Of a DNA stretch of 6,444 bases, positions 1-6,444 are shown piece by piece (position 1 is the first letter of the stretch; each line of letters starts with the position of its first letter). Under the pieces are notes generated by a model. That model was not told the origin of the DNA and searched no databases. It saw only the letters and a program-made list of their open reading frames with translations. The stretch comes from Nitrospinae bacterium RIFCSPLOWO2_12_FULL_45_22. GTDB taxonomy: Bacteria > 2-12-FULL-45-22. The stretch lies in contig MHDQ01000170.1 of assembly GCA_001803565.1 (NCBI GenBank), positions 1 to 6,444 of the forward strand, given 5' to 3'. A program made the position numbers and the translations under genes.

Positions 1-406
1 GCCAGAAGGGGAAATTCCAGGGCATTACCGCCAGGATAATCCCTAAGGGATCAAAGCGCACATAGCTCTTGCCTGCCTCAGTCTCTATCAGCTCGTCTCT
101 TAGAAAACCTTCTGCCTGCTCGGCATAGTAGTCACATACCCAGGCACATTTTTCTACTTCAGCAATGGATTGGGCAATAGGCTTGCCCATCTCCTCGGTC
201 ATAATTCTGCCGTAATGCTCCCCATTAGCCCTTAAGTGCTGCGCAGCCCTTTTCATTAAATGGCTACGCTCCGCAAAAGTAGTCTCTTCCCATTGCAGAT
301 AGGCCTCCCCGGTCTTTCTTATTAGGTCTCTTATTTCCGCTAAGGAAGGCTCCTCAAAGGTAGCGATTAATTTACCCGTGGCGGGATTAATAGACTGTAA
401 GGCCAT
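1..406 (-). CDS. NAD(P)-dependent aldehyde dehydrogenase, succinate-semialdehyde dehydrogenase type (N-terminal part, runs off the left edge)
   Basis: The first 135 residues of an Aldedh-family enzyme are visible, about 30% of the usual 455-480. The protein opens with the family's SINPATGK segment, has an EEMGKPIAQSIAEVEKC helix at residues 71-87, and reaches MPWNFPFW at 128-135. The Asn of PWNFP (residue 131) is the family's oxyanion-hole residue; the catalytic Cys and Glu lie outside the window. The GKPIAQ..EV and DPLGIILAVMPWNFPF wording resembles short GabD-type succinate-semialdehyde dehydrogenases, which oxidise the semialdehyde to succinate in the cytoplasm, but substrate cannot be fixed from this part. 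The ATG at 406-404 has a strong Shine-Dalgarno (AGGAGG, complement of 414-419) 7 nt upstream. It is transcribed away from the regulator fragment at 458-930. No defect is visible. Family assignment is firm; the substrate is an inference. Confidence 0.93.
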   Translation of the reverse strand, partial: MALQSINPATGKLIATFEEPSLAEIRDLIRKTGEAYLQWEETTFAERSHLMKRAAQHLRANGEHYGRIMTEEMGKPIAQSIAEVEKCAWVCDYYAEQAEGFLRDELIETEAGKSYVRFDPLGIILAVMPWNFPFW

Positions 407-457
407 ATTATTTCCTCCTGTTATTGTCACCAATTGCTATATCTAATAGATAAAGAA

Positions 458-930
458 GTAGATAATTTCATAAAACATTATACCACATAAAGTATTGCGA
501 GCTACATGGAGAAGCACCCAAAAGGATAACTAAAGAGGCCCTGGATTATCTCATGAGCTATTGCTGGCCGGGTAATGTCCGGGAGCTAGAGCATACCATC
601 AGCCGGGCCATTATCCTCTCGGCAGGAAAGGGCCTGATCAGACTGAAAGACCTGGAGCTACCAGAAACCTTTCCAGAAAAGGTACTCAAGGAAGAAATCC
701 TTCCCCTTCATATTCAAAAGAAATTGAAGGAGATAAACCTAAATACCCATCAGAGAGAAATCCTAAAACTAGCCCTGGGAAAAGGCCCGGTTACCAGCCT
801 GCAGCTCAGTCAACTATTTAATGTCACCGAGCAACAGATCAGGAAAGACCTTAAACTCCTGCTAGAAAAGGACCTCTTAGAAAAAAACGGAACTACCAAA
901 GGTACTTATTATATCCTAAGGAAATCCTAA
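458..930 (+). pseudogene. Sigma-54 activator (bEBP) copy A: 3' fragment with end of AAA+ domain and winged-helix DNA-binding domain
   Basis: From 493 the frame reads YCELHGEAPKRITKEALDYL, then WPGNVRELEHTISRAIIL, the sensor-II end of the AAA+ domain of RpoN-dependent activators (WPGNVREL is diagnostic). The protein then runs to a C-terminal winged helix (about 764-927): NTHQREILKLAL, TSLQLSQLFNVTEQQIRKDL as the recognition HTH, and a wing ending GTYYIL. The N-terminal part of the AAA+ domain (Walker A, GAFTGA, Walker B) is absent. Upstream, VDNFIKHY at 458-481 matches the LVEYFIHNY of copy B but lies in another frame; a 14-bp insertion (482-495) separates the two parts. An in-frame stop at 463-465 limits the downstream frame. 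An ATG at 553 could start a 125-aa product holding mainly the DNA-binding domain, but no Shine-Dalgarno precedes it. I call it a remnant, though a free DNA-binding domain cannot be ruled out. The sequence immediately 3' holds a decamer array and a sigma-54 promoter. Confidence 0.85.
477..485 (-). promoter_or_regulatory. Extended -10 promoter for the aldehyde dehydrogenase gene (predicted)
   Basis: On the minus strand this reads TGGTATAAT, a perfect TATAAT with the extended TGn element. No good -35 hexamer lies 16-19 nt upstream, which is tolerated for extended -10 promoters. Transcription would start near 470, giving a leader of about 64 nt before the ATG at 406. The site lies inside the 5' end of the decayed activator copy A, and its TGG part falls in an apparent 14-bp insertion there. 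It is a prediction from sequence match only. Confidence 0.45.
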
Positions 931-932
931 AA

Positions 933-1097
933 TATTCGCAACCAATAGGCAAATTTTCTAGCACCTTAAAAACCCGCTACTGACCAGGCTATTCACTTTA
1001 TTCGGTACTTATTCGCAACCTATTCGCAACTTATTCGCTACTCGCCAAAATCCGCTCCTAATCTACATTTCCCCATTATTCGCTACTTATTCGCAAC
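933..1097 (+). repeat. TATTCGC(A/T)AC decamer array, six of seven copies on an 11-bp period (putative enhancer sites)
   Basis: Copies lie at 933-942, 999-1008 (TATTCGGTAC), 1010-1019, 1021-1030, 1032-1041, 1077-1086 and 1088-1097. Four copies from 999 to 1041 and the pair at 1077-1097 follow one another at exactly 11 bp (decamer plus one T or C), about one helical turn, so all would face the same side of the DNA. The 45-bp gap between 1032 and 1077 is close to four turns. The array ends 113 bp before the -24 GG of the sigma-54 promoter, the usual distance for an upstream activating sequence, and follows the DNA-binding end of a sigma-54 activator. The repeats and phasing are seen directly; binding by that activator family is inference. 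Confidence 0.8.
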
Positions 1098-1207
1098 CTC
1101 TAAACCCTAAAAATCCCCGTGTTTTATCATCCAAAACCATGCCCACTAGGTTACTTTATTTCTCTAACCCCTTGTTATTAAAGGCTTTACGGCCTCACCC
1201 CAAATCC
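1098..1207. other. Spacer between decamer array and sigma-54 promoter
   Basis: No ORF of note, no clear rho-independent terminator for copy A and no convincing IHF consensus were found. A short AGGC/GCCT inverted repeat around the GGCTTTACGGCC stretch (about 1183-1194) is too weak to call. The stretch probably serves as the DNA loop between enhancer and promoter. Confidence 0.4.
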
Positions 1208-1224
1208 TTGGCATCCCCTTTGCG
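1208..1224 (+). promoter_or_regulatory. Sigma-54 (RpoN) -24/-12 promoter
   Basis: The sequence TTGGCATCCCCTTTGCG has GG at 1210-1211 and GC at 1222-1223 with exactly 10 bases between, and fits the family consensus TTGGCAC-N5-TTGC with one change. Predicted transcription start is near 1235. The nearest downstream genes are the small ORF at 1292 and the 196-aa gene at 1525. The phased decamer array 113-277 bp upstream strengthens the call. Confidence 0.8.
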
Positions 1225-1245
1225 TTATAAAGAAAATGATGATCA

Positions 1246-1255
1246 GTAGTACTAC
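1246..1255. repeat. Perfect 10-bp palindrome just after the predicted sigma-54 start
   Basis: GTAGTACTAC is identical to its reverse complement and lies about +12 to +21 from the predicted start at 1235. It could be a repressor half-site pair; it is short enough to be chance. Confidence 0.3.
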
Positions 1256-1291
1256 CGAAATAACTAAACTCTAAGGGAGGTGAAAAAGAGA

Positions 1292-1408
1292 GTGAAGGAG
1301 AAAGGAGGGGCAAAAATAAAAATGTCTGCCCCAAGTATGGCTAGCTTTCTGAAGGGAGGTGATGAATCTATCTTTAGGCTAGTAGATGAGAAGACCTATG
1401 GAAGTTGA
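1292..1408 (+). CDS. Possible 38-aa small protein in the sigma-54 leader
   Basis: A GTG at 1292 opens 38 codons ending in TGA at 1406-1408. The product begins MKEKGGAKIKMSAPSMASFL and ends IFRLVDEKTYGS. A strong Shine-Dalgarno, GGGAGGTGA (1275-1283), lies 8 nt before the GTG; its GGAGG core is 11 nt away. An in-frame ATG at 1322, with AAAGGAGGGG (1301-1310) upstream, would give a 28-aa version. The peptide is basic at its N-terminus and acidic towards its C-terminus, has no Cys, no membrane segment and no signal peptide. It is the first translatable unit after the sigma-54 promoter and lies 116 nt upstream of the 196-aa gene. No family is recognised. A GG pair at residues 23-24 recalls double-glycine leaders, but no processing enzyme is in view. 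It could equally be a translated leader or non-coding RNA. Confidence 0.45.
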   Translation: MKEKGGAKIKMSAPSMASFLKGGDESIFRLVDEKTYGS

Positions 1409-1481
1409 ATTGATTCATTCTGCTTGTAGGGTAGGTTATGAAAATTCGCTACTACAAATCTAAATGATGCAAACCACAATC

Positions 1482-1500
1482 TGAGCCTAGTATAGGCTCA
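1482..1500 (+). promoter_or_regulatory. Perfect 8-bp inverted repeat (hairpin or operator) just before the RBS of the 196-aa gene
   Basis: TGAGCCTA (1482-1489) and TAGGCTCA (1493-1500) are exact inverse complements around a 3-nt GTA loop. The Shine-Dalgarno begins 10 nt later. No T-run follows on either strand, so it is not a standard rho-independent terminator. In RNA it would be a stable hairpin that could mark a processing site, protect the downstream message or affect initiation; as DNA it could be an operator. Confidence 0.6.
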
Positions 1501-1524
1501 ATACTAAAAAAGGAGGGAAATGTT

Positions 1525-2115
1525 ATGGATATTACTCCCTATATTTTACCTAATCAGGATCGGGTATTAGGAACCTGTGGAAATGATTTCAAAGATTATC
1601 TGATTAGCCATCGGAGACCGTCAGGAGGAGATCGAGGGATTTATTTTTCATATCCCATGAATTCAGGGGATGATGGTACTCGGCATTGCTGGGGAATCTT
1701 GCGGATAAGAGGTGGATACCTCACCCTGGATTATGATGGTATGAAGCAAACTACGGCTCATACCTATCGAGACCCTAATTTTCCTGATGGGGCCAAGTGG
1801 TGTCCTTCTGATGTCCAGTATGATACACCATATCGTTATGGTGGCCGCCAGGTGGCGAATATGTATTCCACCTGCGTCCTTGATCCCTGGCAGAATTATG
1901 ATCCTGAAGTAAGGGTCTATGATGCTGGATACCAGGATATTTGTGGATTTAGTATTCACAGAATCAAGATACATGCTGTGGGAGCACAGGTAGAGGATTT
2001 CTGGTTCGCCCGCGATGTAGGATTGGTAGGCTATGCTGGCCCAACTTGGAGTGGAGGCTGGGTCTACTGCAAAGGCAACGATGGCACCTTAGTTACCTGT
2101 GGTGCTAACTGGTAA
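1525..2115 (+). CDS. Unrecognised Cys/Trp/Gly-rich 196-aa protein, target of the sigma-54 promoter
   Basis: The ATG has an excellent Shine-Dalgarno (AAGGAGGG, 1510-1517) with 8 nt from GGAGG to the start. I do not recognise the family. The 196-residue protein has seven Cys (18, 55, 93, 117, 140, 182, 192) spread along its length, seven Trp, many Tyr and Gly, and short motifs such as GTCGND, RHCWGI, KWCPSD, DICGFSI and VYCKGNDG. This composition suggests a compact beta-rich fold of the kind common among extracellular or lectin-like proteins, yet there is no signal peptide or membrane segment: the N-terminus MDITPYILPNQDRV is polar. It could therefore be cytoplasmic, exported by a non-classical route, or a metal or redox protein. 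The predicted sigma-54 start is 290 nt upstream, so regulated expression is likely. A broken gene follows after 20 nt with its own ribosome site and no terminator between them, suggesting a former operon. Coding is well supported; function is unknown. Confidence 0.85.
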   Translation: MDITPYILPNQDRVLGTCGNDFKDYLISHRRPSGGDRGIYFSYPMNSGDDGTRHCWGILRIRGGYLTLDYDGMKQTTAHTYRDPNFPDGAKWCPSDVQYDTPYRYGGRQVANMYSTCVLDPWQNYDPEVRVYDAGYQDICGFSIHRIKIHAVGAQVEDFWFARDVGLVGYAGPTWSGGWVYCKGNDGTLVTCGANW

Positions 2116-2135
2116 TAACTTAAGGAGTTTAATTT

Positions 2136-2571
2136 ATGTTGCCTCTACTTCGAATAATCAACAATCTCAGATGTAGCCCTTGAGGTTCTGAACCAATTTC
2201 TCCCGGAAGAGATGTCGAAAGAATAGAGGGCTAAACTGGTGCTTGAGACTCAAAGGCTTATTTCGGAAGCAGAATGGTCATTCTTTGAGAAAGAGATAGA
2301 GAACAGAATGTCTGCCAGGAGCCTAGCCCAGGATAAGGCCAAAATGGGAAATGGCTGGTCTATGGCCCTGGCTGCCCTGCATAGACCATTGGGGAGCCTA
2401 ACATGCCTGACCTTATTCGCGTCGAGCTTGTTGGCTCCATCCTTTGGTCTTCCCCATTTCTCTTTCTCTCAGGCCCATAAAGATCGCATGATGACCCTAA
2501 TTATACTCTATTTTGGAAGAAGGTCTACAGGATATGTGGCTCAATGGCGGTTGGCAAAAATATTCCTATAG
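2136..2571 (+). pseudogene. Broken hypothetical gene (frameshift plus in-frame stop)
   Basis: An ATG at 2136 with AAGGAG (2122-2127, 8 nt away) starts MLPLLRIINN but ends at a TGA (2181-2183) after 15 codons. Coding-like sequence continues in another frame: TISDVALEVLNQFLPEEMSKE (2161-2223), a TAG stop (2224-2226), then RAKLVLETQRLISEAEWSFF and EKEIENRMSARSLAQDKAKM, then LAALHRPLGSLTCLTLFASS, ending at 2571. The most economical reading is one gene with a frameshift near 2150-2165 and one nonsense change. An internal ATG gives a 110-aa frame at 2239 without a ribosome site. The N-terminal half is helical and charged (EAEWSFFEKEIE); the C-terminal half is hydrophobic and may have drifted. The family is not recognised. 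Only 20 nt separate it from the 196-aa gene, so it was probably co-transcribed. A perfect 9-bp inverted repeat with a 15-nt loop lies inside it at 2356-2388. Confidence 0.55.
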
Positions 2572-2620
2572 TCCTGTTTCTCTGCATGCTTTTTCGGTTA
2601 AGGGTTACAATAATTTTTCT

Positions 2621-5600
2621 TTAAGGTATAAACGTGAAATAGGCCAGACTAATGGGGGAAAGCAGTTGAGGAGAGCCCTTCTGGGTAGTACCAGCTTCTG
2701 CTAGCGCCGAGAAGGCAAAGTAAGTACCGGGAGATAAGTCAGAGGGTAGGGTTAGAGAAAATAAGCGGTAGCTATCGAATTTGCCGTTGCCATCGCTATC
2801 AGAATTCATCTCGGTAGAGTTAGGAAATACGAAACCAGGGGACAAAGTAACTCCCTGGGCAAAAGAGACGAAGCTACGGAGATCAGTGGGATCAGCAGGC
2901 TTCGCAGGCAGGGTTGGGTTGAGAAAATAAATACTGTCATCAGGAAAGCCAAAACCGATAAAGACATCAACTTTGGTCTCCGTTGTAGAAACCAAATTAC
3001 CCACCCAAAGATAAAGCTCGATAGTATCCCCAAGGGAATAATGGGATTTATTGGTGGCTACTCTGATCGTGGAAGCCCGTCCCAAGGCTATGATGGTCAT
3101 GGTATCCGGTTCACTGACCGATTGATTATTATTGACGATTAGCTGAACTTTATAGATACCATCTGTATCAACCGTAAGGGTACATTCTTTACCTCCCGTA
3201 TTCGCCAGAGAAGTCTTACTATCTAGTGGTTTTAATGTGATTGACCAGTTATAAGATAGTTCATCCTTGTTAGGATTATAACTATTGGTCCCATCAAGAA
3301 TCACGGTAGAGCCTGTAGATACCACCTGATCCGGGCCAGCATAGGCTATCGGGTTCTGTTCAGTACCGACGGCGGTAATAATTACTTTATCCGGAACACT
3401 TTCATCAATACGGTCACGGACAATCAATTGTACCTCATAGATGCCTGCTAGATCCGTTACCAAGCTGGGACTTGTCTTAGCTGGATCCGACAAATAGGCA
3501 TTACTCCCCACCGGCTTTGCCACCAAGAGCCACCGGTAGGAAAGGGGATCACCTTCAGGATCGCTGCTGCCTGAACCGTCCAGTTTTACCTTAGCACCCG
3601 CCGCAACTATCTGATTGGTACCAGCTTCCGCTATAGGTAGCTTATTGGGCTGAGCAAGATATATATTATACCCGTCACTAAAGGCTATCTGGCTTTGATT
3701 ATTCAGAGAAAAGTTATAAATATTTATTTTTTCTAGTTGAATAACCTTTGCAATCTTTCTCCCATTATAGAAATAAATACTATCTGCTGGCAATATCCTA
3801 TACCTATCTGGCGTTGTCCTATCCCTATTTAATGATTCACCCCCTCCCATTCCATCTCTTAAGTGTTTAAAGGCTATCTGGCCATAATCATTCAGGACTG
3901 GTAATGAAGTAGAAAAATCCAGCTCCGCGGTTATATTGGTAATCTGCCCTTTATCATAAAGATAGATATTCCGGCGGCCGCTAGCCGGGTCAAGACCCTC
4001 AAAGGCTACCTGGCCATTATTGTTAAGTATTGGATTTGAGGATGAGATAGGTAAATGAGCAGTAATATTGGTAAAGTTCTCTCCGTCATAAAAGTAGATA
4101 TCAGAACGGGACAAATCATTTATAGATACGGTAAAGGCTATCTGGCCCCAATCATTGAGGCTGGGCGAAGTAGCCCAGGCTTTTAAATCTGCAGTAAGAT
4201 TCGCAAGGGTATTACCGTCATATAGGTAAATATTAGATATCTTCTGCGAATATTCTTCTGGAATAGTACTGCCCGCGAAGGCTATCCAGCCGTTATTATT
4301 CAAGCTGGGCGGGGATACTCCCAACTCCATATTGGCAGTAATATGTTTAAAAGTATTACCATCATAAAAATAGATATCATTGGGATATGGGGCACGTACA
4401 TAAACGGCTGGGGTGGAAAAGGCAACCTGCCTTTGATTATTCAAGCTGAGGTTAAGCAGGCTGGCGGTGTAACGGTGGATAATAGTGTCAGAAATAATAT
4501 TGGTAAGGTCGTTACCATCCGAGAAATAGAGGGTTGTTCTATCTATAGAATCTGTTCCAAAAAAGGCAAGCTGTCCTGAATCGTTAAGGTCGGGATAAGA
4601 ACAAGGACAATATTTCAGTTCATTATAGGTAATGTTGGTAATCTCTTGTCCATCATAGAAATAAATATCAGACCCAAATTGGGGATACTCAAAGGCTACC
4701 TGTCCTTTATTGTTTAGACTCATGCTTGATGCTGTACCAGATATACCACGATATAAATTAGCTGTAATATTTACCACCGCCTCCTTATCGTACAGGTAGA
4801 CATGATAATATTGCCCATTATGCCCAACAAAGGTGACCTGGCCTTGATTATTAATCTGCGGGTACATAGGAGAAAAATTTGTATTGGCCGTTATATTTTT
4901 AAGGGTACCCCCATCATAGAGATAAACCTCCTCCCTGCCAGAAGTCAGGTTTGGAAGAGAGAAGGTCAGTTGACCATAATCATTCAGGTCAACATACGAG
5001 ATGGGGACAACGGGAGGTCTCATATCTATTAGCTGGGAAGTGATATTGGTAAGTTTGGTACCATCAATAATATAGATATCCTGGCGGCCAGAAGACCAAT
5101 CTAGGCCCCAAAAGGCTATCTGACCCTTATTATTAATGCTAATGCGATAGGGATCTATTACGGAGATATTTGAATTAGGCGTCAAATTCTTTACTTCGCT
5201 CCCATCATAAAAATAGATATGGGTAGACCAGTAATCTCGGTCTACAAAGGCTATCTGACCATGATCATTCAGACTGGGTACTGTGGCGAAAATATCTAGA
5301 TCGGCGGTAATATTCTTAATGCCTTGACCATCATAGAGATAGATATCAGAGCGGTGAAGCCCCCAATCAACATCTAAAAAGGCTATCTGATCGGTGTTAT
5401 TAATGACCGGGGCTTGGGCATGGACTTTTAAATCCGAGGTGATATTGGTTATTTTATCTCCATCATAGAGATAAATATCACTATACTCACTTCGATCCTC
5501 CCCGACAAAGGCTATCCGGCCATGATCATTGAGGGAGGGGTCTCTGGCTGAAAAAGTATTCTCATTGGCTACTATCTTACTGATCCGGAAATTATAGGCT

Positions 5601-5704
5601 TTAATATCTTCTGCCCGACCCGGACTAAAAGATAAAGTAATTAACCCTATTATTAGTAATAGCAAAAAGATAAGGGCATTGACCCCACTTGGCTTTCCTA
5701 ACAT
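2621..5704 (-). CDS. Large exported protein: signal peptide, 14 NxxGxxAF propeller-like repeats, two PKD domains, C-terminal beta domain
   Basis: From ATG 5704 the protein has 1027 residues. Residues 1-31 form a Sec signal peptide (MLGKPSG, hydrophobic ALIFLLLLIIGLITL, then SPGRA before ED). Residues 55-687 hold fourteen repeats of about 45 residues with two hallmarks: LNDxGQIAF and DIYLYDGxxITNIT. These match NxxGxxAF-type tandem repeats and probably form beta-propeller blades. Two PKD domains follow (about 690-783 and 784-874; AGxxQxVxxGxxVxLDGxxS openings, SYxW cores, YxVQLIV ends). The C-terminal beta region (about 875-1027) has a calcium-loop-like DSDGNGKFD. No LPXTG, PEP-CTERM or other sorting tail is seen. 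Probable role: extracellular or periplasmic surface protein binding glycans or proteins; no catalytic motif seen. ATG 5704 is chosen because GGGGGGG lies 8 nt upstream and the signal peptide then starts correctly. The frame stays open to a TTG at 5821 (1066 aa), whose GGAGG is only 1 nt away, too close. Convergent with 2136-2571. Confidence 0.92.
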   Translation of the reverse strand: MLGKPSGVNALIFLLLLIIGLITLSFSPGRAEDIKAYNFRISKIVANENTFSARDPSLNDHGRIAFVGEDRSEYSDIYLYDGDKITNITSDLKVHAQAPVINNTDQIAFLDVDWGLHRSDIYLYDGQGIKNITADLDIFATVPSLNDHGQIAFVDRDYWSTHIYFYDGSEVKNLTPNSNISVIDPYRISINNKGQIAFWGLDWSSGRQDIYIIDGTKLTNITSQLIDMRPPVVPISYVDLNDYGQLTFSLPNLTSGREEVYLYDGGTLKNITANTNFSPMYPQINNQGQVTFVGHNGQYYHVYLYDKEAVVNITANLYRGISGTASSMSLNNKGQVAFEYPQFGSDIYFYDGQEITNITYNELKYCPCSYPDLNDSGQLAFFGTDSIDRTTLYFSDGNDLTNIISDTIIHRYTASLLNLSLNNQRQVAFSTPAVYVRAPYPNDIYFYDGNTFKHITANMELGVSPPSLNNNGWIAFAGSTIPEEYSQKISNIYLYDGNTLANLTADLKAWATSPSLNDWGQIAFTVSINDLSRSDIYFYDGENFTNITAHLPISSSNPILNNNGQVAFEGLDPASGRRNIYLYDKGQITNITAELDFSTSLPVLNDYGQIAFKHLRDGMGGGESLNRDRTTPDRYRILPADSIYFYNGRKIAKVIQLEKINIYNFSLNNQSQIAFSDGYNIYLAQPNKLPIAEAGTNQIVAAGAKVKLDGSGSSDPEGDPLSYRWLLVAKPVGSNAYLSDPAKTSPSLVTDLAGIYEVQLIVRDRIDESVPDKVIITAVGTEQNPIAYAGPDQVVSTGSTVILDGTNSYNPNKDELSYNWSITLKPLDSKTSLANTGGKECTLTVDTDGIYKVQLIVNNNQSVSEPDTMTIIALGRASTIRVATNKSHYSLGDTIELYLWVGNLVSTTETKVDVFIGFGFPDDSIYFLNPTLPAKPADPTDLRSFVSFAQGVTLSPGFVFPNSTEMNSDSDGNGKFDSYRLFSLTLPSDLSPGTYFAFSALAEAGTTQKGSPQLLSPISLAYFTFIP
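3644..5542 (-). repeat. Fourteen tandem NxxGxxAF / IYLYDG coding repeats (about 135 bp each)
   Basis: Each unit has an LN(D/N)xGQ(I/V)AF strand and a (D/N)IY(L/F)YDG...NIT strand. All fourteen first motifs are countable, with drift in units 2 (INNTDQIAF), 9 (LNNQRQVAF) and 14 (LNNQSQIAF). Unit 13 carries an insertion of roughly 20 residues rich in Gly, Arg and Asp. Unit 14 stops after IYLAQPN, and a matching strand (FRISKIVANENTF) precedes unit 1, as in propellers closed by the N-terminal strand. Fourteen units suggest two seven-bladed propellers; that is inference. Confidence 0.85.
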
Positions 5705-5874
5705 ACTTAAGGCCCCCCCTCTTTCTAAAGATTTACAAACGTCCTTCAAACAAGATAACACACCCTTCCAGCCCTGCGGTGAACGAATACAAGAATTCTT
5801 TACATCTCTATTTTCCTTCAAACCTCCTTATCCAGTCTGTAAGCTCAAGGCATCTTGCTATCTACTTTTTTATT

Positions 5875-5903
5875 ATCATAATTCACTAAATAAATCCACC
5901 CAA
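5875..5903 (-). promoter_or_regulatory. Sigma-70-type promoter for the large exported protein (predicted)
   Basis: On the minus strand TTGGGT (complement of 5898-5903) and TATGAT (complement of 5875-5880) are separated by 17 nt. The -10 is one base from consensus and the -35 keeps TTG. Transcription would start near 5868, giving a 5' leader of about 164 nt to ATG 5704. It lies 18 bp from the oppositely directed sigma-54 promoter at 5921. Confidence 0.4.
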
Positions 5904-5920
5904 TTAGGTCATCTCAGACT

Positions 5921-5937
5921 TTGGCATAGCTTTTGCT
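5921..5937 (+). promoter_or_regulatory. Second sigma-54 -24/-12 promoter, facing activator copy B
   Basis: TTGGCATAGCTTTTGCT has GG at 5923-5924 and GC at 5935-5936 with exactly 10 bases between, and shares TTGGCAT and TTTGC with the element at 1208. Predicted start is near 5948, about 81 nt before the ATG at 6029. No TATTCGCAAC array lies upstream, because the region immediately left is the start of the large minus-strand gene. It implies that the activator gene was itself transcribed by sigma-54 holoenzyme. Confidence 0.7.
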
Positions 5938-5957
5938 ATTAATTAACGCCTGATACT

Positions 5958-5970
5958 TGACCTAAGGTCA
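5958..5970. repeat. 13-bp palindrome TGACCTAAGGTCA downstream of the second sigma-54 promoter
   Basis: TGACCT and AGGTCA are perfect inverted arms around one A, at about +11 to +23 from the predicted start. A third AGGTCA copy lies at 5906-5911, upstream of the -24 element. This looks like a small operator set, but no regulator is identified. Confidence 0.4.
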
Positions 5971-6028
5971 TTCCCTCCACCGTGAATCCTCCACAAAAAA
6001 AACGATAGGATTTATGTAGTCTTGCCCC

Positions 6029-6444
6029 ATGGTAGTTAGCCCTCCTGCAACATTTATGGATATGATCGGCACCAACCCGGTGATGCAATCCCTTTTCAGG
6101 AAGATAGCGCTAGTGGCTCCCAGGGATATAAAGGTCTTAATCCAGGGCGAGAGGGGAACGGGAAAAGAATTGGTAGGGTGGGCTATTCACAGGTTAAGCA
6201 AGAGAAGCAAAGGTGTATTTAAGCAGTTAAACTGTGCCGGCTTGCCCAAGGATCTCCTCCTATCCGAGCTATTCGGTCATGAGAAGGGGGTCTTTACTGG
6301 TGCCTATAGCAAGAAGGTAGAGAGTGAAGAAGAGACATTCCCTTACTGGTAGAATACTTTATCCATAACTATTGCGAGCTACATGATGAAGCACCTAAAA
6401 GGATAGCTAAAAGGGCCCTGGATTATCTCATAAGCTATCCCTGG
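6029..6444 (+). pseudogene. Sigma-54 activator (bEBP) copy B: PspF-like N-terminus, internal deletion and frameshift (runs off the right edge)
   Basis: The frame from ATG 6029 gives MIGTNPVMQSLFRKIALVAP, the Walker A GERGTGKE (residues 40-47), the family segment FKQLNCAGLPKDLLLSELFG (64-83) and HEKGVFTGAY (84-93). These are the opening motifs of the AAA+ domain of RpoN activators, with no N-terminal sensor domain, as in PspF. The sigma-54-contacting GAFTGA loop reads GVFTGA. After SKKV the sequence jumps to ESEE and then, in the frame starting at 6334, DIPLLVEYFIHNYCELHDEA, followed by ALDYLISYPW. Roughly 80-95 residues are missing, including Walker B (GTLFLDE), sensor I and the Arg-finger segment. 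The ESEE codons are still in the original frame, so the deletion was in-frame; a further shift in GAAGAAGAGAC (6326-6336) causes termination at 6350-6352. No Shine-Dalgarno precedes ATG 6029; another Met is at 6056. It cannot be a working ATPase as read. Confidence 0.85.

Follow-up and report, generated by a model that had tools for sequence, protein, structure and literature searches.

The window analysed here, 6,444 nucleotides in length, is the entire contig C170 of a 3.67-Mb MAG (321 contigs, 85% complete). A minus-strand aldehyde dehydrogenase gene, truncated at the contig boundary, occupies its left end, and next to it, on the plus strand, lies the 3' remnant of an enhancer-binding-protein (EBP) gene (490..930), hereafter copy A, which encodes an AAA lid (PF25601) and a C-terminal winged helix-turn-helix (HTH) domain of the DeoR/helicase type. 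Between copy A and a sequence of the sigma-54 promoter form GG-N10-GC, TTGGCATCCCCTTTGC (1208..1223, plus strand), is the array of short direct repeats that is the subject of this analysis (933-1097, plus strand).

Downstream of the promoter, two plus-strand open reading frames come into consideration as its targets. The first candidate is a possible 38-aa ORF at 1292..1408, directly after the promoter, which has a GTG start followed by KEKGGAKIKMSAPSMASFLKGGDESIFRLVDEKTYGS and a good ribosome-binding site (GGAGG) before the start, and for which no family was matched. The second is a 196-aa ORF at 1525..2115, with GGAGGG upstream, for which searches of Pfam, PHROGs, NCBIfam and phage records returned nothing; within this genome, two very weak matches to the protein occur, both in contig C250. 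The minus strand then encodes a 1066-aa protein with two PKD domains (2621-5821), which also contains about 14 degenerate, DUF7453-like internal repeats spaced mostly 129-144 bp apart. Close to the right end, a second sigma-54 promoter motif, TTGGCATAGCTTTTGC (5921..5936, plus strand), which is not preceded by a decamer array, lies 92 bp before the ATG of copy B, the 5' part of an EBP related to copy A (6029..6444, plus strand), which runs off the contig end. An Rfam search matched no family.

Architecture and distribution of the decamer array

Six exact copies of the decamer TATTCGCWAC start at positions 933, 1010, 1021, 1032, 1077 and 1088; the first-pass annotation counted seven, and the copy at 999, TATTCGGTAC, which makes up that number, has one mismatch. 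An eighth copy, AATTCGCTAC, also with one mismatch, lies outside the array at 1443. All decamers of the array are on the plus strand, in a single orientation, and the decamer has no dyad symmetry. The first of them, TATTCGCAAC (933..942), is isolated, 66 bp (6 x 11) before block 1, in which four decamers (the mismatched one at 999 and those at 1010, 1021 and 1032) follow each other with an exact 11-bp period (999..1041). Block 2 (1077..1097) consists of two decamers, at 1077 and 1088, 11 bp apart, the first of which starts 45 bp (4 x 11 + 1) from the start of the copy at 1032 that closes block 1. The start spacings thus bear out the earlier description of six copies that keep an exact 11-bp period inside each of two blocks, with block 2 shifted by 1 bp: the copies at 933, 999, 1010, 1021 and 1032 share one 11-bp lattice, and those at 1077 and 1088 are off it by 1 bp. 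The further proposal that the copies are helically phased on the same face of the DNA holds roughly, and within a block, given that 11 bp against the 10.5 bp of a helical turn amounts to a drift of about 17 degrees per site. The absence of a coding explanation is confirmed: the copies are intergenic, 3' of the copy A stop (930), and their period, 11 bp, is not divisible by 3.

The tandem array at 933-1097 is real and far above chance. At up to two mismatches, the decamer has 22 matches in the window compared with 8.7 +/- 3.0 in dinucleotide shuffles, none of 200 shuffles reaching 22; TRF reports an 11-bp tandem at 998-1042; and the direct-repeat score of the gap between the copy A stop and the promoter is 21.5, compared with a shuffle mean of 7.7 and a maximum of 14. 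The segments 969-1021 and 1047-1099 are 75% identical over 53 bp, at a 78-bp spacing, and degenerate units are present between the blocks; the two blocks thus seem to go back to an older and weaker duplication, about 78 bp in length.

Genome-wide statistics, here and below, come from pattern searches and individually retrieved loci. The search of the 3.67-Mb assembly for TATTCGCWAC tandems, suggested in the first-pass annotation, found a single array, at this locus. The genome contains 17 exact decamers, six of them in the window (the reversed control pattern occurs 8 times), and the other 11 all occur singly, within open frames that measure 157 aa or more and away from any good sigma-54 motif. 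The scattering across the genome that would have spoken against a dedicated role is therefore not what is found: the array is confined to the gap between copy A and the promoter. Because there is only one array, the genome yields no statistic on the co-occurrence of decamer and activator.

The EBP-promoter layout and the fate of the activator

The -24/-12 promoter reported downstream of the array is present at 1208-1223 and is a credible one. Across the genome, YTGGCAYN5TTGC is found 21 times, compared with a single occurrence of the reversed control pattern, and RpoN is encoded as well. More telling is the arrangement of such promoters relative to EBP genes, 25 EBP-type matches being found in the genome. 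With sigma-54 motifs called near EBP genes by a simple weighted score (threshold >=20), 10 of the 22 other EBP genes have a same-strand motif within 400 bp downstream, compared with 0 of 22 for the opposite strand within the same distance downstream and 0 of 22 for the final 400 bp within the gene itself. The distance from the end of the EBP gene to the same-strand motif ranges from 39 to 360 bp across the genome loci; the 277 bp between the copy A stop and the promoter at 1208 fall within this range, and the array occupies that gap. The sites of the array are repeated, lie in noncoding DNA and fall within the roughly 80-300 bp before the promoter that would be expected for an upstream activating sequence (UAS), and the succession of EBP gene, gap and sigma-54 promoter recurs elsewhere among the EBP genes of the genome. 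In Desulfovibrio, the EBP gene DVU0569 is likewise recorded as being followed by a sigma-54 promoter (PMC4641369).

Several of the other loci have repeats of their own in front of the promoter. On contig C297 (locus L118), a 20-bp tandem, TCTGCCTCAAAATAGAGACA, is situated between an EBP gene and a sigma-54 promoter, at about -200, and is a candidate for a second, clean activator site in the same genome. Significant direct repeats accompany two further sigma-54 promoters, with a 23-bp spacing at -169 on C270 and a 33-bp spacing at -171 on C293, and other EBP gaps contain dyads, for example, TGTTAACCTATAAGTTAACA (locus L035 on C137). The common layout and the repeats at other EBP loci provide the strongest support for an enhancer, and this support is independent of the decamer itself.

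The activator presents a more complicated picture. The DNA-binding domain of an activator, noted next to the array in the first-pass annotation, is indeed there, in the form of the AAA lid and the DeoR-type HTH, but the gene is devoid of the AAA+ core: the Walker A, GAFTGA and Walker B motifs are all missing from copy A, which so does not qualify as a working sigma-54 EBP. Copy B is intact through GVFTGAYSKKVES, with Walker A and GAFTGA present; after GAFTGA, a frameshift and an internal deletion remove the Walker B region and rejoin the lid region (RRDIPLLVEYF..). Over the 78 bp that they share, copy B (6367-6444) and copy A (490-567) are 87% identical at the DNA level. Both copies are therefore pseudogenes in this assembly, and with both broken, the array may be an orphan. 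A possible homology of positions 433-490 to the copy B deletion junction was considered, and the match is too weak to claim; the structure model of copy A (pLDDT 41) is too poor for use.

Read by eye, the C-termini of all 22 other EBP genes are of the Fis type, copy A being the sole non-Fis member among the 23, which fits a site without dyad symmetry. Among 192 genomes, relatives of the copy A EBP were matched in eight others, all with Fis-type C-termini by eye. The first-pass annotation had proposed to look for intact genes that encode the winged helix of copy A; none was found in the assembly, an absence that is not final given that the assembly is 85% complete. The missing intact EBP lowers the standing of the array as a working enhancer but not the view that it was built as one.

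On balance, we favor, with a probability of roughly 0.55, the interpretation that the array serves, or until recently served, the sigma-54 promoter at 1208-1223 as its upstream activating sequence. The enhancer proposed from the first reading of this DNA thus gains from the promoter class, the layout shared with other EBP genes and the confinement of the array, and loses from the lack of an intact activator; the regulatory circuit may be a relic rather than a working system. That the probability is not set higher is mainly due to an array of the same kind in an unrelated genome, which is discussed next.

Competing explanations

The tandem pattern was found at 5 loci in other genomes, among 85k species. 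Four of these have two copies only, which we estimate to be about the chance expectation in 257 Gb, and the 33 loci found in viral contigs, in various unrelated sequences, are likewise near chance for the pattern by our estimate. The fifth is a true array, located between ruvC and ruvA in a Deferribacteraceae MAG (L012:1691-1815), where about 11 head-to-tail 11-bp units, TTATTCGCAAC/TTATTCACAAC (TTGCGAATAAG / TTGTGAATAAG), follow each other, with no EBP and no good sigma-54 motif beside them. As this example shows, arrays of one and the same word can also come about neutrally or for other reasons.

The near identity of the two arrays lends weight to the possibility that the array in the window is a neutral minisatellite: replication slippage, in addition to the older duplication (about 78 bp), would have expanded an 11-bp unit amid decaying pseudogenes, without any protein reading it. 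The broken EBP copies on its flanks, the degenerate units between the blocks and the resemblance of the blocks to each other are all in line with such an origin. What speaks against it is the position of the array, in precisely the interval between EBP gene and promoter in which activator sites appear to be located in this genome, the near identity of copies that belong to separated groups, with a single orientation and spacings that are mostly multiples of 11 bp, and the lack of a second such array anywhere in the 3.67 Mb. We consider neutral expansion unlikely, but of all the alternatives to an activating sequence, it is the one that has to be taken most seriously.

Non-palindromic direct repeats with an 11-bp period are typical of PhoB/OmpR sites. 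The array could, accordingly, be an operator for another regulator that binds head to tail, either a response regulator of the OmpR/PhoB type or a different winged-helix repressor, acting on the same or on another promoter. A precedent exists in BosR, a winged-helix protein that is not an EBP and whose direct-repeat sites lie next to a sigma-54 promoter (PMC3037356), and a poor sigma-70-like match overlaps 1208-1237. Yet the contig contains no gene for an OmpR/PhoB-type regulator or such a repressor, the closest regulator remnant is that of an EBP, and sigma-70-like matches in the region number 3, compared with 4.1 in shuffles, all of which makes this explanation improbable. A cluster of DnaA boxes 11 bp apart, loading DnaA for replication or titration, seems very improbable, notwithstanding that TTATTCGCA is one base off the DnaA box TTATNCACA and that some units of the related Deferribacteraceae array are exact DnaA boxes (TTATTCACA), because the same non-consensus base recurs in all seven copies in the window, the array is not near dnaA, and the region upstream of dnaA in this genome (C134) contains the canonical TTATTCACA and TTTTCCACA and no TTATTCGCW, so that the box as used there is not matched by the array.

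A possible enhancer of head-to-tail sites

If the array is an upstream activating sequence, the following scenario can be envisaged. An EBP that ends in a winged helix like that of copy A, rather than in the usual Fis-type HTH, would bind several head-to-tail decamers, roughly on one face of the helix and 110-280 bp upstream of the promoter; the bound subunits would assemble the AAA+ ring, which would loop to the sigma-54 polymerase and open the promoter, with the 38-aa and 196-aa ORFs downstream probably being served by it. The decamer may be recognized by the copy A domain itself, binding could be cooperative, and the six or seven sites would conceivably match a hexameric ring.

The proposed arrangement resembles known ones in part. 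The UASs of NtrC-family EBPs (NifA and FhlA; the Clostridiales UAS motifs, PMC6615313) are alike in lying 110-280 bp before a GG-N10-GC promoter with the EBP gene adjoining, but many of them are inverted repeats (TGT-N10-12-ACA), whereas here seven non-palindromic decamers are arranged head to tail, mostly with an 11-bp period. Nla28 of Myxococcus xanthus (PMC9765219) uses short direct-repeat half-sites of 8 bp, two to five per sigma-54 promoter, that differ from the array in their sequence and irregular spacing (mean 25 bp), with no 11-bp array. GcsR of Pseudomonas aeruginosa (PMC4894688) has tandem EBP sites, three of 18 bp, before an RpoN promoter, but, unlike the decamers, each of these sites is itself palindromic. 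The DVU0151-type EBPs of Desulfovibrio (PMC4641369), which contain GAFSEA in place of GAFTGA, share with copy A a predicted C-terminal winged helix instead of the Fis HTH, a likeness by domain type only. At Borrelia rpoS, the direct repeats bound by BosR adjoin a -24/-12 promoter (PMC3037356), but BosR belongs to the Fur family, and its repeat is TAAATTAAAT. It is possible, then, that the array is a variant of the known sigma-54 UAS and not a new system. The more ambitious proposition, that there is a family of EBPs with a C-terminal winged helix for which a helically phased, head-to-tail 11-bp array acts as the sigma-54 enhancer, each subunit of the ring taking one of about six sites, in an architecture unlike the dyads that Fis-type EBPs use, is rather doubtful on the present evidence.

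The simple rule that emerges from the other EBP loci, namely, that an EBP gene ends and, after a short gap, a same-strand sigma-54 promoter follows, allows activator sites to be located readily in a phylum that has been poorly sampled. Should a winged-helix EBP bind the array, this would demonstrate that short direct repeats along a single helical face can make up a sigma-54 enhancer, and it would become testable whether phased monomer sites, rather than dimer sites, template the assembly of the ring.
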